Source: Collinsella tanakaei
Lineage (GTDB): Bacteria > Actinomycetota > Coriobacteriia > Coriobacteriales > Coriobacteriaceae
Reading direction: 5' to 3'
Assembly (NCBI RefSeq): GCF_016900375.1
Contig: NZ_JACJKB010000007.1
Span: 1 to 64,000 of the forward strand
DNA length: 64,000 nt
The notes under the pieces were generated by a model. That model worked only from the letters and a program-made list of their open reading frames with translations, searched no databases and was not told the origin of the DNA. The position numbers and the translations under genes are program-made. Positions 1-64,000 of the stretch are shown here, in pieces (within the stretch, counting starts at the first letter, position 1; each line of letters starts with the position of its first letter).

Positions 1-26
1 AATAACCCCTGTCCCGATTTCACGCG

Positions 27-113
27 GTGGCGCCTCCCGGCTGCGTCCCCAGAGAGGCCAGCCCGCCCGCGGCGCCGGGTGTCCGAAAACATCTCCGTCC
101 TGAAAGCGGACAC
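27..113. repeat. Single arm of a long inverted-repeat element
   Basis: This stretch matches the right arm of the 240-bp inverted repeat at 16617-16856: the same order of GGCGCCTCCCGGCT, CGTCCCCAGAGAGGCCAG, GGCGCCGGGTG and ATCTCCGTCCTGAAAG, with scattered substitutions. It ends 2 bp from the stop codon of the dhaM-like gene at 115. The partner arm, if present, would lie left of the window. The position directly after a gene end suggests a terminator-like or REP/MITE-like role (inference). Confidence 0.7.
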
Positions 114-114
114 G

Positions 115-495
115 CTAGAACTTGCGAAGGTGGGAAAGCGACTTCAACGATTCGGTGATGGCATCCCGACCGATGCCCGCCTGGGCCTGGACCGTCGCCT
201 CGACGGCACCTTCCACGAAGGGGCAATCGACCATGCACACCAGCGGATCGGCGCGATCGTCGAGCACCATCTTGACCACCTGCGCCGCAGCGCCGAGGTC
301 GACGAGGATCAGCACGCCATCGGCACCGTGCACCGCATCGATCGCAGCGCTGACCACACCGTAACTTGTGCCAAAAGAACCGTCGGGCATGCCGCCCGCG
401 ACAGCGACGGGCGCATCGGGCGCAACGACCCGCGTGTAATCGCGCAGCGCCTCAGCAAGCGCCCGCGAGTGCGAAGCAAGCACAATGCCAACCAT
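115..495 (-). CDS. dhaM: PTS-dependent dihydroxyacetone kinase phosphotransferase subunit DhaM (paralogue 1)
   Basis: This 126-residue protein has the fold signature of the mannose-type EIIA domain of DhaM. That subunit takes phosphate from HPr and rephosphorylates the ADP held by DhaL, so that dihydroxyacetone can be phosphorylated in the cytoplasm. The phospho-acceptor His is expected in the N-terminal VLASHSRAL motif, and VDCPFVEGAVEAT follows later as in the family. It is a bare EIIA domain without the HPr and EI extensions of the E. coli protein. The start at 495 is chosen because homology begins at MVGIVLASHS; the frame is open further upstream but that part is not DhaM-like. A second, similar copy lies at 2136-2516 next to the kinase gene. 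This copy is separated from it by two plus-strand genes, so it may be a duplicate with another partner. Confidence 0.88.
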   Translation of the reverse strand: MVGIVLASHSRALAEALRDYTRVVAPDAPVAVAGGMPDGSFGTSYGVVSAAIDAVHGADGVLILVDLGAAAQVVKMVLDDRADPLVCMVDCPFVEGAVEATVQAQAGIGRDAITESLKSLSHLRKF

Positions 496-818
496 CGAGT
501 CCCCCTGTATTACTCGAATAACGAGCACATGGTACCCAAATCGACACCGCGCAAACATGCGCAGCAGGGCGCGCATCGCCCGAAGGTAGGCTATGGCGGG
601 GGATGGGTATCGCAAAATGCGAGACTCGCTGCGCCCGCCGCCGACGGATGCCGTTCACCGAACATTGAAGCGCGCTCTTGACGGGATACCAATGTGATAT
701 CACAATGTAATCAACGAGACCGAGAGCGGCTCTCGTCGGGGCCTGCCCTTCCCCGAGGCAATGCAGGGCAGCGTCCGGGCTGTCACGCAAACGCGGACGC
801 GCATCGAAAGGAACTTCC
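496..818. other. Intergenic region between dhaM-like and SPFH genes
   Basis: No gene is visible in this 323-bp divergent region. It must hold the promoters of both flanking genes. The only clear signal is the palindrome at 693-704, described separately. An AAAGGAA ribosome site precedes the SPFH start. Confidence 0.5.
678..712 (+). promoter_or_regulatory. Candidate promoter with overlapping palindromic operator
   Basis: A TTGACG hexamer at 678-683 lies 17 bp before CACAAT, a poor -10 match. A perfect 12-bp palindrome, TGTGATATCACA (693-704), overlaps the spacer. This arrangement suggests a repressible promoter for the SPFH gene, or a shared operator for the divergent pair. It is judged by eye only. 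Confidence 0.35.
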
Positions 819-1853
819 ATGAGCGTGGAAAAGCAGATCAAGGCCAAGTCCGGTTGGGGCATGCTCGCCGTTGTCTGCGCGGCATTCGTCATCATCATCG
901 CCGCATTCATCTGGAGCGTCATGGGGCTTGCCGGCGCCGACGAGGCCGGAGTCCCCATCAACCCGCTGCACGGCTGGGGCCTGGGCCTCAGCATCGTCGC
1001 CTTCTGCCTGATTTGGATCCCCGTCAGCGGCTTCTTTACGCTGCAGCCCGGTCAGGCGCGCGTGTGCATCCTGTTCGGCGACTACAAGGGCACGGTGCGC
1101 GACGGCGGCTTCCGCTGGGCCAACCCGTTCTACAGCCGTTCGATGGGCTCCAACGCCTCGGCCGAAGACGCCACCGCCGAGGTGCTCTCCAAGTCGAGCC
1201 TGTCGATCGGCAAGCAGATCAGCGTCGCCGCCAAGGCGTCCAGCAACCTGTCCACGAAGGTGAGCGTGCGCGCCCGCACCCTGAACGGCGAGATCCTGAA
1301 GGTCAACGACAAGATGGGCAACCCCATCGAAATCGCCAACGTCGTGGTGTGGCATGTGGAGGACACCGCCAAGGCCCTGTTCGACGTGGACAACTACGAG
1401 CAGTTCGTGGCCACGCAGGCCGAAACGGCGCTGCGCCACGTGGCGAGCATCTACGCCTACGACCACCTGGAGGACAACTCCGATGACGCCAGCGCCATCA
1501 CGCTTCGCTCCAACATCGAGGAGGTCTCCGAGGCCCTCAAGCGCGAGCTCACCCAGCGTCTGGCACCTGCCGGCGTGACCGTGGACGACGCGCGCCTGAC
1601 GCATCTGGCCTACGCGCCCGAGATCGCCCAGGCGATGCTCCGCCGCCAGCAGGCCGAAGCCGTCATCGCCGCGCGCAAGAAGATCGTCGAGGGCGCGGTC
1701 TCCATGGTCGACATGGCCGTGAAGGAGCTCGCCGACGGCGGCACCATCGAACTCGACGAGGAGCGCAAGGCGCAGATGGCCTCGAACCTCATGGTCGTGC
1801 TGTGCGGCGAATCCGAGGCGCACCCGGTGCTCAACACGAGCTCGATCTACTAA
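819..1853 (+). CDS. SPFH/band-7 domain membrane protein
   Basis: This 344-residue protein has two N-terminal hydrophobic segments (about residues 13-35 and 52-72), then a stomatin/prohibitin/flotillin (SPFH) domain starting near FFTLQPGQARVCILFGDY. A charged, helix-rich tail with repeated Ala/Glu/Lys follows (about 230-344). Members of this family assemble into membrane-anchored rings or scaffolds that organise membrane proteins and proteases; the specific client here is unknown. The start is supported by AAAGGAA at the right distance. A small DNA-binding-like gene follows after 68 bp on the same strand and is probably cotranscribed. No NfeD partner is visible next to it. Confidence 0.85.
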   Translation: MSVEKQIKAKSGWGMLAVVCAAFVIIIAAFIWSVMGLAGADEAGVPINPLHGWGLGLSIVAFCLIWIPVSGFFTLQPGQARVCILFGDYKGTVRDGGFRWANPFYSRSMGSNASAEDATAEVLSKSSLSIGKQISVAAKASSNLSTKVSVRARTLNGEILKVNDKMGNPIEIANVVVWHVEDTAKALFDVDNYEQFVATQAETALRHVASIYAYDHLEDNSDDASAITLRSNIEEVSEALKRELTQRLAPAGVTVDDARLTHLAYAPEIAQAMLRRQQAEAVIAARKKIVEGAVSMVDMAVKELADGGTIELDEERKAQMASNLMVVLCGESEAHPVLNTSSIY

Positions 1854-1921
1854 ACGAGATACACTGAAGACGGGAGGTGCAGCCGCTCCTCCCGTCTGTT
1901 CCCACTAACGCAGGTGACCCT

Positions 1922-2101
1922 ATGGCACGCAAGCAGTACCCACTCCGCATCGATCCCGCCATATGGGAGGCGGTCCAGCGCTGGGCCGACGACGAGATGC
2001 GCAGCGCGAACGGCCAGGTGGAGTGGATCTTGCGCGATGCGCTCAAGCGTGCCGGGCGCCTACCGAAAAAGGAACGGCAGAAAGCCGATACCGAAGATTG
2101 A
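1922..2101 (+). CDS. Small Arc/CopG-like (ribbon-helix-helix) protein
   Basis: This 59-residue basic protein begins MARKQYPLRIDPAIWEAV and continues with an amphipathic helical region (WADDEMRSANGQVEWILRDA). That is the beta-helix-helix layout of Arc/MetJ/CopG-type DNA-binding proteins, which dimerise on operator DNA. The start at 1922 is preceded by AGGTGA; an in-frame earlier start at 1877 would add residues unlike the family. No toxin gene is visible beside it, so it is more likely a stand-alone regulator or a partner of the upstream SPFH gene than a toxin-antitoxin antitoxin. Its target is not known. Confidence 0.7.
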   Translation: MARKQYPLRIDPAIWEAVQRWADDEMRSANGQVEWILRDALKRAGRLPKKERQKADTED

Positions 2102-2102
2102 G

Positions 2103-2134
2103 AAGAGCCGAGGGAGTTCGCCCCTCGGCTCTTT
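2103..2134. terminator. Bidirectional terminator between convergent genes
   Basis: AAGAGCCGAGGG and CCCCTCGGCTCTTT form a GC-rich hairpin with a short loop and a T-run on the plus strand. It sits between the stops of the plus-strand small regulator (2101) and the minus-strand dhaM (2136). Confidence 0.85.
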
Positions 2135-2135
2135 G

Positions 2136-2516
2136 CTAAAGCTTGCTCTTTGACCTCAGCGCCGCCAGGCCTTCGACGATCGACGCGATGTCGGCACCGG
2201 CCTGTGCTCGAACCGTCGCCTCGATGGCGCCCTCAACGAAGGGGCAATCGGCCAGGCGGACGTCGTCGCGCCCAAGATCCTCAAGCACCATCTTTGTCGT
2301 GAGCACCGAGGAACCCAAGTCGACGATCACCACGACGCCATCGGAGCCCGAAACCTCGCCGATCGCGCGCTCGATGGCCTCGTAGCTCGTGCCGAACGAG
2401 CCGTCCTCGAGCCCGCCCGCGACGGCGACGGGTGCCTCGGGCGCCATCAGCTTCACGAGCTCGGCGAGCGCGTCGACCAACGCTTTGGAATGCGAAACCA
2501 GCACCGTTCCTACCAT
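2136..2516 (-). CDS. dhaM: PTS-dependent dihydroxyacetone kinase phosphotransferase subunit DhaM (paralogue 2)
   Basis: This is a 126-residue EIIA-type DhaM with the expected active-site His in VLVSHSKAL and the family motif LADCPFVEGAIEATV. It lies 18 bp downstream of the fused dhaKL kinase on the same strand, so the two are almost certainly one operon. The protein would pass phosphate from the PTS to the DhaL domain. As with the copy at 115-495, no HPr or EI domain is attached. Presence of a DhaM argues that the kinase is PTS-driven, although the kinase is fused in the manner typical of ATP-dependent enzymes. Confidence 0.92.
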   Translation of the reverse strand: MVGTVLVSHSKALVDALAELVKLMAPEAPVAVAGGLEDGSFGTSYEAIERAIGEVSGSDGVVVIVDLGSSVLTTKMVLEDLGRDDVRLADCPFVEGAIEATVRAQAGADIASIVEGLAALRSKSKL

Positions 2517-2534
2517 GGATATCCTCCCAACGAA

Positions 2535-4277
2535 TCATTCCGTCGCACAGGTGCGAACCTCGCGTTCGCACCGCGCGATCGCCGCCATGATATAGGCGAA
2601 CGAGGTCGCTCCCGGGTCCTTGTGCCCCACCGAGCGCTTGCCCAGGTAACTCGCCCTGCCCTTGCGCGCCACCAGCGGGATGGTGGCCTCGGCCCCATCC
2701 GCCGCGGCGCGCGCCGCCGCCTCGAGCGCCTCGGCGCCGGAGATGCCCCGATCAAGCGAGTCCTCGAGCGAGCGAAGCGCCGGCACCATCGCGTCGAGCA
2801 TCGTCTTGTCGCCCGGAGCGCCGCCCGCGAGCTCCTCGATGCCCGCGATGCCGCTCTTCAGGCCCCGCGCGAACTCCGCCAGCGAGATCTTCTGGCAACC
2901 CTTGAACTCGCGCGCCATCTTGCGCATGAGCGTGCCGTAGAGCGGGCCCGATGAGCCGCCTACCTTGGAGATGATGGTCATGGCGGCCTTGTTCACGAGC
3001 GTCGACGCGTCGGCTCCGGCAAGTGCGGGCAACTGCTCGCGCACCGCGTCGAAGCCGCGCGCCATGTTGATGCCGTGATCGGAGTCGCCAATCGGCATAT
3101 CGAGCTCCGTGAGCTCGTCTTTGTGGGCATCCATCGCATCGGCGATGGCGTGGAGCGCGCGGGCGACGAGCGCAGCGGAGGGGTCGGCAGATGGCGCGGC
3201 ATCGGTCGGAGCGAGCGGCTCCACGGCGGCAGCACTCGCATTGACCGCAGGGGCCGCGACCTGCGGCTCTGCAGCTGCGGGTGCATCGCCCTCCGTCCAC
3301 GCGACGGCATGCGCCGGCGCGCCGAGCAGCCCCTCGAGCTCCTCGTCGAGCCTGAGCAGGGTGATCGAGAACCCACGCATCTCGAGCGATGTCATGAGCG
3401 GCCCCATATACGTGCGCGCGACCGCGATGCCGCGCTCGGCCAGCACATCGTGCGCGCGGTTGGCCACGATAGCGAGCTCGTAGGGCGGTGTGCCGCCCGC
3501 GCCGTTGACCATGAGCGCCACGCGCGATCCGGCATAATCCAGATCCCCGAGGATCGCAGCGAGGATCTCATCGACCATAGCATCGGCTGGCTCCATCGCG
3601 GCGTGGCGCACGCCCGGCTCGCCATGGATGCCCACGCCCATCTCCATCTCGTCGTCCGCCAAGGTGAAGCCCGGCTTTCCCGCCGCCGGCACGGTGCACG
3701 GCTCGATAGCCACGCCCATGGTGCGCACGTTGGCGATAACCTTCTCGGCCACACGCTTCACCTCGGCGAGGCTCTCCCCCGCCTCGGCGGCAGCGCCGGC
3801 GCATTTGTGCACGAAGCAGGTACCCGCCACGCCGCGGCGGCCCACGGTGAACGACGAGTCCTTCACGGCAACGTCGTCATCGACCACCACGTAGTCGATA
3901 TCGACACCGGCGTCGCGCGCCGTCTCGGCGGCCATCTTGAAATTGACCACGTCGCCCGTGTAGTTCTTGATGACCAGCAGCACGCCGGTCGACCCCGGGG
4001 CGACCGCCTCGATGGCGGCCTCGACGCGGTCGACAGCAGGCGAGGTGTAGATGGCACCGCCCACAGCGGCATCGAGCATGCCGTAACCGACATAACCCAG
4101 GTGCGCCGGCTCGTGACCCATGCCGCCGCCCGAGACGAGGGCGACCTTTCCCGCCTTGCGCTGAGCGCGCACCACGATGTCGTCCGCCGCCTTGGCGATA
4201 ATCGTCGGGTATGCCTTGACGTATCCGTCGACCACCTGGCGCTCGACGTCCTGCGGGCTGTTGATGAACTTCTTCAT
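2535..4277 (-). CDS. dhaKL: Fused dihydroxyacetone kinase DhaK-DhaL
   Basis: This 580-residue protein has a DhaK domain at about 1-325 and a DhaL domain at about 370-580. DhaK features visible are GGMGHEPAHLGYVG, NYTGDVVNF and GVGIHGEPG; the His of the last motif (about residue 218) is the expected covalent anchor for the substrate carbonyl. DhaL carries LDMPIGDSDHGINMARGF, whose Asp residues bind Mg-nucleotide. An Ala/Pro-rich linker of about 45 residues joins them. It phosphorylates dihydroxyacetone to dihydroxyacetone phosphate. The start at 4277 is set by an AGGAG ribosome site and by MKKFINSP, a typical DhaK beginning; the frame is open further upstream without homology. Fused K-L kinases usually use ATP, yet dhaM lies directly downstream, so the phosphate donor is uncertain. 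Confidence 0.93.
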   Translation of the reverse strand: MKKFINSPQDVERQVVDGYVKAYPTIIAKAADDIVVRAQRKAGKVALVSGGGMGHEPAHLGYVGYGMLDAAVGGAIYTSPAVDRVEAAIEAVAPGSTGVLLVIKNYTGDVVNFKMAAETARDAGVDIDYVVVDDDVAVKDSSFTVGRRGVAGTCFVHKCAGAAAEAGESLAEVKRVAEKVIANVRTMGVAIEPCTVPAAGKPGFTLADDEMEMGVGIHGEPGVRHAAMEPADAMVDEILAAILGDLDYAGSRVALMVNGAGGTPPYELAIVANRAHDVLAERGIAVARTYMGPLMTSLEMRGFSITLLRLDEELEGLLGAPAHAVAWTEGDAPAAAEPQVAAPAVNASAAAVEPLAPTDAAPSADPSAALVARALHAIADAMDAHKDELTELDMPIGDSDHGINMARGFDAVREQLPALAGADASTLVNKAAMTIISKVGGSSGPLYGTLMRKMAREFKGCQKISLAEFARGLKSGIAGIEELAGGAPGDKTMLDAMVPALRSLEDSLDRGISGAEALEAAARAAADGAEATIPLVARKGRASYLGKRSVGHKDPGATSFAYIMAAIARCEREVRTCATE

Positions 4278-4552
4278 GACGCTGGCTCCTTGCCTATCGG
4301 TCCAACCGTCTTCCAAGGGTTGGCGCCGCGCGCCGCCCCTGTACCTCATTATCCCCCGGCCCGCTCGCCATGAATCGCACACAGCCAGGACCGCTCGGGG
4401 GCGAAAACACCCCGCCTGCGACACGGAATCAACCTTAATCAGTTCTTCAGACTATCCCGCATGCCCTGAGGTACATTCTTAAGCGGCGCATGAAAACGAC
4501 CGTCGGAAGCGCCCGCGTCGCGCGCCGACAACGCTGAATAGGAGATGATCGC

Positions 4553-4786
4553 ATGCGCGCTACCAAGAGGAAGAAAGAAGACCCTCACCTCGCCAAGACC
4601 GCCGGCACGACCGCGCCGACCAAGTCTATCGCCCGTCGCCCCAAGCGCTCCAAGGACCAGCGACTCAACCTGAAGCGCAGCTACGAGGCATTTCTCGAGG
4701 CAGCCAAGAAGGCAGGCGACGCCGCGGCGAGCATCCCCTCGCCCTCCGAGACCTGGCCGGCACGCCCCTACGCCGCATCGGTGTAG
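4553..4786 (+). CDS. Small basic hypothetical protein
   Basis: This is a 77-residue, lysine- and arginine-rich protein with no family I recognise. The first half is strongly basic and low in structure; residues about 36-60 (DQRLNLKRSYEAFLEAAKK) could form an amphipathic helix. It has a good ribosome site (AGGAG 8 bp before ATG) and its own terminator, which supports a real, separately transcribed gene. Nucleic-acid binding is possible from composition alone, but this is only inference. Confidence 0.65.
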   Translation: MRATKRKKEDPHLAKTAGTTAPTKSIARRPKRSKDQRLNLKRSYEAFLEAAKKAGDAAASIPSPSETWPARPYAASV

Positions 4787-4814
4787 CGGGCCGGCACTCC
4801 ATCATTTCTGGCGA

Positions 4815-4854
4815 CTCCCCCGTGCTCCGCATTCCGCGGGGCACGGGGCTTTTT
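4815..4854 (+). terminator. Rho-independent terminator
   Basis: CCCCGTGCTCCGC pairs with GCGGGGCACGGGG, followed by CTTTTT on the plus strand. It ends the small gene at 4553-4786 and lies before the convergent lipoprotein gene. Confidence 0.85.
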
Positions 4855-4939
4855 CATGCCGCTTGCTCGCAAAGCGCGGCGCTTCGGTCAGACAATCGGC
4901 TCCGGCGGCGGGAAAGCATCCGCTCTCCGCGACTCAGCC

Positions 4940-5332
4940 CTACAGGGCGTCCATGGCGCGCTGAACGGCATCCGGCATCTCGTCGTAGGAGATTTCCTCC
5001 CACGAAATCATGCCCCGCAAAAACGCCGCATCGAATCGCAGATACGCATCGTCCTGCAGCAAGCGGGCGGTCCGGAATATCACGGTCGTCTCCGCCCCCT
5101 CTTCGCTCCACGCGGCAAGCTCGTAGCGATACGGCATGTCGGAATCGTCCGATTCGTCCTCGATGACGCAGTCGTTGTCCACCCGCAGGTAATAGGCCGC
5201 TCCTCCAAGCGGGGCCTCGGCGGCGATATCGCCCATCTCGTCGGTGAACTGCGACATGAATCCCTGCGCGCCGCACCCGGACAGGCAAGCGATGCCCGCG
5301 CAGAGCATCAAGATGACAAGCAAACGTCTCAT
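4940..5332 (-). CDS. YxeA-family lipoprotein
   Basis: This 130-residue protein starts with a lipoprotein signal peptide: two Arg, a hydrophobic core and the lipobox LSGC (Cys about residue 20). The rest matches the YxeA (DUF1093) pattern: an AAYYLRV strand, YELAAWSEEG, then ILRT/LLQDDAYLRF-like and a final EEISYDEMPDAV. Such small secreted proteins commonly accompany peptide-exporting or bacitracin-type ABC transporters; their biochemical role is unknown. It is the last gene of a five-gene operon with the ABC permease and ATPase, 7 bp after a membrane microprotein gene. Confidence 0.75.
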   Translation of the reverse strand: MRRLLVILMLCAGIACLSGCGAQGFMSQFTDEMGDIAAEAPLGGAAYYLRVDNDCVIEDESDDSDMPYRYELAAWSEEGAETTVIFRTARLLQDDAYLRFDAAFLRGMISWEEISYDEMPDAVQRAMDAL

Positions 5333-5339
5333 CGTGCAC

Positions 5340-5474
5340 CTACCCGCGCGGACGGCGCCACAGGCGCGCGATCAGATAAGCCACGGCAATCACTGCGAGC
5401 CATCCTGCCAGCGGAAGCCAGGTATCGGTCACGCTCTGCACAACGGCATCCCAGTTGATATGTTCAGGAATCAT
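5340..5474 (-). CDS. Membrane microprotein (44 aa) of the ABC transporter operon
   Basis: Reading the minus strand from ATG at 5474 gives 44 residues: MIPEHINWDAVVQSV, a single hydrophobic helix (WLPLAGWLAVIAVAYLIA) and a short Arg-rich cytoplasmic tail. A strong ribosome site, GGGAGG, lies 5 bp before the start, and the next gene begins 7 bp after the stop. No homologue is known to me. A role as a small subunit or assembly factor of the adjacent transporter is inferred from position only. Confidence 0.7.
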   Translation of the reverse strand: MIPEHINWDAVVQSVTDTWLPLAGWLAVIAVAYLIARLWRRPRG

Positions 5475-5507
5475 CTTTCCTCCCTTTGTTCCAGCAAAAC
5501 GCATGCG

Positions 5508-5536
5508 GCCCGCCGGCGATGCCGACGGGCCGCTGC
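5508..5536 (-). terminator. Possible intra-operon hairpin (attenuator)
   Basis: GCGGCCCG and CGGGCCGC form a stem between the permease stop (5544) and the 44-residue gene (5474). On the minus strand only a short TTTT follows. It could act as a partial terminator that lowers expression of the two downstream genes, or as an mRNA-stabilising hairpin. Confidence 0.4.
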
Positions 5537-5543
5537 TGCGTCC

Positions 5544-7748
5544 TTAGCCGACGTGCCGCGCACGCACGGCATCGCGTACGATGCCTTTGCTCATGAGATA
5601 GGTCACGCAGAAGTACCCGCCATAGGCGATCACGAAGATGAGCGCCGTAAAGCCGACCATCCCGCCGATGGTGAGGCCGCCGAACAGCTCGATCAAATCG
5701 ACGATCACGGACAGCGCCACCGCGGAGTGGGCGATGCCCACGACCACCGGGAAGATGAAGAAGATCGTCTGCTGCGTGAGCACCGAATGCGCGATCTCGC
5801 GCGTGGAGGTTCCGAGCTCGGAGAGGATCCGGTAGTTCTTGCCGGCGTCGGATACGCCGGACAGCTGCTGGATCGTGAGAATCGCCGCACAGGCGACCAC
5901 GAGCACGAAGCCGATGTAGATAGCCAGGTAGCTGATCAGGCCGTTCATGGAGTTCACGCTCTCGTAGGTCGTGCTACGGGTGGCCTCGGTACCCCAACCG
6001 CCCACGATGTTGCCGGCGCCATCGGTCACATCGTTGTAGCGGCGATCGGCGTTCAGGTACGCATCGGATGCCGGGTCATCGGGGCCCGCGGCGTAGTTGA
6101 CCAGCAGATAGCTCGTATACGGAGGCAGATCGAGCGCGTCGAGCACCTCATCGGGCACCACGAGGGTGCCGGAGTTCATGCCCATCATGGAGTTCACGAA
6201 CACGCTCGCGTCCTCGTTTACCCGGGCCTGCACCGGATGCAGCTTGAAGCCACCGACATCCAGCTCGACGTCCTGCTCCAGCACCGCGTCGTACACGTCG
6301 GTCACGGTTGCGCCCATATCGGACAGCAGCGTGTAGCCATCGGCCGCCACATCGAGGGGCTCCATCCCGCGAAACGCCAGGTACTCGTTATAGTTGCTCG
6401 CCGAGATCACCTGCAGGCCGAGCGTATCGACATCCGAGCTCTCCGTGCCCGCGGGCAGTGGCATGCCCACCGCGTCGCACAGGCCCTTGAGCGTGACCAG
6501 CGGCGCATCGGCGCCGCGCGGCGTGGAATCGTAGGCGTCGACCTGCACATACGAGCCCGTGATGGATGCCAGGTCGAAGGGCTGCGCATCGGGCGTGTCG
6601 GCATACAGCGTCTGGTTCGCGCTCATCGCCATGAGGTCCACCGGCTCGGTGGGCGCGGCAAAGGTCACGCCGCCCTCTCCCCCGCTGATGGTGGGATCGG
6701 CATTCCACTCGTCGGCGATCTTCTGGCTGTAATACATGATGGACGTCGTGTAGTCGACCGGCGTGCCGCGCTCGACCGTGGAATCCATGACGCTCGCAAG
6801 CGACATGCCCGTGGTCACCGAGGTGATGGCCAAAAACAGGATCATCGCGATGACCGCCATGGAAAAGCTCACCGTGTTCACCTTGGCGGAAAGCTGACGC
6901 ATGGTGACCATGTTGAGCCCGCGCCAGTACAGGCCGCGTGCCCCCTGCAGCACCTTGAGCAGAAAGCCTGAAAGCCCGAAGAAGAACAGGATGGTGCCCA
7001 CGATAACGATGCACGTGGTGATAAGGAAAACCCTCATGCCCTCAGGCTGGCCGTCGTAGGGCAGGCCGTCGTGCAGCAGGCGCACATAGGCGACGACGAT
7101 AGCGGCAAGGCCCACCACGAAGATCGCCGCGGAAATCCAGGGGTTTCGCGCCTTGATGGTCTCGTTTTGGCGGCTGGCGCTCATGAGGTCGACGACCTTG
7201 GCGCGCGCCACCACGCGCAGGTTGAACACGAGCGTGACGAGGAAGATCGCCGCCAGGCAGCCGACGGTCATGAGAAGGGCGCTCGGCGAGACGAAGAACC
7301 GGAAGTTGGAGATCTGCGTCTTGAAGAGCGATGCCGTGAAGAACACCATGAGCTGCGAGAGAACGAGACCGAGCGCGATGCCCAAAACGAGCGCCGCGAC
7401 GGACACGAACACGGTCTCGAGCGTCATGACGCGTGCCACCTGCCCGCGGCTCATGCCCAGCACCTGGTAGAGTCCGAATTCCTTCTTGCGCCGCTTCATG
7501 ATGAAGTTGTTGGCGTACACCATGAGAAAGCCCATCACGAAGGCAAGAAAGATCGTCAGGCCGCTGATGATGCCACCGAGCGTCTCGCCCATCCCGGGGT
7601 TCTGCTCGCTCACGCCGGCCATGTCGATCTGCAGCGCGATGGTGTTGAACGCATAGAACACGGTGACGGCAAGCGTGAGGGTGAGCAGGTAGACAAGGTA
7701 GTCGCGGCCCGCCCGGCGCACGTTGCCGAATGCGAGCTTACAGAGCAT
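5544..7748 (-). CDS. FtsX-family ABC transporter permease (BceB-like)
   Basis: This 734-residue membrane protein has about ten hydrophobic segments: seven in the first 315 residues, then an extracellular domain of about 250 residues (roughly 320-585), then three more. This 7+ECD+3 layout is that of BceB/VraG permeases, which recognise cell-wall-active antimicrobial peptides, for resistance or signalling. FtsX-type features are clear in both membrane blocks. The start at 7748 ([14 protein letters not shown]) is preceded by GAGGG and overlaps the ATPase stop by 11 bp, indicating translational coupling. Substrate is unknown. No dedicated BceRS pair is adjacent; the nearest sensor pairs are at 13.4 and 16.9 kb. 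Confidence 0.88.
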   Translation of the reverse strand: MLCKLAFGNVRRAGRDYLVYLLTLTLAVTVFYAFNTIALQIDMAGVSEQNPGMGETLGGIISGLTIFLAFVMGFLMVYANNFIMKRRKKEFGLYQVLGMSRGQVARVMTLETVFVSVAALVLGIALGLVLSQLMVFFTASLFKTQISNFRFFVSPSALLMTVGCLAAIFLVTLVFNLRVVARAKVVDLMSASRQNETIKARNPWISAAIFVVGLAAIVVAYVRLLHDGLPYDGQPEGMRVFLITTCIVIVGTILFFFGLSGFLLKVLQGARGLYWRGLNMVTMRQLSAKVNTVSFSMAVIAMILFLAITSVTTGMSLASVMDSTVERGTPVDYTTSIMYYSQKIADEWNADPTISGGEGGVTFAAPTEPVDLMAMSANQTLYADTPDAQPFDLASITGSYVQVDAYDSTPRGADAPLVTLKGLCDAVGMPLPAGTESSDVDTLGLQVISASNYNEYLAFRGMEPLDVAADGYTLLSDMGATVTDVYDAVLEQDVELDVGGFKLHPVQARVNEDASVFVNSMMGMNSGTLVVPDEVLDALDLPPYTSYLLVNYAAGPDDPASDAYLNADRRYNDVTDGAGNIVGGWGTEATRSTTYESVNSMNGLISYLAIYIGFVLVVACAAILTIQQLSGVSDAGKNYRILSELGTSTREIAHSVLTQQTIFFIFPVVVGIAHSAVALSVIVDLIELFGGLTIGGMVGFTALIFVIAYGGYFCVTYLMSKGIVRDAVRARHVG

Positions 7749-8634
7749 CGGAGCCCTCACCGCCCATCATCGCCACGACCTCCATGATGCGGTTGAAGAA
7801 GTCCTGCCGGCTCGAGGTGCCGCGGCGCAGCTCGGTGAAGATGCGGCCGTCGCGGATGAACAACACGCGCTGTGTATAGCTCGCGGCAAAGCTGTCGTGG
7901 GTGACCATGAGGACGGTCGCCTGGTAGTCGCGGTTCATGGTCTCGAAGCACTCGAGCAGGAGGCGCGCGTTCTTGGAGTCGAGCGCGCCGGTGGGCTCGT
8001 CGGCCATGATGATGGCCGGGTTGGTCACCAGGGCGCGGGCGGCGGCGACGCGCTGCTGCTGGCCGCCGGACATCTGGTAGGGATACTTGTCGAGCACACC
8101 CGAGATCGACAGGCGCGCCGCCACGTCCTCGACGCGCACGAGCGCCTCGGAGGCGGGCACGCGGCTGATGGTGAGCGGCAGCGCGATGTTCTCGCGCGCG
8201 GTCAGCGTGTCGAGCAGGTTGGAATCCTGGAAGATGAAACCGAGTTGCTCGCGGCGAAACCGCGTGAGCTTTGCCGGCTTCATCGCCGTGACGTCGGCAC
8301 CGTCGATGTAGACGTTTCCGCTGGTGACCGCATCGATGGTCGAAATGCAGTTGAGCAGGGTCGACTTGCCCGAGCCCGACGCGCCCATGATGCCCACGAA
8401 CTCGCCGCGCATCACCGTGAACGAGACGTCGGCGAGCGCGCGGGTCACGTTGTTGCGCGCGCCGTACACCTTCTCGACATGGCGCACGTCGAGTACGGGA
8501 GCGACCGCCCGCGTTGCCGGTGCCGGCGAGGACGGAACGGTGGGGTTCGGAATGGTCATGTGCACGCGCGAGGCGGCGCCTCCCGCAACCTGCGCGGGCT
8601 TTGCGCTGTGCGCGCCGATGTTGTGCTGGTCCAT
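7738..8634 (-). CDS. ABC transporter ATP-binding protein (BceA/MacB type)
   Basis: This 298-residue ATPase has Walker [14 protein letters not shown]-loop [10 protein letters not shown], signature [15 protein letters not shown] and Walker [13 protein letters not shown], so all catalytic motifs are intact. About 45 residues, rich in Ala/Pro/Thr, precede the ABC domain, longer than usual for the family. It powers the permease encoded downstream, with which it overlaps. The start at 8634 is supported by AAAGGA; the frame stays open upstream without a ribosome site. Confidence 0.92.
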
Positions 8635-8720
8635 AGCAAGGGTCCTTTCTGCAGGGCGCAAAGCGCGCGGCAACGCCGCGCCTTGCGCCCGTCCGTTCGA
8701 ATGTGGTCGTTGCGGGAGCG

Positions 8721-8882
8721 CTAACGCGAGCTCGTCCACAGCAGCCAGATCATGACGATCGAGAGCGCTGCCATTACCAGCAGCCACAAGACCATCTCGA
8801 GCGCACCCATTCCGATGCCCTGCTCTTCCTCGTGAACATCATACGGGTTGCGACGATAGGGATTCATGTTCGTTGCCTCCAT
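8721..8882 (-). CDS. Membrane microprotein (53 aa) leading the ABC operon
   Basis: The minus strand from ATG at 8882 encodes 53 residues: a polar N-terminus (MEATNMNPYRRNPYDV, then acidic) and one hydrophobic helix (LEMVLWLLVMAALSIVMIWL) ending in Trp/Thr/Ser/Arg. The ribosome site AGGAGGTG is near perfect, which makes this start much better than the internal ATG at 8867. It is the first gene after the promoter region and 86 bp before the ATPase gene. It resembles no family I know. Together with the 44-residue gene it brackets the transporter genes with two single-span microproteins. Confidence 0.72.
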   Translation of the reverse strand: MEATNMNPYRRNPYDVHEEEQGIGMGALEMVLWLLVMAALSIVMIWLLWTSSR

Positions 8883-8939
8883 GACAACCACCTCCTGACC
8901 ATATCGTCGCAGGTAGGACCGAGAGCATCCATCGATTTG

Positions 8940-8989
8940 CCTTACATCTGCGTTGCGGTTTTGTAAGGTTCGTTACGAAGCGCTTAAGG
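8940..8989 (-). promoter_or_regulatory. Candidate operator region of the ABC operon
   Basis: Two signals overlap upstream of the operon. One is an inverted repeat CCTTACA...TGTAAGG (8940-8968). The other, read on the minus strand, is CTTAAGC-GCTTC-GTAACG (8971-8988), with half-sites 11 bp apart as for OmpR-type response regulators. Similar half-sites occur upstream of the VanR-like gene and of pstB. The assignment is by eye. Confidence 0.35.
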
Positions 8990-9082
8990 CGCGGAGGATG
9001 GGGGCTGCCGCGTCTCGACGGGCACGCGGAACGCGTGCGTAGGCTAGAATCGTGTGCGGTCAGTCAAGGGAGGTGGAGCCAT

Positions 9083-10045
9083 ATGAAGACGGTTCGCGTT
9101 GCCGCGGGCATCATCCGCCGCAACGGCAACGAGCAGGAGGTCCTCGCCGTTCAGCGCGGCTACGGCTCCATGAAGGGCCTGTGGGAGTTTCCGGGCGGCA
9201 AGATCGAGCGCGGCGAGACGGCCGAGGAGGCCTGCGTGCGCGAGCTTTCCGAAGAGCTCCAGGTGCGCGTGACCGATCTGCGCGACTTCTATACCGTGGA
9301 GTACGACTACGACGATTTCCATCTCTCGATGGACTGCTTCTTCTGCCGCATCGACGAGAAGGCGGGCGCGGCGGAGCCTCAGAAGAGCGACCGCCAGCTC
9401 TCGCTGCGCTGGGTCGAGCGCCGCTCGCTCGCCACCCTCGAGTGGATGCCCGCCGACCGCGGGCTCGTCGAGGCGCTTGCGGCCGATGCGCCCGAAGACG
9501 CTCCGGCAGCGTCCGAGCAGGAAAAGGAAGCTGCTCCCGCCAAGGCGGCAAAGCGCTCGCGCAAGCGCCCGAAGCGGTTGCTCGACAGCCTTGACACCCA
9601 AGGGCTCGATGCCGCCGAGACCGAGCTCGTGCGGCGGCGCGCCGCCATCCGCAAGTCGATGCAGGGCAACAAGCGCGCCGATACCAAGCCCGAGATGATC
9701 GTGCGCCAGCGGCTGCGCGAAGCCGGACTCACCGGATATCGCCTGCAGTGGAAGAAGGCTCCCGGCAGGCCGGACATCGCCTTTCCAGGGCGCAGAATCG
9801 CCATCTTCGTCAACGGATGCTTCTGGCACCGCTGCCCTATCTGCCAGCCGAGCACGCCCAAGCGCAATACCGAGTTCTGGGAGGCCAAGTTCCGCCGCAA
9901 CGTGGAGCGCGACAAGAAGGCGATCGCCGAGCTCGAAAAGATGGGCTGGACCGCCATCACCATCTGGGAGTGCGAGCTCAAGCGCGATAAGGTCGACGAG
10001 ACCATGGCGCGCGTCATCGAGCGGGTGCGCGCGGCAGAGCGCTAA
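9083..10045 (+). CDS. Nudix (MutT-like) hydrolase fused to Vsr-type mismatch endonuclease
   Basis: One uninterrupted 320-residue frame joins two DNA-quality-control domains. Residues about 1-135 are a MutT-like Nudix domain with the box GKIERGETAEEACVREL...SEEL; the usual Gly near the box end is Gln (ELQV). Residues about 136-190 are an Ala/Lys/Arg linker. Residues about 195-320 match very-short-patch repair endonuclease: TKPEMIVRQRL, GRPDIAF (catalytic Asp), IFVNGCFWHRCPIC, TEFW, NVERDKKAI and a final WECEL. MutT enzymes remove oxidised dGTP; Vsr nicks next to T:G mismatches left by cytosine deamination. The His that precedes GCFW in E. coli Vsr is Asn here and the zinc-ligand spacing differs, so nuclease activity is not assured. 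No cytosine methylase gene is nearby. The start follows AGGGAGGTGG. Confidence 0.88.
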   Translation: MKTVRVAAGIIRRNGNEQEVLAVQRGYGSMKGLWEFPGGKIERGETAEEACVRELSEELQVRVTDLRDFYTVEYDYDDFHLSMDCFFCRIDEKAGAAEPQKSDRQLSLRWVERRSLATLEWMPADRGLVEALAADAPEDAPAASEQEKEAAPAKAAKRSRKRPKRLLDSLDTQGLDAAETELVRRRAAIRKSMQGNKRADTKPEMIVRQRLREAGLTGYRLQWKKAPGRPDIAFPGRRIAIFVNGCFWHRCPICQPSTPKRNTEFWEAKFRRNVERDKKAIAELEKMGWTAITIWECELKRDKVDETMARVIERVRAAER

Positions 10046-10276
10046 CGCCGCGCGCGACGCCAGCCCCGCACACAACTGCACCACAATAAAGTGTTCCACC
10101 GGCACGCCTAAGCGGCGTCCATCCCGGCAAATCATGCCATCTACCTGCGCGTCACATGACGGCCAAACACTTGTAAGGAAGCCTTAAGCAGCTGTGGCGC
10201 ACCGCTGCGGGCATACTGTTCACAAGCGCATCGGAGCCCGATGCGCACCCGTGGTGGACGAGCGAGGAGGCCGAGC
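10046..10276. other. Intergenic region with candidate regulatory site
   Basis: No gene is visible here. At 10170-10188 the sequence CTTGTAAGGAAGCCTTAAG is an imperfect palindrome; read on the minus strand it gives CTTAAGG-CTTCC-TTACAAG, half-sites spaced 11 bp, like the site before the ABC operon. A CATACT hexamer at 10211-10216 could be a -10 element for the small frame that follows. Confidence 0.35.
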
Positions 10277-10528
10277 ATGCATCCTTCCCAATGTGCAGCT
10301 CGCACGTGGTTGCGGGCGCAGCCATCCCAACATGCAACCGGTTCCTTCCCCCCAATCAAGAACTCCGGCCTCCTCGACGCCCCAACCCCCAAGGTCCCTT
10401 ATGAATGCAACCGGTCAAACCCGGCGCATCGCTCGGCGAACCAGCACGACAACCTGCAGGATTCGTTCCATAGGCTGCTCGATTCGCTCGATGAGCTCGA
10501 CGGGCACGCGATTCTCGCCCGCGCGTAA
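10277..10528 (+). CDS. Possible small hypothetical protein (83 aa)
   Basis: An 83-codon frame starts at ATG 10277, 6 bp after a strong GAGGAGG ribosome site. The first half is of unremarkable, Pro/Ser-rich composition; the end (DNLQDSFHRLLDSLDELDGH) looks like a genuine amphipathic helix. No family is recognised. The frame ends 47 bp before the hairpin at 10575. Base composition by codon position is not clearly that of a coding gene, so this could still be non-coding. Confidence 0.35.
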   Translation: MHPSQCAARTWLRAQPSQHATGSFPPIKNSGLLDAPTPKVPYECNRSNPAHRSANQHDNLQDSFHRLLDSLDELDGHAILARA

Positions 10529-10574
10529 GGGCACAGACGTCCTCCTTCCTTCTTGCAGCGCCTGCTGCAAACAG

Positions 10575-10656
10575 CAAGACCCCGGCCTCGCTCCAACGGA
10601 GACGAGGCCGGGGTCTTGTCGTATCTATCGGGCAGGGCGCCTGGACACCCTGCCCG
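10575..10656. terminator. Paired hairpins downstream of htpG
   Basis: CAAGACCCCGGCCTCG pairs with CGAGGCCGGGGTCTTG (10575-10618), and CGGGCAGGG pairs with CCCTGCCCG (10629-10656). They lie just after the htpG stop on the minus strand and could also end a plus-strand transcript. Confidence 0.75.
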
Positions 10657-10672
10657 ACATACTGGCGATGCG

Positions 10673-12706
10673 CTACATCAGCTCGCAGACACGCGCGGCA
10701 AAGGCCACGGGATCCTCGGGCAGGATGCCCTCGACCAGCAGCGCCTGGTCGTACAGGATGCCGGCGTAGAGCTCGACCTTCTTGGCGTCGCCATCCTTCT
10801 GAGCGGCGGCGAGCTTGGCGAACACCGGGTGCTTGGCGTTCAGCTCCAGCACGCGCTGCGTCTTGGGCAGGTTCTCCATATCGCCTTCGGGACCGCGCTG
10901 CAGGACCTTCTCCATCTCAAGCGACAGCGGGCCCTCGGTGGTAATGCAGGCAGGGGCATCCCCCTCGCCCACCAAGCGGGCGGAGACGGCGACCTTCTCG
11001 ACCTTGTCGCCCAGGGCGTCCTTCATGGACGTGAACAGGTCGGCGTTCTCCTTCGTGGCCTCCTCGGCGTCCTTCTTCTCGTCCTCCGTCGCGAGGTCGA
11101 GGTCACCGGTCGCCACGTTCTTGAGCTCCAGGTGACGATCCTCGAGCTCGGGCTCGGCGCCGTCGGCCTGGGCCTTCTCGGCCGCCTCGCGCGCCGCGTC
11201 GTCCTCATAGACCTTGGGCATGTCGCGGGCCACGTACTCGCGCATGGCCTGGAAGGTGAACTCGTCGATGTCGGAGGTGAGCAGCAGCACGTCGTAGCCG
11301 CGCGCCAGAACGCCGGTCACCACGGGCATCTTCGACAGGCGCTCGCGGTCGTCGCCCGCGGCGTAGTAGATGGCCTTCTGACCCGCGGGCATCGCCTTCG
11401 CGTACTCGGCGAGCGTCACCATCTTCTTCTCGCGCGCGCTGTAGAACAGCAGCAGGTCGGCAAGCTCGTCAGCCTTCATGCCGTAGCTTGAGTAGATGCC
11501 GTACTTGAGGCCGCGGCCGAAGTTCTCGAAGAACTTCTCGTAGGTCTCGCGGTCGTAATCGCGCATGTCCTCGAGCTCGCTCGTGATCTTCTTCTCCACG
11601 CGGCGGGCGATGGCGCGCAGCTGGCGGTCGTGCTGCAGGGTCTCGCGCGAGATGTTGAGCGAGACGTCGGCGGAATCGACCACGCCGCGCACGAAGTTGT
11701 AGTAGTCGGGCAGCAGGTCGGCGCACTTCTCCATGATGAGGACGTTGGAGCTGTAGAGCGCCAGTCCCTTCTCGTAATCGCGGCTGTACAGGTCGAAGGG
11801 CGCGCGGCCGGGCACGAACAGCAGCGCATCGTACTCGAGCGTGCCCTCGGCGTGGAAGCTGATGGTGCGCGCCGGATCCTCGAAGTCGTGGAACGTGGCC
11901 TTGTAGAACTCGTTGTAGTCGGACTGCTCGACGTCGGAGCTGTGCTTCTTCCAGATGGGCGTCATGGAGTTGACGGTCTCGAGCTCCTGGTAGTCCTCGT
12001 ACTCGGGCTGGTAGTCATCGCCGGCGTCCTCGGGCTTGGGCTTCTGGCGGCTCTTGGTCACCATCATCTGGATGGGATAGCGCACGTAGTTGCTGTAGCG
12101 CTTGATGAGGTCCTTGAGGCCCCATTCGGACAGGTAGCGATTGTAGTCCTCACCGGGCTCGCCGTTCTGGCCGGGCTCGTTGTCGCGCAGGGTGAGGATG
12201 ATGTCGGTACCGTGGCCGGCGCGCTCGCCCGGCTCGATGGTGTAGCCCTCGAGGCCGTCGGACTCCCACACATTCGCCTCGTCGGACCCGAAGGCGCGGC
12301 TCACGACGCGCACGTGCTTGGCCACCATGAAGGCGGAGTAGAAGCCCACGCCGAACTGGCCGATGATATCGACAGCGTCGCCCTGGCTCTCGGCGTTTTC
12401 GGCCTTGAACTCCTGGCTGCCGGAGTGCGCGATGGTGCCGAGGTTGCGCTCGAGCTCCTCGGCCGTCATGCCGATACCGTTATCCGAGATCGTGAGCGTG
12501 CGGGCGTCCTTGTCGAACGACACGCGGATGGCGAGGTCATCGTCGCCGAGCTGGACGTTCTCGTCGGACAGGCTCTTGAAGTTGAGCTTATCCACGGCGT
12601 CCGAGGCGTTGGAGATGAGCTCGCGCAGGAAGATCTCCTTGTTGGTGTAGATGGAGTTGATCATAAGATCGAGCAGCTTTTTGCTCTCTGTTTTGAACTG
12701 ACGCAT
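10673..12706 (-). CDS. htpG: Molecular chaperone HtpG (Hsp90)
   Basis: This 677-residue protein is a full-length bacterial Hsp90, a cytoplasmic ATP-driven homodimeric chaperone that matures and refolds client proteins. The N-terminal GHKL ATPase domain shows ELISNASDAVDKL, DNGIGM and FGVGFYSAFMV; the middle domain has MTPIWKKHS and the catalytic-loop region LNISRETLQH; the C-terminal dimerisation domain ends at VCELM. An ATG two codons earlier is present, but GGAAGG sits at proper distance only from the ATG at 12706 (MRQFKTES). It appears monocistronic, with hairpins downstream. No CIRCE element is recognisable upstream. Confidence 0.97.
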   Translation of the reverse strand: MRQFKTESKKLLDLMINSIYTNKEIFLRELISNASDAVDKLNFKSLSDENVQLGDDDLAIRVSFDKDARTLTISDNGIGMTAEELERNLGTIAHSGSQEFKAENAESQGDAVDIIGQFGVGFYSAFMVAKHVRVVSRAFGSDEANVWESDGLEGYTIEPGERAGHGTDIILTLRDNEPGQNGEPGEDYNRYLSEWGLKDLIKRYSNYVRYPIQMMVTKSRQKPKPEDAGDDYQPEYEDYQELETVNSMTPIWKKHSSDVEQSDYNEFYKATFHDFEDPARTISFHAEGTLEYDALLFVPGRAPFDLYSRDYEKGLALYSSNVLIMEKCADLLPDYYNFVRGVVDSADVSLNISRETLQHDRQLRAIARRVEKKITSELEDMRDYDRETYEKFFENFGRGLKYGIYSSYGMKADELADLLLFYSAREKKMVTLAEYAKAMPAGQKAIYYAAGDDRERLSKMPVVTGVLARGYDVLLLTSDIDEFTFQAMREYVARDMPKVYEDDAAREAAEKAQADGAEPELEDRHLELKNVATGDLDLATEDEKKDAEEATKENADLFTSMKDALGDKVEKVAVSARLVGEGDAPACITTEGPLSLEMEKVLQRGPEGDMENLPKTQRVLELNAKHPVFAKLAAAQKDGDAKKVELYAGILYDQALLVEGILPEDPVAFAARVCELM

Positions 12707-12825
12707 GTGCATCCCTTCCGGTTGCCAAAACCTTATGTACTCAGACTTAGATTTTATAACCAGAAGGCACGCAAGTATTCAGCGGCAGCAGAAAAGGCGC
12801 AATTGGTGCATCGGCCCGCGTTGGC

Positions 12826-13317
12826 CTAGAGGCACTTGGCCATCCACTGATGCGGCTGGCCCTCGTCTTCGTAGTCGACCTCAGAGATAGGCGCGTACCC
12901 GAGCTTGGCATACATGCCCGCCACGTATTCCTGCGCGTGTAGCTTGCACACCTTCGCCCCCGCCTCGCGCGCGGCGTCGGCACTCGCCTCGGCGACGCGG
13001 CTCGCGATGCCCCGGCGGCGATACGCCGGAATCACAGCGACCCTTCCCAGCAGGTAGATCGCGCTCGGATCGGTGCCCTCATCGAAGGGGCTTGCGGGAG
13101 GATGCGGGCTTTCGGGAGCAAGCGCCCGCTCGATCTCGGCGGGAAAGATGCGGGCGCAGCCGACGAGCCGGCCATCCGCATAGGCGGTCACATGCAGGCA
13201 GCGAGCGTCATCATCGATCGCATCGAACTCGTTCTCGTAGCCCTGCTCCTCCATGAACACGCGGCGGCGGACCTCAAAGGCGTCTTCGCGGCATCCGATG
13301 CGAATCTCGATGTCCAT
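12826..13317 (-). CDS. GNAT-family N-acetyltransferase
   Basis: This 163-residue single-domain GNAT enzyme has the core: a substrate strand region (MDIEIRIGCREDAFEV), VGCARIFP, then the acetyl-CoA loop VAVIPAYRRRGIASRV (pattern R/Q-x-x-G-x-G/A) and the late helix YVAGMYAKLGY. The substrate cannot be told from sequence. An AAAGGAG ribosome site supports the start. It is separated from htpG upstream and from the kinase gene by non-coding stretches, so it is probably a single-gene unit. Confidence 0.85.
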   Translation of the reverse strand: MDIEIRIGCREDAFEVRRRVFMEEQGYENEFDAIDDDARCLHVTAYADGRLVGCARIFPAEIERALAPESPHPPASPFDEGTDPSAIYLLGRVAVIPAYRRRGIASRVAEASADAAREAGAKVCKLHAQEYVAGMYAKLGYAPISEVDYEDEGQPHQWMAKCL

Positions 13318-13394
13318 GGGGGCTCCTTTGGCGGGCGGGGTCTACGACAACCCTATTGTGCATCATGAGCGCAGGGGCACGCGGAGACGGCGCC

Positions 13395-13449
13395 CGACGA
13401 GTTTGTACCTGGCCCCATCTCGACAAGTTTGTACCTGGCAGACCTGTCG
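13395..13449. repeat. REP-like tandem motif (CGACAAGTTTGTACCTGGC family)
   Basis: Two direct copies of CGAC(A/G)AGTTTGTACCTGGC lie head to tail, the first with the CCCATCT extension seen at 56343 and 59580, the second ending in TGTCG that can pair with the leading CGACA. The element sits 4 bp downstream of the phoR-like stop codon. It is part of a family repeated in this window after other genes. Confidence 0.75.
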
Positions 13450-13452
13450 CCG

Positions 13453-14910
13453 TTACGAGACGAGCCCCTCGATCTGCATGGTCTCGGCCGGGAACGTCAC
13501 GGTGATCGAGGTGCCCTGGCCCAGCTCGCTTTCAACCTGGATCGTCGCGTCGTGGAACACCGCGGCATGCTTGACAATCGCCAGGCCAAGACCTGTTCCG
13601 CCACGTGCCTTGGAGCGGCTCTTATCGACGCGGTAGAAGCGCTCGAACACCTTGTCCTGCTCTTCCGGCGCGATACCGATGCCCGTATCCTCCACGGAAA
13701 TGAAGGGCTTGCCGTCGCGCACACCGCAGCGCATCGTTACCGAGCCGTTCGGCTTGTTGTAGCGGATGGCGTTGCTCGCCAGGTTGTACACGAGCTCATC
13801 GAGCAGGCGCGGCACGCCGTTCACGATGGCGGGCTCGGATTTGACGGCGAGCACGATCCCGTTGACGTCGGCCACCGTTTCCAGACGATGGTAGACGGTA
13901 TCGAGCGTTCGGGGCAGGTCGACCGGCTCGCGCGAGCCGAGCACGCTGCTCGTGACCTCAGCGTCCCCGCGCTCAGCCTCGTCCAGACTCGAAAGCGTGA
14001 GGATGTCGTTCACGAGCGCCGTCAGGCGGCCCGCCTCCTTATGGATGCGATGGGCGAAATCGCGCTGGTCGGCCTCGTCAGCCACCATGCCGCTTGCTAT
14101 GAGCTCAGCATAGCCCGAGATCGCCGTCAGCGGCGTCTTGAGCTCATGGGTGATGTTCGCGGTGAACTCGCGGCGCATGCGATCGTTGTCGGCAAGCACG
14201 CGCATCTGCCGCTTGAGCTCCTGACGTTGGGTTTCGATACGCTCCAGCATGGGAATCATCTCGGCATAGGCGTTCTCGGCGTTTCGGATGGGGTGATCGA
14301 GGTCGACATCGAGCAGCGGCTCGATGATGGCGCGCGCCTCGCGCCGTGCGGCGAGCACGGACACCACGGCACCCAGCGCGACCAGGCCCAGCAGCGGGGG
14401 CAGCATGCTCGCCAGGATGGACAGGAAGCCGTCCTGTTCCTGCGCAAGGCGCACGACCGTGCCGTCATCCAGGCGCACGGCCTCGTACAGCATGACCTCG
14501 CCCAGCGTCGAGCTCGAGCGCTCGGCGCCACCTTTACCCTCTTTAAGGGCCTGGGCGACCTCGGGTCGACTCAGGTGGTTCGCCATGTCTTCGGCATCGG
14601 CCTCGGTGTCGTACAGAACGGTGCCGTCGGAATCGATCAGCGTGATGCGCGTGTACTGCTGCGAGAGGTTGTGCAGGATGTAGGCGTCGTCGGAGGTGCT
14701 GTTGAGCGCAGCCGCGACGAACTCGATCTGGTTTTCGAGCTCCTCGTGCGCAAGGCGCACGAGCTGGCCCTGTACATAGGCCGTGCCGACCAGCGAGAAC
14801 ACGACCACCACGAGCATCGCGACCGAGAAGATGGTCCCGAAGACGCGGCGGGAAAGCGAGCGACGGGTCACGTTGGGCACGAGGCGGCCGCCCTTCAGAG
14901 CGGCGCTCAC
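13453..14910 (-). CDS. phoR: PhoR-like sensor histidine kinase
   Basis: This 485-residue membrane kinase has two transmembrane helices (about 20-42 and 180-203) enclosing an extracellular sensor of about 135 residues. A DHp domain follows with phospho-acceptor His in FTANITHELKTPLTAISGY, then an HATPase domain with N-box LVYNLASNAIRYNKP, DTGIGI and GTGLGLAIV. It would phosphorylate the response regulator encoded just upstream; the frames overlap by 4 bp (GTGA) and translation starts at GTG. The neighbouring pstB makes phosphate the likely signal. The gene ends beside a REP-like motif. Confidence 0.88.
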   Translation of the reverse strand: MSAALKGGRLVPNVTRRSLSRRVFGTIFSVAMLVVVVFSLVGTAYVQGQLVRLAHEELENQIEFVAAALNSTSDDAYILHNLSQQYTRITLIDSDGTVLYDTEADAEDMANHLSRPEVAQALKEGKGGAERSSSTLGEVMLYEAVRLDDGTVVRLAQEQDGFLSILASMLPPLLGLVALGAVVSVLAARREARAIIEPLLDVDLDHPIRNAENAYAEMIPMLERIETQRQELKRQMRVLADNDRMRREFTANITHELKTPLTAISGYAELIASGMVADEADQRDFAHRIHKEAGRLTALVNDILTLSSLDEAERGDAEVTSSVLGSREPVDLPRTLDTVYHRLETVADVNGIVLAVKSEPAIVNGVPRLLDELVYNLASNAIRYNKPNGSVTMRCGVRDGKPFISVEDTGIGIAPEEQDKVFERFYRVDKSRSKARGGTGLGLAIVKHAAVFHDATIQVESELGQGTSITVTFPAETMQIEGLVS

Positions 14911-15587
14911 GCCTCGGGTCCGGCGAAGCGATAGCCGACGCCGCGGACCGTCTCGATGCAGGTCGCGTGCTCACCGAGCTTCTGGCGCAGGGTCTGCACG
15001 TGGACGTCGACCGTGCGCGAGCCGCCGTCGAAATCCCAGCCCCATACGCTTTGGAGCAGCGCCTCGCGGCTGAACACGATGCCCGGCTTGCGCATGAGGT
15101 ACTCGAGCAGGTCGAACTCGCGCAGCGTGAGCTTGACCTCCTCGCCGTCGACCGTCACGCGGCGATGGCTCGGCGAAAGCACGATACCGTTGGCGGAAAG
15201 CACGTCGCTCACCTGCTTGGACATGCCGCCGCGACGCAGCAGCGCGCGGCAGCGGCTCGTGAGCTCCATGAGCGAGAACGGCTTGGTCAGGTAGTCGTCG
15301 GCGCCGCCATCGAGCGCGACCACCTTGTCGAGCTCGGTGTCCTTGGCCGTGAGCATCATGATGGGGACGGTCGCCGTCTCGGGCATGGCGCGCAGGCGAC
15401 GCATGATCTGCAGGCCGTCGGTATCGGGCAGCATGATGTCGAGGAGCACGGCATCGGGGACGCGCCGCGAAACGGCCGCCTTGAACTCGCTATCGCATGA
15501 GAATCCCTCCGCCTCTATGCCCTGCTGGCGCAGCGCGTAGAGCGTGAGTCCCCTGATGTTGTCGTCGTCCTCAACGTAATAGATCAT
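14907..15587 (-). CDS. phoB: PhoB/OmpR-family response regulator
   Basis: This 226-residue regulator has a receiver domain (acidic EDDD near residue 6, phospho-acceptor Asp50 in LLDIMLPD, TAK and DYLTKPF) and a winged-helix DNA-binding domain (about 125-226, ending VETVRGVGYRF). It lies between pstB (57 bp upstream) and its kinase gene. That context, rather than sequence alone, identifies it as the phosphate-starvation regulator that would bind 11-bp direct repeats before phosphate genes. The C-P lyase operon at 21-33 kb is a natural target (inference). Confidence 0.87.
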   Translation of the reverse strand: MIYYVEDDDNIRGLTLYALRQQGIEAEGFSCDSEFKAAVSRRVPDAVLLDIMLPDTDGLQIMRRLRAMPETATVPIMMLTAKDTELDKVVALDGGADDYLTKPFSLMELTSRCRALLRRGGMSKQVSDVLSANGIVLSPSHRRVTVDGEEVKLTLREFDLLEYLMRKPGIVFSREALLQSVWGWDFDGGSRTVDVHVQTLRQKLGEHATCIETVRGVGYRFAGPEA

Positions 15588-15644
15588 CGTCTACCCCGAA
15601 TGTCGCTGAATGTAAGCGTAATGATACACCGTCACGCCCAAGTA

Positions 15645-16517
15645 TCAGCCGAACCTGCCGGTCAGGTAGTCCGCGGTGCGGCTGTCCTTCGGCGCGCTGA
15701 ACAGCTCCGCCGTGGGCGCATGCTCGACAAGCTCGCCGAGCAGGAAGAACGCCACGGAGTCGGAGATGCGCGACGCCTGCTGCATGTTGTGCGTCACGAC
15801 GACGAGCGTGTAGTCCTTCTTGAGCTCGCAGGCGAGCTGCTCGACCATCACCGTGGAGATGGGGTCGAGGGCGCTCGTCGGTTCGTCCATGAGCAGGACC
15901 TGCGGCTTGACCGCGATGGCGCGGGCGATGCACAGGCGCTGCTGCTGGCCGCCCGAAAGACCCAGGCCGGACTGCTTGAGCTTGTCCTTGACCTCGTCCC
16001 ACAGGCCGGCGCCCGTGAGCGACTCCTCCACGATCTCCTCGAGCTCGGCATGGTTTTTGATACCCAGTCCGCGCGGGCCGTAGGCCACGTTATCGAAAAT
16101 GCTCATGGGGAAGGGATTGGGGCGCTGGAAGACCATGCCCACCTGCTGGCGCAGGCGCGTCACGTTGTAATCCTGGTAGATGTCCTCACCGTCGAGGGTG
16201 ATCTTGCCCTCGATACGGCAGTCCTTGACCATGTCGTTCATGCGGTTCAGGCAACGAAGCAGCGTCGACTTACCGCAGCCGGACGGGCCGATGAACGAGG
16301 TGATCTCGCGATCGGGGATATTGATCGAAACGTCCTTGAGCGCGTGGTGGTCGCCGTAATACAGATCGAGATGCTCGACCGACATGCGCGTCGGGCGCTG
16401 CTGCCTCGGACTCTCATCGGCGAGGATGCCCATCTCGCGGTCGTGCGCCAGCTGGGCTGCCTGTGCCATCGAAGCGGCCGACGTGTCCGCCACCGTGTGC
16501 TGTTCCATATCGTTCAA
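15645..16517 (-). CDS. pstB: Phosphate ABC transporter ATP-binding protein PstB
   Basis: This 290-residue ATPase is a typical PstB: Walker [38 protein letters not shown], signature [16 protein letters not shown] and Walker [17 protein letters not shown]. It energises high-affinity phosphate uptake together with PstC and PstA. The first 44 residues are an added polar tail before the ABC domain. The GGAGG ribosome site lies 7 bp before a TTG at 16517 but 16 bp before the ATG at 16508, so the TTG start is preferred. The genes pstS, pstC, pstA and phoU are not in the window, which is unusual for a pstB gene. Confidence 0.93.
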
Positions 16518-16579
16518 CCCGCTACCTCCTCAAGCAAGCTGTCATAGCTCGCTTCAGGATAGGATGTGCGTTTCATGCG

Positions 16580-16610
16580 GCTGAAAGCGAATTGTCAGGG
16601 GACTGTAAGG
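16580..16610 (-). promoter_or_regulatory. Candidate Pho-box direct repeats upstream of pstB
   Basis: On the minus strand the sequence reads TTACAG-TCCCC-TGACAA-TTCGC-TTTCAG: three six-base half-sites at an exact 11-bp period. This is the arrangement expected for an OmpR/PhoB dimer and resembles the TTMACA-type repeats of Gram-positive Pho boxes. It lies about 65 bp before the pstB start. Confidence 0.45.
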
Positions 16611-16616
16611 CGGACG

Positions 16617-16856
16617 ATGTCCACTTTCAGGACGGAGATGCTTCCGGGCACCCGGCGCCGCTGGCGGGCTGGCCTCTCTGGGGACGTAGCCGGGAGGCGC
16701 CACGCCGGCCGCCGTGACGAAGACGTTATCCGGGATCCTCGGCGTGGCGCCTCCCGGCTACGTCCCCAGAGAGGCCAGCCCGCCCCGCACCCCGCAGGGG
16801 CCAGCCCGCCAGCGGCGCCGGGTGCCCGGAAGCATCTCCGTCCTGAAAGTGGACAT
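16617..16856. repeat. 240-bp inverted repeat element
   Basis: Two arms of about 90 and 116 bp face each other across a 34-bp spacer (16707-16740). Left arm landmarks ATGTCCACTTTCAGGACGG, GGCACCCGGCGCC and CTGGGGACGTAGCC are mirrored on the right as GGCTACGTCCCCAG, GGCGCCGGGTGCC and CCGTCCTGAAAGTGGACAT. The right arm carries an extra 24-bp duplication of CCAGCCCGCC. It fills the space between the VanS-like stop (16856) and the pstB promoter. It could be a MITE-like mobile repeat or a very strong terminator. Confidence 0.85.
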
Positions 16857-18220
16857 CACTCGGGCAGCGATATGGTGAAGACCGTATGCTCCGGGGTGGA
16901 TTCGCACGAGATCTGGCCGCCGTGCGCCACGACGATCTCCTTGGCGATGGCAAGACCCAGACCCGCGCCACCGCGGTTGGTCGCACGCGCGGCGTCGAGA
17001 CGGTAGAACTTCTCGAAGATCACCTTGAGCTTGGGCGCGGGAATCGGATCGCCGCGGTTCTCGAAGCGGATGAGGATCGACCCCTCGACGCGCTCGGCAG
17101 CGATGCGGATCGTCGAGCCCTCGTAGCTGTAGGCGATGGCGTTCTTCATCACGTTGTTGAACACGCGGGCCATCTTGTCGCCGTCGACGAGCACGGTGAG
17201 CCCTAGGGGGACATCGACCTCCACCTGCTTGTTCTGCTCGGTGAGGGTCGGATAGAACTCGTCGGCCACCTGCGCGAGCATGAGATTCAAATCGACGTAA
17301 CCGCGCGTGAGCACGATATCGTGGAAGTCGAAGCGCGTGATGTCGAAGAACTCCTCGATCAGGGCATCGAGACGATGCGCCTTGTCGAGCGCCACGCCCG
17401 TGAAGCGGACGCGCTGCTCCTCGGGCAGGTCGGGCGCTTCGTGAAGTAGCGACAGGTAGCCCACCACGCTCGCAAGCGGCGTCTTGAGGTCGTGCGCCAG
17501 ATAGGTGACCAGGTCGTCCTTTCGGCTCGACTCGTCGCGCAACGCCTGCTCGGCCGCGCGCTGGCGCTCGCGGACGCGCATCATGGCGCTCTCCACCTCG
17601 GGGAAGGCACCGTCGACCGCACCCCAGTCGTCCGGGTGCTCGATCAGCCGCTCGCGCATGTGGTCGGCAACCGTCTGATCGGCATCGATACCGCCGCGCT
17701 CGTAGCCGTAATCGTAGAAGGCGTGCCCGACGAAAAACACGCCGCATACCGCCATCGCAGCGAGAAAACCGCAGAACATGAACAGGTACTCCATGCCGAA
17801 CAGCACCGGCCCGACGCTGCTGCGCACCACGAAGCCGATGAGCAGGATGGCGAGCCAGGGAACGCTGCCCAGCACGACGATGCGCCGCGCGATGGCAAAG
17901 CGGTCGACCAGGGCGTAGCCCGCAAGAAAGACCAGCGCGAACAGCAGGAGGTTGTCGATACCGATGACTACGACATCGAGCACCGCCAGCAGCGCGATCG
18001 CCAAAAAGCGGTTATCGAGGATGGAGAGGAACGTGTCGTAAGCGGACGCGAAGGCCGCACCGCGCGAGGCGCCGGCCCCCAGCGAGGCGGAAGGCAAGGC
18101 GTCCTCGGGCGCGGCGGCAGCGCTGTCCTGGACAGCCCTCACCTCAGCCGCTGCAGGTTGCTGCGCCCACGAATTCTCGTCGTGCGGATACCACGCGCTT
18201 GCCCCATCCACATTGGGCAT
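16856..18220 (-). CDS. VanS-like sensor histidine kinase
   Basis: This 454-residue kinase has several hydrophobic segments at about 75-160, little extracellular sequence, and no classical large sensor domain. The DHp motif LAHDLKTPLASVVGYLSLL closely follows the VanS/YcbM pattern, and the ATPase part has NNVMKNAIAYS, ENRGDPIP and GGAGLGLAIAKEIV. It would signal cell-envelope stress to the VanR-like regulator encoded upstream. The start is uncertain: ATG at 18220 lacks a good ribosome site, and a TTG at 18283, inside the regulator's last codons, is a credible alternative giving 21 more residues. The stop overlaps the end of the large inverted repeat. Confidence 0.82.
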   Translation of the reverse strand: MPNVDGASAWYPHDENSWAQQPAAAEVRAVQDSAAAAPEDALPSASLGAGASRGAAFASAYDTFLSILDNRFLAIALLAVLDVVVIGIDNLLLFALVFLAGYALVDRFAIARRIVVLGSVPWLAILLIGFVVRSSVGPVLFGMEYLFMFCGFLAAMAVCGVFFVGHAFYDYGYERGGIDADQTVADHMRERLIEHPDDWGAVDGAFPEVESAMMRVRERQRAAEQALRDESSRKDDLVTYLAHDLKTPLASVVGYLSLLHEAPDLPEEQRVRFTGVALDKAHRLDALIEEFFDITRFDFHDIVLTRGYVDLNLMLAQVADEFYPTLTEQNKQVEVDVPLGLTVLVDGDKMARVFNNVMKNAIAYSYEGSTIRIAAERVEGSILIRFENRGDPIPAPKLKVIFEKFYRLDAARATNRGGAGLGLAIAKEIVVAHGGQISCESTPEHTVFTISLPE

Positions 18221-18272
18221 ACCGGTCGCCGGGTTGACCGGAGCGTGCTCGCCTTTAGCCTGACGGCCTTCC

Positions 18273-18971
18273 TTACGCCTCAATGGTGTACCCCACTCCC
18301 CAGATGTTCTTGATGAACCGCGGGTTGGCGGCGTCGTCTCCGATCTTCTCGCGCAGGTGACGGATGTGGACCATGACGGTGTTCGACGAGCTTGCCATGA
18401 ACTCCTCGCCCCACACGGCGCGGAACAGCTCCTCGACCGACACGACGCGTCCGCGATTCTCCACCAGATACAGCAGAATCGAATACTCAAGCGGCGTGCA
18501 ACGGACGGGGCGCTCGTCGACCGTCACGGTGCGCGCATCGCGGTTGATTACCAGACCGTCCACCATGAGCGTGGCGGTGTCCTCCTCGGTCGCGCGGCTG
18601 CCGTAGCTCGTGTAGCGGCGCAGCTGCGCCTTGCAGCGCGCCACGAGCTCAAGCGGGCGGAAGGGTTTGACCACGTAGTCATCGGCGCCGAGCGACAGGC
18701 CTTCGATCTTGTCGTTTTGCGACCCGCGTGCCGTGAGCATGATGACCGGGTAGGTGTGCTCGGCGCGAATGGTGCGCAACAGCTCGAACCCGTCGATATC
18801 GGGCAGCATGATGTCGAGGACCGCGAGGTCGAAATCCTGCTCGAGGATTGCCTTGGCGGCATCGGCGCCCGTATAGGCAAGCGTGACCTGATAGCCTTCG
18901 TTGCGAAGGTAGATGCCAACCAGATCCGTGATGGCCTTTTCGTCATCGACGACAAGAATATGCGTATCCAT
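18273..18971 (-). CDS. VanR-like response regulator
   Basis: This 232-residue OmpR-family regulator has receiver residues DDE (9-11), phospho-acceptor Asp53 in AVLDIMLPD, TAR and the linker DYVVKPFRPLELVARCKAQLRR, the last being characteristic of VanR/YcbL-type proteins. The C-terminal winged helix ends with NIWGVGYTIEA. AAGGAG 8 bp before ATG 18971 fixes the start. It pairs with the kinase encoded just downstream. A D-Ala-D-Ala carboxypeptidase gene is transcribed divergently, which fits cell-wall regulation, but no vanHAX-type resistance genes are present. Confidence 0.88.
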   Translation of the reverse strand: MDTHILVVDDEKAITDLVGIYLRNEGYQVTLAYTGADAAKAILEQDFDLAVLDIMLPDIDGFELLRTIRAEHTYPVIMLTARGSQNDKIEGLSLGADDYVVKPFRPLELVARCKAQLRRYTSYGSRATEEDTATLMVDGLVINRDARTVTVDERPVRCTPLEYSILLYLVENRGRVVSVEELFRAVWGEEFMASSSNTVMVHIRHLREKIGDDAANPRFIKNIWGVGYTIEA

Positions 18972-19036
18972 AGCGTGAGCTCCTTCCACAGCTTGATTAT
19001 TGCGGCAGGTGACCGCCGTCAGACAGACGACAGAAG

Positions 19037-19055
19037 GATTTCAGCGAACTTTAAG
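19037..19055 (-). promoter_or_regulatory. Candidate response-regulator site before the VanR-like gene
   Basis: Read on the minus strand this is CTTAAAG-TTCGC-TGAAATC, two half-sites 11 bp apart, about 65 bp upstream of the regulator start. It resembles the sites near 8980, 10180 and 16595, suggesting autoregulation or shared control. Judged by eye. Confidence 0.3.
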
Positions 19056-19242
19056 GAAACATCAGGCAACGGCCTTGGTGCCGCGCGCGACAGCAGGCCG
19101 CTTGCCCGCACCGGCGCCCTCATCAGATGACATGAGCGCCGGACTTACCCCGACAGGCGCAAAACCAGCGCATGTTGAAGCGCATGAGGGCCGATGCGAG
19201 GCCGAGGGCGCAGCTTCGATAAGGCCTCTGGTTTTTTGCAGG

Positions 19243-19374
19243 TTGAGCATTTTTCTGACGCCCTACGAAGTCGATTCTGGGCGCCTCATCCGTGCCAAAT
19301 CGTCTGTATTCCCGCTTTTCCAGGCACACTCGACGTCAATCGGACTGGATGCAGGGGGTTCGAAAAATGCTCAA
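19243..19374. repeat. Inverted-repeat-bounded intergenic element
   Basis: TTGAGCATTTTTC (19243-19255) and GAAAAATGCTCAA (19362-19374) are perfect inverted repeats enclosing about 106 bp without a gene. The layout is that of a very small non-autonomous mobile element or a transcribed hairpin. No target-site duplication is obvious. Confidence 0.45.
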
Positions 19375-19629
19375 GTTACATTCTTCGCCAGCCAGCCCTC
19401 CGTGCTCCACCTAAATAGAGAAGTAAGACCTCGACGCACTCCGATACGCTTCGATTATCGCCTGTATAGCTGCAATACAGGCAAGGGGGGACTATCCCCC
19501 ATCCGGCATGGCGCCGCAGCTTGCGGTTGAACACCGTGTGCAGAAGATAGGTTGTCACTGCAGGCATGTATACTTCTACTACTCGATAGAAACCCTGAGC
19601 TGAAACCACGCAAGACGAAAGCGAACAAT

Positions 19630-20994
19630 ATGGACGCAGCAAGCCTTATCCGACAGATTCCCCAGCGCGCGGCGGCGGCCGCCCTCGGCATCGCGCTCGC
19701 CCTCGGCGTCGCAACCGCGCCCGCGCCGGCACTCGCCAGCCAGCTGGATACCGACATCATCTGCGGCACCGCCGAAACCGAACGCCAGGATCCCGCCAAC
19801 GACCGCCCCGACATCGAGGCGCGCAACGCCATCGTCGTGGGCGCCGACGGCACCGTCTACTTCGAGCGCGACGCCGATGCCCAGGTTAAGATCGCATCCA
19901 TCACCAAGGTGATGACGGCGATCGTCGCCCTCGAGAACTCGAGCCTCGAGGACACCGTGGTCGTGGACCACGCCGCGGCGACCGTCGGCCAGTCGTCGGC
20001 CGACCTGCGCGAGGGCGATACCATGACCATGGAGGAGGCGCTGCGCGCGCTGCTCATCCCCTCGGGCAACGACGCCGGCATGGCGATCGCCACCACGGTG
20101 GGCGCCAAGATCGACCCCGCGAGCACCGACCCGTACGCCACGTTCATCCAGGCGATGAACAACAAGGCGGCAGAGCTCGGCATGGGCAGCAACTTCACCA
20201 ACCCCCATGGCCTCGACTTCGACGGCTGGGAGGGCGACATGCACTCCTCCGCCCGCGACGTCGCCACGATGTTCGCCTACGCCATGAAGAACGACACGTT
20301 CAGGTCGCTTACCTCGAGCGCTGACAACGTGATCACCGTCACCGGAGCCGACGGCACCGAGCGCGAGATCACGATGATCGAGCGCAATACGATCTTGGGC
20401 CAGGAGGGCAATATCGGCGGCAAGACCGGTGGCACCTACGAGGCGCTCCAGTGCTTCGTCGGCGGCTTCTCCCGCGAGCAGGGCGGCGAGGTCTACGTCG
20501 TCGTTCTGGGCTGCGATGGTGACGAGCAGCGCTTCGCCGACACGCTGACCCTCGCGAACTGGTACTACAACCACGTCGTGGTCTTCCCCGTGGTGAACAC
20601 CACGGCGAGCACGGCGGAGGGCACCCCGCTCGTGGCCAAGGCGACGCACGCGGACTGGACCGACAAGACGGTCGATGTCGTTGCAGCGGACCCCTCGCAG
20701 ACCGCGACCGCGTTCAGCCTCACCGGGCCCGTTGAGCAGGATCTGCAGATCGAGCCCCTGAGCGGCTCGGTTACCGAGGGGCAGGCAGCGGGAACGCTCA
20801 CGCTTACGCAAAACGGCACGGAGCTCGCCTCCGTTGAGCTCGTGAGCGCCGAGAACGAGGAGGCCCCCAACCCGCTCAGCTGGATTCTCGTCCAGTTCGA
20901 TCGTCTGGTCCGCTTCGTGTCCGGCCAGCCGACTGCCGCCGAGACCGTCGTGTACGCCGAGGCGCCGGTGCTCACCGAGCTCGACGCGGCGTAG
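19630..20994 (+). CDS. dacA: D-alanyl-D-alanine carboxypeptidase (PBP5/DacA family)
   Basis: This 454-residue exported penicillin-binding protein trims the terminal D-Ala from peptidoglycan pentapeptides. A signal peptide spans about residues 1-37 (AAAAALGIALALGVA, cleavage near ALAS). The three active-site motifs of serine peptidase family S11 are present: SITK, SGN in LIPSGNDAG, and KTG in IGGKTGGTYEA. After the catalytic domain (to about 320) there is a beta-rich C-terminal domain, but I see no hydrophobic membrane anchor at the end. The start at 19630 has only a weak ribosome site; it is chosen because it begins the signal peptide. The divergent VanRS-like pair may control it. Confidence 0.9.
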   Translation: MDAASLIRQIPQRAAAAALGIALALGVATAPAPALASQLDTDIICGTAETERQDPANDRPDIEARNAIVVGADGTVYFERDADAQVKIASITKVMTAIVALENSSLEDTVVVDHAAATVGQSSADLREGDTMTMEEALRALLIPSGNDAGMAIATTVGAKIDPASTDPYATFIQAMNNKAAELGMGSNFTNPHGLDFDGWEGDMHSSARDVATMFAYAMKNDTFRSLTSSADNVITVTGADGTEREITMIERNTILGQEGNIGGKTGGTYEALQCFVGGFSREQGGEVYVVVLGCDGDEQRFADTLTLANWYYNHVVVFPVVNTTASTAEGTPLVAKATHADWTDKTVDVVAADPSQTATAFSLTGPVEQDLQIEPLSGSVTEGQAAGTLTLTQNGTELASVELVSAENEEAPNPLSWILVQFDRLVRFVSGQPTAAETVVYAEAPVLTELDAA

Positions 20995-21013
20995 GCAATC
21001 AACGCTTCGAACG

Positions 21014-21049
21014 AAAAAGCGGTCATCCCCATCGGGATGGCCGCTTTTT
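21014..21049. terminator. Bidirectional terminator
   Basis: AAAAAGCGGTCATCCC and GGGATGGCCGCTTTTT form a perfect hairpin with A- and T-runs on both sides. It separates dacA (plus) from the convergent C-P lyase operon (minus), whose last gene ends at 21052. Confidence 0.92.
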
Positions 21050-21051
21050 CG

Positions 21052-21960
21052 TTACGCGAACAGATCGATCAGGACGTCCCCCACCTCGGCTGCGGAAATG
21101 CTCCGCACGCCCAGACCGGCAGGACCGCCGTAGCGCCCGTGATAGTCGCTGCCGCCGGTCATGATGAGCCCATGGACCTCAGCGGCTTCGCGCGCACGCC
21201 GCTCCGCAGCCTCATCGTGGTCGGGATGGTAGACCTCGATGCCCTGCAGGCCAGCCTGAACCAAATCGGGGATGATCGACCAGGAATCCATCTGCCCTGG
21301 ATGCGCGAGCACCGGGATGCCTCCCTGCTCGCGGATCGCACGCACGACGTCGGTCGCCTCCGGATAGGAGATATCGCTCACGCAGACGCCCGAACCCTTG
21401 AAGATGCTGCGGTATATGGGCTGGTACAGCGGATCGCGATAGGCGCGATGCGTCAACGCCTCCATGATGTGCTGCTTGTACATCCCCGTGCTCGCATGGC
21501 TCACCTCGAACACCGCGTCGAGCGAAAAGGCGGGGTCGGCCTCGCCGGCATCCGCCACGCCTGCCGCCTCGAGGGCGCCCGTCGGGTCGTCGGCAGAAGA
21601 GATCAGCCGCTGGAGCACCCACGCTTGCCACAGCGTGTTCGCGGTGCGCGCCTTCAGGGTAGGAGCCACCATGCGCTCGAGCGGACCAGAGCCGTCCGCT
21701 GTCGCGGTAAGCCCGAAACCCAGGATGTGCACTTTACGGCCGGTCGCCGCGCAGGCAGAAGACACCTCGGTTCCAGCGGCAATCGGGTAGCCCAGCTCCT
21801 TTGCCCGGGCGCGCACAGCCTCCAGCTGGGCCAAGCTGTCGTGATCGGTCACCGCGATGCCGGCAAGCCCCGCCGCGCGGGCCTCCTCCACCAGCTCATC
21901 GACCGTATGGGATCCGTCAGAATAGACCGAATGGCTATGCAGGTCGAAGCGGTCGTCCAT
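21052..21960 (-). CDS. phnPP: PHP-family cyclic phosphate dihydrolase (PhnPP)
   Basis: This 302-residue PHP-domain metal hydrolase has FDLHSHSVYSDGSHT, AVTDHDS, GTEVSS, VLAHPGQ and a late GSDYHG, the usual set of metal-binding His/Asp residues. It is the last gene of the C-P lyase operon, 20 bp after phnO. The characterised enzyme PhnPP, known from the literature with orthologues in Eggerthella lenta and Clostridium difficile, belongs to this family. It converts 5-phosphoribosyl 1,2-cyclic phosphate directly to ribose 5-phosphate and phosphate, replacing PhnP and PhnN. Position and family make that role likely here. The start follows GTGGGGG; the longer open frame upstream overlaps phnO and is rejected. 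Confidence 0.85.
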   Translation of the reverse strand: MDDRFDLHSHSVYSDGSHTVDELVEEARAAGLAGIAVTDHDSLAQLEAVRARAKELGYPIAAGTEVSSACAATGRKVHILGFGLTATADGSGPLERMVAPTLKARTANTLWQAWVLQRLISSADDPTGALEAAGVADAGEADPAFSLDAVFEVSHASTGMYKQHIMEALTHRAYRDPLYQPIYRSIFKGSGVCVSDISYPEATDVVRAIREQGGIPVLAHPGQMDSWSIIPDLVQAGLQGIEVYHPDHDEAAERRAREAAEVHGLIMTGGSDYHGRYGGPAGLGVRSISAAEVGDVLIDLFA

Positions 21961-21980
21961 ATCCCCCACTCTCCCCTTTC

Positions 21981-22442
21981 CTACAGGCGCATGGTCAGGC
22001 CCGCATGCGTCTTGACCATACCCTGACGCTCGTAGAAGCGGTGCGCGTCGATGCGCGTCAACCTCGATGACAGCTCGATCTGCTCGCAGCCCTCCTGCTC
22101 CGCCACCTCGCGCGCGCAGGAGAACATCCGCGTGCCGATGCCGCCGCCGCGCACCGTCGGGCCCACGATGAACTCGAGGATCTCCGCCGTCGGGCCGGCA
22201 TGATGCAGATGACGGTCGATACGCAGGTTCAGATAGCCTGCCACACTGCCCGCGACCTCGAGCACCAGGCAATGCATCCGAGGATCGGCCAGTTGCACGC
22301 GGAACCGGCGACCGAACTCGTCGCGATCGAACGTCTGCTGCTCAAGCTCGCAAACAAGCTGGTAGATCCCCTGCTCGTCGCCCTCGCACGCCATGCGAAT
22401 CACGCACGCCGCGCCATCTTCGAGCGTAAACGATTGCTCCAT
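21981..22442 (-). CDS. phnO: Aminoalkylphosphonate N-acetyltransferase PhnO-like
   Basis: This 153-residue GNAT enzyme has RIDRHLHHAGPTAEILEFIV, TVRGGGIGTRM (acetyl-CoA loop) and RIDAHRFYERQGM, which follow the E. coli PhnO pattern closely, including the double His. PhnO acetylates aminoalkylphosphonates so that they can be processed by C-P lyase. It lies between phnL and phnPP in the operon. GGAGG 5 bp before ATG 22442 sets the start. Confidence 0.85.
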   Translation of the reverse strand: MEQSFTLEDGAACVIRMACEGDEQGIYQLVCELEQQTFDRDEFGRRFRVQLADPRMHCLVLEVAGSVAGYLNLRIDRHLHHAGPTAEILEFIVGPTVRGGGIGTRMFSCAREVAEQEGCEQIELSSRLTRIDAHRFYERQGMVKTHAGLTMRL

Positions 22443-22523
22443 GTCATCCTCCGGCCCAAGGCATCCGGCCGCGCAAGGGACGCGACCGGAGTCCGTGATA
22501 GTCATCAATATGCAGCGCCCGCG

Positions 22524-23273
22524 CTACCGCATGGCGCCCGCCTGCATATTGTACTCGCGGTCGCACACGCCCTCCATGAACTCAAGGTCGTGAAAGATGC
22601 CGAGCATGGTGGTGCCGCCGGCCTTGAGCTGCTCGATCAGGTCGCGCACCTTGACCTTACTCGCGTTGTCGAGGCTCGCCGTCGGCTCATCGAGCAGCAG
22701 CAGACGCGGACGACGCACCATGGCGCGGGCGATGTTGAGGCGCAGCTTCTCACCGCCGGAAAAGGTGTTGGGATACAGGTCCCACAGGGGGCGGGGGAAA
22801 TCGAAGTGCTCGAGCATGCGCGTCGTCTCCTCCTCGATGGCCTCCGGGTCGTCGAAGGCCTCGGCGGCACTCGCGCGTACGATCTCGCGCGCCGTGGTGC
22901 GCGGCACGACATCGAGGAACTGCGAGATGTAGCCGATCTCGTAGTTGCGCAGGTAGATGACGCGGCGCTCGTCAAGCCGGGCGAGGTCAACCATACCGAA
23001 GGCAGCCGAGTCGTACCAGATGGCCCCCGTCTCGGGCAGGTTGGTGCGGTAGATGCACTTGAGGATCGTCGACTTGCCCGAGCCGGAGCGGCCCGTGATG
23101 CCCACGAACTCGCCGGGCTGGATGGACAGCGAGATGTGCTCGCATCCGCGCACGCGCCGGTCGGCGGCATGCAGGGTAAAGCCCTTCGACAGATCCTGGA
23201 TATCGAGCATGGGGCGAACGTCCGCGCGAGCCGAGAGCGCCTCGGATTCGATGGCAGTGGAACCGATGATCAT
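22524..23273 (-). CDS. phnL: C-P lyase subunit PhnL (ABC-type ATPase)
   Basis: This 249-residue ABC-like ATPase has Walker A GRSGSGKSTILKCIYRTN, the Q-loop region IGYISQFLDVVPR, signature FSGGEKLRLNIARAM and Walker B LLLLDEPTASLD. The pattern TNLPETGAIWYDS is typical of PhnL. With PhnG, PhnH and PhnI it takes part in coupling phosphonate to ATP to form ribose 1-phosphonate 5-triphosphate. Its ATG follows the phnM stop directly. In this operon phnM comes before phnL, the reverse of the E. coli order. Confidence 0.93.
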   Translation of the reverse strand: MIIGSTAIESEALSARADVRPMLDIQDLSKGFTLHAADRRVRGCEHISLSIQPGEFVGITGRSGSGKSTILKCIYRTNLPETGAIWYDSAAFGMVDLARLDERRVIYLRNYEIGYISQFLDVVPRTTAREIVRASAAEAFDDPEAIEEETTRMLEHFDFPRPLWDLYPNTFSGGEKLRLNIARAMVRRPRLLLLDEPTASLDNASKVKVRDLIEQLKAGGTTMLGIFHDLEFMEGVCDREYNMQAGAMR

Positions 23274-24545
23274 CTAGCGCACCTCCATCTCGGTCACGGT
23301 CTCCTCGAGCGTCGCGGCATCCACCGCGAAGCGCGCCGACATGGACGGCAGCGCCGGGTACCACATGCGGCTCACGACGCGGCCGTCGACGAGCGTCGCC
23401 GTGATGACCGGGTAGGAACGCTGACCCTCCTCCACCTCGCGCACGACGAGGATATCGGCCTTCTTGCCCTCCTCGAGGCTGCCGAGCTCGTCGTCGATCT
23501 TGACGGCGCGCGCCGGGTTGATGGTAAGCATGGCGAAGGCCTGCTCGAGCGGCAGCTTGAAATCGCGATGCAGCACGAATGCGCTCTGCAGCATGGCCGT
23601 GGGATAGTAATCGGAGCACAGGCACGATGCCACGCCGGCGCGCACCGCATCGCGCGCCGAGAGGTTGCCCGAATGGCTCTTGCCCAAAAGGATATTGGGC
23701 GTTCCCATGACCGTGGACATGCCGCGCTCCACCGCGGCGGCAGCGATATCCTGCGAGATGGGGAACTCCGAGATCGTGCAGCCGAGCTCGCGCATAAGGT
23801 CGAGCTTCTCGATGGTGTCGTCATCGTGGCTCGCCAGCGCGATACCCTGCTCGCGCGCGATGCCCGCCAGGTAGGAAAGCTGCTCGTAGCTCATCTTGGG
23901 AGCCGCCTGGGCGTCTGCCGCCAAGCGGGCGGCCTCCTCCTCGGTCAGATTTCCGCGGAACGACTTACGCCAGATCTCCATGTCGCGGTACTGGCCCTGG
24001 CCGGGCGTATGATCCATAAAGGAAAGCTCATCGATCTCGCCGGCGCGCAGGTGCTTCTCGACCTGCTCGACCAGACCGATGTTGTCGATCTCCAGGCGCA
24101 GGTGCAAGCGATGGCGGATGAGGTGCGCGTTGCGGCCCTCGGTGTGCTTGGCGCGCGAGATGAGGGCCATGAGCTGCTCGGTGCGATCCCATTGGCGCAC
24201 GGGCTTGACGTCCATCTTGTCCGCCCCGTAAACCGACAGCGAGTGGAACATCGTCGTGATGCCGTGGGCGATGAGCTCGCGCTCGGCCTCGAACAGCGCC
24301 GTGGGGAAATCCATCAGCACCGTCGGACGGGGCGAGATGACGGTCTCGATGTAGTCGGAGTGGATGTCGATCAGACCGGGCACGACGTAGCCGCCGTGGG
24401 CGTCGATAATGCCGGCGCCAGCGCCCTCCGCGTCGAGCGTACCCTGACGCTGGATGGCCTCGATGCGGTCGTCGACCACCACAAGCTCGTAACCGAACAG
24501 CAGCCGGTCGGGCTGCACGATGATACCGTTGCGAATAACGTACAT
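23274..24545 (-). CDS. phnM: Ribose 1-phosphonate 5-triphosphate diphosphatase PhnM
   Basis: This 423-residue amidohydrolase-superfamily enzyme releases pyrophosphate from alpha-D-ribose 1-alkylphosphonate 5-triphosphate. Visible features are VVPGLIDIHSDYIE (metal His), the FMDHTPGQGQYRD region, LASHDDDT, and GTPNILLGKSHSGNLSARDA. The length is usual for PhnM. AAAGGTGA precedes the start. Between it and the upstream phnK gene lie 361 bp occupied by the structured tandem element at 24603-24902, so it may be translated from a transcript carrying that structure just before its ribosome site. Confidence 0.95.
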   Translation of the reverse strand: MYVIRNGIIVQPDRLLFGYELVVVDDRIEAIQRQGTLDAEGAGAGIIDAHGGYVVPGLIDIHSDYIETVISPRPTVLMDFPTALFEAERELIAHGITTMFHSLSVYGADKMDVKPVRQWDRTEQLMALISRAKHTEGRNAHLIRHRLHLRLEIDNIGLVEQVEKHLRAGEIDELSFMDHTPGQGQYRDMEIWRKSFRGNLTEEEAARLAADAQAAPKMSYEQLSYLAGIAREQGIALASHDDDTIEKLDLMRELGCTISEFPISQDIAAAAVERGMSTVMGTPNILLGKSHSGNLSARDAVRAGVASCLCSDYYPTAMLQSAFVLHRDFKLPLEQAFAMLTINPARAVKIDDELGSLEEGKKADILVVREVEEGQRSYPVITATLVDGRVVSRMWYPALPSMSARFAVDAATLEETVTEMEVR

Positions 24546-24602
24546 AAGTCACCTTTCGATGAACCGTAAGAAGCATTCAAAACCAAGAACCCCGACGGGC
24601 TT

Positions 24603-24680
24603 CCCAGGTGCCGCAGATTGCCCTGAAAGAGGAGGGCATAGGCCTTAAGGGCCATGCGGAGAACTCGGAAAACCCCTGGG
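24603..24680 (-). ncRNA. Structured tandem element, unit 1 (partial)
   Basis: The first half is nearly identical to unit 3 (CCAGGTGCCGCAGATTGCCC, then the conserved GAAAGAGGA loop and the apical hairpin), but the right half diverges after GCCATGC. Only the outer CCCAGG/CCTGGG pairing is kept, so this copy looks rearranged or decayed. The strand given is that of the operon. Confidence 0.55.
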
Positions 24681-24692
24681 ATCGGTGACGGG

Positions 24693-24787
24693 TTTTCCAG
24701 GTGCCCGAGATTCGCCTGAAAGAGGAGGGCGCACGCCTTGCGTGCGGCGCCCGACGATTGAAGGCGAAGGTCGGGTGCCTGAGAAAA
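24693..24787 (-). ncRNA. Structured tandem element, unit 2
   Basis: About 95 bp fold into one long hairpin. On the plus strand the stems are CAGG/CCTG, CCCGA/TCGGG, TTCGCCT/AGGCGAA and an apical GGGC..GCACGC/GCGTGC..GCCC. Between the second pair of stems and the apical stem lies a conserved asymmetric loop, GAAAGAGGA opposite GACGATTGA. Compared with unit 3, several paired positions differ on both sides so that pairing is retained. It is transcribed with the C-P lyase operon. Confidence 0.65.
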
Positions 24788-24808
24788 CAACCCGGTAGCC
24801 CTAAAGGG

Positions 24809-24902
24809 TTTTCCAGGTGCCGCAGATTGCCCTGAAAGAGGAGGGCATAGGCCTTAAGGGCCATGCCCGACGATTGAAGGGCAAGGTGCGGTGCCTGGGA
24901 AA
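24809..24902 (-). ncRNA. Structured tandem element, unit 3
   Basis: This unit has the same fold as unit 2 with stems CCAGG/CCTGG, CCGCA/TGCGG, TTGCCCT/AGGGCAA and apical GGGCAT-A-GGCC/GGCCATGCCC with loop TTAAG. The internal loop GAAAGAGGA/GACGATTGA is identical to that of unit 2. It begins only 4 bp after the phnK stop codon. Its function is unknown; see findings. Confidence 0.65.
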
Positions 24903-24906
24903 GCCG

Positions 24907-25791
24907 TCACAGCAAGGAATACACGAGTTCTTGGGTATACGCATGCTGCGGATCCTGCATGATCTGGTCGGTCAAGCCGTGCTCGATCACGCGGCCGTCC
25001 AGCATGACGACCGTACGGTCGGCCAGCAGGCGGATCACGCCCAGATCATGGCTGACCACAACCATCGACACGCCGAGGTCGCGACGCAGCTGTAGGATCA
25101 AGTCGAGCACGCGCGCCTGGACGGACAGGTCGAGACCCGTCGTCACCTCGTCCAAAAACAGCACGGGCGGCTCGTTGGAGAGCGCCTTGGCGATCTGGAC
25201 GCGCTGCTGCATGCCGCCGGAAAACGCACGCGGGGGATCCTGCTTGCGGCGCAGGGGGATCTTCACGCGACCGAGCAGCTCCTCGCCCCGCTCGACCATG
25301 CGGTGCACATTGCGCCCGCCGGCGGCGATCTGCTTCTCGGCGATATTGGACAGGCTCGAGAAGTTCATGCGCAGGCCGAGGTAGGGGTTCTGATACACCA
25401 TGCCGAAGATGCGGTCGCGGATGAATCGCTGCTGCTGGCGGGAAACGGTAAAGCAGTTGGCCACGCCGCCGTCGTAGGCAGCCACGTTCATGGTTCCCTC
25501 GGTGGGATCCTGGTCGAAGTACAGGCACTGCATGAGGGTCGACTTGCCCGAACCGGACTCGCCCACGATGCCCAGGATCTCGCCGGGATGCACCTCGAGC
25601 GAAACGTTCCGAACGGCATGGACCGTGCCGCACACCGGACAGATATTGCGCTCGAGCTTGGCCTCGGGATCGGCGCAGTAGGAGCATCCCGCTCCGAAGC
25701 GCTTGGAAAGCCCCGTCACCTTGAGCACGGGGGCGTCGTCGCGAAACACGTGCTCGACGGGCACGGGAGCGCTCTTGGAATCCATCATCAT
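24907..25791 (-). CDS. phnK: C-P lyase subunit PhnK (ABC-type ATPase)
   Basis: This 294-residue ABC-like ATPase has Walker [20 protein letters not shown], signature FSGGMQQRVQIAKAL and Walker B VLFLDEVTTGLD. An N-terminal cysteine-containing insertion (CSYCADPEAK, then CPVCG at about 55) is typical of PhnK. PhnK binds the PhnGHIJ core complex and is needed for C-P bond cleavage in vivo. The frame starts immediately after the phnJ stop, with GGAGG 5 bp before the first of three ATG codons. Confidence 0.93.
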   Translation of the reverse strand: MMMDSKSAPVPVEHVFRDDAPVLKVTGLSKRFGAGCSYCADPEAKLERNICPVCGTVHAVRNVSLEVHPGEILGIVGESGSGKSTLMQCLYFDQDPTEGTMNVAAYDGGVANCFTVSRQQQRFIRDRIFGMVYQNPYLGLRMNFSSLSNIAEKQIAAGGRNVHRMVERGEELLGRVKIPLRRKQDPPRAFSGGMQQRVQIAKALSNEPPVLFLDEVTTGLDLSVQARVLDLILQLRRDLGVSMVVVSHDLGVIRLLADRTVVMLDGRVIEHGLTDQIMQDPQHAYTQELVYSLL

Positions 25792-26640
25792 CTACTCCTC
25801 CCCCTGCTCGCCGGAGACGCGCTGCGCGCAGTAGTCGGTATCGGAACACTGCCAGACCTGCTCGCCGGTCACAGGGTCCACGGTCTGGGTGAGGTAGACG
25901 CCTGTCGCTCCGCACACGTGGCAGCATGCGCCCTCGAACTCCTCGGTCACGAAGGGGTAGTCGTCGAAGGCAAGCGATTCGACGCGCGTATAGGGCGGCA
26001 CGGCGTAGATCTTCTTCTCGCGGCCTGCACCCAAAAGCGTCAGGTTGTCGGCCATGTTGAGGCGCGCGTTGTCGTAGCGCGGGATGGGGCTCGGCGCCAT
26101 GACGTAGCGGCCTCCGACCATCACGGGATGGTCGGCGCCGGTCGTCGTGGTCCCGTACCGCACGATCTGCTCGAACAGCTCCAGGTAGGCGCCGGTATAC
26201 TCGGCCTCAGCGTGCAGACGGCGGGTCACGGTCTCGCGCGGCTCGTAGGTACGAAGGGGCTCGGGCGTGGGCACCTGCAGGACGAGCAGCTGGTCGCGGG
26301 TGAGCGGCCGCTCGGGAATGCGGTGGCGGCTCTGGATCAGGGTGGCATCCTGGGTGCGCGTCGTGGTGTCCACGCCGGTCGTCTCGTGCACGAGCCCTCG
26401 GATAGACACGGCGTTCACGCTCGCATCCGATCCCTGGTCGATAACCTTCAGCACGTCATCGGGGCCGATGCACGACAGGGTCAGCTGCAGGCCGCCCGTA
26501 CCCCAGCCGCGACCGATAGGCATCTCGCGGCTTGCAAAGGGCACCTGATAGCCCGGGATGGCGACGCCCTTCAGAATCGCGCGGCGGATCTCGCGCTTGG
26601 AGCCCTCGTCCAAGAAGGCGAAGTTATAGTTCTTACGCAT
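25792..26640 (-). CDS. phnJ: C-P lyase PhnJ (radical SAM enzyme)
   Basis: This 282-residue enzyme cleaves the carbon-phosphorus bond, giving a hydrocarbon and 5-phosphoribosyl 1,2-cyclic phosphate. The unusual radical-SAM cluster motif of PhnJ is intact near the C-terminus: CHVC, then 21 residues to the third Cys (VWQCSDTDYC), and the extra catalytic Cys five residues later. The conserved body includes YNFAFLDEGSKREIRRA, GWGTGGLQLTLS and RLNMADNLTLL. The start at 26640 is preferred to 26649 because GGAGG is at proper distance only from it; it overlaps phnI by 8 bp. Confidence 0.96.
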   Translation of the reverse strand: MRKNYNFAFLDEGSKREIRRAILKGVAIPGYQVPFASREMPIGRGWGTGGLQLTLSCIGPDDVLKVIDQGSDASVNAVSIRGLVHETTGVDTTTRTQDATLIQSRHRIPERPLTRDQLLVLQVPTPEPLRTYEPRETVTRRLHAEAEYTGAYLELFEQIVRYGTTTTGADHPVMVGGRYVMAPSPIPRYDNARLNMADNLTLLGAGREKKIYAVPPYTRVESLAFDDYPFVTEEFEGACCHVCGATGVYLTQTVDPVTGEQVWQCSDTDYCAQRVSGEQGEE

Positions 26641-27763
26641 CCGCCTCATCCTCCTTCTCGGCCATGGAGCGCAGCGCGGAATCGAGCTTGCTCTGGAACG
26701 TCACGTAGTGCGGAAGCTTGAGATGGCTGATGAAGCCCGTGGCCTCGACCCCGTCGATGTGGTAGAGCACGAACTCCTGATCCTGCGTGGGGAAGCGCAC
26801 GTCGTCGGCGCGCAGCGAGTGATCGAGCACGCTCATGGCGATCGCCTTGCTCTCGTCGGAACCCACAACCAAGCCGTAGCCCACGTCGAGCGCCGAACGA
26901 TGGGCGCCGTCCTCGTCGACCTCGTCGGCAACGATCAGGCTCTCGACCTCCGTCACGGGGATGGAACCCAGGTAGTAGGCGTCATCCTCGGACGCGTCGG
27001 CGCCGGCGCCCGGAGCGTCGACCGTCACGGCAACCGTGCCACGGCGCAGCTCTCCCACCGTGGGGTGCGACAGACCGAAGCCGCGAATCGCCGCATAGCC
27101 GATGGCGATGACCGCCTGCGTGAGGCCGCGCGAGAGCGCCTGCAGGATCACGCTTCGCGGCGCAGGAAACGACAACGGGGTCTTGGTGATGTCGACCGGC
27201 TCGGTATCGTCAAGCGGGTAGTCGCGCACCATATCGATCGAGCGCAGGTAGGTGAGCACGCGCGGCACGCGGTCGAGGACACCGGCAGGCGTCTCGACCG
27301 CCGATGCATCGAGGCTCGCCTCGAGCTCGCGCAGACGGTCGCGCACGTCAGCGGTCGTCTCGTCTGCCAGCTCGAACTCGATAAGGCGATGCGCGTAGTC
27401 GCGCGTGGCGCCGAGAATCTGGCCGCCCTCGATATCCTTGAAGGCAGCGGAGATGCGGCGGTCGACGTGCATCTCGTTCGTATCGATCACGCGCGAGGTG
27501 TAGAGGCGCTCGAGCGTGGAGCGGTAGGCGCGCATGAGGAAGACGGCCTCCTCGACCGACCCGCACGCCTGCTTGACGGCGACGGCGGCGACCTCCGGAG
27601 CCCAAAGGGACCCCTCGGACTGAACCTGGCACACCAGCTCGGGCAGGCAGGACAGGACGGTATCGACATCGACGGAGCGCCCGCCCGCGACGCGCCTGCG
27701 CTCGTTCAGGTCGAGCGATGCGGAGATGGCCTGCTCACCGCCGGTCACGGCTACATATCCCAT
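26633..27763 (-). CDS. phnI: C-P lyase subunit PhnI
   Basis: This 376-residue protein has the conserved PhnI start MGYVAVTGGEQAISASLDL and segments such as ERLYTSRVIDTNEMHVDRR and QGIL-type SRGLTQAVIAIGYAAIR. PhnI is the catalytic nucleosidase subunit that, with PhnG, PhnH and PhnL, displaces adenine from ATP by phosphonate. It overlaps phnH by 13 bp and phnJ by 8 bp, so the core genes are translationally coupled. Confidence 0.95.
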   Translation of the reverse strand: MGYVAVTGGEQAISASLDLNERRRVAGGRSVDVDTVLSCLPELVCQVQSEGSLWAPEVAAVAVKQACGSVEEAVFLMRAYRSTLERLYTSRVIDTNEMHVDRRISAAFKDIEGGQILGATRDYAHRLIEFELADETTADVRDRLRELEASLDASAVETPAGVLDRVPRVLTYLRSIDMVRDYPLDDTEPVDITKTPLSFPAPRSVILQALSRGLTQAVIAIGYAAIRGFGLSHPTVGELRRGTVAVTVDAPGAGADASEDDAYYLGSIPVTEVESLIVADEVDEDGAHRSALDVGYGLVVGSDESKAIAMSVLDHSLRADDVRFPTQDQEFVLYHIDGVEATGFISHLKLPHYVTFQSKLDSALRSMAEKEDEADA

Positions 27764-28470
27764 GAGGCGCCCCCTTTCCTATCGGCGCGCATGCCCACTT
27801 CCAGCGAGGCGGCATGCGTCGTGCGCGGCAGACACAGAACATGACCTGCGCCATCGACGAACACGAGGTCGATGCCGCAGGGGAACTCGTCGGCGCGGGC
27901 GTCGCGAGCCTGCATGACATCGGTGCGATCGAGCTCGATGCGCACGGTCGTGCGGATACCCGGGCCGGAAAGCTCCCACAAGCCAACCGCGGAAGCGCCC
28001 GCCACCGCTCCGGTGCGCACGCCCGCGCGGTCGACGCCCACAAGCGTGTCGCAGCCGACAATGCAGGTGGCGCCGCGATGGGGGTCAAGCAGCGTTCCCG
28101 GCGAAAGCTCGCGCACGAAGCCGCGCGCGGCATCGCCGCGCACCGTGGTCGGCACGAAGGCGAACGCCGCCTCACCTGCCGCGCAGGCGGTCGCGTGCGT
28201 GCGGCGCGCGAGCACCGCGGCAGCCCGGTCGCCCTCATCGCCGGCGACGGCGACGGTGGTCGCCGCATCCAGCAGCACGTCGGCGAGGGCGAGCGCGGGC
28301 TCGGTCAGGCCAGAAGCCGCCGCATCGAGGGGGTCGCCCTGGATATCGCGCGTCACCTCGACGACCTCGCCGGGGCGCGCCATGGCGTCCAGCAGGGAGC
28401 GGAAGGTGCGCTGCAGGTAGAACGCGCGCGCATCGGCAGCGTCGTCGCGCGCGAAGATCTCGTCCGTCAT
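27751..28470 (-). CDS. phnH: C-P lyase subunit PhnH
   Basis: This 239-residue subunit contains FYLQRTFRSLLDAMARPGEV, the hallmark beginning of PhnH, and a C-terminal PCGIDLVFVDGAGHVLCLPRTT. PhnH is part of the PhnGHIJ core complex; it has no catalytic residues of its own in known structures. It starts with ATGA overlapping the phnG stop. Confidence 0.94.
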   Translation of the reverse strand: MTDEIFARDDAADARAFYLQRTFRSLLDAMARPGEVVEVTRDIQGDPLDAAASGLTEPALALADVLLDAATTVAVAGDEGDRAAAVLARRTHATACAAGEAAFAFVPTTVRGDAARGFVRELSPGTLLDPHRGATCIVGCDTLVGVDRAGVRTGAVAGASAVGLWELSGPGIRTTVRIELDRTDVMQARDARADEFPCGIDLVFVDGAGHVLCLPRTTHAASLEVGMRADRKGGASWDM

Positions 28471-28928
28471 TTGACCACCGCCTGCACGCTCATATCCTGA
28501 CCGCCCATCTCGTCGAAGCTCACGCGCGATCCCATGATCCGCGCGTTCTCGCGAGCGCGCTCGCGCTCGAGCTGGTTACCGGCCGCCTCGATGCGCCGCT
28601 CGACCTCGTCGATCACCGCGGGCGCGGGCCCGATCGCATAGGCTGCATCGATCACCGCGAGGCTGCGGGCAAGCTCGTCGTCTGCGCCGAGCACCACGCC
28701 GAGCCCCTCCACGTCACCGATGCGGACGCGGCACTCGCTCATGAGCGCTTCGCCCAAGTAGAACCGGCTGTTGCGCGCGGTCTCGCGCACCTGGTTCATC
28801 ACGAGCCCCTGACGTGGGGGGACCACGACGCGTACCGGAAGCTCCGCCTCGATGGCGCGCGCCAGATCGTGCGCGAGCGCAGCGGGGCTCTCCACGAGGA
28901 TCTCGGTCCTCGCCCTTCTGGACATCAT
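28467..28928 (-). CDS. phnG: C-P lyase subunit PhnG
   Basis: This 153-residue subunit has VVPPRQGLVMNQVRETARNS, FYLGEALMSECRV and LARSLAVIDAAYA, matching PhnG. It is a component of the phosphonate-activating PhnGHI complex. An AGAGGAG ribosome site precedes the start. A long palindrome (28959-29016) separates it from phnE upstream. Confidence 0.94.
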   Translation of the reverse strand: MMSRRARTEILVESPAALAHDLARAIEAELPVRVVVPPRQGLVMNQVRETARNSRFYLGEALMSECRVRIGDVEGLGVVLGADDELARSLAVIDAAYAIGPAPAVIDEVERRIEAAGNQLERERARENARIMGSRVSFDEMGGQDMSVQAVVK

Positions 28929-28958
28929 TTCTTTCTCCTCTTACCTCTACTTCTTTTT

Positions 28959-29016
28959 ATGACAGTGGGCCCCGTCCTAGCTGTCATATGACAGGTAGGA
29001 CGGGGCCCACTGTCAT
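28959..29016. repeat. 58-bp near-perfect palindrome inside the phn operon
   Basis: ATGACAGTGGGCCCCGTCCTA and its inverted copy (TAGGACGGGGCCC, then ACTGTCAT) flank a second palindrome, CTGTCATATGACAG. It lies between phnE and phnG. There is no T-run on the operon strand, so it looks more like a REP-type element or mRNA-processing hairpin than a terminator, though it could separate transporter from lyase expression. Confidence 0.75.
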
Positions 29017-29041
29017 GGTTTTGCTGTTTTCGCTGGTGGCG

Positions 29042-29920
29042 CTAATCGTTCAGGATGTAGCGCTTGCGCAGGCGCACGCTCACGAACTCGAGCACGAAAG
29101 CGACGATCAGGCACACGTAGACGATCACGCCCACCTCGTGCAGGTTGTAGTAGCGGCTGCCCGCCTGGTACAGCTGGAACCCGATGCCGCCCGCTCCGGC
29201 GAAGGCACCCACCGCCACCGCGTTGGTGAAGTTGATCTCCAGACGGATGAACGTCCACGACAGGAGCTTGGTGATGGTCGCGGGCGTCACAGCCTGGAAG
29301 ACAACCTGCCAAAAGCTCGCGCCGGATGCGCGCAGGGCCTCGATCACACCCTCATCGATCTCCTCGAAGCTCTCCGAATAGCTCTTGGTGAGGTAGGCAA
29401 TCGAGTGGAACGAGATTCCCAGCACCGCCGCCTCAGAGCCCAATCCGATAGCAACCGTGAACACCAGCACCCAAAGGATGGTCGGAATGGAGCGGATGAT
29501 GGCCACGAAGCCCTTCACGACGTTGGAGGCAACGGGGCTCGACAGGTTCTGCGCGGCGACAAGCGCCAGGAAGAACGACACGATGGCCGAAAGCACCGTG
29601 CAGATGGCGGTAACGGCCACGGTGACCACGGCGCTCTCGATAACCGTCTGCCACGTGAAGTGCCCGGCACCGAACGGCGGGTCGAGCGCAGGCTGGAACA
29701 TCATGGCGCCGAAATCGGCCAGCGCCTGGCGGGTCGCGGCCAGCAGGTCGACCGTGCCATAGCCCATGCGGACGAAGGTCACGACGGTGAGCGCGCAGAG
29801 CACCAGCAGCGTGATCTGCACGGACAGATTGCGCTCCCGCGCAGAGGTGAGGCGAATCCGCCCGCGGGCATCGCGCTCGAGCGTGCCTGCGGTCCCCTTG
29901 GTGAGACTTGCGGTCGTCAT
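29042..29920 (-). CDS. phnE: Phosphonate ABC transporter permease PhnE (second copy)
   Basis: This 292-residue membrane protein has about six transmembrane segments. The permease EAA loop lies in the region EALRASGASFWQVVFQAVTP, which couples to the ATPase PhnC. RSIPTILWVLVFTVAIGLG and FAGAGGIGFQLYQAG are typical PhnE sequences. Its ATG shares a base with the stop of the preceding phnE gene. Two non-identical permeases probably form a heterodimer. Confidence 0.93.
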   Translation of the reverse strand: MTTASLTKGTAGTLERDARGRIRLTSARERNLSVQITLLVLCALTVVTFVRMGYGTVDLLAATRQALADFGAMMFQPALDPPFGAGHFTWQTVIESAVVTVAVTAICTVLSAIVSFFLALVAAQNLSSPVASNVVKGFVAIIRSIPTILWVLVFTVAIGLGSEAAVLGISFHSIAYLTKSYSESFEEIDEGVIEALRASGASFWQVVFQAVTPATITKLLSWTFIRLEINFTNAVAVGAFAGAGGIGFQLYQAGSRYYNLHEVGVIVYVCLIVAFVLEFVSVRLRKRYILND

Positions 29921-30753
29921 CAGATCATCGACCTCCTCGCGATATTCGAGATAGCCTCGATCGCCAGCACGAACACGATGGTCACGATGATGACGAGCCC
30001 GGCCGTGTCGTAGCGAAACGACGTGTAGTACAGGTTGAACACGAAGCCGATGCCCGTGCCCGTGAGCAGGCCGATGAGCGTCGCCGAGCGGATGTTGGTC
30101 TCCACCATATAGAGCATCCAGCTCATGAGGTCGGCAACCGCAAGCGGCAGACCCGCCTGGAAGACCACCTGCCAATACGACGCCCCGCAGCTGCGCAGCG
30201 CCTCGACGGGCCCTGCGGGAATCTCGTCGAACGTGTCGAGGAAGAAGCGCATGAGCTGGCCGAACGTGGTCAAAAAGAGCGCTAGGAACCCGGTGAACTC
30301 ATTCTGCTTGAACGAGAGCAGAAGCAGCAGCGCCCAAGCGATCATCGGGATGTTGCGGAAGATGCTCGCCACCGCGCGAATCGCGCCGCGCACGGGGGCG
30401 CACTCGACTCCGATGGAGGTCGAACCCATCACCGAGAAGACGATGCCGCAGACGGCGGCGATCACCGTAGCCGCCACGGAATCGAGCGCGGTCGAGACCG
30501 TCTGCTCGATCACCATCGGCAGGTTGGCGAGCGACTCGACCGTCGGGATGAAGTTCTGGAGCATCCATGCGAAGGCGGCGGGGATGGAACCGAGCGCATA
30601 GCCGAGGCTGAAATTGCAGATCAGCGAACACAGCTCGAAGACCACGACCACCGCGACGATACCCGCGATGGTGCGCAGCTGACGGCGACGGAACCACGAG
30701 AGGTCCGGCGCCTGGCGCGGGGCACCGCCCGCAACGGCCTGCCCGGCACTCAT
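29920..30753 (-). CDS. phnE: Phosphonate ABC transporter permease PhnE (first copy)
   Basis: This 277-residue permease has about six membrane segments and the EAA-loop sequence EALRSCGASYWQVVFQAGLP. IFRNIPMIAWALLLLLSF and GLLTGTGIGFVFNLYYTS match the family. It overlaps phnC by 4 bp (ATGA) and the second phnE by one base. Together they form the inner-membrane channel of the phosphonate importer. Confidence 0.93.
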   Translation of the reverse strand: MSAGQAVAGGAPRQAPDLSWFRRRQLRTIAGIVAVVVVFELCSLICNFSLGYALGSIPAAFAWMLQNFIPTVESLANLPMVIEQTVSTALDSVAATVIAAVCGIVFSVMGSTSIGVECAPVRGAIRAVASIFRNIPMIAWALLLLLSFKQNEFTGFLALFLTTFGQLMRFFLDTFDEIPAGPVEALRSCGASYWQVVFQAGLPLAVADLMSWMLYMVETNIRSATLIGLLTGTGIGFVFNLYYTSFRYDTAGLVIIVTIVFVLAIEAISNIARRSMI

Positions 30754-31622
30754 TGCGCGCCCCCGACGGCGCCCGCGCCCGCGAGCGGGGCGGCTCCGGC
30801 AACATCGGCATCCACTGCACCCACCGTCACATCGACGACCTCATCCATCTGGCCCTCATAGATGCCGCGGATGACCTCGGGCGTCGCCTGCTCCGGCGTG
30901 CCCTCGAAGACCTTCTCGCCGGCGCGCAGGCCGATGATGCGGTCGGAGTACTCGAGCGCGAAATCCACCTGGTGCAGGTTGACGATGCAGGTGATGCCGC
31001 GCTGGCGCGTCAGGCGGCGGAGGATCTCCATCACCATGCGGGAGCTCTTGGGGTCGAGGCTTGCGATGGGCTCATCGCACAGCATGATCTTGGGCTCCTG
31101 CATGAGCGAGCGCGCGATGCCCACGCGCTGCTTCTGGCCGCCGGAGAGCTGGTCGGCGCGGCGGTAGGCGAACTCGCCGAGCCCCACCTCGTCGAGCAGC
31201 TCGAAGGCGCGCAGCTTCTCCTCCTCCGTGTACAGGCCAAGGCTGCCCGCCAGCGCGTTCTTGTAACCCAAGCGTCCATGCAGCACGTTCTGGATCGCCG
31301 TCAGGCGATACACCAGGTTGTAGTTCTGGAAAATCATCGCGATCTCGCGATGCACCTCGCGCAGGCCGCTGCGGCCGAGGTGCGTGATGTCGCGCCCGGC
31401 GAAGGTGATAGCGCCCTCCGTGGGCTCGATCAGGCGATTGATGCTGCGCAGCAGCGTCGACTTGCCGGCACCGCTCGGGCCGATCACCGTGATGAACTCG
31501 CCGGCATCGGCAGTGAAGCTCACGCCGGACAGCGCGCTCGCCGTCCCCTCGCCCGCACCGCGTCGGCGCGCCTCGTAACTCTTTCCCAGATCACGAATAT
31601 CCAGCAGATGCGTTCCGTTCAC
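30750..31622 (-). CDS. phnC: Phosphonate ABC transporter ATP-binding protein PhnC
   Basis: This 290-residue ATPase has Walker A GPSGAGKSTLLRSINRLI, signature LSGGQKQRVGIARSLMQEP and Walker B IMLCDEPIASLDPKSS, plus FQNYNLVYRLTAIQNVL. These are diagnostic of PhnC. Translation starts at GTG 31622 after AAAGGTGG; the frame continues upstream without a ribosome site. A C-terminal tail of about 35 Ala/Gly/Val-rich residues is longer than usual. Confidence 0.93.
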   Translation of the reverse strand: MNGTHLLDIRDLGKSYEARRRGAGEGTASALSGVSFTADAGEFITVIGPSGAGKSTLLRSINRLIEPTEGAITFAGRDITHLGRSGLREVHREIAMIFQNYNLVYRLTAIQNVLHGRLGYKNALAGSLGLYTEEEKLRAFELLDEVGLGEFAYRRADQLSGGQKQRVGIARSLMQEPKIMLCDEPIASLDPKSSRMVMEILRRLTRQRGITCIVNLHQVDFALEYSDRIIGLRAGEKVFEGTPEQATPEVIRGIYEGQMDEVVDVTVGAVDADVAGAAPLAGAGAVGGAQ

Positions 31623-31702
31623 GCTCGTCCACCTTTCTTGCTTAAAACCGATAGAGCCCCGCGGACGAACAGGCGCCCACGGGGCAAGAAGGGATATCCG
31701 CG

Positions 31703-32815
31703 TTAGGCGAGGGCGCGAATCGGGTCGTACCACTCGTCGTCAACCGCGATGAAGCCGGCGGTGTCGCCACGGCTCCAGATGGCACCGGTGCCCTCGGCAT
31801 CCTCGGGCGCGAACAGCTGCTCGTTGTCGGAGACCTCGGCGGAGGTCATGCCCTCGAGGATCTTGTCCTTGATGTCCTCGGGCAGCACGTCGGCGTTGTA
31901 GACGATCGGGCCGTTCAGCACCGGCGTGGACTGGATGATGCCGAACTCCTTGCCCTGGACGCGATCGAAGGGCTGCGCCGCGCCCTCGGCCACGCCGTAG
32001 ACGGCGCCCGGCTGGTTCACGGCATCGCGCTCGCCCTCGGGCACGGCGAGGTACATGTCGACATCGATATCGTCGAAGGCGGCGACGTCGGCATCGCCCT
32101 GCAGCAGGTTCACGCAGGAGCCGGGGTGCGAATTGCCGAACAGCACCTGCGAGAAGAAGCCGGGCTGAGCGAGCTCGTCGGTAGAGGACACCTCGTCGGG
32201 GAACTCGGTCATGATGGCGTTGCAGGGAACCTTGAAGCCAGAGGTGGAGGTCTGCGACACAAAGCTCATGCGCTTGCCCTTGATGTTCTTGATGGAGTAG
32301 CCGGTCTCGCTCTCGGGGTCCTCATACTCGCCCATCTGGTCGGCGGGCACGGCGATGCGGCTGTAGTACTTCGCGCCGTCGAGCGTGCCCTCGGTGTCGG
32401 AGGTGGTGAACAGCGCGTGCACGTTCTCGTTCTTCTCCTGGGCCTGGATGTAGCCCTCGGCGCCGAGGTTCGCCATCTGCGCCCTGCCCGAGGCGATGGC
32501 CTCGATGGCGACGTTGTAGTCGGTCGTGGTCATGAGCTCGACCTCGATGCCCGCGTACTCGGACAGGACTCGGCCGAACTCCTCGCGGCCCGCGTCGAAC
32601 TCGGCGGCGGACTCGTTGGGCAGCCACACCATCGTGATCTTGTCGAGCGCGGCGTCGGTGGAAGCGCCGGTCGAGCCGGAATCGGTCGCAGCGCCGCCCT
32701 TGCCGGCATCGGTGCTGCCGCAGCCCGCAAGGCCGAGGCCGGCCGCGATGGCGCTCGCGCCAAAGAGGCCGAGGAAGGAACGGCGGGACAGCTGGGTATC
32801 GGTGAGCTTATGCAC
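31703..32815 (-). CDS. phnD: Phosphonate ABC transporter substrate-binding lipoprotein PhnD
   Basis: This 370-residue protein is the extracellular binding protein of the importer. The N-terminus has a twin-arginine-like SRRSFLGLFG followed by a hydrophobic stretch and the lipobox GLAGC, so it is a lipid-anchored protein that may use the Tat pathway. The mature part shows MVWLPNESAAEF, ANLGAEGYIQA, SFVSQTSTSGFKVP and GIIQSTPVLNGPIVY, the PhnD pattern. It is the first gene of the operon. The start is a GTG preceded by AGGAG with 7-bp spacing. Confidence 0.93.
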   Translation of the reverse strand: MHKLTDTQLSRRSFLGLFGASAIAAGLGLAGCGSTDAGKGGAATDSGSTGASTDAALDKITMVWLPNESAAEFDAGREEFGRVLSEYAGIEVELMTTTDYNVAIEAIASGRAQMANLGAEGYIQAQEKNENVHALFTTSDTEGTLDGAKYYSRIAVPADQMGEYEDPESETGYSIKNIKGKRMSFVSQTSTSGFKVPCNAIMTEFPDEVSSTDELAQPGFFSQVLFGNSHPGSCVNLLQGDADVAAFDDIDVDMYLAVPEGERDAVNQPGAVYGVAEGAAQPFDRVQGKEFGIIQSTPVLNGPIVYNADVLPEDIKDKILEGMTSAEVSDNEQLFAPEDAEGTGAIWSRGDTAGFIAVDDEWYDPIRALA

Positions 32816-33286
32816 TTCAATTCTCCTCTCGGATGCCGGACCGCTCGTCCGGCACATGTCTTCACGCGCTTTGCGCGCTTACTTGACAACCGGGGGAGAT
32901 GGTAGGAAACGGCGGCAACGCGCCTGCGCGTCATGTGCGATTCGTTGCAGTGCGCTGACCGAGCCTTACCGCTTCTCGGGGCAAGCGTTGATGCGTGCTT
33001 TGCACGGGGCCGCGACGGTCACGTTTTGCGGCGTTTTCGGTAAAGAGATGCCGTGTGCCGCCCCGTCCGGTAAGGGGATGCGCAAGTCGTTATCGATTGC
33101 CGTGCGTGTTTGTTCGGAAACTGTCAGCTCTGTCTTGGCACGGTCGGCAGCATGTAAACGTTGATGCAGGAGGCCAGCATGCCTTCCCGTCGAGACGAAG
33201 CAGCGGGGTGCACCGTTCGCCCATGGCAAAGGCGGCGCCCCGTGCTGGGGACGCCGCCTTTCGATGTCGCTTTTGGATCGAACCGT
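32816..33286. other. 471-bp region upstream of the C-P lyase operon
   Basis: No gene is visible. It should contain the phn promoter. A 13-bp direct repeat, GGTAA(A/G)(A/G)GGATGC-like, occurs at 33039-33051 and 33069-33081, 30 bp (about three helical turns) apart, and is a candidate regulator site. I could not find a convincing 11-bp-period Pho box. The right end is the terminator of the 33287 gene. Confidence 0.4.
33228..33261. terminator. Terminator of the 33287-33655 gene
   Basis: AAAGGCGGCGCCCC pairs with GGGGACGCCGCCTTT around a 5-base loop; T-runs exist on both strands. It lies 26 bp after the stop of the minus-strand gene. Confidence 0.85.
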
Positions 33287-33655
33287 CTATTTCCGACGGC
33301 GCTTCTTCTTTTTCGTGGACGACGGAGTTGTCTGCTGCTGGTCCTGCTGCTGCTCGGCGCGGCGCTTCTTGGTGAGCTTGCCCGCCTGCACGCGCGCGAC
33401 CACCAGCAAGAAGAACGTCAGCGCGTAGAACGCGTAGGCGACATAGCGCGCTCCGCTCTCGAGCAACTCGATTCCCGTGAAGCCGCCGAAGTACGAGATC
33501 ACGTTGCACGCGATGCCCGCGGCAAGCGATATGAACATGGCCTTGGCCGCAGGAAGCGAGAACAGGATGTCGTTATCCACCGAGCGCGGTTTCGCCTTGG
33601 CGCGCTCCGCCTCCTTGGCGGCGCGGATCTTGTCGACATTGCTCTTCTTGCTCAT
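33287..33655 (-). CDS. Small membrane protein of unknown function
   Basis: This 122-residue protein has a Lys/Ala-rich N-terminal tail, two predicted membrane helices (about 35-55, AMFISLAAGIACNVISYF, and 68-88, YVAYAFYALTFFLLVVARV) and a very basic C-terminus with Gln and Lys runs. I recognise no family. GGAGG with 9-bp spacing supports the start. It lies between the LysR gene and the phn promoter region and seems to be its own unit. Confidence 0.7.
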   Translation of the reverse strand: MSKKSNVDKIRAAKEAERAKAKPRSVDNDILFSLPAAKAMFISLAAGIACNVISYFGGFTGIELLESGARYVAYAFYALTFFLLVVARVQAGKLTKKRRAEQQQDQQQTTPSSTKKKKRRRK

Positions 33656-33721
33656 GGCAGGGTACCTCCGTTGTCCGTCGGGAACAGCCAGGCGCCGCAG
33701 GTGCAGGCAGATGGCATCCCC

Positions 33722-34657
33722 TTAAACACCGTATTGTCCCACAGCAGAGCCATCGGAGGTGTTCGCGAAATGCTCCTGCAGGAGCGTCACGAATGCGCCC
33801 ACCGAGGGTGCAAGCAGCTTTTCCCGGTGCACAAACAGCTGGCTCCACATGTGCACGCGCTGCATGCCGTCGACCTTGAGCTCGACGAGCTCACCGGCGC
33901 GCAGGGCGGACGCCACCGAGAACCGTGGCAGGAACGCCACGCCGACGCCGCGTTTCGCCAGATGCACCAGCGTATCGGTATTGCCCGTCTCGACCACGGG
34001 ATGCAGCTGCTCGTCGCGCTCGGCGAGCTGCCGCTCGAGCTCGAAGCGATAGCTCTCGCCGCGCTCGGTCAGCACAAGGGGGATATCGGGCAGGCGCATC
34101 ATGTCCAGAGGGCCAAGGTGCGCGGCGAGCTCGGGCGCGCACGCGAACACGATGTCCTCCTCGCGCAGCAGCGTGCGCGCGAGCCCCCGTTCGCTCACCT
34201 GTCGGTCCATGGTCACCAGCATATCGAGGCGGTTGGCACGAACGCCCTCGACGAGCTGTTCCCGGCGCGCCGTCTTCAGCACCAGCTCGACATGGGGATA
34301 CTGCTTGTGGAAGCGTACGAGCAGATCGGGCAGCACCGCCGTGGAAAGCGATTCCACGCTGCCGATCCTGAGGGTGCCAACCATCCCGGCGTCCCTTCCG
34401 TCGCCCACGCGCACCGACGCCTGGGCGCGATCAATCACGCCGGCCACCTCCTGGGCATGGAAGGCGAAGGCGCGGCCCTGGTCGGTGAGCTGCGCGCCGC
34501 GCGGCAGGCGGTCGAAAAGCCGTGCCCCGAGCTCTCGCTCGAGCTGCTTGACCTGCATCGTCACCGCCGATTGCGAGTACCCGAGCCGCTCGGCGGCGCG
34601 CGAGAAGCTTCCGAGCTCCGCCACCTTGAGGAAGGTCTCGATCTGCCGAAGTTCCAT
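33722..34657 (-). CDS. LysR-family transcriptional regulator
   Basis: This 311-residue LysR-type regulator has the N-terminal winged helix-turn-helix (QIETFLKVAELGSFSRAAER, then YSQSAVTMQVKQLE) and an effector-binding domain from about residue 90 (TLRIGSVESLSTAVLP). It is transcribed divergently from the PLP-dependent decarboxylase gene, the classical arrangement for a LysR regulator and its target. The intergenic region contains an AT-rich inverted repeat fit for its binding. The effector is unknown; an amino acid or amine would be logical. Confidence 0.92.
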   Translation of the reverse strand: MELRQIETFLKVAELGSFSRAAERLGYSQSAVTMQVKQLERELGARLFDRLPRGAQLTDQGRAFAFHAQEVAGVIDRAQASVRVGDGRDAGMVGTLRIGSVESLSTAVLPDLLVRFHKQYPHVELVLKTARREQLVEGVRANRLDMLVTMDRQVSERGLARTLLREEDIVFACAPELAAHLGPLDMMRLPDIPLVLTERGESYRFELERQLAERDEQLHPVVETGNTDTLVHLAKRGVGVAFLPRFSVASALRAGELVELKVDGMQRVHMWSQLFVHREKLLAPSVGAFVTLLQEHFANTSDGSAVGQYGV

Positions 34658-34686
34658 GGCGCATTATCCCCTTGTACCTTGTGGTA

Positions 34687-34712
34687 TCTGATTTATTGAA
34701 TCATATATCAGA
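34687..34712. promoter_or_regulatory. Candidate LysR-type operator
   Basis: TCTGAT and ATCAGA are perfect inverted halves with a 14-bp AT-rich centre. They lie in the 130-bp region between the divergent LysR and decarboxylase genes, in markedly lower GC than their surroundings. Position and symmetry fit a LysR recognition site. Confidence 0.5.
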
Positions 34713-34787
34713 ACATTGAATTTTACACATGGTTAGCCCCGTGCGAGCATGGGTGCCGTCAGATGACGCCTGCGAAAGGAGAATCCC

Positions 34788-36209
34788 ATGTACGCAAAGG
34801 GAATGGCCACCGAGCCCGATGTCGAGCTCGCCGCCGTGCGATTCGTCTGCGAGCTGTTCGCGCGCAACCGGCACCTTTCCGAGGGGCCTGTCGTCTGCGA
34901 GGCTCCCGAGGACACGCTCGAGGCCATCCGCCGTCAGGGCATCCCCGCTCAGGGGCGCGATCTGGACGATGTCGTCGCCGAGATGGAGCACGACGTCATC
35001 GGCTACGGCTACAACGCCGACCACGCGCGCTTCCTGGGCTTCGTACCCGGCCCCACCTCGGCGATCTCGTGGCTGGGCGACGTCATCGCCGCGGGCTACA
35101 ACCGCCACGCCGGCAGCTTCGCCAACTATCCCGCAGGCCTTGCCGCCGAGGACACCCTGCTCGCATGGTGCGCCGCCAAGGCGGGCTTTCCCGCCGACAC
35201 CGCGGGCGGCCTCTTCGTATCGGGTGGCTCCATGGCCAATCTGACCGCCCTCGCCGCGGCGCGCGACGCCATGCTGGCAGCCGAGGACTGGGGACGCGGC
35301 GTCGCGTACGTATCCGATCAGACGCACAGCTCCGTGGCAAAGGGCCTGCACATCATCGGCATCCCGCGCGAGCACGTGCACGCCATCCCCTGCGACGACG
35401 CCTGGCGCATGGACATCGACGCACTGGAGGCCGCCATCGAGGCCGACCGCGCTGCCGGTCTGATCCCGTTTGCCGTCGTGGGCACGGCGGGCAGCACCAA
35501 CACCGGTTCGGTCGATCCGCTGCGCGAGATCGCCCGTGTCTGCCATGAGCAGCACCTGTGGATGCACGTGGACGGAGCCTTCGGCGCGAGCGTCCTCATC
35601 ACCCGCTACCGCGATATGCTCGACGGCGTCGAGCTTGCCGATTCGCTGTCGTGGGATGCGCATAAATGGCTGTTCCAAACGTACTCGTGCGGCATGGTGC
35701 TTCTGCGCGACCGCAAGCACCTGCTGGCAACCTACAGCACGCACCCCGAGTACCTGAAGGACCTGAAGGACCGCGATGACCTGGTGAATTCCTGGGACCT
35801 CGGCCCTGAGCTCACGCGCCCCGCGCGCGGCCTGAAGCTCTGGTTCACGCTGCAGGCCATGGGTTCTGAGGGCCTGGCGGAGGCAGTCGAGCACGGCTTC
35901 ACGCTGGCGCGCTGGGCAGAGGACGAGGCGCGCAAGAACCCGGATATCGAGATCGTATCGCCCGCCCAGATGGCCATGCTGAACTTCCGCTACGCGCCCG
36001 CAGGCCTGAGCGAACAGGAACTCGACGAGCTGAACCTCGAGATATCGCGCCGCATCGTGGCAAGCGGCTATGCCGGCGTGTTCACCACCGAGCTCGACGG
36101 CAAGAAGGTCCTGCGCATCTGCGCCATCCATCCCGAAGCGAAGGAAGCCGACATGCGCGGCACGATCCAGCAGCTGAACGCCTACTGCGCCGAAGTACTC
36201 GCAAAGTGA
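34788..36209 (+). CDS. Pyridoxal-phosphate-dependent group II amino acid decarboxylase
   Basis: This 473-residue enzyme of the glutamate/aromatic amino acid decarboxylase family has all core features: SGGSMANLTAL, the ring-stacking His in SDQTHSS (His180), VDGAFGAS (Asp262 for the pyridine nitrogen) and the PLP Lys in SWDAHKWLFQTY (Lys293). It would convert an amino acid to its amine in the cytoplasm. The sequence does not settle whether the substrate is aromatic (tryptophan, tyrosine, DOPA), glutamate or other. AAAGGAG 6 bp before ATG fixes the start. No amine antiporter gene is adjacent. Control by the divergent LysR protein is likely. Confidence 0.9.
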   Translation: MYAKGMATEPDVELAAVRFVCELFARNRHLSEGPVVCEAPEDTLEAIRRQGIPAQGRDLDDVVAEMEHDVIGYGYNADHARFLGFVPGPTSAISWLGDVIAAGYNRHAGSFANYPAGLAAEDTLLAWCAAKAGFPADTAGGLFVSGGSMANLTALAAARDAMLAAEDWGRGVAYVSDQTHSSVAKGLHIIGIPREHVHAIPCDDAWRMDIDALEAAIEADRAAGLIPFAVVGTAGSTNTGSVDPLREIARVCHEQHLWMHVDGAFGASVLITRYRDMLDGVELADSLSWDAHKWLFQTYSCGMVLLRDRKHLLATYSTHPEYLKDLKDRDDLVNSWDLGPELTRPARGLKLWFTLQAMGSEGLAEAVEHGFTLARWAEDEARKNPDIEIVSPAQMAMLNFRYAPAGLSEQELDELNLEISRRIVASGYAGVFTTELDGKKVLRICAIHPEAKEADMRGTIQQLNAYCAEVLAK

Positions 36210-36287
36210 AAGTTTGGGGACAGGCCCCACACTTTCATGCTCGGACGGTTGTGACGCAAATGGGCTCAAATGCGTCACAACTGTCCG
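36208..36287. repeat. Two adjacent palindromes after the decarboxylase gene
   Basis: GAAAGTTTGGGG-N5-CCCCACACTTTC (36208-36236) overlaps the decarboxylase stop codon. CGGACGGTTGTGACGCA and its inverted copy TGCGTCACAACTGTCCG (36242-36287) follows. The first is almost identical to the palindrome at 43349-43377. They probably act as terminators for the convergent genes and belong to REP-like families. Confidence 0.7.
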
Positions 36288-36309
36288 GGTAGGATGCCCA
36301 GCCTCGGTC

Positions 36310-37359
36310 TCACCTCGAGAAGAGGCGACAGGAGTTTTCCCAGGCGGCGCGCAGGATGTCCTCGGCGCGCTCTCCGGTGCGTGCAGCGCGGTCGGCTGCG
36401 AGCAGCTGCACCGTCTGGCAGATCATCGCCGGCTCGCACTCCAGGCCGCGGATGGGCTCGGGCGCCATGTAGGGGCAGTCGGTCTCGAACAGGATGCGGT
36501 CGAGCGGCGTGGCGGCAAAGGCCTCGCGCACCTCGTCGTTGCGGGAAAAGGTCGCCGCACCGCCATAGGCGATATAGCAGCCCAGCTCGCAAAAGCGCTC
36601 CGCCGTGGCGCGGTCTTCGCCGAAGCAGTGGAGCACGCAGCCCGCCGCGGGTACGCCCACCTCGCGCAGCACGCGATAGGCGTCCATATGGGACGAGCGC
36701 TCCTCGTCGGTATCCTCGTGGCGCAGGTGAAGCTCGACCGGCAGGTTGCGCTCGCAGGCGAGCTCCAGCTGCCGGGACATCGCGCGAATCTGGATATCAT
36801 GCGGCGCCGCCTCGATGTTGTCGTCTGCATCGAAGTGATAGTCGAGGCCAATCTCGCCAACGCCGATGCACAGCGGGCCGTCGAGCGCCTCGGCAACAAG
36901 GGAATGCACCTCGTCGGTGTATTTCGGCGCGCCATACGGGTGAACGCCCGCCAGATAGCGAACATGGTCGAAGAGCTCGGGCGCGGCAACATCCGAATCC
37001 ACCGCTCCCGCTTCGGCCCCGCTCTCAAACAGGTCCCGCGCCTCGGCAACCCAGCCCACGAGCAGCTCGTGAAAGGCTTCCGCCGATGCAGCGTGGCGAG
37101 CGTCGGCCAGCGGATCCCAGATAGTCGTCAGCTGCGCCACGCCCGCGGCGGCAGCGCGCGCGAGCGCCGACACCGGATCGACCTTCCAGAAACTCATCAG
37201 GTGCGCATGCGTATCGGCCACCGGCGTGCACAGCGTCGGCAGTTCGAACACCTTGCTCTTCTTCATCCACGCCAAACTCAAGCGCAGCATCGGCGAGACC
37301 TGCTCGCCTGCAGCCGCCTGCGCCAGCGCGATCTGGCCGGAAGGCCCCTTCTTTGCCAT
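36310..37359 (-). CDS. tatD: TatD-family deoxyribonuclease
   Basis: This 349-residue metal-dependent hydrolase of the TatD family is expected to act on DNA ends, possibly in repair and DNA recycling. Metal-binding motifs are present: DTHAHL, GEIGLDYHF, LPVELHLRH, VLHCFG and a C-terminal FETDCPYMAPEP. The first 40 residues are an extra N-terminal segment relative to the usual 260-residue proteins, plus an insertion around 105-120. The start codon shares a base with the rsmA stop (TAATG), so the two are coupled, as in many genomes (metG-tatD-ksgA neighbourhood). Confidence 0.9.
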   Translation of the reverse strand: MAKKGPSGQIALAQAAAGEQVSPMLRLSLAWMKKSKVFELPTLCTPVADTHAHLMSFWKVDPVSALARAAAAGVAQLTTIWDPLADARHAASAEAFHELLVGWVAEARDLFESGAEAGAVDSDVAAPELFDHVRYLAGVHPYGAPKYTDEVHSLVAEALDGPLCIGVGEIGLDYHFDADDNIEAAPHDIQIRAMSRQLELACERNLPVELHLRHEDTDEERSSHMDAYRVLREVGVPAAGCVLHCFGEDRATAERFCELGCYIAYGGAATFSRNDEVREAFAATPLDRILFETDCPYMAPEPIRGLECEPAMICQTVQLLAADRAARTGERAEDILRAAWENSCRLFSR

Positions 37360-38225
37360 TACGCCTCGCTCTCGGGCGCCTCGAGCGCCATCGCCAAACG
37401 GATGAACTCGTCCACACCGAGCGTCTCGGCGCGCGCCGTCGGCGAGATGCCGCAGGCATCGAAGGCCGCATCGAGCGCCGTCTTGTCGAACCCGGACGAC
37501 GACATGGAATTGCGGATGGTTTTACGGCGCTGTGCGAAGGCGGCGTCGATCACGCGCGCGATCGCCTCCGGCTCGATGCCGCCCATCTCGACTTCCACGC
37601 GGTCGAGGCGCACGACCGCCGAATCCACGTGCGGCGCGGGCATGAAGCAACGCGGCGGCACCTCGAAGCGGCCGGCCACCTTGGCATACAGGCCGAGTTT
37701 CGCCGTGTAGCCGCCGTACACCTTGGTGCCCGGATGCGCCGCGATGCGGTCGGCGACCTCCTTCTGAACCATGACGACGGCCGTCTGCAGCGCGGGCATG
37801 GTCTGGAAGAACTGCAGGATGATCGTCGCGGCAACGTTATAGGGGAGATTCGCCACGAGCACCGTGGGCTCGCCCCCGGCGGCATCGGCAACCTCCGACG
37901 GCTCCACCTTCAGGGCATCGCCCATGATGTAGCGAAAGTTGTCGTGCTCCAGCGCATGGGTCTCGAGCACCGGCTCGAGCGTGGCGTCGGCCTCGATGGA
38001 GACCACGCGCGCGGCCTCCTGCAGCAGGGCGAGCGTAAGCGTGCCGATACCGGGTCCGACCTCGACCACGCGCTCCGTGCCGTCGAGCGCCGCGAGGTCC
38101 ATGATCTTCTCGATCACATGGTTGTCGATCAGGAAGTTCTGGCCCAGCCGATGCTTGGTGGCCAAGCCGTAATCTTCGAGCAGCCCGCGCGTCGCGCCGG
38201 GATTCGCCAAGGGCGAGGTGGTCAT
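37359..38225 (-). CDS. rsmA: 16S rRNA dimethyladenosine transferase RsmA (KsgA)
   Basis: This 288-residue enzyme dimethylates two adjacent adenosines near the 3-prime end of 16S rRNA. It carries RLGQNFLIDN, the SAM loop VEVGPGIGTLT, and the catalytic NLPYN motif, then PHVDSAVVRL and FAQRRKTIRNS. The length is normal. GGAGG precedes the ATG closely. It is the first gene of a two-gene unit with tatD. Confidence 0.96.
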   Translation of the reverse strand: MTTSPLANPGATRGLLEDYGLATKHRLGQNFLIDNHVIEKIMDLAALDGTERVVEVGPGIGTLTLALLQEAARVVSIEADATLEPVLETHALEHDNFRYIMGDALKVEPSEVADAAGGEPTVLVANLPYNVAATIILQFFQTMPALQTAVVMVQKEVADRIAAHPGTKVYGGYTAKLGLYAKVAGRFEVPPRCFMPAPHVDSAVVRLDRVEVEMGGIEPEAIARVIDAAFAQRRKTIRNSMSSSGFDKTALDAAFDACGISPTARAETLGVDEFIRLAMALEAPESEA

Positions 38226-38576
38226 GTCGCCTCCGCTTGCTGTGATGTCGTCAATTCCTCGGAGCCATTATCGCCTACGGCACGCGCGCTCGCAAAAGCT
38301 CGACGAACAGACCGCCAACGCAGGGGGATGCGAGGCGCAGCCCATCGCAGCGGCCCACATTGCCGCAAACCGCAGGGCGCGGCAGCAGCCTGCAGCCCGA
38401 AAAAGCGGTAATCCGGTACCGAATGGCCGATCGCCACCGCCAGAGCCAGGGTTCCGGTCAAGTAGTGCCAGATGATCAAAGGGCCCTGCCGCGACGCGGG
38501 TCAAAGCCGGATACCCACGAAAAGGACGGCGCGATCGCCATCGCACCGCCCCCATCACCGCAAGCGCCGCCGCAAG
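38226..38576. other. 351-bp region without a confident gene
   Basis: I see no supported gene. Protein-like fragments occur in more than one minus-strand frame (for example IIWHYLTGTLALAVAIGHS), interrupted by stops and without ribosome sites. That may be a decayed small membrane-protein gene or chance. Confidence 0.4.
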
Positions 38577-39359
38577 TTAGCAGCAGAAGATATGCGCGCG
38601 CTTATCGAAGTACTTCTTGTTCAGGTAGAGGAACAGCGCCGTCATCGCCCCACCGGCAACAACGGGAAACAGCGCCAGGATCTCCAAGCCGAATCCGAAC
38701 GAGAGCGTCAGCACCAGCGTGTGCACCGTCGATATGACGAAACTCAACAGGTAGAGCATCATGAAGTGCAAAGGTGCGAAGCGCCGCTGATGCGCGAGCT
38801 CCTGGCGCACGTAGACGGTCGCCACGCCGACCAGCACCGTCAGGGCCCCGAAGATGATGTCGACGATCTGCATGCCGTCCATAAAGACGTAGTAGAGATC
38901 GGTGAGCGCCCCGTACTGGCTGCCGAGCACGCTCGTTATGCCGAACCAAAAGCTGCCCAGCGCGGAGACCCACATCAGAAACATGATGTTGAACGTGTAC
39001 CACTTGAGCGGCAACTCGACGCCGGCGGAAGCACGGTGCACGCCGAGCACGCGATCGGCAACCCGCTGCGCCGGTACCGACCACGCATCGAGCGCCCTCT
39101 GGAACGACGAAAGCGATGCCGCGAAGGAAGCCGAGGCGCTCCTTGATCCGCCCGCCGCGAACGACGGGCCGCCCGCCGCATACGAGGGCCCTCCCGACGG
39201 ATACGCAGCCCCTCCCGCCGCATAGGAACCAGCTGCCGCTCCTCCCCTTCCCGCGTGCGCGCCATACGGTCCGCCGACCGGCTGGGCCGCCCCACAGTGC
39301 TGGCAATACGCCTGTCCTTCCCCCACGGGGCTTCCGCAACGTGTGCATACCGAAGACAT
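38577..39359 (-). CDS. Zinc-ribbon membrane protein
   Basis: This 260-residue protein begins with a zinc ribbon (CTRCGSPVGEGQAYCQHCG), followed by a Gly/Ala/Tyr/Pro-rich low-complexity linker (about 28-75). Four hydrophobic helices then lie between about 125 and 245, with the end at HIFCC. The layout is common among uncharacterised Gram-positive membrane proteins. The ligand and partner are unknown. GGAAAGG precedes the start. The convergent arrangement of repeats in the linker (YAAGG, SYAAGGP, SFAAGG) reflects internal duplication. Confidence 0.72.
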   Translation of the reverse strand: MSSVCTRCGSPVGEGQAYCQHCGAAQPVGGPYGAHAGRGGAAAGSYAAGGAAYPSGGPSYAAGGPSFAAGGSRSASASFAASLSSFQRALDAWSVPAQRVADRVLGVHRASAGVELPLKWYTFNIMFLMWVSALGSFWFGITSVLGSQYGALTDLYYVFMDGMQIVDIIFGALTVLVGVATVYVRQELAHQRRFAPLHFMMLYLLSFVISTVHTLVLTLSFGFGLEILALFPVVAGGAMTALFLYLNKKYFDKRAHIFCC

Positions 39360-39552
39360 AAGAACCGCCTTTCCATCGGAAGATGCCGGCGCACCGGCCT
39401 TTACCCCACGATAGAAAGCAACCTCATCGTCACCCGCGGAAATCCCAGAATCCCCTGCACGACCCTACGGGGTTCGGCCCCCTATCCGACCAGCTTGTTC
39501 GATACGGGAACGACAATCCCAAAATCGCCTTGAACCGGCCCGGTTTTGCATG

Positions 39553-39590
39553 AAAAACGCCGCATCGGCCCCAGGGACCGATGCGGCGTC
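39553..39590 (-). terminator. Terminator of metG
   Basis: On the minus strand GACGCCGCATCGG pairs with CCGATGCGGCGTTTTT around a 9-base loop, ending in a T-run. It lies 25 bp after the metG stop. Confidence 0.9.
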
Positions 39591-39607
39591 GCGCAAATAT
39601 GGAGAAA
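39591..39607. repeat. Shared 17-bp intergenic motif (copy 1)
   Basis: GCGCAAATATGGAGAAA occurs here and again at 53326-53342; in both places GGCGTC lies just before it. Both copies are downstream of a convergent or terminating gene. Significance is unknown. Confidence 0.6.
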
Positions 39608-39614
39608 AACCCGC

Positions 39615-41216
39615 TTACTTCTCGTCAACAAGACGCGGGAAGAGGGCGTCGCCCTTCTCGACCGGCTGGCCGCCGGCAAGGCCGCCCCATGCGCAAACGG
39701 CAGCGAGGTCGTCGGTCGCGGCCTCATCGGCGCACGAGATGCGGCGCAGCGCCTCGGCGCTCGTGGTGGGCATAAAGGGCGCGAGCAGGTGCGCGGAGAT
39801 GCGGATGGCCTCGAGCAGGTTGTAGATCACGCTCGCGAGCTCATCGGAGCGCGCCGGGTCCTTGGCGAGCGTCCAGGGCTCGGAATCCTCGATGTAGTGG
39901 TTGGCAGCGTGGATGAGCTCCATGACCTCGCCGGCAGCCTCGCCGTAGGCGAAGGCGCCCATCTTGGCCGCATAGCGGTCGACCAGGCCCTCGGCGATCT
40001 TCGCCAGCGGGTTGTCGCCGAGCGTCTCGGGCTTGGCGGGCGCGCAGCCATCGAAGTACTTGGCGCTCATGTTGAGCGAGCGGGACACGAGGTTGCCCCA
40101 GCTGTTGGCCAAATCGGCGTTGTAGACCTGCTTCATACGGCCGAAGGAGATGGCGCCGTCGGAGCCGGGCACCACGTCGGTCATGAAGTAGTAGCGATAG
40201 CCCTCGACGCCCATGAGATCGATGACCTCGCGCGGGGCGATGGCGTTGCCGCGCGACTTGGACATCTTCTCGGCCTTGCCGGTCTCCTCGTTGCGCACGG
40301 TCAGGAAACCGTGGGCGAAGACGTGCTCGGGCAGAGCCTCGCCGATGGCCATGAGCATCGCAGGCCAGATCACGCAGTGGAAGCGGATGATGTCCTTGCC
40401 CACGATATGGGTCTGCGCAGGCCAGCGGTACGCGAGCTCCTCGCGGGCCTCAGGCGTATCCACGCCGTAGCCCACCGCGGTCATATAGTTAAGCAGGGCG
40501 TCGAACCACACGTAGGTCACGTGGCCGTCGTCGAACGGCAGCGGGATACCCCAGTCGAAGGTGTTGCGCGATACGGACAGATCCTGCAGGCCGCCCTCGA
40601 CGAAGGTGCGCACCTCGTTCATGCGGAACGCCGGCTGCACGAAATCGGGGTGCTCGTCATAGAGCTTGAGCAGGCGATCCTGGAACGCGGAAAGCTTGAA
40701 GAACCAGCTCTCCTCCTGGATGCGCTCGAGCGGACGGTCGCAGTCGGGGCACAGGTGCGCGCCCTTGGTGCCGCGCGCCTCGTCGGCCTTCTCGACCTGC
40801 GTCTCGGTGAAGTAGGTCTCATCGGGCACGCAGTACCAGCCGTCGTAGCTGCCCTTGTAGATGTAGCCGGCCTCCTTCATGCGCTCCCACAGGTACTGGA
40901 CCGCATGCTTCTGACGCTCCTCGGTGGTACGGATGAAGTCGTCGTTGGAGATCTCGAGCTCCTCCCACAGCGCGTGGAACAGCGGCGCCTGGGAATCGCA
41001 CCACTCCTGCGGGGTCATGCCGTGCTTCTCGGCAGCCTCGGCAACCTTCTGGCCGTGCTCGTCCATACCCGTCAGGAACTTGACGTCATAGCCCATGGAG
41101 CGACGGAAACGCGCCTGGACGTCGGCCATGATCGTGGAGTACGCCGTGCCCAGGTGCGGGGCGGCGTTCACGTAGTAGATGGGCGTGGTGATGTAATAGG
41201 AGGGCTTTGTGCTCAT
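39615..41216 (-). CDS. metG: Methionyl-tRNA synthetase
   Basis: This 533-residue class I synthetase charges tRNA-Met. The HIGH-type motif is HLGTAY and the KMSKS loop is KMSKSRGNA. A single knuckle, CPDCDRP, is in the zinc region, and the anticodon-binding helical domain follows. The C-terminal tRNA-binding (EMAP-like) domain of longer enzymes is absent, so the protein ends at about residue 533. The start at 41216 (MSTKPSYYITTPIYYVNA) agrees with the family; the frame upstream is open but runs into the palindrome. An AAAGG ribosome site is 10 bp away. Confidence 0.95.
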   Translation of the reverse strand: MSTKPSYYITTPIYYVNAAPHLGTAYSTIMADVQARFRRSMGYDVKFLTGMDEHGQKVAEAAEKHGMTPQEWCDSQAPLFHALWEELEISNDDFIRTTEERQKHAVQYLWERMKEAGYIYKGSYDGWYCVPDETYFTETQVEKADEARGTKGAHLCPDCDRPLERIQEESWFFKLSAFQDRLLKLYDEHPDFVQPAFRMNEVRTFVEGGLQDLSVSRNTFDWGIPLPFDDGHVTYVWFDALLNYMTAVGYGVDTPEAREELAYRWPAQTHIVGKDIIRFHCVIWPAMLMAIGEALPEHVFAHGFLTVRNEETGKAEKMSKSRGNAIAPREVIDLMGVEGYRYYFMTDVVPGSDGAISFGRMKQVYNADLANSWGNLVSRSLNMSAKYFDGCAPAKPETLGDNPLAKIAEGLVDRYAAKMGAFAYGEAAGEVMELIHAANHYIEDSEPWTLAKDPARSDELASVIYNLLEAIRISAHLLAPFMPTTSAEALRRISCADEAATDDLAAVCAWGGLAGGQPVEKGDALFPRLVDEK

Positions 41217-41286
41217 GATGCGCAGACCTTTCCTTGAAACATGCTTCGATTCACAGTCAACCTGCCATTCTAGCGCAACCGACCTC

Positions 41287-41365
41287 ATGGCCTCATTGGG
41301 GACGTAGCCAAAAGGTGCCATTTGCTCAGCTTGGCACCTTTTGGCTACGTCCCCAATGAGGCCAT
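41287..41365. repeat. 79-bp long hairpin between rsmI and metG
   Basis: Arms of 34-35 bp pair perfectly (ATGGCCTCATTGGGGACGTA at the left, TACGTCCCCAATGAGGCCAT at the right) around an 11-bp loop. It begins 3 bp after the rsmI stop. The GGGGACGTAGCC core is the same as in the large element at 16617, so they appear related. Confidence 0.85.
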
Positions 41366-41368
41366 GGC

Positions 41369-42253
41369 TCAGCCCTGCAGGCGGAGGACCAGGTCGTAGA
41401 CCTCGCGCTTGCGGCGGGAGTATTGCTGGGAGAGGCGCTTGGCGATGGCGGAGGCGGGCTCGCCCGCAGCGAGCGCATCGCGGATATCGCGCTCGAGCGC
41501 TGCCGCGGGATCTTCTGCGGCATCGGCGCCCATCATGGCGCGCAGGCGGTCGAGCTCGCCTTCGGCGGGCGGAGCGACCACGATCACGATCTCGCCCCGC
41601 AGCTCCTCGCGCTCGCGGATGCGCTCGGCGAGACGCGGAGCCACATCGCGCACGACCTCCTCATGCAGCTTGGTGAGCTCACGGCACAAAGCGACCATAC
41701 GCTGCGGAAACACCGTTGCGATGGCATCGAGCGACGCTGCGGCGCGATGGGGCGACTCGTAAAACAGCAGCGCACCGGGGACCGCCGCCAGCTCCTGGAG
41801 CCGACGCACGCGCTCGCCCTGCTTGCGCGGCAAAAAGCCCTCGAAGAAGAAGTGATCGCACGAGATGCCGCTCGACACGAGCGCCGTCACGCACGCAGAC
41901 GGTCCGGGGATGACCTCGACCGGAGCGCCGGCTTCGCGCGCGGCATCGACGAGCAGCTGCCCCGGATCCGACACGCTCGGCATACCCGCGTCCGACGCGA
42001 ACGCGATGGTCTCGCCCGAAAGCACGCGCTCGACGATCTCGGCTGCACGCGAGGCGATCACGTTCTCGTCGCAGCGGATAAGCGGACGCGACACCTCGAG
42101 GTGCGCAAGCAACTTCGCGGTAACCCGCGTGTCCTCGCAGCAGATGGCGTCGGCGGCTCGGAACGCCTCGGCGGCCCGCGGCGTCAGGTCGCCGAGGTTG
42201 CCGATAGGCGTTCCCACGATGTACAGGCGACCGGCGGTCGCGGCGGCTCCCAT
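41369..42253 (-). CDS. rsmI: 16S rRNA 2-prime-O-ribose C1402 methyltransferase RsmI
   Basis: This 294-residue tetrapyrrole-methylase-fold enzyme modifies C1402 of 16S rRNA. YIVGTPIGNLGDLTPRA, CEDTRVTAKLL, SDAGMPSVSDPG and EGFLPRKQGER are all characteristic. The length is normal. It starts 4 bp after the stop of the GH5-like gene; no good ribosome site is visible, so translation may depend on coupling. Confidence 0.94.
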   Translation of the reverse strand: MGAAATAGRLYIVGTPIGNLGDLTPRAAEAFRAADAICCEDTRVTAKLLAHLEVSRPLIRCDENVIASRAAEIVERVLSGETIAFASDAGMPSVSDPGQLLVDAAREAGAPVEVIPGPSACVTALVSSGISCDHFFFEGFLPRKQGERVRRLQELAAVPGALLFYESPHRAAASLDAIATVFPQRMVALCRELTKLHEEVVRDVAPRLAERIREREELRGEIVIVVAPPAEGELDRLRAMMGADAAEDPAAALERDIRDALAAGEPASAIAKRLSQQYSRRKREVYDLVLRLQG

Positions 42254-42257
42254 GGCG

Positions 42258-43322
42258 CTAGTCGATCATCGCGCGCTCGAGCGGGGCGAGCGCCACGCGC
42301 GCGTCCCACGCGGGAATGCGCTTCTCGGTCTTCCACGTCTGGAAATACCAGCCTGCCGCATCGGCAAAGCTTGCGAGCTCGCTCGAGATGAACACACGCT
42401 CGTAGGCATCGCGACCCTCGGGCGTCACCGTCGAGCTCGAGAGAACCGCCGCGGCAGACCACTCGCCGATAAGCACGGGGAACCCGCAGGAGCGAGCCGT
42501 CTTGATGAGCGAGCGGTTGCGAGCCACGGCCTGCGAGATACCCTGCGGCGACGTGATGTCGATGGCGCGGTCGTCACGGTAGTGGTACAGATGCAGGTCC
42601 ATGTAGACGTTTTGGTACTTGTCGCCGCTCATGAAGCGCTTCCACAACTCGGGATGGCCCGATGCGGAGAACACGACGAGCTTGTCGTCGTCCATATGCG
42701 CGCGAATCAGCTCGTAGGCATCGCGGTAGAAATTGCGCAGGTAGTGGCTGGGAATGCCCTCGGTCATATTGAAGAGACCCCGACGGACGCTCATGATCGG
42801 AGAATCGAGCAGCTCGATGCCGAGCAGCCCCTCGCGCGAGCCGTAGCGCTCGGCGAGCCTGTCGAGCACATCCAGCGCCACCGCGCGACCGTTGGTGCTG
42901 GAATGCCAGTCGGCCGCAGACTCGGGCGTCGTAGCGCTCTCGTTGGAATCGCCTTGGCCGCCCGGCACCGTCGCCAAGTCGAGCAGCACCGTCATGTGGT
43001 ACTTCTCCGCCCACTCGATGGCGCGATCGACATAGTCCACCACGGGGATGTAGGCGAGCGAGTCTCCCTGCGAGCCGAACACGTACCAGGGAACAGGCAG
43101 GCGAACCGAGTTGAATCCGATGGCCGACATACGGCTGAAGTCGAATTCGGTGATAAACGTCTCGTAGTGCTGACGCAGGCGCTCGTTGTACACCGCCGAG
43201 CCGAGCGCCTGCTGGAGCTCGACCTCGTTGGAGGCGCCGGTCGCCGCAAACAGCGAGGGCGTGACCCAGGGCTCAGGGATGAACCATCCGGAAAGATTGA
43301 CGCCGCGGATTCTCTCTGCCAT
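42258..43322 (-). CDS. GH5-fold glucanase-like protein lacking catalytic residues
   Basis: This 354-residue protein has the fold signature of family 5 exo-beta-1,3-glucanases: GVNLSGWFIPEPWVTPSLF, GFNSVRLPVPWYVFG, LGIELL, DLHLYHYRD and LIGEWSAA. The nucleophile Glu (about 287, GEWS) and the conserved Arg74 remain. The acid/base motif NEP is replaced by DSP (173-175), and the LDLHGAPG motif reads LDLATVPGG, losing its His. There is no signal peptide or anchor, so it would be cytoplasmic. It may be a carbohydrate-binding pseudo-enzyme or an enzyme with altered chemistry. The start follows GAGGTGG; rsmI is coupled downstream. Confidence 0.8.
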   Translation of the reverse strand: MAERIRGVNLSGWFIPEPWVTPSLFAATGASNEVELQQALGSAVYNERLRQHYETFITEFDFSRMSAIGFNSVRLPVPWYVFGSQGDSLAYIPVVDYVDRAIEWAEKYHMTVLLDLATVPGGQGDSNESATTPESAADWHSSTNGRAVALDVLDRLAERYGSREGLLGIELLDSPIMSVRRGLFNMTEGIPSHYLRNFYRDAYELIRAHMDDDKLVVFSASGHPELWKRFMSGDKYQNVYMDLHLYHYRDDRAIDITSPQGISQAVARNRSLIKTARSCGFPVLIGEWSAAAVLSSSTVTPEGRDAYERVFISSELASFADAAGWYFQTWKTEKRIPAWDARVALAPLERAMID

Positions 43323-43348
43323 GACGAACCACCTCGCAAAGCGAAAAT

Positions 43349-43377
43349 GAAAGTTTGGGGCCTGTCCCCAAACTTTC
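43349..43377. repeat. Perfect palindrome GAAAGTTTGGGG-N5-CCCCAAACTTTC
   Basis: It has 12-bp arms around CCTGT, and lies 27 bp before the start of the GH5-like gene and just after the tRNA-Phe terminator. It is nearly identical to the palindrome at 36208-36236, so it is a dispersed REP-like motif rather than a gene-specific operator. Confidence 0.75.
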
Positions 43378-43383
43378 AAGAAT

Positions 43384-43415
43384 GAAAAAGCGCCCGACGG
43401 AATCCGCCGGACGCT
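43384..43415 (-). terminator. Terminator of tRNA-Phe
   Basis: On the minus strand AGCGTCCGGCGG pairs with CCGTCGGGCGCT, followed by TTTTTC. It is 12 bp beyond the tRNA CCA end. Confidence 0.85.
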
Positions 43416-43429
43416 CATCAATCAAATGG

Positions 43430-43502
<73 letters not shown>

Positions 43503-43532
43503 ACAAGGCCTGTCGCGAACGACAGCTCGTTA

Positions 43533-43560
43533 AATATACCAAAATCAAAACTGGGGTCAA
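43533..43560 (-). promoter_or_regulatory. Promoter of tRNA-Phe
   Basis: On the minus strand TTGACC (-35, 43555-43560) and TATATT (-10, 43533-43538) are separated by 16 bp in AT-rich sequence, about 30 bp before the tRNA 5-prime end. It is the clearest vegetative promoter in the window. Confidence 0.75.
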
Positions 43561-43607
43561 GCATGTTTTTCACTCTTTTTGGAAATCTTGGAGACGCGAG
43601 GCGCCCC

Positions 43608-43940
43608 TCAGGTATCCGCAATGCGCTCTAGCACGGCAAACGCCCCTCGGCAGCGCAGGAATCTCCACGGGCCCACCGAGCGATGCTCCTCGAGCACGCA
43701 TCCCGAAGCATCGATGAAGGCGATGTCGAACGCCTGGCTCATGAAGCACGTATGGACCGCTTCGCACGAAGGAAACGCCAAAGCCACCGGGTCGGGCCCC
43801 GACACGTCACGCGCCAGAGGCCCGACGATGCCCAGCAGGCGGTCGCGAAAGCTCGATGCTATGGCAAGCCGAGCCGGAAGCCAACCGAGCTGCTGCAGCG
43901 CCGCCGCATACGCCGCGCTTTCCCCGCGAACAGGACTCAT
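43608..43940 (-). CDS. DUF192-family protein of the tad locus
   Basis: This 110-residue protein is of the DUF192 family: HTCFMSQAFDIAFIDASGCVLEEHRSVGPWRF corresponds to the family core (M-x-F-x-ID-x-x-F-D, then PWR), and it ends with AFAVLERIADT. It overlaps the TadE-like gene by 4 bp (ATGA) and is the last gene of the tad operon. DUF192 proteins often accompany actinobacterial pilus genes; their function is not known. It has no signal peptide. Confidence 0.75.
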   Translation of the reverse strand: MSPVRGESAAYAAALQQLGWLPARLAIASSFRDRLLGIVGPLARDVSGPDPVALAFPSCEAVHTCFMSQAFDIAFIDASGCVLEEHRSVGPWRFLRCRGAFAVLERIADT

Positions 43941-44398
43941 ACGATCACCCCCGGGCGCCACGGATCGACGGCAACCGCGCGCTCGTGAGTGAGCGCAAGC
44001 GGAGCGCCGATCGGAACGCCTGCGATGGAAATCCCGGTCGGCCACGGCGCATAGCGCATCGTGCAGCGATACGTACGCGGGCTGACGATAAGCGTCAGAA
44101 TCGTCGTGGAGGGGTCCTCTTCCTGCTCGCACACGACCTCGATCTCGACCTCGTAGCCCTCCATGGCTTCGCGCAGCTGGGCGGCGATGACATCGGCCGC
44201 GCCCTCCTTCCCGTCCCCCGCAGGAGACACGCCGTGCGCGATCACGATATCGGGCGCCACCCGGTCGAAGCGCGCGACGGCTGAGGTGAACACCATCACG
44301 TTATAGACGATGATCGCGAGCACGATAAGCACCGGGGCGACGATTGCCATCTCCACCGTCGCCTGGGCTGTCCCTTCGCGCATCAGATGTGCCACCAT
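43937..44398 (-). CDS. TadE-like pilus protein
   Basis: This 153-residue protein has the TadE-type N-terminus (GTAQATVEMAIVAPVLIVLAIIVYNVMVF): a Gly/Ala-rich stretch, a Glu five residues in, then one membrane helix, followed by an extracellular domain of about 115 residues. TadE proteins are minor pseudopilins processed by the prepilin peptidase and needed for Flp pilus assembly. It lies 13 bp after the TadG-like gene and overlaps the DUF192 gene. Confidence 0.82.
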   Translation of the reverse strand: MVAHLMREGTAQATVEMAIVAPVLIVLAIIVYNVMVFTSAVARFDRVAPDIVIAHGVSPAGDGKEGAADVIAAQLREAMEGYEVEIEVVCEQEEDPSTTILTLIVSPRTYRCTMRYAPWPTGISIAGVPIGAPLALTHERAVAVDPWRPGVIV

Positions 44399-44411
44399 AG
44401 GCCACTCCCCT

Positions 44412-46514
44412 CTAGCCGACCGCGCCGAGAAGATCGCTCACCTTGATCGTGAGCGGAATGGGTTCCCCGAACGGAATCGGAATCTCGGCGATCGTGAATT
44501 CAGCCTGGCTCACGCGTTCCACGAGTCCATAGCCGACCGCCTCCATGATGTCCGCAGGGTCGGTGCTGCTTATAGGCACGCGGCGCAAGAGCTCCTGGGC
44601 AGATCCGAGACCTTCGGCACTCGCATGCGCGAGCACGTTCGCAGTGTCCGTGAGCACCGGCTTGTGGAGGCTCATGTCCACGGGTTCCAAGCCGAGCGTC
44701 TCGACGGCACTCGAGATCATGCCGCCGAGCAGATCGGCGAGGGGCCCGGCGCCTACCGACTCCATGCTCGAAAGCATGCCGTCCGTGAGCGACGACAGCC
44801 CATCTGCCAGATTTCCGTAGCCCACCAGCAGCTTTCCCCAGAGATCCAGAACGCTTCCGAGCAGAGGCACGACCACGCCCCCCGACGATTTGCTCTTGAG
44901 CGACGAAAAGAAACTCGAGAGCACGTTGTTTTCGTACGTCGCCCGATCGGTCGCGAGCACCGCTGCCGAAATGGCGCCGCGAACACCCAGGTCGGCCCCA
45001 TCGGAAAAGGAGGTCTCGAGCTCCTCGGGCGTAGAGATATCGCTCGACACGGCGAGCGCCAGGCACCCGTAACGACCAGGCGGCGCGATACGGGGCCTTC
45101 CTGACTTGAGCATGTTGAGCGCCGTCTCGAACACACCGCCTGCATCCTCCGCCTCGCCCTCGGCTTCGCGCTCGGCTGCGATCTCGTCGTTGCGACGGTC
45201 CACGTAATCGTTGAGCGCAAGGGTGAACTCGCGCAGGTGATACTCGAACCCGTTGTTGATCGACGTCGAGGCGGCGGGCGTCCTGCCAACATCGCCGACG
45301 CTGAACTTGCAGACATCGCACTCGCGCACCGTGCCCACGTCCTCGTCTTTGAGCGACACCTTGCGCGCAGCGTCGCCGGTAGCGCCCGGGCAATCCGAGG
45401 CGTAATGGATCGTCAGCCCCTCGGGCTCCACCGTCGACGGCCATACCATATCGGTGTAGAGCGTCGTGCGCTTGACCTCGGCGGTATTGCGCGGAAGCAG
45501 CGGCACCGTCGAGGTCACGCGATCGCCGGTGTCGTCGATATGCGCCGCGACGAGCCTGTCGTAGGCGTAGCGGTAGAACACCTTGCGCGCCGCCGAATCG
45601 GCACAGGATTCCGCGTCGTCGCGCTCGGGGCGCTCGTTCTCGTACCGCCAGCGATAGTATGCGCGAGCCCGGTCGAGGCCGACCTGCGGCTTCCAGGTCA
45701 AACTCGAGGTGTAGTCGGGGTTCTCCACCGCCGAAAGCCCGGTAAGGCTCGAAGCGCGCTCCTGCATGTTCCGCCCTGCACGCCCGCAGTCGGCACGCCA
45801 TGCGCGCTCCTTTGCCTCGGCGGTCTTCTCGCGGACCTCCTCGAGCTCATCGGCAGCCTCCTCGAGATCCTCGTGGGCCTCCTCGATCTCGTCGGTATCC
45901 ACCTCCTTGCCTTCGAGCGCCGGGAACTCCGAGGCCGACTTCGCAGGTATCGGCAGCGCGACACCGGTAAAGGAAACCTGCTCGCCCGACTGCGCCGAAC
46001 AGATGCGCATGCCGTTCGCGCCCGCCAGAAACGGCAGGGCCTTCTCGAGCGCCTGAAGGCCCTTCGACGCCGTCTTGGCAAACGAGTTGCGCGCCTTGAG
46101 CATATCCGTACCCGTCTTGATGATCTTGGGGGCGCTCCAACGCGCACCGGGAATGAACACCGTGACGAGACCTGCGCCCGACACGATGAGCCCGGCAAAG
46201 CCCAAGCTCGCGATGCAGGCGTCCACCACCGTCGCCGCCGTGTAGTACGAGGAGATCACGTTCGCCCCCGCCAGCGCGGCGGAATCGGCGCTCACCTGTA
46301 CGTCGCCGGCGCGCGCCATGCTCCACACCACCGTGACGGATGTGAACGTGAGCGCGAGAACCACAAGGATGGTCACGGCGGCGGCAAGCGTGGTGTACGC
46401 CCCGTCTTCAATGAACAGGTCGATACCCCAACGCGCGCCGCGGACATCGACCTCATTCCCAGGTGGACACCCAGGAGTCGTAATCCCCTTCGAGCCAACT
46501 CGGTCTTCCCTCAT
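44412..46514 (-). CDS. Large TadG-like pilus-associated protein
   Basis: This 700-residue protein has one membrane helix near the N-terminus (about 42-66, TLAAAVTILVVLALTFTSV), followed by VQVSADSAALAGANV, the TadG/Tad-domain signature. A Glu-rich coiled-coil segment lies at about 205-245. The rest is a large extracellular region of low recognisable homology containing several Cys pairs (CADSA, CPGA, CDVC). It probably anchors the pilus or contacts the surface. GGAGG 6 bp before ATG 46514 sets the start, which overlaps the upstream TadE-like gene by 62 bp. Confidence 0.78.
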   Translation of the reverse strand: MREDRVGSKGITTPGCPPGNEVDVRGARWGIDLFIEDGAYTTLAAAVTILVVLALTFTSVTVVWSMARAGDVQVSADSAALAGANVISSYYTAATVVDACIASLGFAGLIVSGAGLVTVFIPGARWSAPKIIKTGTDMLKARNSFAKTASKGLQALEKALPFLAGANGMRICSAQSGEQVSFTGVALPIPAKSASEFPALEGKEVDTDEIEEAHEDLEEAADELEEVREKTAEAKERAWRADCGRAGRNMQERASSLTGLSAVENPDYTSSLTWKPQVGLDRARAYYRWRYENERPERDDAESCADSAARKVFYRYAYDRLVAAHIDDTGDRVTSTVPLLPRNTAEVKRTTLYTDMVWPSTVEPEGLTIHYASDCPGATGDAARKVSLKDEDVGTVRECDVCKFSVGDVGRTPAASTSINNGFEYHLREFTLALNDYVDRRNDEIAAEREAEGEAEDAGGVFETALNMLKSGRPRIAPPGRYGCLALAVSSDISTPEELETSFSDGADLGVRGAISAAVLATDRATYENNVLSSFFSSLKSKSSGGVVVPLLGSVLDLWGKLLVGYGNLADGLSSLTDGMLSSMESVGAGPLADLLGGMISSAVETLGLEPVDMSLHKPVLTDTANVLAHASAEGLGSAQELLRRVPISSTDPADIMEAVGYGLVERVSQAEFTIAEIPIPFGEPIPLTIKVSDLLGAVG

Positions 46515-46974
46515 ATGCAACCTCCACCTTCAGCTCGACATCACCATGGGCATTGGTCTTTCCGAACGCGCCCACGAACGCCCCGAGCACCGGCAGGGGC
46601 CGCACCGCTCCGGAAACGCTCACGCTGACAGCGCTTCCCGACTCCGCAGCGCCCACGAGCTCGATATCCCATGACAAAGGTCCGCCCGCATGGAAGATCT
46701 CCACGTCGGGCACCGCGGCCAGCCGGCGCAGCGCGAATGCCTTGAGCGACGCCTTGCTCTCGGCCTCGCTCGTGATCATGAGGCGCGCCGTCTCGGCGGC
46801 TGCAGACTCCATGACGCCGCGCGTGTACAGGATGCAGACGGGCTGCAGCGCCAGAAGCATGAGGATGAGGAAGCTCGGCAGCAGCACCGCCGCCTCGACG
46901 GTCGCCTGCGCGCGGCGCTCGCGCAGGACGTCAATACAGGATGATGTCCAGGATTCCCGTGCCCTCGAACCCAT
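46453..46974 (-). CDS. TadE-like minor pseudopilin
   Basis: This 173-residue protein has the TadE core RRAQATVEAAVLLPSFLILM and one membrane helix, then an extracellular domain containing SAAAETARLMI. It belongs to the tad operon between the small pilin-like gene and the TadG-like gene. The start is uncertain: ATG 46974 lies inside the preceding gene (44-bp overlap) with a weak ribosome site, but no other start codon is available before the conserved helix. Confidence 0.75.
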   Translation of the reverse strand: MGSRARESWTSSCIDVLRERRAQATVEAAVLLPSFLILMLLALQPVCILYTRGVMESAAAETARLMITSEAESKASLKAFALRRLAAVPDVEIFHAGGPLSWDIELVGAAESGSAVSVSVSGAVRPLPVLGAFVGAFGKTNAHGDVELKVEVAYEGRPSWLEGDYDSWVSTWE

Positions 46975-47185
46975 GCGAGGCGGCCTGCTCGACCAGGGCG
47001 GAAAGCGTTCCGTCCTCGCCCGCACGCCAAAGAAGGGCGAGTGCGCCCACGATGGCCATGAGGGCCATGATCGTGAGCGCATACTCCAACGTTCCCTGCG
47101 CGGCCTCCTCGCCAGGCGAGAAACCGCACGTGAGAGGCGCCGAGCAAGACCGGCGAAAGCGCATCGTAGGCCGTCTCGTTCGCAT
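46931..47185 (-). CDS. Second Flp-like small pilin
   Basis: This 84-residue protein has a basic leader, then AAQGTLEYALTIMALMAIVG, a prepilin-type junction with Glu and Tyr at positions 5 and 6 followed by a hydrophobic helix, as in Flp pilins. It is a candidate minor pilin. GGAGG lies 9 bp before ATG 47185 and overlaps the end of the preceding gene region. Confidence 0.72.
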   Translation of the reverse strand: MRTRRPTMRFRRSCSAPLTCGFSPGEEAAQGTLEYALTIMALMAIVGALALLWRAGEDGTLSALVEQAASHGFEGTGILDIILY

Positions 47186-47189
47186 CCGG

Positions 47190-47699
47190 TCATTCCTCCT
47201 CCCCCTCCCCTCCGGTCATGCGCGCGATCCGGACAACCGTCTCGCTCGCATCGTCGGAGGTGGTCACGTAGATGATGTCGACCCAGCCGCGCGTGTCCAA
47301 AACGATCGCTCCCCATACGTTTCCCTTGATATCGAGAAATCCGCTCGTCTCGAGCACGGCGGTCGATTGGGTCGCGTAGGATCGCAACACCTCGGAGGCG
47401 GGGTCGACCAGATCGCCCTCCTCTTCCCAAATCACTCCGCCAACACCGGATTCGGCATCGGAGGATGAGGATTCCAGGTCGTCGAGGAAGCTTTCGCCCG
47501 ATGACGAAACGGTGCCGGAGCCCAGGGAGCGCATGCCCTCGCGCATCGCGTCGCCCGCTCGCTCCAGCACCGTCTCGCCCGTATGATCGGCCGCGCCGTC
47601 CTGATCCGCGACCCACATCAAGGCGAACAGGGCCACGACAACGCACAGCGCGCACGCCGCGTACGCGACCCATCTCGTACGCGGGCCCTTCTCGCTCAC
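47190..47699 (-). CDS. Single-span membrane protein of the tad locus
   Basis: This 169-residue protein has one N-terminal membrane helix (about 10-30, VAYAACALCVVVALFALMWV), a Ser/Glu-rich extracellular stalk, and a C-terminal domain (about 105-169) rich in beta strands (GAIVLDTRGWVDIIYVTT). I recognise no family. It starts at GTG overlapping the flp stop by 4 bp, so it is coupled to pilin synthesis and probably belongs to the pilus apparatus. Confidence 0.7.
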   Translation of the reverse strand: MSEKGPRTRWVAYAACALCVVVALFALMWVADQDGAADHTGETVLERAGDAMREGMRSLGSGTVSSSGESFLDDLESSSSDAESGVGGVIWEEEGDLVDPASEVLRSYATQSTAVLETSGFLDIKGNVWGAIVLDTRGWVDIIYVTTSDDASETVVRIARMTGGEGEEE

Positions 47700-47917
47700 A
47701 GCTGGTCGAAACCGTTTACGATTTCATCCCACAGGGTTTGGATTTTGCCCCTGAACGCCACGATAGCCAGGATGGCGATGACCACGAGCACGCCGACGAG
47801 GATGGCGTACTCGGTGGTCCCCTGACCCGACTCCTCGCGAAGCAGGGATCGTGCTTGCTGGGCGCTCTTACGAATGCCTACCAAGAGCTTTGCAGACAGC
47901 AGGTTGATAGCGTTCAT
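47696..47917 (-). CDS. flp: Flp-family type IVb major pilin
   Basis: This 73-residue prepilin has the leader MNAINLLSAKLLVGIRKSAQ, then ESG|QGTTEYAILVGVLVVIAIL, the Flp processing site (Gly at -1, Glu +5, Tyr +6) followed by the hydrophobic assembly helix. It would polymerise into the Tad/Flp pilus used for surface adherence. A very strong ribosome site (AAAGGAG) agrees with high expression of the major subunit. Confidence 0.92.
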   Translation of the reverse strand: MNAINLLSAKLLVGIRKSAQQARSLLREESGQGTTEYAILVGVLVVIAILAIVAFRGKIQTLWDEIVNGFDQL

Positions 47918-47930
47918 GCGAACACTCCTT

Positions 47931-48539
47931 TCAAATCATCCCGCTTGCAGCGAGCAGCGGGCCAACGATGGATAGAAGCAGCGCGGGCAGGATAAGCGTG
48001 CCCGTGGGGATGAGCATCTTGACCGGAGCGCGCTCGATCTCGCGCTCGACGGCGGCGCGGTGGGCCGCGCGCATCTCGGTGCCCTGATGGGCAAGCGTCT
48101 CGGAAAGCGGCGCGCCGAGCGCATGAGCCTGACCGACCGCGGAGGCGAACGACTCGAGCTGGCGCACGCGCAGATCGCGAGCGGCGGCCATCAGACTCTC
48201 TTCGCGGCCCTCCATACCCATCTGCCAGCCAAGCCGCGCCTGAAGCATGCGCCCGGCGAGCCTTCCCGTCCCCTGCTCGCAATACAGTCCGAGCGCGGCA
48301 TCGAACGAAAGGCCCGCAGAAAGGCCGAGGCGTATGACGTCGACCATCTCCGACACCTGACCCAAGCTCACGGGCTCTCCGCCGCCGCGCGAACCGGCGA
48401 GCCTCCCGACGACCTGCTCGAACCCGCCGTACAGCTTTCGCGCATCCCGCAGGAGCGCCGAGCGATCCCGCGAGCTGAACCCCGCCATCAGCCAAACGCA
48501 CCACGCCGCCGAACAACCCGCAAGCACGACCGACCCCAT
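47931..48539 (-). CDS. tadC: Tad pilus assembly protein TadC
   Basis: This 202-residue inner-membrane protein has the type II secretion F domain: VDVIRLGLSAGLSFDAALGLYC, AHALGAPLSETLAHQG, and a final membrane segment (KMLIPTGTLILPALLLSIVGPL). It forms the platform of the pilus motor with TadB. It is somewhat shorter than typical TadC (about 300 residues), with only a short N-terminal part. GAGAGGG precedes the start. Confidence 0.88.
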   Translation of the reverse strand: MGSVVLAGCSAAWCVWLMAGFSSRDRSALLRDARKLYGGFEQVVGRLAGSRGGGEPVSLGQVSEMVDVIRLGLSAGLSFDAALGLYCEQGTGRLAGRMLQARLGWQMGMEGREESLMAAARDLRVRQLESFASAVGQAHALGAPLSETLAHQGTEMRAAHRAAVEREIERAPVKMLIPTGTLILPALLLSIVGPLLAASGMI

Positions 48540-48551
48540 AAAACCGCCCTC

Positions 48552-49493
48552 TCACAACGACACATCCATGATCTTGCGGATGAACACCCAGGCAACGGCG
48601 TTCAGGGCAAACGCGATGCCGAGCGATGCTGCCCCCGTCACCGTAGCCAGCCCCGCACGAAAATCGCTGGAAAGCAGCGAGAGCGCCACCGATAACGCGA
48701 TGGGCATGGCGGCAACCATGCGAGCCGACATGCGTGCCTGCGACGTCTTCACGTCCAGCCGGCGGCGCAGCTCGATGCGCTCGCCCACCATGGCCGCGGC
48801 CTCGGCAAGCAGGTCCTTGAGCGGCGCGCCGGTCCGCTGGGAGACCTTGAGGGCGAGCACGACGAGTTCCAGACCCGGAGCCCGTAGGCGCGTGAGCATG
48901 GCATCGAGCGCCTCGTGGGCGGGAACGCCGCAGCTGATGGCAAACGACACGCGCATGAACTCCGATTTGATGGGCTCGCGGGAATGCGCGCCCACGTAGC
49001 GCATGGCCTGAGGGAGCGAGTGGCCCGACCCGAGCGAAACGGCAAGCGACCCGAACGCCTCGGGCATGGCCTGCTCGAGCTCGCGCGATTCGTTTTTGCG
49101 CCGACGCGCTGCGAGCAGCATCAACGCAACAGGAGGGGCAACCAGCCCGATAGCAGCCCCGAGGGGCGAAAGCGACACCACCGCCCCAAACACGCCGCCG
49201 GCGAGGCAGGCCAGCGCGAGCACGCCGAGCAGCGTCGCCGCGTCGGCATCTGCAAGCGGACACGAGCCGCCTACGCTGATGCGCTGAAGCTGCACCATCA
49301 TGCCAGAGTCCGCCCGCAGGCGAATACCGATTTGCCGCAGCGCGCATCCCAGGCTATACACCGGAGCGAACGAACCTGCCGAAGCGGCGCGCTCCGCGCG
49401 AACGGCCCTCGAGAGCCCGTCTTCCCCGCGAGCGGGCAGCGCGATACAAAGCACCACGAGCGCCCCTATGCAGAAGGGCATGATGATCTCCAT
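48552..49493 (-). CDS. tadB: Tad pilus assembly protein TadB
   Basis: This 313-residue membrane protein has about four helices and a T2SS F domain containing AMPEAFGSLAVSLGSGHSLPQ and SQRTGAPLKDLLAEAA. It is the platform partner of TadC. AAGGAGG, located inside the end of tadA, precedes the start; the genes overlap by 28 bp. Confidence 0.9.
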   Translation of the reverse strand: MEIIMPFCIGALVVLCIALPARGEDGLSRAVRAERAASAGSFAPVYSLGCALRQIGIRLRADSGMMVQLQRISVGGSCPLADADAATLLGVLALACLAGGVFGAVVSLSPLGAAIGLVAPPVALMLLAARRRKNESRELEQAMPEAFGSLAVSLGSGHSLPQAMRYVGAHSREPIKSEFMRVSFAISCGVPAHEALDAMLTRLRAPGLELVVLALKVSQRTGAPLKDLLAEAAAMVGERIELRRRLDVKTSQARMSARMVAAMPIALSVALSLLSSDFRAGLATVTGAASLGIAFALNAVAWVFIRKIMDVSL

Positions 49494-50809
49494 CGCTCCA
49501 CCTCCTTAGCGTCCAGAGCTCCCGAGCGAAGGCCCTCCGCGATGAACGGGGGCTCGCGCACGAGATCCCAGGTGCGCGATGCGGCATCGAAGGTCACGTA
49601 ATCGGTGAGCTCCACGCCTCCCGTTGCGCCGCGCGATACGCCCGTGAACGACGATACGAAGCGGCTGCCACCGGCCGTGCGCATAGACATGACGATGCCG
49701 TCGAGCGCCATGGCGATCTGCTCCTCAATCAGGTCGCCGGGCAGGTCGATGCCGTAACGCGCCAGCAGGGTGAGACGCACCACCGCCTCGCGGGCGCTGC
49801 CCGCATGCAGCGTGGTGAGCGAGCCATCGTGACCGGTGCTCATGGCCTGCAGCATGTCGATGCATTCCGCCCCGCGAACCTCGCCGACCACGATGCGATC
49901 GGGACGCATGCGAAGGGCGTTCGTCACGAGGTCGCGGATGCTCACGGCACCCTCGCCCTCGATGGACGCCTCGCGGGCCTCGAGGCGGACCACATGGGGG
50001 TGCCGCGAGAACTTGAGCTCAGCGGAATCCTCGATGGTGACGATTCGTTCGCCGAGCGCGATCTCGCACGACAGGGCGTTGAGCAGCGTCGTCTTGCCCG
50101 AACCCGTACCGCCCGCAACGGCAAGGTCCTGCCTGAGCGACACCGCATACGACAGCAGCTGCGCATACCATTCGGGAAGCGACCCGTATTCGACCAGCTG
50201 GTCGAGGGTGCTGATGCGGTCGGAGAACTTTCGAATCGTGAGCGCCGGACCGTCGATCGCGATGGGCGGAATCACCGCGTTCACGCGATAGCCGCTCGGC
50301 AGTCGGGCGTTCACCAGCGGGCTCCGCTCGTCCACGCGCCTTCCGAGCGGCGAGATGATCCGGTCGATAATGACGCGGATCTGGTCGTCGCTCTCGAAGA
50401 CATCCGGCATGGAATGGAGCGTGCCGCCCTGCTCGTAGAAGGCCGATACGCATCCGTTGACCATGATCTCGCTCACCGAGTCGTCATCGAGCAGCGGCTG
50501 AAGCGGTCCCAGACCGACGACATCGTCGAGGATGTCGTTCACCACGCGCTGACGGTCTGCCGCGGTAAGCCCCTCCACCCCACTCGTGTTGAGCACTGCC
50601 TCCACGATCGGTCGGAGCTCCTCGCGCGAGCGCGCAGGATCGGATGCGGTCGCCATGCGGGCAACCTCAGCGAAACCGACACGCTCCATCATCTCGCGCT
50701 TGACATCGCGCCGCACCGACCGGAGGCGCTCCTCGTCGGCCTGCTCGGCATCCCAATCCAGCTCGTCATCAAAGCGCTCGGCGGTCCTCACGCGTTCGAG
50801 TACGCTCAT
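49466..50809 (-). CDS. tadA: Tad pilus ATPase TadA (CpaF)
   Basis: This 447-residue secretion ATPase powers pilus extension and possibly retraction. Walker A is GGTGSGKTTLLNAL; the Asp box region is TIEDSAEL; Walker B with His box is DRIVVGEVRGAECIDMLQAM and LTTLHAGS. The N-terminal domain (about 1-130) matches CpaF. The start ATG overlaps the tadZ stop (ATGA). Confidence 0.94.
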   Translation of the reverse strand: MSVLERVRTAERFDDELDWDAEQADEERLRSVRRDVKREMMERVGFAEVARMATASDPARSREELRPIVEAVLNTSGVEGLTAADRQRVVNDILDDVVGLGPLQPLLDDDSVSEIMVNGCVSAFYEQGGTLHSMPDVFESDDQIRVIIDRIISPLGRRVDERSPLVNARLPSGYRVNAVIPPIAIDGPALTIRKFSDRISTLDQLVEYGSLPEWYAQLLSYAVSLRQDLAVAGGTGSGKTTLLNALSCEIALGERIVTIEDSAELKFSRHPHVVRLEAREASIEGEGAVSIRDLVTNALRMRPDRIVVGEVRGAECIDMLQAMSTGHDGSLTTLHAGSAREAVVRLTLLARYGIDLPGDLIEEQIAMALDGIVMSMRTAGGSRFVSSFTGVSRGATGGVELTDYVTFDAASRTWDLVREPPFIAEGLRSGALDAKEVERWRSSCPSA

Positions 50810-52395
50810 TGCGCCCGCACCTCCCCATGCTTCCATGGCAGCCTGATGCGCGACCCACCTTGGTTGCGCCCGCCCATCGCACGCTGCCGCTCATCCCACG
50901 CCTCGAGCGGGCAGCCCAGCTCTCGAAGCAATCCCTCGGTGAACGAACGGATGTCGCGCGCGAACGCCCCCGAATCGTCCATCACATCCCCCAGCCGCCC
51001 GAATGCCACGAGCTCGCTCACCGACGGCCCTCCGTCCGCGATGCGCACATGCGACCGCAACGCCACCGCCATCTCGAACCTCATGGCATGCTCCTCGTCG
51101 CATCCCACAGCACCGAACCGGTTGAACAGCCCCGTCATGCGCGTTTTGGGAACACCGATGCGCGCCGCCAATGCGACCGCGCGCGCAGACGAAACGTCCG
51201 CGAACGGCCCGCCCGACCCGACGATCAAACACCGGTCGCAGCGCGAGACCGTGGATGCCACGGCATCGCCCCAGAACACCGAGGTGTCGGCGAACACGAC
51301 ATCGGCCTCTCTGCGGAGCACGGAAACGAGCTGCTCCACCGGCGCAGCCAGAAGCTCGGCGTGCTCCGGCAGCCCGCAGGGACCCCACAGCGTGAGCCCG
51401 GGGGCGATGCGCATCGCGGACACCTCGACCGCCTCCTCGAAGGCATCCAGTGCATCCGTCTCGTCCGATGCCAGCCGCGCGAGGTCAGCCGGCTGCTCGA
51501 TACCGACGAGCCGATAGAGGTCGCCGAACATGAGGTCGAGATCCACGACCGCCGCCCTCATGCCCATACGCGCTGCCCACCAAGCCATCGCCGCCAAAAC
51601 CGTCGTCTTGCCGCAGCCGCCTCGTCCCGATATGGCGACGACAACCGGCGCCAACGGCACATCGTCCTCGGGAACTGTGTCCATAGACGCCCTGGCAGAG
51701 TCGCTGACAGCAGCTGCGGCGCCGTTACATGCAGGGCGTCCGAATTGCATGGTGATGTCGTCAGGATCCGTTCCAGAACCGAGCGGGGCCGCTCCAGCAG
51801 CGTGCGCACCTTGTGCCCTAGCCGTCGGGGGCATCTCTCGAGATGCGGACGCGACAGACGAGCTCGCCTCGCCAACGGTACCTTTCGTATCGATAGGTAC
51901 AGCATGCTGCGGTGTTGGCAGAATTGCTGGACCCGGCACCGAAATCGGCCGCTCGCCGCTCGTCTCCCCGCAAGAAGCAATCACGCTATCGTCAGCAGGG
52001 GACTCCGTGGCCGACGCGGGCAAAGGACCCTCTCCCGTGCACGCATCGGAACCGCGCTGAAACTCGGAATCCCCTGCCGCGATGACTTCGGTCGCTCCGG
52101 CCGCAAACAGCCGGGCGATGCAGCCCGGATCGAGCTGCTCGACGATAACCAGTACGGTCTCGATATCGCATTCGCGCGTAAGGTGCGAAACCACGGGTTC
52201 CAAAAGCGCCCCAGCATCGGATGCGTAGAGCGCTGCCCCGGCAAGCCCGTCAGCAAAGCCATCGGCCGCTTGAACCGCCCCCTCCTTGTCGCCAACGCGC
52301 ACGAAGCGCGCGGACGGATCGCATGCGCGGATCTCGCTCCTGACGAGCTCCATCTTGGACGGCGGGCAGAACACAAGCCACATCGATGCCATCAC
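50806..52395 (-). CDS. tadZ: TadZ/CpaE-like pilus localisation ATPase
   Basis: This 529-residue protein has an atypical receiver-like N-terminal domain (about 1-125), an Ala/Ser/Pro-rich linker (about 130-265), and a ParA/MinD-type ATPase domain with a deviant Walker A (GRGGCGKTTVLA) and VVDLDLMFGD. TadZ/CpaE proteins place the Tad machine at a cell site. The start is either GTG 52395, with GGAGG at 7 bp, or ATG 52392. The linker is unusually long. Confidence 0.85.
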   Translation of the reverse strand: MMASMWLVFCPPSKMELVRSEIRACDPSARFVRVGDKEGAVQAADGFADGLAGAALYASDAGALLEPVVSHLTRECDIETVLVIVEQLDPGCIARLFAAGATEVIAAGDSEFQRGSDACTGEGPLPASATESPADDSVIASCGETSGERPISVPGPAILPTPQHAVPIDTKGTVGEASSSVASASREMPPTARAQGAHAAGAAPLGSGTDPDDITMQFGRPACNGAAAAVSDSARASMDTVPEDDVPLAPVVVAISGRGGCGKTTVLAAMAWWAARMGMRAAVVDLDLMFGDLYRLVGIEQPADLARLASDETDALDAFEEAVEVSAMRIAPGLTLWGPCGLPEHAELLAAPVEQLVSVLRREADVVFADTSVFWGDAVASTVSRCDRCLIVGSGGPFADVSSARAVALAARIGVPKTRMTGLFNRFGAVGCDEEHAMRFEMAVALRSHVRIADGGPSVSELVAFGRLGDVMDDSGAFARDIRSFTEGLLRELGCPLEAWDERQRAMGGRNQGGSRIRLPWKHGEVRAQ

Positions 52396-53057
52396 GCATC
52401 ACCCTCCCCCGTTACCTCGGTTTCCGATTCGGCCTCCGCCGAGCCGGGAACCGCTAAGGTGACTTGGCCAAGAGACGTCGCAGCAAGCAGCTCATGGACA
52501 CGGGTCGGATCGACCGCGAGCGTGACCCAGCTCATGTCGCCCCCGGTCGCCTCGGCGCTCGTATCCAGCACCTGGGCCGTCATGAGACGATCGGCGATGG
52601 CATCTTGAGACACATAGACGTCGACCGTATCGCCCGGAGCGATGGAACCGCCGACCGCGTGGACCGGATCGCTCGCAACGCTTACGGCAACCGTTCCCGC
52701 CGGCACGGCGATGCCTCCAGAACGCACCTCGAGATACGCCGAGCAGACCACGGCGTTTTTCGGGATGCGCGAGGTCGCGGTCCTTCCTGCAGCATCCCCG
52801 AGATCGGCAATCGAATCCTCGGGCAGAAGGCCAGCCGCCCATTCGGCAATCGCCAGATTGCTCTCATCGAGCAGCTCGCCCGCTTCGATGTCACGCGTGG
52901 CGACGCAGACCGTCACCGGCTCCCCACCGAAGCGCTCGAGGGCATCGCGCTGGGCAACCTCGGCCTCCTCGCGCACCGAGGAGGCGTAGGCAAGCGCAAG
53001 GATCACGGCGGCAACTCCTGAAATAACGCTGAGCACAAGCCTCGTCCCACGACGCAC
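52392..53057 (-). CDS. cpaB: Flp pilus assembly protein CpaB/RcpC (SAF domain)
   Basis: This 221-residue protein has one N-terminal membrane helix (LVLSVISGVAAVILALAYAS) and a SAF domain (VCVATRDIEAGELLDESNLA) followed by GDTVDVYVSQ, the CpaB pattern. It probably stabilises the pilus channel at the wall. GTG at 53057 is selected because GGAGG lies about 7 bp away; a TTG at 53081 is less well placed. It is the first gene of the tad operon. Confidence 0.85.
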   Translation of the reverse strand: MRRGTRLVLSVISGVAAVILALAYASSVREEAEVAQRDALERFGGEPVTVCVATRDIEAGELLDESNLAIAEWAAGLLPEDSIADLGDAAGRTATSRIPKNAVVCSAYLEVRSGGIAVPAGTVAVSVASDPVHAVGGSIAPGDTVDVYVSQDAIADRLMTAQVLDTSAEATGGDMSWVTLAVDPTRVHELLAATSLGQVTLAVPGSAEAESETEVTGEGDA

Positions 53058-53482
53058 GCCGAACACCTCCTCCGGAACCAAATTCCCGTCCTCTCAGGGA
53101 CGGGTCGCACCGCGACTGCGGCCTTGTTCCATTGTGGAAGCGGACGGATGACATGAACGGACGAATCAAAATCGCAGGCACACGGCCTTACGGGAGCCGA
53201 CCCGCCATCCAACAGCGTTGTCGGAATCAGGGCTGAAGCATCGGGAGGGATTCTCGAATCCTGCGACGATGCGCGTCAGCTACAGGTTTACCGAACACCG
53301 CCACCCAAGGAAACCGGAGGCGTCTGCGCAAATATGGAGAAACGGGCCGAAAAATCGCGTACGCCTCGTTTTTACGCTCAGGATTTCGGCTATCGGCAAG
53401 AGACGGGGCGTGCGCAGCACCTTACGGTCATCTGGCGCCAGATGACCGGAGCGAAAATGCCAGGTATCACGGCCGACGCAAG
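53058..53482. other. 425-bp region between rsgA and the tad operon
   Basis: It has no gene. It should carry the tad promoter. Two notable pieces are GCGCAAATATGGAGAAA at 53326-53342, also found after metG, and a perfect 24-bp palindrome at 53425-53448, 35 bp beyond the rsgA stop. Confidence 0.5.
53425..53448. repeat. Perfect 24-bp palindrome
   Basis: CGGTCATCTGGC is directly followed by its inverse GCCAGATGACCG, with no loop. It is downstream of rsgA and far upstream of the tad operon. It could be an operator for a dimeric regulator; as a terminator it lacks a T-run. Confidence 0.6.
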
Positions 53483-54661
53483 CTACAGCTTGATGTCGGG
53501 ATCGAGGCTCTGGGCGCTCACGCGCATCTCGGAGGCGAGGGCCAAAAACGCAGCGAGGCGCAGCTCGTCGATAGCGCCTTCCTCCACGGCCTCGCGCACG
53601 GCGCATCCCGGCTCGTGGGTATGCGTGCAGTCGTTGAAGCGGCAGGCGCGGGAGGCGCGCACGATCTCGGGGAACGCGCGGGCAAGACCGCGCTCATGAC
53701 CCACGAGCGGCAGGCTGCGCAGGCCAGGCGCATCGGCTATGACGCCGCACGGATCGGGCAGCGCCACCATCACGCGCGCCACCGTGGTATGTCGGCCCAT
53801 GTCGTCGCGCTCGCGAACCTCACCGGTGGCAAGCGCCTCGTGGCCGAGTAGCGCGTTGAGCAGCGTCGACTTGCCTGCGCCCGATTCGCCCAGGATCATC
53901 GCGCAGGTACCGGCGGGAACGCAGGCGCGCACTTCGTCGAGACCCACGCCCTCCATCGACGAGGTAACGATCACGCGGATATCCCCTCCCGCCAGGCGAT
54001 GGGCCTCCGCGATGGCCTCCTCGAGCTCGTCGGGTGCGCAACGGTCTGCCTTGGTGAACACGATCACCGGCGTGGCACCGCAGTCGTAGATGAGCACGAG
54101 CGCGCGTGCGATGCGATCGCGGATGAGCTGAGCCGAGTCGCGCGCGGCGCCGAGCGGCTGGACAACGAAGATGACGTCGACGTTGGCGGCGAGCACCTGA
54201 CGCTCGCCGCGGTTCTTGCCCCGCCAGCGCTCGAACGTCGTGCGACGCGGAAGAACGTGCTCGATGACGCCCATATCGTGGCCGGGAGCGACCCTCACCG
54301 CCACGGCGTCTCCGACGGCGGGCAGCAGACGCTCGGCCTCGCCGCGCACCTTCGCGAAATTGACCGAGTGCTCCGCGCGGAAGGTGTCGCGCTCGGTGGC
54401 GATCAGGGGGAAGCCGCGGTCGAGCCGGATGACCCTGCCGAGATGCATCTCCGCGGCAGCCGCCGCATCGGTGCGGGAAAGCTCGCGGCAAAACGAATCG
54501 AAGGCCTCCGTCTGGCGCTCATCGAACGGCAGGTCCTCAAACGATGGGAGGTCATGCAGCGCCTCGATGCGCGGCAGCACAGCCGCGATATCGGGAGATT
54601 CCGCCGCAGCGGCACGGCGCCGTTTGGCCTTACCTTTGCCTTTGTTGCCGCCTTTACCCAC
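53483..54661 (-). CDS. rsgA: Ribosome small-subunit-dependent GTPase RsgA
   Basis: This 392-residue circularly permuted GTPase assists late 30S maturation. It has an OB-like N-terminal region, the GTPase motifs in permuted order (FTKAD, then GESGAGKSTLLNAL, then DAPGLRSLPL), and the C-terminal zinc knuckle CRFNDCTHTHEPGC. A Lys/Arg/Ala-rich N-terminal extension of about 45 residues precedes the usual start of the family. GTG 54661 with GAGG 5 bp upstream is preferred; the frame is open further upstream. Confidence 0.93.
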   Translation of the reverse strand: MGKGGNKGKGKAKRRRAAAAESPDIAAVLPRIEALHDLPSFEDLPFDERQTEAFDSFCRELSRTDAAAAAEMHLGRVIRLDRGFPLIATERDTFRAEHSVNFAKVRGEAERLLPAVGDAVAVRVAPGHDMGVIEHVLPRRTTFERWRGKNRGERQVLAANVDVIFVVQPLGAARDSAQLIRDRIARALVLIYDCGATPVIVFTKADRCAPDELEEAIAEAHRLAGGDIRVIVTSSMEGVGLDEVRACVPAGTCAMILGESGAGKSTLLNALLGHEALATGEVRERDDMGRHTTVARVMVALPDPCGVIADAPGLRSLPLVGHERGLARAFPEIVRASRACRFNDCTHTHEPGCAVREAVEEGAIDELRLAAFLALASEMRVSAQSLDPDIKL

Positions 54662-54747
54662 ATGCACCTCGATTTCGTCGGGAGTCCGAATGCAAGTGTA
54701 CCGCACGCGCGGCGGGCGCACGCGCAGCATCCGGCCCTCTGAACAAA

Positions 54748-54818
54748 GCGTGCGGGCGGACCGCAGCCCTTTTGCCGGGAAAGGAGAGAAACCTGCAAAA
54801 AGGCTGTGGTCCGCCCGC
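54748..54818 (-). terminator. Terminator of the GltD-like gene
   Basis: GTGCGGGCGGACC and GGTCCGCCCGCAC pair, with an inner GCAGCCCTTTTGC/GCAAAAAGGCTG continuation. It lies 21 bp after the oxidoreductase stop and before the rsgA start. The very stable stem is expected to end transcription. Confidence 0.75.
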
Positions 54819-54839
54819 ACGGCGAACGATGTTCCGAAG

Positions 54840-56084
54840 CTATTCGGCGGCTACGGGCTCGTCCGCAGGCTCGCCCGTCATGTACGCCATCATGGCGCGC
54901 GCCACGTCCTTGGCCACGGCGACGGCGCTCACCACGTTCTTGGAGCCGGTAACCACGTCGCCCGCGGCGAACACGCCGGGAACGGTCGTCATGCCGTGCT
55001 CATCGGTGAGCAGAAGGCCCGTATCGGAACACTCGAGGCCCGGCGTCGTGAGCAGCAGCTTGTTTTTGGGGCCCTGGCTGATGGCGATGATCGTCGAATC
55101 GGCGCGCACCTGGTCGAGCTCCTCCTCGCAGCCCACGACATGGCCCTCGTCGTCGAGGATGTTCGTGCGGAAGAGCGGACCCTCGTCGGTGATCTTCACG
55201 ACGTCCTTGCAGAACACGATCTCGGCGCCCTCGAGCTGTGCGAAGGCGAGCTCATCGGAGCTCGCGCTCACGTGCTTGGAGCGCGCGTACATGCGCACGT
55301 GGCGCGCGCCGTGGCGCAGGGCCGTGCGGGCGACATCCATGCCCGAGTTGCCGACGCCGATGACGGCGACGGTCTCGCCCAGGTTGAACGCCGAGGGATC
55401 GCTCAGGTAATCGACCGAGAAGTGCACGTTGGGCAGCGACTCGCCCTCAAGGCCGAGCGTGCGCGGACGCCAAACGCCCGTGCCGATGAACACGGTCTCG
55501 TAGCCGTCGCGCAGAAGGTCGCCGATCTCGAGCGCGCCACCGATCGTGGTGCAGGCGCGGAACTTGACGCCCATCTCCTCGATGCGCTTGGCGCAGCGAT
55601 CGAGGATGGTGCGGGGCAGACGGAACTCGGGGATGCCGTAGCGCATGACGCCGCCAATACGGTCCTTCGCATCGAACACGGTGACGGCGTAGCCCTCGCG
55701 CGCGAGCTCGATGGCAACGGTCAGGCCGGCGGGTCCGGCGCCGATCACCGCAGCGCGATGGCCGTTGGGCTCCTTGCGCTCGATGACCATGCGGTCGAGG
55801 TACAGATCGGAGATGAAGGTCTCGATGGCACTGAAGTGAACCGGGGTCTCCTTGCGGCCGCGAACGCAATGGCCCTCGCACTGTCCCTCGTGGTTGCACA
55901 CCATGGAGCACACGAGCGAGAAGGGGTTGTTGTCGAAGAGCATCTCGCCGGCGCGGTTGATCTCGCCCTCCTTGAACAGGTGAATCACCTCGGGGATGTT
56001 CGTGGAGATAGGGCAGCCCTTCTTGCAGAGGGGCTTTTTGCACTGCAGGCATCGATTTGCTTCCTCAACGATACGAACGGCCAT
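54840..56084 (-). CDS. NADPH-dependent glutamate synthase small subunit-like oxidoreductase
   Basis: This 414-residue flavoprotein is of the GltD/SudA/NfnB family. The N-terminal 4Fe-4S region has CLQCKKPLCKKGCP and CSMVCNHEGQCEGHC; an FAD Rossmann motif GAGPAGLTVA, then GGVMRYGIPEFRLP; a second nucleotide motif GVGNSGMDVA; and the C-terminal VFAAGDVVTG. It transfers electrons between NAD(P)H and a partner. No large glutamate synthase subunit or ferredoxin:NAD reductase partner is adjacent, so its exact reaction is open. The start at 56084 follows AGGGGGG. Confidence 0.85.
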   Translation of the reverse strand: MAVRIVEEANRCLQCKKPLCKKGCPISTNIPEVIHLFKEGEINRAGEMLFDNNPFSLVCSMVCNHEGQCEGHCVRGRKETPVHFSAIETFISDLYLDRMVIERKEPNGHRAAVIGAGPAGLTVAIELAREGYAVTVFDAKDRIGGVMRYGIPEFRLPRTILDRCAKRIEEMGVKFRACTTIGGALEIGDLLRDGYETVFIGTGVWRPRTLGLEGESLPNVHFSVDYLSDPSAFNLGETVAVIGVGNSGMDVARTALRHGARHVRMYARSKHVSASSDELAFAQLEGAEIVFCKDVVKITDEGPLFRTNILDDEGHVVGCEEELDQVRADSTIIAISQGPKNKLLLTTPGLECSDTGLLLTDEHGMTTVPGVFAAGDVVTGSKNVVSAVAVAKDVARAMMAYMTGEPADEPVAAE

Positions 56085-56342
56085 GCCGTCCCCCCTTCGA
56101 ACACGCTCACAGACCCAAAAGAAAAGTGCGGGCAGCGTCGCCATCGAACGCCGCCCGATTACGACGCTTTCAGGCGAGGGGAGCTGGTGAACATACGCAC
56201 CCGAAGAGCGCCGCCCTACCAACCTATCAGCACGATCGATAGCAGGGCGTGCATTTCCGGTGTATGCGATATTCCGTAACTTGGTAAAACGTATTGCCAT
56301 ATGCGTCGACGCATTATCGACAAATCATATCCACAAATGCGT

Positions 56343-56375
56343 CCGACAAGATTGAACCTGGCCCCATCTTGCCGG
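56343..56375. repeat. REP-like motif (GACAAG...CCTGGCCCCATCTTG family)
   Basis: CCGACAAGAT and ATCTTGCCGG-type ends flank TGAACCTGGCCCC. It belongs to the same family as 13395-13449, 59580-59609 and 59646-59676. Confidence 0.7.
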
Positions 56376-56483
56376 GCGCGCGAAGCCAGCGCCCCGCCTG
56401 TAGCCGCATCGCCCCCGAACCCCCGCCCTACCACCGCTGGGCATCAGGCGCGCGAAGCCAGCGCCGCAACGCGAGTAAACGCA

Positions 56484-56571
56484 GGGAGGCCCCGGAGGGC
56501 TTCCCTAAGCGCGCAATCCCGCAGCCGCGTAGCGGCGAGGACGCGCGCGTGGGAACCCTCCGGGGCCTCCC
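56484..56571 (-). terminator. Long hairpin after the Ca2+-ATPase gene
   Basis: GGGAGGCCCCGGAGGG pairs with CCCTCCGGGGCCTCCC, and the stem continues inward with TTCCC/GGGAA and GCGCGC/GCGCGC. It lies 27 bp after the ATPase stop. A T-run is lacking, so it may act as an mRNA 3-prime end or REP element. Confidence 0.6.
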
Positions 56572-56598
56572 GGTCAGGTTGGTATCCCGTACGAGCGG

Positions 56599-59283
56599 CT
56601 AGTCGTTCTTCTCCACCGCGCGCATGATGGCCTTGTAGACCTCCATGATGGGGATGATCAGGAAGGCCAGGCCGACGGCGCAGGCGAGCGCATCGAGCGG
56701 CAGCTCCATGAAGCCGAACATGACGGCCAACGGGTGGAACTCGACGACCACGACGGTGAGGACGAGCGCGAGCAGCGCGGCACCCCACAGCCACTTGTTC
56801 TGCTTGGGCATGCTGAACAGCGACGCACGGCGGCTGCGCATGTTGAAGCAGTGGAAGATCTCGACCATCGACAGGGTGATGAACGCCATGGTGACGCCCT
56901 CTTCGTCAGCAGTGCCGGCGATCATGTCGGCGATGTTGATGTAGCCCATGTCGAAATACACGCCCACGAAGAAGCTCGCGAGCACGAGGATCGTGATGAC
57001 GACGCCCTGGAACAGGATGTCGATGCCCATGCCGCCCGCGAAGACGCCGTCGGTGGCGTTACGCGGCTTGCGCTTCATGATGTCGCCCTCGGCCTCCTCC
57101 ATGCCGAGCGCGAGCGCTGGGAAGCAGTCCGTGATCAGGTTGATCCACAGCAGCTGGACGGGCTGGAAGATGGTGAAGCCCACGAGCGTCGCCACGAAGA
57201 CCGACAACACCTCGGCGATATTGGCGGACAGCAGGAACTGGATAACCTTGCGGATGTTGTCGTAGATACGACGGCCTTCCTCCACCGCGTTGATGATGGT
57301 GGCGAAGTTGTCGTCGGCGAGCACCATGTCGGCGACGTTCTTGGTGACGTCGGTGCCGGTGATGCCCATGCCCACGCCGATGTCGGCGCGCTTGATGGAG
57401 GGCGCGTCGTTCACGCCGTCGCCGGTCATGGCGACGATCTTGTCGCGGCTCTTCCATGCGTCGACGATGCGGGCCTTGTGCTCGGGCTGGACGCGCGCGT
57501 AGACGCTGTACTCGGTGACCTTCTCCTTGAAGTCCTCGTCGGAGATCTTATCGAGCTGGGCACCCGTGATGGCCTGGCTGGCGTCCTCACAGATGCCGAG
57601 GTTCTTGGCGATGGCCACGGCGGTATCGATGTGGTCGCCCGTGATCATGACCGGACGGATACCGGCACCCTTGGCCTCCTTGATTGCCGGGGCAACCTCG
57701 GGGCGCTCGGGGTCAATCATGCCGGAGAGGCCCACGAAGGTGAGGTCGTGCTCAAGCGCCTCGGGCGAGCAATCGGTGGGCTGCTCGTCGTGCATGCGCA
57801 CGGCGGAGGCGAGCACGCGCAGCGCCTGATTGGCCATGTCCTTGTTGGCAGCCATGATCTTCTCGCGGCGCGCATCGGTCAGCGGCTCGACGGTGCCGTC
57901 GGCGTTCATGACGGTGGTGCAGCGGCCGAGCACGACGTCGGGGCCGCCCTTGGTGTACTGCTCGAAGGTACCCTCGGGGGTCTTCACCACGACGGACATC
58001 ATCTTGCGGCCGGAGTCGAACGGAGCCTCGCCCACGCGCGGATACTTCTCGGCGTTGCCGTTCTCGTAGAAGCCGAGCTTGCCGGCATCGTTCACGAGAG
58101 CGCACTCGGTCGGCTCGCCGACCGACTCGCCGGCCTCCGCATCCCACTTGGCGTCAGAGCACAGGGCCATGGCGCGCACGTGCAGCTCATCGGGACCCTC
58201 GACCTCATGCTTGATGACGGTCATCTTGTTCTGGGTGAGCGTACCGGTCTTATCGGAGCAGATGATCTGGGTGCAGCCGAGCGTCTCGACCGCGGTCATC
58301 TTGCGGATGATGGCCTGACGCTTGGACATCTTGGTGACGCCCATGGAAAGCACAATGGTAACGACGGCCACGAGGCCCTCGGGGATGGCCGCGACGGCGA
58401 GCGACACGGCGACCATGAAGGTGTCGAGAATCATCTCGGGGTTGGAACCCAGCTCACCGCCGTGGCGGATGAGGTCGACGGCGAATATGACCACGCAGAT
58501 GCCGAGCACGAGCTTGGTCAGGATGCCGGAGAGCTCGTTCAGCTTGATCTGCAGCGGCGTGAGCTCCTTCTTGGCGGTGGTCAGCGCGTCGGCGATCTTG
58601 CCCATCTCGGTCTTCATGCCGGTGGCGACCACGACGGCGGTGCCGCGACCGTACACGACCGTGGAGCCCATGTAGCACATGTTCTTGCGGTCGCCCAGCG
58701 GCACGTCGTCGGCGCCATCGAGCTCGATGGGATTCACGTGCTTCTCGACCGGGACGGACTCACCGGTAAGGGCTGCCTCCTCGATCTTCATGGAAGCGCT
58801 CTCGAGGATGCGGCAGTCCGCGGGCACGGAGTCGCCGGCCTCGAGCAGCACGATGTCGCCGGGAACCAGGTCGGCGCTCGGCAGATGCACCATCTTGCCG
58901 TCGCGGATGACCTTGGACTGCGCGGCACTCATCTCCTGCAGGGCGGCGAGCGCCTGCTCGGACTTGGCCTCCTGAACCACGCCGAGGACCGAGTTGATGA
59001 TGACGACCGCCATGATGATGACGACGTCAGCCCACTCGGACTCGCCCTGGATCATGCCGGTGACCGCCGAGATCACAGCCGCGACGATAAGCATGATGAC
59101 CATGGGGTCGGCCATCTGCTCGAAGAAGCGCTTCCAGAGCGGGGTCTTCTCCTCCTCGTCGAGCTTGTTGGCGCCGAACTGCGCCAGGCGCTGCTGCGCC
59201 TCGGCTGCAGTAAGGCCGGTCTCGGCATTTGAGGACTGCGCTTCGAGCACGTCCTCGGCCGAGGCCAAGTATTCCTTTTCCAT
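56599..59283 (-). CDS. Calcium-type P-ATPase (paralogue 1)
   Basis: This 894-residue P2-type ATPase is expected to export Ca2+ from the cytoplasm. It has the N-terminal cation-ATPase domain, actuator TGES, M4 PEGLVAVVTIVL, phosphorylation site SDKTGTLTQNKMTV, KGGPD nucleotide site, hinge GDGVNDAPS, and M6 WINLITDCFPALALG with the Asn/Asp expected for Ca2+ binding. About ten membrane helices are predicted. The start at 59283 follows AGGGA. It is very similar to the gene at 59678-62359 in sequence and length, so this is a tandem duplication. Confidence 0.93.
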   Translation of the reverse strand: MEKEYLASAEDVLEAQSSNAETGLTAAEAQQRLAQFGANKLDEEEKTPLWKRFFEQMADPMVIMLIVAAVISAVTGMIQGESEWADVVIIMAVVIINSVLGVVQEAKSEQALAALQEMSAAQSKVIRDGKMVHLPSADLVPGDIVLLEAGDSVPADCRILESASMKIEEAALTGESVPVEKHVNPIELDGADDVPLGDRKNMCYMGSTVVYGRGTAVVVATGMKTEMGKIADALTTAKKELTPLQIKLNELSGILTKLVLGICVVIFAVDLIRHGGELGSNPEMILDTFMVAVSLAVAAIPEGLVAVVTIVLSMGVTKMSKRQAIIRKMTAVETLGCTQIICSDKTGTLTQNKMTVIKHEVEGPDELHVRAMALCSDAKWDAEAGESVGEPTECALVNDAGKLGFYENGNAEKYPRVGEAPFDSGRKMMSVVVKTPEGTFEQYTKGGPDVVLGRCTTVMNADGTVEPLTDARREKIMAANKDMANQALRVLASAVRMHDEQPTDCSPEALEHDLTFVGLSGMIDPERPEVAPAIKEAKGAGIRPVMITGDHIDTAVAIAKNLGICEDASQAITGAQLDKISDEDFKEKVTEYSVYARVQPEHKARIVDAWKSRDKIVAMTGDGVNDAPSIKRADIGVGMGITGTDVTKNVADMVLADDNFATIINAVEEGRRIYDNIRKVIQFLLSANIAEVLSVFVATLVGFTIFQPVQLLWINLITDCFPALALGMEEAEGDIMKRKPRNATDGVFAGGMGIDILFQGVVITILVLASFFVGVYFDMGYINIADMIAGTADEEGVTMAFITLSMVEIFHCFNMRSRRASLFSMPKQNKWLWGAALLALVLTVVVVEFHPLAVMFGFMELPLDALACAVGLAFLIIPIMEVYKAIMRAVEKND

Positions 59284-59579
59284 ACGCTGATTCCCTCCTC
59301 CTGGGATCGAGCCAACCAACGGGTTGACGCCCGATCATAATTCCCCAGGAGACAGGGGCAAGGGCTCGTCAAGGCTGCCATGTCAGCTGGCGTCTTGCAA
59401 TGCTTGCTATAGTACCCGATAACGACGGTAATTAGTCTACGACCTTACATGAATTAAGGCCATGTTACGTATCGTGAGAAACAGCAGCGTAGAGCGGCCA
59501 TAGAGCTGTTCTGTATACCATTTTGTGAGTTCGCAGGGCCCGAAGAGGCCCGATTCGGAACACCAGAAACACATCCAAG

Positions 59580-59676
59580 CGACAAGTTTGGACCTGGCCC
59601 CATCTTGTCAAAAGGGCCCCGAGGCATGCCCCGGGGCCCTTGATGCGACAGGTTTGTACCTGGCACCAACTTGTCG
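59580..59676. repeat. Pair of REP-like motifs flanking a terminator
   Basis: CGACAAGTTTGGACCTGGCC (59580-59609, ending CATCTTGTC) and CGACAGGTTTGTACCTGGCA (59646-59676, ending CAACTTGTCG) lie on either side of the hairpin at 59612. Their ends CGACAAG/CTTGTCG can pair. They belong to the family seen at 13395 and 56343. Confidence 0.8.
59612..59641 (-). terminator. Terminator of P-ATPase paralogue 2
   Basis: AAGGGCCCCG pairs with CGGGGCCCTT around a 10-base loop; on the minus strand TTTT follows. It is 37 bp after the stop of the gene at 59678. Confidence 0.88.
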
Positions 59677-59677
59677 G

Positions 59678-62359
59678 TTAGTCGTTCTTCTCCACCGCGC
59701 GCATGATGGCCTTGTAGATCTCCACCAGCGGGATGATCAGGAAGCCGAGCACGAGCGCCGTGATCATGCCGATGGGCTCGAGCGCGGTCACGCCGAAGAA
59801 GATCATCGCCAACGGGTCGAACTCGACCACGATGAGCGTGAGGATGAGCGCGAGGATCGCGGCGCCCCACAGCCACTTGTTCTGCTTCTTCATGTGGAAG
59901 ATGGAAGCGCGACGGCTGCGCATGTTGAAGCAGTGGAAGATCTCGACCATGTTGAGCGTGATGAACGCCATCATGACGCCCTCTTCGTCGGCGGTGCCCG
60001 CCATCATGTTGGCCACGTCGATGTAGCCCATGTCGTAGTACACGCCGCAGAAGAAGCTCGCGAGCACCAGCACGGTGATGATGAGGCCCTGGATGATGGT
60101 ATCGAGGCCCATGTTGTTGGCGAACACGCCGTCGGTGGCGTTACGCGGCTTGCGCTTCATGATGTCGCCCTCGGCCTCCTCCATGCCGAGCGCGAGCGCC
60201 GGGAAGCAGTCGGTGACGAGGTTGACCCACAGCAGCTGGATGGGCTGGAACAGCGTGAAGCCGATGATCGTGGCGGCGAACACCGAGAACACCTCGGCGA
60301 GGTTCGCGGACAGCAGGAACTGGATGACCTTGCGGATGTTGTCGTAGATGCGGCGACCCTCTTCGCAGGCACCGATGATGGTGGCGAAGTTGTCGTCGGC
60401 GAGCACCATGTCGGCGACGTTCTTGGTGACGTCGGTGCCGGTGATGCCCATGCCGATGCCGATGTTGGCGTGCTTGATGGACGGGGCGTCGTTCACGCCG
60501 TCGCCGGTCATGGCGACGACCTTGTTCTTGGACTTCCACGCCTCGACGATACGGGTCTTGTGCTCAGGCTGGACGCGCGCGTACACGCCGTACTTCTCGA
60601 TCTGGGAATCGAGCTCGGCGTCGGACATCTTGTCAATCTCCGCGCCGGTGATGGCCTGGTCGCGGCCCTCCACGATACCGAGGTTCTTGGCGATGGCGAC
60701 AGCGGTGTCGATGTGGTCGCCCGTGATCATGACGGTACGGATGCCGGCGCCGTGGGCCTCCTTGATGGCCGGAGCCACCTCGGGACGCTCAGGGTCGATC
60801 ATGCCGGACAGTCCGCAGAACACGAGGTTGTTCTCGAGCGCCTCGGCGGCAAAGTCGGTCGGCTTCTCGGTGTAGGTGCGGCTGGCGAGCGCGAGCACGC
60901 GCAGCGCTTCGTCGGCCATGGCCTTGTTGGCGGCGAGCAGCTCGTCGCGCTTGGCATCGGTCATGGGGACGATCTTGCCGCCCTCGTAGACCTGCGTGCA
61001 CAGGTTCAGGATGACGTCGGGCGCGCCCTTGGTGTACTGCTCGTAGGTGCCGTCGCCGGCGTCGACCACGACGGACATCATCTTACGGCCGGAGTCGAAC
61101 GGAGCCTCGCCCACGCGCGGCTGCTCGTCGACGAGATTGGTCATGCCGGCGCGGCCCGCGTCGTTCACGAGCGCGCACTCGGTGGGCTCGCCCACGGCCT
61201 CGCCGGCCTCGGCGTCCCACTTGGCGTCGGAGCACAGGGCCATACCGGCAAGGAGCTTCTCCTCGGAGGAGGCAAGCTCGTGTTTGACGACCGTCATCTT
61301 GTTCTGGGTGAGCGTACCGGTCTTATCGGAGCAGATGACCTGGGTGCAGCCGAGCGTCTCGACGGCGGACAGGTTGCGGATGATAGCCTGGCGCTTGGCC
61401 ATCTTGGTGACGCCGATGGAAAGCACGATCGTCACGACGGCCACGAGACCCTCGGGGATGGCCGCGACGGCGAGCGACACGGCGACCATGAAGGTGTCGA
61501 GCAGCATGTGCGGCTCGGCCATGACGTTGCCGATGCCGCTGCGGATGAGGTCGACAGCGAAGATGACCACGCAGATGACGATGACCATGATGGTCAGGAT
61601 CTTCGAGAGCTCGGCGAGCTTCATCTGAAGCGGGGTGAGCTCCTCTTTCGCCTCGTTCAGGGCGCCGGCGATCTTGCCCATCTCGGTCTTCATGCCGGTG
61701 CCGACAACGACGGCCTTGCCGCGGCCGTAGACCACGGTGGAGCCCATGTAGCACATGTTCTTGCGATCGCCCAGCGGCACGTCGTCGGCGCCATCGAGCG
61801 AAATCGGATTGGTGTGCTTCTCGACGGGGACGGACTCACCGGTAAGGGCGGCCTCCTCGATCTTCATGGACGCGCTCTCGAGCACACGGCAGTCCGCGGG
61901 CACGGAGTCGCCGGCCTCGAGCAGCACGATATCGCCCGGCACGAGCTCGGACGAATGGAGCGAGATCATCTTGCCGTCGCGGATGACCTTGGACTGGGCG
62001 GCGCTCATCTCCTGCAGGGCCTCGAGAGCCTCCTCGGACTTCGCCTCCTGGATGACGCCGAGCGCGGAGTTGATGATGACGACCGTCATGATGATGATGA
62101 CGTCAGCCCACTCGGACTCGCCCTGGATCATGCCGGTGACGGCGGAGATGACCGCGGCGACGATAAGCATGATGACCATCGGGTCGGCCATCTGCTCGAA
62201 GAAGCGGATCCAGAGCGGAGTCTTCTCCTCCTCGTCGAGCTTGTTGGGACCGTACTGCGACAGGCGCTGCTGGGCAGTACTGGCGGTAAGGCCGGTTTCG
62301 GCATTCGAGGATTGGTCCTCGAGCACCTCTTCAGCCGAAGCCAAGTATTCCTTCTGCAT
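59678..62359 (-). CDS. Calcium-type P-ATPase (paralogue 2)
   Basis: This 893-residue P2-type ATPase has the same domain order and motifs as paralogue 1: TGES, PEGLVAVVTIVLSIGVTKMA, SDKTGTLTQNKMTV, KGAPD, GDGVNDAPS and LWVNLVTDCFPALALG. The first 25 residues (MQKEYLASAEEVLEDQSSNA) are nearly identical too. Differences cluster in the nucleotide-binding domain and the last membrane helices, for example TALEPIGMITALVLGFL. It may differ in cation preference or expression. GGGGAAG precedes the start. Confidence 0.93.
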   Translation of the reverse strand: MQKEYLASAEEVLEDQSSNAETGLTASTAQQRLSQYGPNKLDEEEKTPLWIRFFEQMADPMVIMLIVAAVISAVTGMIQGESEWADVIIIMTVVIINSALGVIQEAKSEEALEALQEMSAAQSKVIRDGKMISLHSSELVPGDIVLLEAGDSVPADCRVLESASMKIEEAALTGESVPVEKHTNPISLDGADDVPLGDRKNMCYMGSTVVYGRGKAVVVGTGMKTEMGKIAGALNEAKEELTPLQMKLAELSKILTIMVIVICVVIFAVDLIRSGIGNVMAEPHMLLDTFMVAVSLAVAAIPEGLVAVVTIVLSIGVTKMAKRQAIIRNLSAVETLGCTQVICSDKTGTLTQNKMTVVKHELASSEEKLLAGMALCSDAKWDAEAGEAVGEPTECALVNDAGRAGMTNLVDEQPRVGEAPFDSGRKMMSVVVDAGDGTYEQYTKGAPDVILNLCTQVYEGGKIVPMTDAKRDELLAANKAMADEALRVLALASRTYTEKPTDFAAEALENNLVFCGLSGMIDPERPEVAPAIKEAHGAGIRTVMITGDHIDTAVAIAKNLGIVEGRDQAITGAEIDKMSDAELDSQIEKYGVYARVQPEHKTRIVEAWKSKNKVVAMTGDGVNDAPSIKHANIGIGMGITGTDVTKNVADMVLADDNFATIIGACEEGRRIYDNIRKVIQFLLSANLAEVFSVFAATIIGFTLFQPIQLLWVNLVTDCFPALALGMEEAEGDIMKRKPRNATDGVFANNMGLDTIIQGLIITVLVLASFFCGVYYDMGYIDVANMMAGTADEEGVMMAFITLNMVEIFHCFNMRSRRASIFHMKKQNKWLWGAAILALILTLIVVEFDPLAMIFFGVTALEPIGMITALVLGFLIIPLVEIYKAIMRAVEKND

Positions 62360-62884
62360 ACTTTGCTTCCCCCTCTTGGGAACAACATGCCGACCAGCAG
62401 ATTTTGCCCGATCTTAATTCCCTCGAAGAAGGGCAAGGGCCTCTAGAGGCTGCGTACCGGTCGACGGCTTGCAATGAGCAAAATAATACTCCAAATCCAC
62501 ACGCCCACGGGGAGGTGCAGACCAGAGTGGAACCACGTTTCGAAGCGGGGAAACCGTGCATCGAAGCCCGTTTTCCCAGTGCTACGGACTGTGTGCGCCT
62601 TGTGTGCGGCGCCGTTCACCCGCAGTCGAGCGGCCTGTATCAATCGGTGAACGGTCAGGTCATGGCATATGACTGAGGGCTGCCGCGCGGCACCGATGGG
62701 TTTCGAATCTGATACTCAACGGATTCCATATTCGCAGTGCGCTACAGTTACTGCACCGCGTGCCCTCAGATATACGCGCGCGGGGGCTCGCATATGCCTT
62801 GCGAGCCCCCGTGCACACGGAAAAGGGAGAGACAAGTTTTTCCGGCGAGGGACCTGCGCCAACAGGTCCCTCACGTGTGGAGCG
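62360..62884. other. 525-bp intergenic region
   Basis: It has no gene. It contains an inverted repeat CCGTTCACC...GGTGAACGG at about 62612-62656 and, to the right, two hairpins that end the Nramp-like gene. The left part should carry the promoter of P-ATPase paralogue 2. Confidence 0.5.
62782..62872 (-). terminator. Double hairpin after the Nramp-like gene
   Basis: GAGGGACCTG/CAGGTCCCTC (62847-62872) and GGGGGCTCGCA/TGCGAGCCCCC (62782-62810) follow the stop at 62885 on the minus strand. The first is followed by AAAAACTTG and lacks a T-run; the second is the more stable stem. Confidence 0.7.
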
Positions 62885-64000
62885 CTACATAATCGAGCCC
62901 AGGAAGTTGGGAACGGCGCGATAGAGCGCGAAGAGCATGAGAGCGGTGTAGAAGATGTAGGACACCGTCATGCAGATCTGCAGGGCACGCGGCTGCTTGA
63001 CACCGCGGTTGACATCCTTGCGCCAGATCATGCGCGTGATGAAGAAGCCGGCGGTCGGCGTGCCGATGGAGGTCAGAACGTTCGAGAAGTAGGTCAGCTG
63101 GATGGGCGAGCTGCCGTAGGCGAACGCGATGGCCGTGGCACCAAGCAAGATGCACGCAGCGGTGATCTTGATGTTCTTGGAGTCGAGGTTGGTCGGGAGG
63201 TTCAGACCGGCGTTCAGGAAGACGGAGCAGCGGCCGGTGTTGCCCATGATGGCGGCGAAGGCCGCAGCCAGGAAGGCGATGCCCATGACGACGTTGGCGA
63301 AGCTGCCGAAGACCGGCTCGATCATGACGGCGAGGTCGCCGATGTTCTTGATGTCCTGGCCGGTGGGGTTCAGCACGATGGCGCCGACGATGATGACCGC
63401 GCCGGAGATGACGACGGTACCGAGAACCTGAGCAAGAGCGTCAGAAACCATAACGCCGTTGAAGAGGTCCTGCTTCTTCCACTCCTTCTCGACGCCCAGG
63501 TAGGTGCCGTACATACCGGCAAGCACGGAGGCGGAGGAGCCGAGGAAGCCGAGAACGGTCACGAGGCTGCCCTCGGGGAACTGCCACTGGGTGAGGCCCG
63601 CGGCGGTGGCGCCCCAGTTGGGGCCGCCCGTCATGACGAGCACGACGATGAAGGCGATCGCCATGACGGCGATGCAGACGGTGACGGCCTTCTCGATCTT
63701 GCCGTACACGCCCTTCATGAAGTAGCACAGGAACACGAAGACCATGACGATGGCCGCGCCTATCTTCCAATCGATGTTGAAGATCAGGCTCATGCCGGCA
63801 CCGATGCCGGCGACGTTGCCCACGTTAAAGCACACGCAGGCGAAGAAGGTAACCAAACCGACGAACGTTGCCGCGGCGTTGCCGTAGTAGTGGCGCACGG
63901 CGTCGATGGTGGGCATGCCGGTTGCCATGCCCAGGCGGTAGGCGACTAAGATGAAGGTCGTGCCCATGAAGATAACGGGCAGAAGGACCCACAGCAGCTG
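62885..64000 (-). CDS. Nramp-family divalent metal transporter (5-prime part outside window)
   Basis: The visible 371 residues are the C-terminal part of a transporter of about 430 residues; the reading frame is still open at position 64000. Nine or so hydrophobic helices are seen, with the Nramp features VAYRLGMATG, CVCFNVGNVAGIGAGMS and a TM6-like LGSSASVLAGMYGTYLGVEKEW. In canonical Nramp proteins TM6 carries MPH, which coordinates Mn2+ or Fe2+. Here the corresponding place reads MYG, so metal selectivity may be altered, as in Nramp-related magnesium transporters. The DPGN motif of TM1, if present, lies beyond the edge. Confidence 0.8.
   Translation of the reverse strand, partial: QLLWVLLPVIFMGTTFILVAYRLGMATGMPTIDAVRHYYGNAAATFVGLVTFFACVCFNVGNVAGIGAGMSLIFNIDWKIGAAIVMVFVFLCYFMKGVYGKIEKAVTVCIAVMAIAFIVVLVMTGGPNWGATAAGLTQWQFPEGSLVTVLGFLGSSASVLAGMYGTYLGVEKEWKKQDLFNGVMVSDALAQVLGTVVISGAVIIVGAIVLNPTGQDIKNIGDLAVMIEPVFGSFANVVMGIAFLAAAFAAIMGNTGRCSVFLNAGLNLPTNLDSKNIKITAACILLGATAIAFAYGSSPIQLTYFSNVLTSIGTPTAGFFITRMIWRKDVNRGVKQPRALQICMTVSYIFYTALMLFALYRAVPNFLGSIM

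Follow-up and report, generated by a model that had tools for sequence, protein, structure and literature searches.

The window analysed here, a stretch of 64,000 nucleotides of Collinsella tanakaei DNA, contains an array that we consider likely to consist of three copies, all in direct orientation, of a non-autonomous palindromic repeat that is dispersed through the gut bacterium Collinsella and has in this case settled after the phnK stop codon. Copies of the repeat are numerous. Compensatory changes preserve its structure, a stack of tandem G.A steps is conserved in it, and most copies follow closely on a stop codon, with one orientation prevailing. We infer that it is or was mobile, and it is probably a new REP/REPIN- or MITE-like family of mobile palindromes. 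Because the fold is kept while the letters change, we are probably dealing with a mobile DNA hairpin and not with a phosphonate switch. No description of the repeat was found in the literature searched, with subscription journals and preprints outside the scope of that search, and it is apparently undescribed. PMC8040213 gives 3161 candidate RNAs from human microbiomes, 250 of them palindromic, and the repeat could be among these without a name. None of the names looked for occurs in PMC6006769.

The array and its fold

The array occupies window positions 24598-24905, in the intergenic gap between phnM and a phnK-like gene. The phnK-like gene (24907-25791, minus strand; a gene call with PhnK as best NCBIfam match at 211 bits, below the cut-off of 303) has its 3' end towards the array, and the array edge lies immediately before its stop codon, the lowest base of which is 24907. 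The next operon gene downstream is phnM (23274-24545, minus strand), which matches NF011990 with 455 bits (cut-off 233) and TIGR02318 PhnM with 386 bits, just below 391; a PhnL-like product is also encoded downstream, with PhnL as its best NCBIfam match, below the curated cut-off. The two genes upstream of the phnK-like gene (25792-27763, minus strand) had no NCBIfam match at E 1e-20. From their position in the gene order we take them to be phnJ- and phnI-like.

Unit 1 (24598-24682, plus strand) is a decayed copy in which the 5' half is intact and the 3' half of the hairpin is gone; the covariance model matches it at 24602-24682 with 16.4 bits (E 0.28) and its fold has a z of -1.9. Units 2 (24695-24785) and 3 (24811-24901), on the same strand, are complete hairpins, the latter adjoining the phnK-like stop codon, with model matches of 99.4 and 104.8 bits and folds of -64.0 kcal/mol (z -7.6) and -71.5 kcal/mol (z -11.0) respectively. 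The preliminary description, of two complete units and one half-decayed unit between phnK and phnM, is thus borne out by model matches and folds, and the compensatory stem exchanges that it reported between units 2 and 3 are present in the sequence.

The same description took the internal loops GAAAGAGGA and GACGATTGA to be invariant, and here we differ, as they consist of tandem G.A steps and Watson-Crick pairs, some of which covary. In unit 2 GAAAGAGGA is at 24718-24726 and GACGATTGA at 24753-24761, and in unit 3 they are at 24834-24842 and 24869-24877, all on the plus strand; the alignment pairs columns 24-32 with 59-67. The two sides align as GA-AA-GA-G-GA against AG-TT-AG-C-AG, giving three tandem 5'-GA/3'-AG steps with spacers of two and one Watson-Crick pairs. 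An A-T pair between steps is replaced by C-G in 3 of the 18 seed copies, and in 4 of the 18 two pairs of the upper stem are swapped for a further G.A/A.G step.

In the MAFFT alignment of the 18 seeds (17 distinct) there are changes on both sides in 21 of 33 pairs with 96.9% of cells paired, a level reached by none of 500 shuffles. For the larger set of 92 copies (86 distinct), the alignment of which was fitted to the covariance model, the figures are 32 of 33 pairs and 91.0% of cells, and proteobacterial copies have both-side changes in 25 of 33 pairs. Lack of covariation in a larger alignment had been named beforehand as grounds for giving up the RNA idea, and the covariation is strong. The three core steps are GA/GA in 88, 86 and 85 of the 92 copies, figures that overstate conservation, as the loci from named records were picked by an exact pattern that fixes part of the core. 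Among the 49 proteobacterial copies two of the steps are GA/GA in 44 and 46, and the third is GA/GA in 22, GC/AA in 20 and AA/GA in 4. The structure of the repeat is under selection. Copying of one arm from the other fails to explain the pattern, since mismatches are kept and are exchanged for other mismatches.

Copies in Collinsella and in Proteobacteria

A DNA search of the C. tanakaei genome found 22 matching places, and the covariance model built from 18 units found 29 copies. With this genome counted, 33 of the 58 genomes searched had a match; 32 of these belong to the genus, which is represented by 35 genomes carrying from 0 to 41 copies. A pattern search of named records, which matched at least 116 stretches, also places the family in Collinsella. 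Copies are single or in direct arrays. A longer subfamily of about 150-166 bp is found at several places per genome and in different genomes with 91-97% identity among the matches listed. A dispersed hairpin repeat was one of the readings first offered for the array, and the 29 copies in this genome and the matches in 32 of the 35 genomes of the genus uphold it. Of the random intergenic scatter on both strands expected of such a repeat, genome-wide occurrence on both strands was found, but the sites are gene 3' ends and not random intergenic places.

Gene neighbours were assigned with a purpose-written dicodon gene finder for 153 copies, comprising the 29 in the C. tanakaei genome and 124 at named loci (84 of 92 from one match set and 40 of 52 from another, leaving out Slackia and proteobacterial copies, very weak array members and one double-strand match). 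By this gene finder none of the 29 and one of the 124 lie inside genes. A gene 3' end faces the right end of the strand that carries the G.A steps, here called the G.A strand, in 95 of the 109 named copies with both neighbours and in 23 of 26 in the C. tanakaei genome. After merging of arrays and orthologous sites the orientation is the same at 61 of 71 independent sites (p 5e-10) and opposite at 10, and co-directional sites alone give 45 against 8 in favour of the same orientation. As the facing 3' end is thus fixed relative to the G.A strand, the mRNA of the host gene carries the complementary C.U strand. The stop codon of the facing gene is at most 60 nt away in 84 of 105 named and 18 of 25 own-genome cases. 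In one subfamily most copies have the hairpin no more than 30 nt from the stop, and in the other a second hairpin comes directly after the stop and the main hairpin at 42-50 nt. A TA target within the stop codon was considered for the Collinsella form and dropped, as there is no clear stop-codon bias beside the elements (TAG 53, TAA 37 and TGA 12, against 286, 247 and 60 overall).

With regard to individual sites, different subtypes of the repeat lie behind the same short-chain dehydrogenase gene in three genomes (L121, L128 and L043), which suggests repeated settlement, or replacement, at one site. In the case of the Collinsella form no clean empty site or target duplication was seen in four orthologous site groups.

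The pattern search also matched Novosphingobium, Erythrobacter, Dechloromonas and a Slackia MAG, all with the same fold; a match in Lihuaxuella does not fold like the repeat. Viral spread was considered and rejected, since 4 viral contigs matched the pattern, none of them by the model at E 0.01, and two were folded and lacked the hairpin. The sphingomonad and other proteobacterial elements are branched palindromes of about 270 nt in which this hairpin forms arm A; the predicted folds give an outer stem (arms of 31-41 nt in the four measured), arm A, a short hairpin of 2-4 bp and arm B. A second model matched 20 of 196 genomes in the order of N. subterraneum (N. subterraneum and N. hassiacum counted) and 5 of 274 in the class of the Dechloromonas MAG (the MAG itself counted), and five further loci from four genomes of that class have the same branched architecture when folded. 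One sphingomonad genome, G216, has nine nearly identical 270-bp copies, with TAGAGCC and GGCTCTA as visible ends. Its contigs (L331-L339) end inside or at the element; short-read assemblies break there, and copy counts are therefore probably low.

Sphingomonad copies are found in both orientations. Placement was determined for 45 of the 49 copies (two at L225, one at L148 and the duplicate L260 being left out). Where a 3' end faces the element from the left, the stop of that gene is 34-37 nt from arm A, at about the element end, in 16 of 27 copies; that of the right gene is at 139-142 nt, the other element end, in 13 of 20. Arms A and B have their G.A steps on opposite strands in 9 of 13 proteobacterial elements; of the remaining 4, one (L382) has G.A steps only in arm B, on the plus strand, and three are without clear arm B steps. 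In a Nevskia element the model matches arm B on the opposite strand.

We tentatively propose, at somewhat less than even probability, a mobile superfamily that crosses phyla and takes in Coriobacteriia, sphingomonads and other Proteobacteria. Its members would share a hairpin of single-stranded DNA with a conserved stack of sheared G.A pairs in tandem, mobilised by a strand-specific enzyme and settling just after stop codons, with a single arm in Collinsella and a branched form with arms of opposite polarity in Proteobacteria. Since homology rests on one shared hairpin and its core, convergence of the two forms is possible.

The folded molecule and its probable mobility

In all 140 distinct Collinsella copies the fold of the G.A strand is better than that of the C.U strand when RNA parameters are used, and with DNA parameters it is so in 133 of the 140; for sphingomonad arms the figures are 40 of 40 and 37 of 40. 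On average the two strands lie further apart under RNA parameters (-55.4 against -45.3) than under DNA parameters (-27.3 against -24.4), which speaks against the DNA reading. A better fold of the G.A strand tells us which strand matters, not which molecule. The preliminary description held that covarying stems with invariant loops mark a functional RNA; selection on structure stands, but the molecule is more likely DNA, because the host gene facing the repeat has the G.A strand as its antisense strand (61 of 71 sites) and the arms are of opposite polarity (9 of 13 elements). With G.A steps on opposite strands, one RNA could not use both arms. The loops of the second hairpin, read on the G.A strand, are GNNA in 34 of 41 (GGTA 17, GTTA 11, GGCA 4, GATA 1 and GCCA 1); in none of the 41 is the loop GNRA, the third base of the GNNA loops being a pyrimidine. 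GNNA is a stable DNA loop, and we count these loops, too, in favour of DNA.

The first reading to be weighed against a DNA hairpin is a cis-regulatory RNA specific to phosphonate or phosphate metabolism, which was raised in the preliminary description on the strength of the position of the array between a phnK-like gene and phnM. Scanning of 10 of the 25 host genes in the C. tanakaei genome, phnK included, gave unrelated families (ROK, PheS (phenylalanyl-tRNA synthetase), a transport permease, a GH1 glycosidase, DegV, a short-chain dehydrogenase, DnaJ, Zip and a carbamoyltransferase), so that copies follow genes of many kinds. Five relatives have a strong phnK match in a 43-genome search, and the covariance model finds no copy at their phnK loci; in four of them, for which the phnK-phnM gap was looked at, it holds about 10 to 250 bp of other sequence. 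No Rfam family reached its gathering threshold in the window array, and none reached threshold at 10 Coriobacteriia and Proteobacteria loci or at 12 proteobacterial loci, tRNAs aside; permissive scans gave chance-level matches to plant and animal miRNA models, far below gathering scores. The unrelated host genes and the lack of copies at the five phnK loci lead us to reject an RNA specific to phn genes, to which we give next to no probability, and any effect of the repeat on the phn operon is likely to be incidental. In two relatives (L086 and L087) the phnK-phnM gap holds another repeated motif, TTTTGACCCCGTCCC-like, from which it appears that this gap collects repeats.

An RNA element of mRNA 3' ends, in which hairpins after the stop protect the upstream message or serve processing and the stems are kept paired for that reason, is unlikely but would account for the tight placement after stops in one orientation to the host gene; selection on the transcript is a possible cause of the fixed orientation in Collinsella, and a role of transcribed hairpins in mRNA processing or stability is possible. 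The C.U strand does beat its own shuffles (MFE z of -5.4 and -6.2 for the minus strand of units 2 and 3), but the transcript is the C.U strand, where the conserved steps become pyrimidine mismatches and the fold is the poorer one in all 140 distinct copies, and sphingomonad copies occur in both orientations with arms of opposite polarity. The better-folding strand of the array is the plus strand, antisense to the phn operon, and an independent antisense RNA from it, with tandem sheared G.A pairs and a function in trans common to the copies, would fit both the better fold with the conserved core on that strand and a covariation resembling that of structured RNAs. We regard it as improbable, as there is no promoter-like site at the array (by a sigma-70 consensus scan, which is a weak test), no T-tract behind the second hairpin of the copies looked at and no Rfam family match, and arm polarity is opposite in Proteobacteria. 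An attC-like recombination site, in which a tyrosine recombinase would act on the folded antisense strand after the stop, matches the Collinsella copies in position, fixed orientation, folded strand and variable sequence with structure kept. It is very improbable nevertheless: no integron integrase exceeded the TIGR02249 cut-off in any of 43 genomes, with sub-cut-off matches occurring also in all 14 control genomes, and the sphingomonad forms have symmetric ends and both orientations. On the lack of an integrase over the cut-off in those 43 genomes we reject integron identity.

We thus prefer a mobile DNA hairpin. The selected form would be a single-stranded DNA hairpin on the G.A strand, formed during replication or mobilisation and recognised by an enzyme, as proposed for REP/REPIN elements. 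The transcribed copies in the phn operon would then be passive intercistronic hairpins without ligand sensing. Their possible effects are a slower 3'-to-5' decay of the mRNA on the phnK side or a reduced expression of phnM. In the case of the enzyme, the C. tanakaei genome has four Y1_Tnp genes, and over 35 genomes copy number correlates with Y1_Tnp count (rho 0.53, phylogeny uncontrolled); the five genomes without Y1_Tnp all have at most 5 copies (Fisher p 8e-4, phylogeny again uncontrolled). The hairpin is absent from all 33 Y1_Tnp loci (within 1.5 kb on either side), and no physical link to a RAYT was seen there. At one locus of the C. tanakaei genome (L024; G000:C1 226848-230180) a RAYT-like Y1_Tnp gene has GTTTGGGGACAGGTCCCAAAC-type palindromes to either side, four in total, at around 1159-1400 and 2229-2580 of the locus; these are a separate family that looks like the cognate repeat of that transposase.

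Sequence is the usual basis on which short bacterial repeats are defined. What marks this one is its fold, built on a particular non-Watson-Crick core. The fold outlasts changes in its stems and turns up again in phyla far apart, so that there may be a protein dedicated to recognising it, which could be looked for. The repeat is also a warning that selection acting on single-stranded DNA can produce strong covariation next to a gene and so pass for a riboswitch, and it is a natural test bed for separating covariation at the DNA level from that at the RNA level.

Comparison with known systems

Integron attC sites, which have the core sites RYYYAAC and GTTRRRY, lie after a stop codon, conserve fold over sequence and are folded from the antisense strand. 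The Collinsella repeat resembles them in these last three respects, but no integron integrase passes its cut-off in the 43 genomes, and its copies do not form cassette arrays but lie dispersed after ordinary genes. Sphingomonad copies are MITE-like in their long terminal inverted repeats, near-identical copies and ends compatible with a TA duplication; in contrast, the only terminal inverted repeat of Collinsella copies is the hairpin itself, there is no proven target duplication, and a parent IS was not found.

The likeness to REP, BIME and REPIN elements with their RAYTs, as described in PMC3116915, PMC2817692 and PMC3733652, lies in dispersed extragenic palindromes at several to dozens per genome, in arrays of two or three, in location near gene 3' ends and in single-stranded DNA hairpins as proposed working form. 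In PMC3733652 REPs are hairpins of 20-40 bp with an unpaired GTAG or CGTC tag, whereas the repeat is about 100 nt long in Collinsella and 270 nt in Proteobacteria. Its core hairpin, of about 91 nt, is outside the REP size and is not a REP hairpin by that definition. The repeat differs also in its tandem G.A core and freely covarying stems, and in its absence from the 33 Y1_Tnp loci. The two hairpins of a REPIN lie in inverted order within a larger palindrome; of the 13 proteobacterial elements 9 have arms of opposite polarity, one the reverse pattern and three no clear one, and Collinsella has single copies or direct arrays.

The CGTC-tagged REPs of PMC3733652, like the repeat, lack a known transposase. 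One Collinsella subfamily, and only that one, has CGTC ahead of its second hairpin as read along the G.A strand, and several sphingomonad elements contain GCGTCGC in arm B. The CGTC-tagged REPs described there, however, are one hairpin with stems of 8-9 bp and loops of 4-5 nt, whereas the repeat has longer stems and a G.A hairpin attached.
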